This document shows positions 1-9,502 of a DNA stretch of 9,502 nucleotides, in pieces. The stretch is from Chloroflexota bacterium (GTDB lineage Bacteria > Chloroflexota > Limnocylindria > Limnocylindrales > CSP1-4): positions 1 to 9,502 of the forward strand of contig JAKAMV010000320.1 in NCBI GenBank assembly GCA_021812735.1, in the 5' to 3' direction. Position 1 is the stretch's first letter. The number at the start of each line of letters is the position of its first letter. Under the pieces are notes generated by a model. It did not search any database, was not told where the DNA came from, and saw only the letters and a program-made list of their open reading frames with translations. A program made the position numbers and the translations under genes.

Positions 1-2
1 CT

Positions 3-194
3 GGCGGCGCGTCCGATCCCACCCTCCAGGCGCTCGACGCGGAGGGTGATGACGTCAACCCGAATGTCCTGACCGTCGTGGACCAACTCGAGAAGGCCAC
101 GGCCGCCGTGAAACGAACATGGGTCAACAACGCGGAGGCGACGGCCGTCCGGTGTGATGATGAGTCGCAGCCTGACCTTCGGGTTCAGCCGTGA
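3..194 (+). CDS. C-terminal end of an unknown protein (5' truncated by window edge)
   Basis: The third frame is open from the first bases to a TGA at 192-194, giving 63 residues and the stop. The visible part is acidic and soluble-looking, with a helical stretch (VVDQLEKATAAVKRTW) and no membrane segment, and it ends in LRVQP. I do not recognise the family. Its stop overlaps the GTG start of the next gene in the arrangement GTGA, which implies translational coupling and a shared function, so it is probably another component of the same membrane system. The start and the N-terminal domains lie outside the window. The call rests on the open frame, protein-like composition and the coupled overlap. 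Confidence 0.55.
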   Translation, partial: GGASDPTLQALDAEGDDVNPNVLTVVDQLEKATAAVKRTWVNNAEATAVRCDDESQPDLRVQP

Positions 195-766
195 GATGGT
201 GGCTCAACGCTCGCGCGATCAAACTGCTGCTCCTCGTCTCGATCCTCACGGTTCTGCTCTTGGTCCTCCCAGTTTCCGCCCTAACCGCAACGCCCAGCCC
301 GGGTGGCGCAACACTCGCCCTTGCCGCAATGGCTGCGCTAGCACTGCCAGCGTCTATTGGTTGGGCACTCTCGCGAGGTGACGAAGGACTTGAACGGCGC
401 GCCATCCGACCAACCGCGGCGGCAGACCTCGGTCTCGTGCTGGCGTTGGTCGTTGGTGTGGTTACGCTTGAGGGCGTCCTCTGTGCAGCCGGACTCGCGG
501 CCGCCGGCCTCGTCGCGGCGCGGGCGGCATTGACCTACACAGGGATGATGCTCATTTCGGCGTCGTTCGGTGGGTGGGGAAGCGCTGCCATCGTGCCGGC
601 GATCTACTTCACATTTGTGTTGGTCGTCGGGGGCGGAAGTGACGTGGACAACCCGGCAGCGTGGGCATGGATAGGCGCGCCAGGGACGAACGCGGCGGCA
701 ATGGCGGCGGCCGCGGGAACGTTTCTGATTGGCGTCATCGCCCGTGCGCGGTGGGCTCTGCGGTAG
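191..766 (+). CDS. Multi-pass membrane protein, ABC-2 permease-like
   Basis: This is a 191-residue integral membrane protein of unproven function. Hydrophobic segments are visible at about residues 10-31, 39-60, 78-110 (long enough for one or two passes), 116-147 and 166-186, so five or six passes. A charged cytoplasmic-type loop (about 61-76, with RGDEGLERRAIRP) lies between the second and third. The segment near 155-160 (NPAAWAW) resembles the Trp-rich C-terminal part of some actinobacterial ABC-2-type transport proteins, but I see no diagnostic motif. The GTG at 191 is preferred because it overlaps the preceding stop (GTGA), a typical coupled start; the ATG at 196 is in another frame. Third codon positions look less uniformly G or C than in the kinase and sigma genes, judged by eye. 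A permease partner is an inference. Confidence 0.65.
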   Translation: MRWWLNARAIKLLLLVSILTVLLLVLPVSALTATPSPGGATLALAAMAALALPASIGWALSRGDEGLERRAIRPTAAADLGLVLALVVGVVTLEGVLCAAGLAAAGLVAARAALTYTGMMLISASFGGWGSAAIVPAIYFTFVLVVGGGSDVDNPAAWAWIGAPGTNAAAMAAAAGTFLIGVIARARWALR

Positions 767-846
767 CCGGCCGCCCGAAGTTGACCGGCCACGCCTTTCG
801 CGCTCATCGGCCCGGTCGGGCGTGTTCCAGGAGCCGTGCCCGGTGG

Positions 847-1038
847 TCAGGTAAAGACCCACGACCGCGCGAGCGCTGATCTCGGCGTCCAGTCGTGGTT
901 GCCGTTGAAGTCCAGCTCGTTGGTCGGCGTCGACTGTGCCCCGCACATCATCGACATGCCGGCGTTCGTGTCGCGGTGGCCAAGCCCGAGGGTGTGCCCG
1001 AGCTCGTGCGCCAGGGGGAGGCCGATCGTCGCTAGACG
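847..1038 (-). pseudogene. Metzincin zinc metalloprotease, C-terminal relic
   Basis: On the minus strand, one frame from just after a TGA (1039-1041) to a TGA at 847-849 encodes 63 residues containing HELGHTLGLGH at 1008-976. This is a perfect HEXXHXXGXXH metzincin zinc site: three His ligands and the catalytic Glu. Ten residues later comes MSMMCG, placed like the Met-turn that follows the zinc helix in this clan. The end contains LDFNGNHDWTP, a plausible C-terminal closure. No start codon, propeptide or N-terminal catalytic half precedes it in frame: two in-frame TGA codons lie within about 40 nt upstream, and the other two frames of 1042-1188 give no protease-like sequence. It is therefore a decayed or truncated gene, or the end of one broken by several frameshifts. 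It lies 150 nt downstream of a possible inhibitor-like secreted gene on the same strand. Confidence 0.7.
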
Positions 1039-1188
1039 TCACGTGCCGCTTCAAGGCATGCGCTTCGGAACCCTCTGGTCCGCGTCGGGCGGCGGGCCGT
1101 CGTCGACCATCCGATGGCAGCGGCCGTCGGGCACGAGCGGCGTCGGCGAGGCCTCGGCGGATGTGGTCGCCAGCGGCCAGCGCCGGCG

Positions 1189-1707
1189 TTACGTGCGGTA
1201 CACCGAGCTGATTGCGTTGTTGAAGGTGGGGGAGAGGGTCGGCGCGTACCCGTTGCAGCAGAACGTGAGGAGGTATCCGCCGTGGAACCAGTCCGTGTAG
1301 AAGACGCCGGACGCGTTGTTGATGGCGATGTAGGACTCGATCCGGTCGTTCCAGCCGATGAGCGCCAGTGCATCGTAGTTCTGGGAGATGACCATGTACG
1401 ATCCCTGGTAGAGCTGGGATGAGAAGATCTCCACGTAGTCGCTGGAGGCGGACGCTGTTGCCGGCGCGGTCGTGGCCGAGCTCGCGGAGGGACCCGCGGC
1501 ACGGGCGCGCTCGAGCGCGGCGGCAGAGCGGAAGCAGTGGATGCGCGGGAAGTCGCGGTCATGGCAGTAGTAGTCGGCGATCATGGTGACCGCGATAGGG
1601 CTGCCCTCCAGGTCGGCGGCGATGCTCGACTGGGCGCCTGACGCGGCGGCGGGCGCAGCAGCAGACATGAGCCCCGCGATGGCGAGGACGATGGCGGCAC
1701 GGTGCAT
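1189..1707 (-). CDS. Secreted beta/gamma-crystallin-like protein (peptidase inhibitor I36 type)
   Basis: This is a 172-residue exported protein. Residues 1-25 are a signal peptide with an AIVLAIAGLMSAAAPAAA-type core and a cleavage-like ASGA. A Ser/Ala/Thr-rich stretch (about 70-88) links to the C-terminal domain at about 90-172. That domain has the aromatic, Gly-rich Greek-key look of bacterial beta/gamma-crystallins and I36 inhibitors: YVEIFSSQLYQGSYMVIS, GWNDRIESY, FYTDWFHGGYLLTF, FNNAISSVYR. NNAISS fits the calcium-site pattern (N/D)(N/D)XX(S/T)S exactly; NDRIES is a degenerate first copy with Glu in the Ser/Thr position. A Cys pair (CC, near 148) and a CH...HC arrangement near 47-58 could form disulfides. 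The start was chosen because a signal peptide follows it and GAGGGG lies about 7 nt upstream. It may inhibit proteases or bind calcium in the envelope; the family includes the Streptomyces metalloproteinase inhibitor SMPI. Confidence 0.75.
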   Translation of the reverse strand: MHRAAIVLAIAGLMSAAAPAAASGAQSSIAADLEGSPIAVTMIADYYCHDRDFPRIHCFRSAAALERARAAGPSASSATTAPATASASSDYVEIFSSQLYQGSYMVISQNYDALALIGWNDRIESYIAINNASGVFYTDWFHGGYLLTFCCNGYAPTLSPTFNNAISSVYRT

Positions 1708-1772
1708 GGGAACCCCTCGGCTCGGCGTGGCGGCGGACGCGCGTCGAGCGTGAGCCGAGACGGCCGTCAGAG

Positions 1773-1817
1773 CGATGGGGCGGCTCCCTTGCCCGGGCCG
1801 AGGGTTCCACCCCATCG
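1773..1817. promoter_or_regulatory. Inverted repeat between divergent genes (candidate operator)
   Basis: CGATGGGG at 1773-1780 is repeated in perfect inverse as CCCCATCG at 1810-1817. Between them are CCCT/AGGG arms (1787-1790 and 1801-1804) around a GCCCGGGC palindrome. The whole lies in the 134-bp gap between the minus-strand crystallin gene (start 1707) and the kinase (start 1842), where a shared operator or a hairpin would be expected. The right arm is part of a 20-bp motif (1798-1817) that recurs at 4107-4126 with one mismatch. A regulatory role is inferred. Confidence 0.4.
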
Positions 1818-1841
1818 ACCGCGCGCAGCTCGAGCCACACG

Positions 1842-3332
1842 ATGAGGCCGTCATGGACCGCGGCGGTCGCGGTCGTCGCGCTCGCGTGCGGCGTCTACTC
1901 GCTCGCCGTGGCCGCCACCGCGGTGCTCGAGCCGGGGATCACGGTCGATGGGACAGGCTCCGTCGTGCTCTCGGTCGACCCGCAGGAGTACGGGTGGGCG
2001 TACGGCGTCCGACCCGGCGACCGAGTGGTCTCCACCCGCGGGGCGGGCCAGCCCGGCGGTGCGGCGATCACCGTCGCCGACGCGTCCGGCCAGCTCGAGG
2101 CGAGCGAGCGCGGGCCCGAGGTGCGCCTGCGCGTTACGGCGCCGCTGGCGCTCGGCGCGATCGTGGCGGCACTCTTCGGGTTCGGCCTCTCGGCCCGCCG
2201 CAGCCGCCGTGCCCCGGCACTGGTCGTGGTGGCACTCGCGTGCGCGGCCCTGCCCCTGTACCTCGCGGACCCCTCGACTCCCTCAGCCGCCGTCGTCCTG
2301 CTCGGCGTCGTGGCGCCCCCGGTGGAAGCTGTTGGCAGGGCGACCCGGCGGCGGGCTCTCGTCATGCTATGGCTCGCCGCGGCCACGGTCGTCGGCGCTT
2401 GGTGGGTCGACCTGCGGCTGTCCCACGCCTGGAGTCCCCTCCCCGTCGGAGCGGGCGCAGCGGCTCTCACGGTCGTGGGCGGGGTCGTCGCTGCGGCGAG
2501 GGCTGCCGACGTGAACCGGCAGCGCGCCGTCCGCCTGGCGTCGCAGACCCAGTTCCTGGACATCGCGGTGGTCGCCGCCTCAGCTGTCGTCTTCGTGTCG
2601 CTCGCGACCCTCGACGCGCCTCTCCCCGTCACCCTCCTAGCGTCGCTCCTGCCGATCGCCGTGTACGCGCCCGCTCGGCGCATCATTCCGAGGCTCGCCG
2701 ACCGGCTCGTCTTTGCCGACCTGCGGGAGCGCGAGTCGATCCGTGCCACAGAGGAGGAGCGGGCAAGGATCGCCCGAGACATCCATGACGACCCGCTCCA
2801 GGCGATCGCGGGCGTGATCCGCTCGCTCGATGATCCGACTGCTGACCGTGCCCAGGCGCGCGAGTCGCTGCGGGAGGTGGCTACGCGGCTCCGCACGGTC
2901 GCCACGGACCTGCGCCCGCCGGTCCTCGACGACCTGGGCCTGGTCCCAGCCATCGAGGACGGATGCCGCCGTGCTGGCGGCATCGAAGCGACGGCGGTGA
3001 TCGAGAACGCGTCCGGCTACGGCGCGGCCGGCCGTCCCCCGGCCGAGGTCGAGCTCGCCGCGTTCCGGGTGGTGCAGGAGGCGCTCGCGAACGCCGCGAA
3101 GCACGCGCCCGGCAGCCGTGTCGCCGTGACCGGGTCGGTGTCGCACCACGCCATCGCGCTCGACGTCACCGACGACGGGCCCGGGATGCCGCCTCCGAGG
3201 GCCGGAGAGGCCCTCGCTGAGGGGCGCCTGGGGATCCCGTCGATGCGGCGCCGCGCCGAGGCCATCGGCGCTCAGATCACCATCGAATCGCGCCCCGGAC
3301 GCACGACCGTCCGTCTCCGGTGGTCCGCATGA
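1842..3332 (+). CDS. NarL-family sensor histidine kinase with extracytoplasmic PDZ-like segment
   Basis: This 496-residue membrane kinase autophosphorylates on His and passes the phosphate to the regulator encoded next. A first membrane segment (about 6-28) is followed by an outside segment of about 70 residues (30-98) whose GVRPGDRVVS core resembles the carboxylate-loop region of a PDZ domain. Further membrane segments lie at about 99-117, 126-142, 147-163, 172-190, 200-219 and 239-276. The HisKA_3 dimerisation helix is at 295-360, with phosphoacceptor H315 in ARDIHDDPLQ. The HATPase_c domain (400-496) shows an N box with E413 and N417 (VQEALANAAKHA), a G1 box DDGPGM (444-449), a G2 GRLGIPSMRRR (461-471) and a C-terminal strand TTVRLRW. 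All catalytic motifs are present, so it looks functional. ATG 1842 gives a clean N-terminal membrane anchor, though the ribosome site before it is weak. Its stop overlaps the regulator start (ATGA). The signal sensed is unknown. Confidence 0.93.
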   Translation: MRPSWTAAVAVVALACGVYSLAVAATAVLEPGITVDGTGSVVLSVDPQEYGWAYGVRPGDRVVSTRGAGQPGGAAITVADASGQLEASERGPEVRLRVTAPLALGAIVAALFGFGLSARRSRRAPALVVVALACAALPLYLADPSTPSAAVVLLGVVAPPVEAVGRATRRRALVMLWLAAATVVGAWWVDLRLSHAWSPLPVGAGAAALTVVGGVVAAARAADVNRQRAVRLASQTQFLDIAVVAASAVVFVSLATLDAPLPVTLLASLLPIAVYAPARRIIPRLADRLVFADLRERESIRATEEERARIARDIHDDPLQAIAGVIRSLDDPTADRAQARESLREVATRLRTVATDLRPPVLDDLGLVPAIEDGCRRAGGIEATAVIENASGYGAAGRPPAEVELAAFRVVQEALANAAKHAPGSRVAVTGSVSHHAIALDVTDDGPGMPPPRAGEALAEGRLGIPSMRRRAEAIGAQITIESRPGRTTVRLRWSA

Positions 3333-3979
3333 GCGTCCGCGTGGCCATCGTCGAGGATCACCCCGTGGTCACCCGCGGGCTTCTCGCCGCGCTCGGCGCC
3401 CGAGAGGGCATGGAGCTGGTCGGGTCGGCCAAGACCCTCGCCGAGGCGCGGGCGCTGTTCGCCTCGACGCCGTCCGACGTCGTGCTCCTCGACCTGCGGC
3501 TGCCGGACGGGTCGGGCGTCGAGCTCCTGCGCGAGTCGGACGGCGAGGGGCCGGCCTTCGTCGTGCTCTCGAGCTTCGTATCCCCCGAGTACGTGTCCGC
3601 GGCCATCGCGATGGGTGCGAGCGGGTTCCTCCTCAAGACGTCCGAGACAGAGGACATCGAGGCCGCCGTCACGACCGCGGCCGCGGGCGGCCTCGCGTTT
3701 ACCGCCGAGCAGCTCCGGGACGCCCGGCGTGCCGCCTGGGCACCGCTCACCGCGCGCGAGCGCGCCGTGATCGCGGGCGTCATGGCGGGTCGGTCGAATG
3801 ACGAGCTGACGGGCGACCTTGGGCTGTCGAGGAAGACCGTCGAGGGCTACATCACGCGGCTGCTCGCGAGGTACGGCCTCGCGACTCGGACCGAGCTCGC
3901 GGTCATGGCCCAGCGCGACCTGTTGCTCGAGCTGCCGACGGCAGAGCGCCGTCGAGGCCAGCTCCCCGACCGCGGCTGA
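3329..3979 (+). CDS. NarL/LuxR-family response regulator
   Basis: This 216-residue DNA-binding response regulator is the partner of the kinase just upstream. The receiver domain (3-118) has the acidic pair E9/D10, phosphoacceptor D55 in VVLLDLRLPDG, a conserved Ser at 81-82 (LSSF) and Lys 103 (LLKTSE). The LuxR-type helix-turn-helix is at about 138-198: LTARERAVIAGVMAGRSNDE, GLSRKTVEGYITRLLARYG and ATRTEL follow the family pattern, including the invariant Glu of ARE and the KTVE recognition helix. ATG 3329 was chosen because it gives ATGA overlap with the kinase stop and starts directly at the first receiver strand; the in-frame GTG at 3320 would add only three residues. Candidate binding sites are the GGGTTYCACCC motifs at 1798-1817 and 4107-4126, but this link is inference. 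Confidence 0.93.
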   Translation: MSVRVAIVEDHPVVTRGLLAALGAREGMELVGSAKTLAEARALFASTPSDVVLLDLRLPDGSGVELLRESDGEGPAFVVLSSFVSPEYVSAAIAMGASGFLLKTSETEDIEAAVTTAAAGGLAFTAEQLRDARRAAWAPLTARERAVIAGVMAGRSNDELTGDLGLSRKTVEGYITRLLARYGLATRTELAVMAQRDLLLELPTAERRRGQLPDRG

Positions 3980-4106
3980 CGGGCGCCGGCGCTCACGATC
4001 GCGGCCCGTGCGGCGGAATGCGCGGAGGGCCGAAGCGTGAACCCGAGTAGGGGTGCCGCAAGACTGCGCCCGGTCCCGTGGTGGCTCGCACGGCGGCCAT
4101 GGCGTG

Positions 4107-4126
4107 CCGAGGGTTTCACCCCATCG
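4107..4126. repeat. Second copy of a 20-bp dispersed motif (first at 1798-1817)
   Basis: CCGAGGGTTTCACCCCATCG here matches 1798-1817 at 19 of 20 positions (C to T at the tenth base). The core GGGT-N3-ACCC is an 11-bp dyad, which suits a dimeric regulator. One copy lies between the divergent crystallin and kinase genes, the other downstream of the response regulator in the gap leading to the sigma gene, so the two flank the kinase-regulator operon. Confidence 0.45.
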
Positions 4127-4196
4127 CGCCGCGGTCGGGGGCGTGCGACGCTCCGAGCGAGCCGACGGGCTTATGCCCCAGGGGGAACGGCGCCAA

Positions 4197-4246
4197 CGGC
4201 GAGGACGGCCGCCGCCTCCGTCTGGAGGCCAGTGCCATCCTCGCCG
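4197..4246. other. Nested stem-loop, candidate structured RNA or terminator
   Basis: CGGCGAGGA (4197-4205) and TCCTCGCCG (4238-4246) are perfect 9-bp inverse copies. Inside them GCCTCC (4214-4219) and GGAGGC (4224-4229) form a second perfect 6-bp stem with a GTCT tetraloop. No T tract follows, so a classical intrinsic terminator is not supported. It could be a small RNA, a leader structure or a DNA site, or chance in GC-rich DNA. Confidence 0.3.
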
Positions 4247-4460
4247 TCCCTGCTCCAAGCGGGCCCCGACGCGGGTCCCCCAGCCCATCACCGCTCGTCC
4301 GCGCGTCGGAGGGACACAGGGTCGGGATGCGCGCGATCAGTCGGGTCATGTTCCAAACGAACGCCGAGGGCCTGGAGTCCGACCCTCGAGGCGCTCAGCG
4401 CCGCAGGCGGCGCGGAGCCCGAGATTGAACCGAGAGTGTCCAACTCGCCACTAAACCATC

Positions 4461-5009
4461 GTGGAGACTATCTTGGGCGCTCTTGACGCCCGATCCGTCG
4501 CGGCGCTGGTCCTCGCTGCCCGCAGCGGGGACCGCGACGCCTTCGCCGACCTCGTCGAGCCGTACCTCCCCGGGGCCTTGGGGATGGCCCGTCTCGTCAG
4601 CGGGTCAGCCGCCGATGGCGCGGACGCCGTCCAGGACGCGCTGCTTTCGGCATGGCTGGGCCTCGGGGCCCTCCGGGCGCCGGAGGCATTCGGAAGCTGG
4701 TTCCGGCGCCAGGTCGTTCGCGCAGCGATGCGGAAGAGCCGCATGCGCCGCGCCGTAGGCCAGCTCGATCTCGAGCTCGCGGCACCCGAGGGCGAGCTGG
4801 AGCGCGCGGTCGCGGCCCGGCTGCTCGACCGGGCGTTCGACCGCATCGAGCCCAAGGACCGCCTCGTCATCACCCTCCGTCACGTCCTCGACCTCCCGGG
4901 CGCCGAGGTGGCGGAGCTGCTGGGCGTGCCGGAGGGCACCGTCAAGAGCCGGCTCCACAGCGCAATCGAGCACCTTCGAGCCGCCTGCGAGGCGGAGGAG
5001 CGAGCATGA
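4461..5009 (+). CDS. ECF-like sigma-70 family RNA polymerase sigma factor
   Basis: This 182-residue sigma factor recruits RNA polymerase to a dedicated promoter set. Region 2 spans about 26-95: AFADLVEPYLPGALGMARLV, then the region 2.2 core DAVQDALLSAWLGL (55-68), and FGSWFRRQVVRAAMRKSR (77-94) in the 2.3-2.4 position. A short acidic linker (about 100-118) precedes region 4 (120-176), where RLVITLRHVLDLPGAEVAEL and LGVPEGTVKSRLHSAIEHLR form the -35-binding helix-turn-helix. The size fits the two-domain ECF group. The frame opens after a TAA at 4452-4454, and GTG 4461 is the only early start that leaves region 2 complete; no good ribosome site precedes it, so the start is less certain than the gene. 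Its stop overlaps the next start (ATGA), coupling it to a membrane protein that is probably its regulator. Confidence 0.9.
   Translation: METILGALDARSVAALVLAARSGDRDAFADLVEPYLPGALGMARLVSGSAADGADAVQDALLSAWLGLGALRAPEAFGSWFRRQVVRAAMRKSRMRRAVGQLDLELAAPEGELERAVAARLLDRAFDRIEPKDRLVITLRHVLDLPGAEVAELLGVPEGTVKSRLHSAIEHLRAACEAEERA
4994..5000 (+). promoter_or_regulatory. Strong Shine-Dalgarno for the propeller gene
   Basis: GGAGGAG lies 5 nt before ATG 5006, inside the last codons of the sigma gene. It fixes the start of the downstream gene, where longer in-frame extensions upstream (to 4652) are only open sequence overlapping the sigma gene. Confidence 0.75.
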
Positions 5010-6352
5010 CCGAGGACCTCGAGACCCGCATCCGGAGCCGCCTGCGGGAGCGGGCGCAGCCGACCCCAAGTGAGCTGGCCGCCGCCCGGTCCTTCATCGC
5101 TGCACTGCCCGCGCGGCGGGCGGGGCTCTTCGGCGGTCGGCTGCGCCTCGCGGCCGCCTTGGTCGGCGTGGTCGCGGTGGGCCTCGTGGGCGCCGCGCTC
5201 GCGATCGGTCCGGCGTCCCGCGACCAGTCTCCGTCGGCCTCGGGGGCACCGGCCGCATCCTCATCGAGCCCGGGCCCAGCGGCATCGACGGGCGGTCCGG
5301 CAGCCGCCTTCTGGCAGCTCGTTGCACCGGTGGGCACGACGAATCACGCGGCGATGAGCGGCGTCGTCGCGTTCGGCGGCCAGTTCGTCGCGGTCGGGGC
5401 GACCGGCAACCGCGCGACCGCCTGGACCTCCGTGGACGGGCGCGGCTGGGCTGCCCAGGCCATCGCCGCGGCGCCCTCGTCGGCGTCCTCCGTTGCCGAG
5501 ACCGGAAACGGGGAGTTGGCCGCCCTGGGTGACGCAGCCGGGCGCCCGACGGTGTGGCTATCCCGGGATGGCGGCTCGTGGTCCGCGTCGCCCCTGCCGG
5601 CGCCGGTGTGGAACGAGCCTGTCGCCGCCGCGGGCAGCATCGTCTCGGGCCCTGCGGGCCTCCTGGCGCTCGGCAGGTACTCGGTCGAGACGGGCGGCCC
5701 CACCGCGCCGAGCGGCTTCGACCCGCTTGCGCCGGTCCTTTGGTGGTCGGCCGACGGGAAGAGCTGGGCCACCGTCGCGTTCGCCAAGGGCGTCCAGGTG
5801 TGGTCGGTCGCCGCGTTCGACGGCGGCTTCCTCCTGGGCGGCGCCCGCCGCGAGGGGAGCCTCTGGGTGCCGGCGATCTGGGTGTCCGGCGACGGGCGTA
5901 CCTGGAGCGCCGCGGCAACCCCCGCAGTTAAGGGCTCGGCGTCGGGCTACCTTGTGGCCGACGCCCTCGCTGCCGGCCCCCACGGGCTCCTGGCGGCGAT
6001 CGGGGTCGCGGCAGGGCCGGGGGGTGCCGTATGGCAGTCGGCCGACGGCAGGACCTGGACCGACGCAGCCGGCGTCGGGGACCCGAGCGAGAGCGTGCTT
6101 CTGCTCTCCTGGGCCGGCGACCGGTTCATCGCGGTCGGAATCCGGAACCGCGACGTTGCCGCCGCGAGCGCCGAGGCGACGACGATCGTGTCCGAGTCCA
6201 CGGACGGGAGCAGCTGGAGGACGGTGGCGACGATCGACACCGCCCGGGCGCGCCCGGCCTCGATCGCCGCGGACGGGACGCGACGGGTGGTCGTGGGCTG
6301 GGGCGGCGGGGCCGGGGACGGCGCCTTGGTGCTCGTGGGCTCGCCGCAATAG
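5006..6352 (+). CDS. Membrane-anchored six-repeat Asp-box propeller, likely sigma-factor partner
   Basis: This is a 448-residue single-pass protein. Residues 1-45 are a charged, helical cytoplasmic part (MTEDLETRIRSRLRERA...), 46-68 a membrane helix, 70-100 a Ser/Pro/Ala-rich spacer, and 101-448 an outside domain. That domain has six Asp-box-like turns: SVDGRGW (142-148), SRDGGSW (186-192), SADGKSW (248-254), SGDGRTW (294-300), SADGRTW (345-351) and STDGSSW (398-404). Their spacing of about 44-62 residues fits one per blade of a six-bladed beta-propeller of the BNR/sialidase-like type, but no enzyme active site is recognisable. The coupled position after an ECF-like sigma factor is where anti-sigma factors are found. 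The N-terminal part lacks the HX3CX2C zinc anti-sigma motif, so any sigma binding would use another fold. A cell-surface sensor controlling the sigma factor is my inference. Confidence 0.85.
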   Translation: MTEDLETRIRSRLRERAQPTPSELAAARSFIAALPARRAGLFGGRLRLAAALVGVVAVGLVGAALAIGPASRDQSPSASGAPAASSSSPGPAASTGGPAAAFWQLVAPVGTTNHAAMSGVVAFGGQFVAVGATGNRATAWTSVDGRGWAAQAIAAAPSSASSVAETGNGELAALGDAAGRPTVWLSRDGGSWSASPLPAPVWNEPVAAAGSIVSGPAGLLALGRYSVETGGPTAPSGFDPLAPVLWWSADGKSWATVAFAKGVQVWSVAAFDGGFLLGGARREGSLWVPAIWVSGDGRTWSAAATPAVKGSASGYLVADALAAGPHGLLAAIGVAAGPGGAVWQSADGRTWTDAAGVGDPSESVLLLSWAGDRFIAVGIRNRDVAAASAEATTIVSESTDGSSWRTVATIDTARARPASIAADGTRRVVVGWGGGAGDGALVLVGSPQ

Positions 6353-6371
6353 GCGGCCGGCGGGCTCCATA

Positions 6372-6408
6372 GGCGGTCATCGGGGCCTGGGCCACCGATC
6401 CGACCGCC
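6372..6408 (+). terminator. Strong hairpin after the sigma/propeller operon
   Basis: GGCGGTCATCGG (6372-6383) pairs with CCGAT (6395-6399) and GACCGCC (6402-6408): 12 pairs with a 2-nt bulge and an 11-nt loop, starting 20 nt after the propeller stop. Only a short T run (GTTT) follows some 13 nt later, so it is a terminator-like hairpin without a proper U tract. Confidence 0.5.
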
Positions 6409-6505
6409 CGACGCCTGTCGTTTCCAGCGAGATCAGGCGCACATCGGCCTCTTCGGTCGCCACGGCGTCCCCGCGTGCGAGCCAGAAAGGCGATGAGCAG
6501 CGGGT

Positions 6506-6628
6506 TCCGTACACGATCACGTGCGCATCTGACGTTGACCAACGGGTCGGCGGTCCCTACTGTCGGCGCAGGGATTGATCCGCTCGTTCTTGTGCGGAAC
6601 CTGGCGCCAGCGGCGCGGGCGGTGCCTT
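6506..6628. repeat. 123-bp direct repeat, copy 1
   Basis: This stretch is identical base for base to 9380-9502. The left border is sharp: T at 6505 against A at 9379. The right border cannot be defined because copy 2 ends with the window. It contains CACGTG (6519-6524), a promoter-like pair, and the 10-bp palindrome CTGGCGCCAG (6601-6610). One frame is open through the whole unit, here giving a 45-codon reading frame at 6493-6630 with ATG and TGA, which I do not accept as a gene. Confidence 0.95.
6535..6563 (+). promoter_or_regulatory. Sigma70-type promoter match inside repeat copy 1
   Basis: TTGACC (6535-6540) and TACTGT (6558-6563) are separated by exactly 17 nt and would start transcription near 6570, toward the recombinase relic and the ATPase. 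The same pair is in copy 2 at 9409-9414 and 9432-9437. The -10 keeps only the essential TA...T positions, so this is a plausible but unproven promoter. Confidence 0.4.
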
Positions 6629-6717
6629 GAGCGAGCGAATGACCATCGGTCGTTCGAACCGGGGCGCCCTGTCGAGCCGGATCAACCCTGGACACCTGAA
6701 GGGAGGGGCCGGCCGCC

Positions 6718-6783
6718 ATGACCAACAGCCGCGTGGACATCACCTCCCATGCCGCCGGCCCCGCGCGCGCCCAGTCCCGCTGA
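6718..6783 (+). CDS. Very short reading frame with good ribosome site (possible 5' stub)
   Basis: ATG 6718 follows GGGAGG (6701-6706) by 11 nt and opens a 21-codon frame (MTNSRVDITSH...) ending at TGA 6781-6783. It lies just before the point where recombinase similarity begins in another frame. It could be the surviving start of a gene whose remainder was deleted or frameshifted, or chance. I do not recognise the sequence. Confidence 0.2.
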   Translation: MTNSRVDITSHAAGPARAQSR

Positions 6784-7312
6784 GCCGACCCCGCGGCCGC
6801 AAGTGGATCCTCGCGCAGCCCAGCGGCGCCGCCGCCAGCTCGCAGATGCCTTCCCGGTCGGCCGGATCTCGGAGCGAGATCTGATCGACGAGATGGGGAG
6901 GCTCAGGACCGAGGCCGCGGCCGAGGGCGATGCCATCGCGGCACGACCAGTCGACGTCGACCGGGCGATGGACTACATCCGGGACTTCGCCGCCAGCTGG
7001 GCGAAGGCTCAGCCCCCGACGAAGACGGCGCTGATCCAGTCCGTGTACGCCCAGATCGTGGTGCGGGGCGCGGAGTTCGTCTCGGTCCGGCTGACGCCAG
7101 AGGCGTACGCGCACGGCCTCGCGGTGGCTCTACCCGAAGAGGTCGAGGTTCCCGCGCTGCCGCCGTGGGGCGGGCGGAGAACAGCACCACAGTCAAATAT
7201 GGCAATGGCGCGCCCGACAGAATTCGGGCCTTCGCGTACCCACCTAGGTTTCCGGCACATCCCGATCGAGGGTGCCGAGGCTTGGGTGGCTGGCTGCTTG
7301 CGAATCGCCTAG
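6749..7312 (+). pseudogene. Large serine recombinase, C-terminal remnant
   Basis: The frame (open from 6722, first ATG 6749) encodes a stretch that I recognise as the end of a large serine integrase/resolvase. RRRRQLADAFPVGRISERDL and IDEMGRLRTEAA (about residues 26-57) match the coiled-coil insertion part of the family; WAKAQPPTKTALIQSVYAQI and VVRGAEFVSVRLTPEAYAHG (84-123) match the segment after it. The catalytic resolvase domain with its nucleophilic Ser and the DNA-binding recombinase domain, normally over 300 residues, are absent upstream. The first 20 residues are low-complexity Pro/Ala and the last 50 (after about 137) do not look like the family. No ribosome site precedes ATG 6749. 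It cannot be an active recombinase; it marks an old mobile element at this locus. Confidence 0.75.
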
Positions 7313-7387
7313 CGAGGGGGCCAACTCGGAGTCGCGCTTTCGCATCGAGCCCGGTCCGCGTCCTCCAACCCATTGCGGTCCGCCAAC

Positions 7388-7433
7388 TGGGTGCCTTGAC
7401 ACGACTCGATTGGGTGCCCATGATCGACTCAAA
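7388..7433 (+). promoter_or_regulatory. Near-consensus promoter with 23-bp direct repeats, predicted leaderless start
   Basis: TTGACA (7396-7401, perfect -35) and CATGAT (7419-7424, four of six -10 bases) are 17 nt apart. Initiation about 7 nt after the -10 would fall at 7431-7433, on the ATG of the ATPase, which has no Shine-Dalgarno. Two 23-nt units (7388-7410 and 7411-7433) share TGGGTGCC and CGACTC at identical positions (15 of 23 bases), and a third TGGGTG begins at 7434. The repeats overlay the promoter as an operator would. Confidence 0.6.
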
Positions 7434-8722
7434 TGGGTGTCGAACAGCCAGCCGCTCCCGATGGCGACCTCCTGTACCGGCCGCGCGTGGCCGACGCCGA
7501 GCTGGCGGCAATGCTGCAGGCTGCTGGCGCCGTGGTCGTCGAAGGGCCGCGCGCCTGCGGGAAGACGCAGACCGCGCTCCGGGCCGCCGCGAGCGCCGCC
7601 CGGCTCGACGTCGACGACGCGGCGCGGGCGGCCGGGCTGCTGTCGCCGGGGCTCCTCCTCGACGGGGCGCGCCCCCGCCTGATCGACGAGTGGCAGCTGG
7701 TGCCCGCCGTCTGGAACCACGTCCGGCGCGCCGTCGACGATGCCGGCGGGCTCCCGGGCCAGTTCGTGCTGACGGGGTCCGCAGTCCCGGCCGACGACGC
7801 CACCCGCCACAGCGGCGCCGGGCGCTTCACCCGGCTGCGCATGCGCCCCATGACGCTGGCGGAAGCCGGGCGCTCCAGCGGGGAGGTGTCGCTCGCCGCC
7901 CTCCTCGCGGGCGACGCGCCCCGCGCGGGCGATCCCGGGCTCGGCATCCGTGACGTCGCGGGACTGGTGGCCGTCGGCGGCTGGCCGGCCCTGCTCGGGC
8001 GGCCCGTGGACGCGGCGCTCGCCGCCAACCGCGGGTACCTCGACGAGACGCGGCGGGCGGATCTGGCCCGCGCGGACGGCGTGGCCCGCGACCCGGAGAA
8101 CGTCGGCCGCGTCCTGCGCTCGCTCGCGCGGCACGTGTCGACGCAGGCGTCGGCGCGCTCGATCGCGGCCGACGTCCACGGGGCGGAGGGCCCCGTGGAC
8201 CACCACACGGTCCTGGCGTACCTCGCCGCGCTCTCCCGCGTGTTCGTCGTCGAGGACCTGCCGGCTTGGTCGCCCGCGCTCCGGTCGAGGACGCCACTGC
8301 GGGCCGCGCCCACCCGGCACTTCACCGACCCGTCGCTCGCCGTCGCCGCGCTCGGCGCCGACCCCGACCGGCTACTCCGCGACGTGGAGACCCTGGGGCT
8401 CCTGTTCGAGTCGCTCGTGGTCCGCGACCTGCGCGTGTTCGCCCAGGCGCTCGGCGCGACGGTGTCGCACTACCGCGATGCGACCGACCTCGAGGCCGAC
8501 GCGGTCGTCGAGCGGCGCGACGGGACCTGGGCGGCCTTCGAGGTCAAGCTCGGCCCAGGGTCCGTGGACGCCGGCGCCCGCTCGCTTCTGCGGCTCGCCG
8601 AGCGGGTCGACGCGGACCGGCACGGTCCGCCCGCGGCACTCGTCGTGGTGACCGGCTGGGGGTACGCGTACCGTCGCCCGGACGGGGTCTGCGTCGTTCC
8701 AGCGGGGGCGCTGGGGCGGTAG
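7433..8722 (+). CDS. AAA_14/DUF4143 family ATPase
   Basis: This 429-residue cytoplasmic P-loop ATPase has the usual family length. The AAA_14 part (about 20-145) shows Walker A GPRACGKT (38-45), Walker B RLIDEWQ (82-88, D85/E86), a sensor-like FVLTGSA (111-117) and the conserved GAGRFTRLRMRPMTLAE (128-144), whose Arg is finger-like. The DUF4143 part follows: GWPALLGR (183-190), YLDETRRADL (202-211), a winged-helix-like region (225-275), HFTDPSLAVAALG (296-308), then LFESLVVRDL (324-333) and DLEADAVVE...FEVKLG (352-374). The last E...D...ExK spacing resembles a PD-(D/E)XK nuclease core. The physiological role of the family is not settled; links to mobile DNA and toxin-like systems have been suggested. 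All core motifs are intact. No partner gene adjoins it, and it lies between two relics. The start follows from the promoter and the lack of any better start. Confidence 0.88.
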   Translation: MGVEQPAAPDGDLLYRPRVADAELAAMLQAAGAVVVEGPRACGKTQTALRAAASAARLDVDDAARAAGLLSPGLLLDGARPRLIDEWQLVPAVWNHVRRAVDDAGGLPGQFVLTGSAVPADDATRHSGAGRFTRLRMRPMTLAEAGRSSGEVSLAALLAGDAPRAGDPGLGIRDVAGLVAVGGWPALLGRPVDAALAANRGYLDETRRADLARADGVARDPENVGRVLRSLARHVSTQASARSIAADVHGAEGPVDHHTVLAYLAALSRVFVVEDLPAWSPALRSRTPLRAAPTRHFTDPSLAVAALGADPDRLLRDVETLGLLFESLVVRDLRVFAQALGATVSHYRDATDLEADAVVERRDGTWAAFEVKLGPGSVDAGARSLLRLAERVDADRHGPPAALVVVTGWGYAYRRPDGVCVVPAGALGR

Positions 8723-8881
8723 ACGGTGTGGTCGTCGATGCCGCCATCGACATCCGCCACATCGGCGGCGATCGGTAGCTCCGCGCCTCAGCCCCAGCCG
8801 CTGCCCCCGGGCCGGCCCGAAGCCGCAGCGTGCCCCGTACCATCGGAGCGTCTGCTTCGGCGTGGCGGGGGGTCGGGGAGT

Positions 8882-9379
8882 ATGAACCGGGTCAACCTGT
8901 TCGAGTTCACGGACATGCCGTGGTATCCGCGGGCGTTCCGGCGGATCCAGACGGACCACCTGCAGTTCGTGGCGACACGCGGGGCTGGCCACGGGAACCT
9001 TGTACCGCTGATCAAGGGGGCGCTTGCGGCAGGCGGCACGACGGAGATCGTCGATCTGTGCTCGGGCGGGACGGGACCATGGGAGCGGCTGGTCGGCCAG
9101 CTGGCGTCCACTGGCATCGACGTCGAGGTGAAGCTGACGGACCTGTACCCCGACCAAGCGGCCGCTACCCGACCGGCGCGCGGTCGGGCGCCCGCGATCG
9201 AGTACCTGGCCGAGCCCGTCGATGCCGCGTCGGTTCCAGCGCACCTGACCGGCATGCGCACGCTCTTCGAGGCTTCCACCACTTCGAGCCGGATCTGGCC
9301 GAGACGATCCTGCGCGACGCTATGGCCAGGCGGGCGCCCATCGGCGTGTTCGAGGCGAGTCTCCCCTCCGTGGCCTCGA
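8882..9379 (+). pseudogene. Class I SAM-dependent methyltransferase, frameshifted and truncated
   Basis: ATG 8882 (G-rich ribosome site at 8867-8872) opens a protein beginning MNRVNLFEFTDMPWYPRAFR, the N-terminus of a class I methyltransferase family. The SAM-binding motif I is VDLCSGGTGPW (57-67) and the acidic second strand ends LTDLYPD (85-91). After LFE (128-130) the frame goes wrong: at 9271-9272 one G appears missing, and the next frame continues the family with FHHFEPDLAETILRDAMARR then APIGVFEASL from 9274 to about 9378. At 9380 the direct repeat begins and similarity ends, so about the last third (normally with hydrophobic segments) is gone. The uncorrected frame stops at 9404-9406. 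Substrate unknown. The 1-nt change could be a sequencing error; the truncation cannot. The gap 8723-8881 before it shows nothing clear. Confidence 0.8.
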
Positions 9380-9502
9380 TCCGTACACGATCACGTGCGC
9401 ATCTGACGTTGACCAACGGGTCGGCGGTCCCTACTGTCGGCGCAGGGATTGATCCGCTCGTTCTTGTGCGGAACCTGGCGCCAGCGGCGCGGGCGGTGCC
9501 TT
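9380..9502. repeat. 123-bp direct repeat, copy 2, cut by the window end
   Basis: Identical to 6506-6628, same orientation, 2874 bp away. It replaces the 3' part of the methyltransferase gene and runs to the final base, so the true repeat may be longer. It carries the same TTGACC-17-TACTGT pair (9409-9437) and the CTGGCGCCAG palindrome (9475-9484). The frame-corrected methyltransferase frame stays open through it to the window end. Confidence 0.95.

Follow-up and report, generated by a model that had tools for sequence, protein, structure and literature searches.

A 123-base repeat at the end of a Chloroflexota contig: probably a real mobile-element left end with an artefactual right edge

The window (the whole analysed stretch, 9,502 nt of Chloroflexota contig JAKAMV010000320.1) contained the same 123 bases twice, once in its interior and once at its very end, which raised the question of whether biology or assembly had produced the repeat. 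Self-comparison of the window bore out the identity proposed in the initial annotation: positions 6506-6628 and 9380-9502 matched letter for letter (123/123 bases), with a start-to-start distance of 2874 bp. An exact match of this length is far beyond chance; the further direct repeats, among the families listed (20 of 37), measured 24-38 bases at 70-92% identity. The bases just left of the two copies were unlike (T at 6505, A at 9379), and the final base of copy 2 was the last base of the window, 9502. Most likely, each of the two stretches begins a copy of a small bacterial mobile element; the left end is probably real and the right edge of the repeat artefactual. Table 1 gives the features of the segment.

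Table 1. Features of the repeat-bounded segment, in window coordinates.
Feature	Position	Strand	Basis
Copy 1 of the 123-bp repeat; most likely the element left end	6506..6628	+	Exact repeat; ~71% identity to G116 loci, common left edge
Rest of the conserved 5' leader	6629..6799	+	71% identity to C107 and C59 over 6506-6799; motifs by eye
Deletion joint	6800..6823	+	Replication-relaxation gene and recombinase N-terminal part of C80 missing from the window
C-terminal serine recombinase remnant	6824..7312	+	70% nucleotide identity (6824-7293) to C80
AAA_14/DUF4143 ATPase gene	7433..8722	+	Pfam matches; homologues in 39/107 family genomes
Methyltransferase-like gene, 5' part	8882..9379	+	Frameshifted near 9272; interrupted at 9380 or a little before it
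Copy 2 of the 123-bp repeat; most likely the start of a second element copy, halted by the window end	9380..9502	+	Exact repeat, left-edge comparison

Evidence for an element comes from the left edge of the repeat, not from its length of 123. Related sequences occurred at three loci (C107, C59, and C80) of a Chloroflexi-labelled MAG, G116 (JAJXUG01, ‘Chloroflexi bacterium isolate BP4.bin83’). Window positions 6506-6799 aligned with C107 and C59 as one continuous homologous stretch (~71% identity), and positions 6507-6729 were 72% identical to C80. A further copy was found at locus L224 in JAJZQV010000096 (‘Actinomycetes bacterium isolate SKS1.bin60’; profile E 3.1e-44). Six junctions (two from the window, three from G116, and one from L224) were compared in 15 pairs over 100 bases on each side of the edge. 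Strong similarity started at an identical CCGTAC in 6/6 junctions. Over the 100 bases right of CCGTAC, z was 11.7-44.8 in 15/15 pairs, while over the 100 bases to its left z ranged from -0.7 to 3.5 and reached at least 2 in 5/15 pairs. Because the six junctions began at CCGTAC and similarity to the left dropped to near background, the left edge at 6506/9380 looks biological. This edge, common to the relatives, supported the earlier suggestion of a dispersed repeat family with its left end at 6506/9380.

A sharp common end was found at CCGTAC in the six junctions, precise to within some bases. Overruns of the edge, 7-29 bases long, occurred in the BLAST matches of window copy 2 to C107, C80, and L224 and of C107 to C80, and copy 2 and C80 had eight bases, GGCCTCGA, in common just left of it. 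These eight bases may be coincidental, may mark a preferred site, or may belong to an element that begins a little to the left of CCGTAC. The overruns and the five pairs with raised z on the left side would also allow for such an earlier end.

Related genomes were searched with positions 6506-6799. Matches were obtained in 8/107 genomes; long matches came only from G116, at three places, and each of the seven other genomes gave a single match of 22-62 bases. Positions 6629-6790 gave matches in 8/201 genomes, with matches of more than 50 bases only in G116. A profile search confirmed 5/55 stretches, namely the three G116 loci, L224, and L226, the last of which was without the left end (best profile E 0.095). 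Short matches to the 123-bp repeat in 5/101 genomes, one of 38 bases at 82% identity (G002) and the rest of 22-28 bases, were set aside as chance matches in GC-rich DNA, because in four of the five, G002 being the other, the flanks carried no further element similarity by eye. Exact 30- and 31-base patterns of the repeat had no match in viral_contigs and none in genome_contigs, and a distant search of plasmids and phages with 6506-6799 gave no match at E 1e-5. The nearest genome, G001, was identical to window positions 1-3391, where its contig C315 ends. Past 3391 it gave only weak matches (to 3392-6520 and 6300-9502) and so says nothing on the repeat.

The left end carried promoter-like and leader motifs. 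Two CGTACAC-like repeats lay 12 bp apart (6508-6514 and 6520-6526), followed by a promoter-like arrangement of TTGACC (6535-6540), a 17-bp spacer, and TACTGT (6558-6563), after which the leader started. The leader contained a Shine-Dalgarno-like site, GAAGGGAGG (6698-6706), and a short ORF of 21 codons (6718-6783). Aligned copies kept the two CGTACAC-like repeats, the TTGAC motif, and a TA-containing hexamer 17 bases on. Their leader included a Shine-Dalgarno-like site and a short ORF, together with the palindrome CTGGCGCCAG. All of these motifs were identified by eye; a consensus promoter scan of 6400-6900 called no sigma-70 site by its rule, and Rfam returned no family at E up to 1 for 6300-9502.

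The element was whole in C80. There, the genes for a Replic_Relax protein of 313 aa (PF13814, E 2e-16) and a serine recombinase of 533 aa (PF00239, E 4e-10) came, in that order, after the left end. The left end and these two genes formed one stretch of ~3.2 kb whose ends matched window positions 6507-6729 and 6824-7293, the latter at 70% nucleotide identity to C80 positions 6671-7134. The two matching parts were separated in C80 by 2.5 kb with no window match between them. Since the window matched C80 at both ends and not between, window positions 6506 to ~7312 are, as judged from the alignment, an internally deleted element copy. The Resolvase-domain serine recombinase present in C80 was represented in the window by its C-terminal part only: the open frame at 6749-7312 had 56% amino acid identity over 158 aa to the C-terminal part of the intact protein, and the remnant alone gave no Pfam match.

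The recombinase remnant spanned 25 nt left over from the 3' end of a tRNA-Arg (7206-7230, minus sense), and an intact tRNA-Arg(CCG) lay at the corresponding place in G040 and G001, where recombinase relatives run into it. A tRNA search of the window called no tRNA gene. Around C107 and C80 in G116 the search likewise called none, and the one tRNA called around C59 was ~7.3 kb from the left end. As to a duplicated attachment site, the window held the tRNA-Arg relic with no second core copy identified. DNA right of the C80 element had matches in 6/12 genus genomes, with matches of more than 50 bases outside G116 only in G130. No empty site was found among these 12 genomes, in which 0/7 loci outside the C80 site covered the DNA left of the element.

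Between the two copies of the repeat, comparison of domains and relatives upheld the content first assigned to the segment, namely a recombinase remnant, a lone AAA_14/DUF4143 ATPase, and a broken methyltransferase. The ATPase gene was read as an independent accessory gene. The methyltransferase-like gene carried a one-base frameshift and was without the last ~100 residues of its relatives; its name is weak, since on a relative the Pfam matches, DUF6187 (E 0.0024) and Methyltransf_25 (E 0.18), fell short of the curated cut-off. It had matches in 5/107 family genomes, four of them strong. Nucleotide homology extended to 9353-9359 for three of these four relatives and to 9285 for the other, and all four continued past the junction for ~100 aa more. 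A methyltransferase-like gene ending where the repeat starts is what an element insertion would leave.

Twenty-five loci with an ATPase or methyltransferase match (L198-L222) were compared with flanks of up to 1.5 kb, the ATPase matches being partly sampled. None of the 25 carried the left-end sequence and none carried both genes. The 2.9-kb segment is therefore most reasonably taken as three distinct neighbouring parts. This result bears on the earlier suggestion of a possibly excisable mobile unit or tandem duplication with a period of 2,874 bp. Under that explanation, copy 2 would open a second 6506-9379 unit, and recombination would free a circle with the ATPase gene and the truncated methyltransferase gene. 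A unit returning to its own start would give a lasso-shaped contig with a k-long overlap and would account for the 100% identity with no extra assumptions. However, its breakpoint would have to fall on a left end common to four other loci, with unlike left flanks, which for a random duplication would be a coincidence. Moreover, the similarity of the whole relative, C80, to the window went no further than about the equivalent of 7293-7312. Elsewhere, the ATPase and methyltransferase genes occurred without the element. The 2874-bp unit thus found no support, and we regard a tandem duplication or circle as decidedly improbable.

The length of the repeat, 123 bases, was probably set by the assembler and not by biology. 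A MEGAHIT setting of 23,43,63,83,103,123, with a largest k of 123, is given in PMC6243002 for JGI-sequenced metatranscriptome reads. The identical setting up to 123 appears for wetland metagenomes in PMC6081815, where the Joint Genome Institute is named. The CheckV authors (PMC8116208) describe many terminal repeats at specific lengths that are likely those of assembler k-mers. The repeat in the window resembles these in being exact, at what would be a contig end, and of a length equal to a k in use. It differs from them in that its partner copy lies inside the contig, not at the other end, and in that its left edge is common to other loci.

As a calibration, exact terminal overlaps of at least 20 bases were counted in 150 distinct IMG/VR contigs of the microvirus type. 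These comprised 80 contigs (one of them an isolate phage genome) and a further 80 less nine already counted and less L271, a locus short of a whole contig. Such overlaps were present in 66/150 contigs and absent from 84/150. The lengths 121 (n=14), 144 (n=10), 99 (n=9), and 123 (n=7) made up 40/66 terminal overlaps; 123 was therefore one of a few favoured lengths and not the commonest. The form seen in the window, a contig end recurring inside the contig, occurred 44 times in 31/150 contigs, most commonly at 98 and 77 bases. The window repeat ended at the window end, and its length was both a k in published use and a terminal overlap length in this sample. That copy 2 runs to the window's final base suggests that the contig also ends there. 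The assembly behind the window would have used k = 123. Running against a second element copy stopped at k = 123 were the exact length of 123 in only 7/66 terminal overlaps, its occurrence in 0/44 internal recurrences, and the lack of an empty site.

Rather probably, a second element copy starts at 9380 inside the methyltransferase-like gene, and the contig stopped after k = 123 bases of it. In this sequence of events, the 123-bp sequence would be the left end (upstream repeats, promoter-like region, and leader start) of a small dispersed element that, when complete, would carry a replication-relaxation gene and a serine recombinase. Positions 6506 to ~7312 would be the internally deleted copy, and the second copy, beginning at 9380, would be joined inside the methyltransferase-like gene. 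On meeting the repeat, the assembler would have appended k = 123 bases of copy 2 and, unable to extend through it, halted. Copy 2 would have arrived by insertion and would continue as element past 9502. The earlier idea that the contig stopped at a branching repeat fits both the length of 123 and the place at the contig end. It is compatible with a dispersed family, and the two explanations probably describe one event. The G116 paralogues were 69-86% identical in aligned stretches, so two identical copies in the window need a recent event, or one molecule seen twice.

In a plain de Bruijn graph, copy 1 should break the contig too. For the contig to pass 6506-6628, some resolving or merging step would have had to bridge it, perhaps in error. 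The contig would then be a chimeric or loop join made through a left-end sequence common to several genomes or loci, and the order 1-6628, 6629-9379, 9380-9502 would be absent from any one genome. The end of a mobile element is a natural graph hub, and the overlap length looks like k. The passage of the contig through copy 1, where a break would be expected, points the same way. One study (PMC6081815) merged its MEGAHIT assemblies with Newbler. Nevertheless, the continuity of 6506-6799 in C107 and C59 shows the join at 6628/6629 to be natural, and the methyltransferase-like gene breaks off about where the element starts, in the manner of an insertion. A chimeric join is accordingly judged unlikely, and a second element copy at 9380 is retained as the preferred explanation.

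Among known systems, the element can be compared with serine-recombinase integrative elements (Resolvase PF00239, some with Recombinase PF07508; Replic_Relax PF13814). The likeness lies in C80, which has both genes right of the left end, and in the recombinase relatives of G040 and G001 with their tRNA-Arg(CCG). In contrast, the window copy is internally deleted and has no complete recombinase. An insertion sequence or composite transposon would likewise have two direct copies bracketing accessory genes, whereas here copy 2 is cut off and the scanned window proteins included no complete recombinase or transposase. A composite transposon was set aside as a candidate, copy 1 being without such a complete gene and copy 2 being readable for 123 bases only.

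The relatives leave room for a more speculative proposal, doubtful but conceivable, of a compact ~3.2-kb Chloroflexota element family that holds hardly anything beyond a serine recombinase, a replication-relaxation protein, and a conserved control region. Having left an ancestral tRNA-Arg site, such a family would now use many insertion sites, some of them within genes, and would keep an identical left end throughout. The case illustrates how an assembler k can pose as a biological repeat length. Comparison with other loci tells the real part of the repeat, the left edge they have in common, from a right edge and a length of 123 that are probably artefactual. With few members found in the genomes searched, the repeat also points to an element family in uncultured Chloroflexota.

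The recombinase genes of two comparison genomes, G040 and G001 (the nearest genome), entered an intact tRNA-Arg(CCG) gene in the antisense orientation. Just the 3' end of the tRNA was left inside the recombinase reading frame in the window and in C80, the contig that carries the whole element in the Chloroflexi-labelled MAG G116.

The leader contained a short stretch, GTTCGAACC, that resembled a tRNA T-arm, and alignment revealed that the block around it was similar across other element copies. This stretch is possibly an attachment-site relic or, alternatively, a chance likeness. Separately, secreted-looking diverse proteins (judged by eye) were encoded less than about 2.5 kb from the three G116 element copies, beside their left ends (loci L082, L083, and L084).

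The G001 contig C315 (L025) was identical to the first part of the window, stopped at position 3391, and carried 10.6 kb of extra sequence leftward of the identical part; the two contigs look like pieces of a single population. A 24-base motif with GCCGAGGGTTYCACCCCATCG, its two occurrences 92% identical, lay ahead of both the two-component genes and the ECF sigma gene and is possibly a promoter common to them.

Coordinates of features in the window and in comparison loci
Feature	Sequence	Position
Identity to G001 C315	window	1-3391
24-base motif	window	1794-1817; 4103-4126
T-arm-like stretch	window	6652-6660
tRNA-Arg 3' end	window	7206-7230
Intact tRNA-Arg(CCG)	L073	2974-3049
Intact tRNA-Arg(CCG)	L075	2678-2753
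Start of AAA_14/DUF4143 homology	window	7384-7388
AAA_14/DUF4143 gene loci	L208 (G120 C199), L198 (G002 C95), others from the same homologue search	

Some genomes carried the AAA_14/DUF4143 gene many times over, as copies and fragments, with 11 matches in G120. Homology started approximately 45-50 bp upstream of the gene in two loci, as if the gene were itself dispersed.
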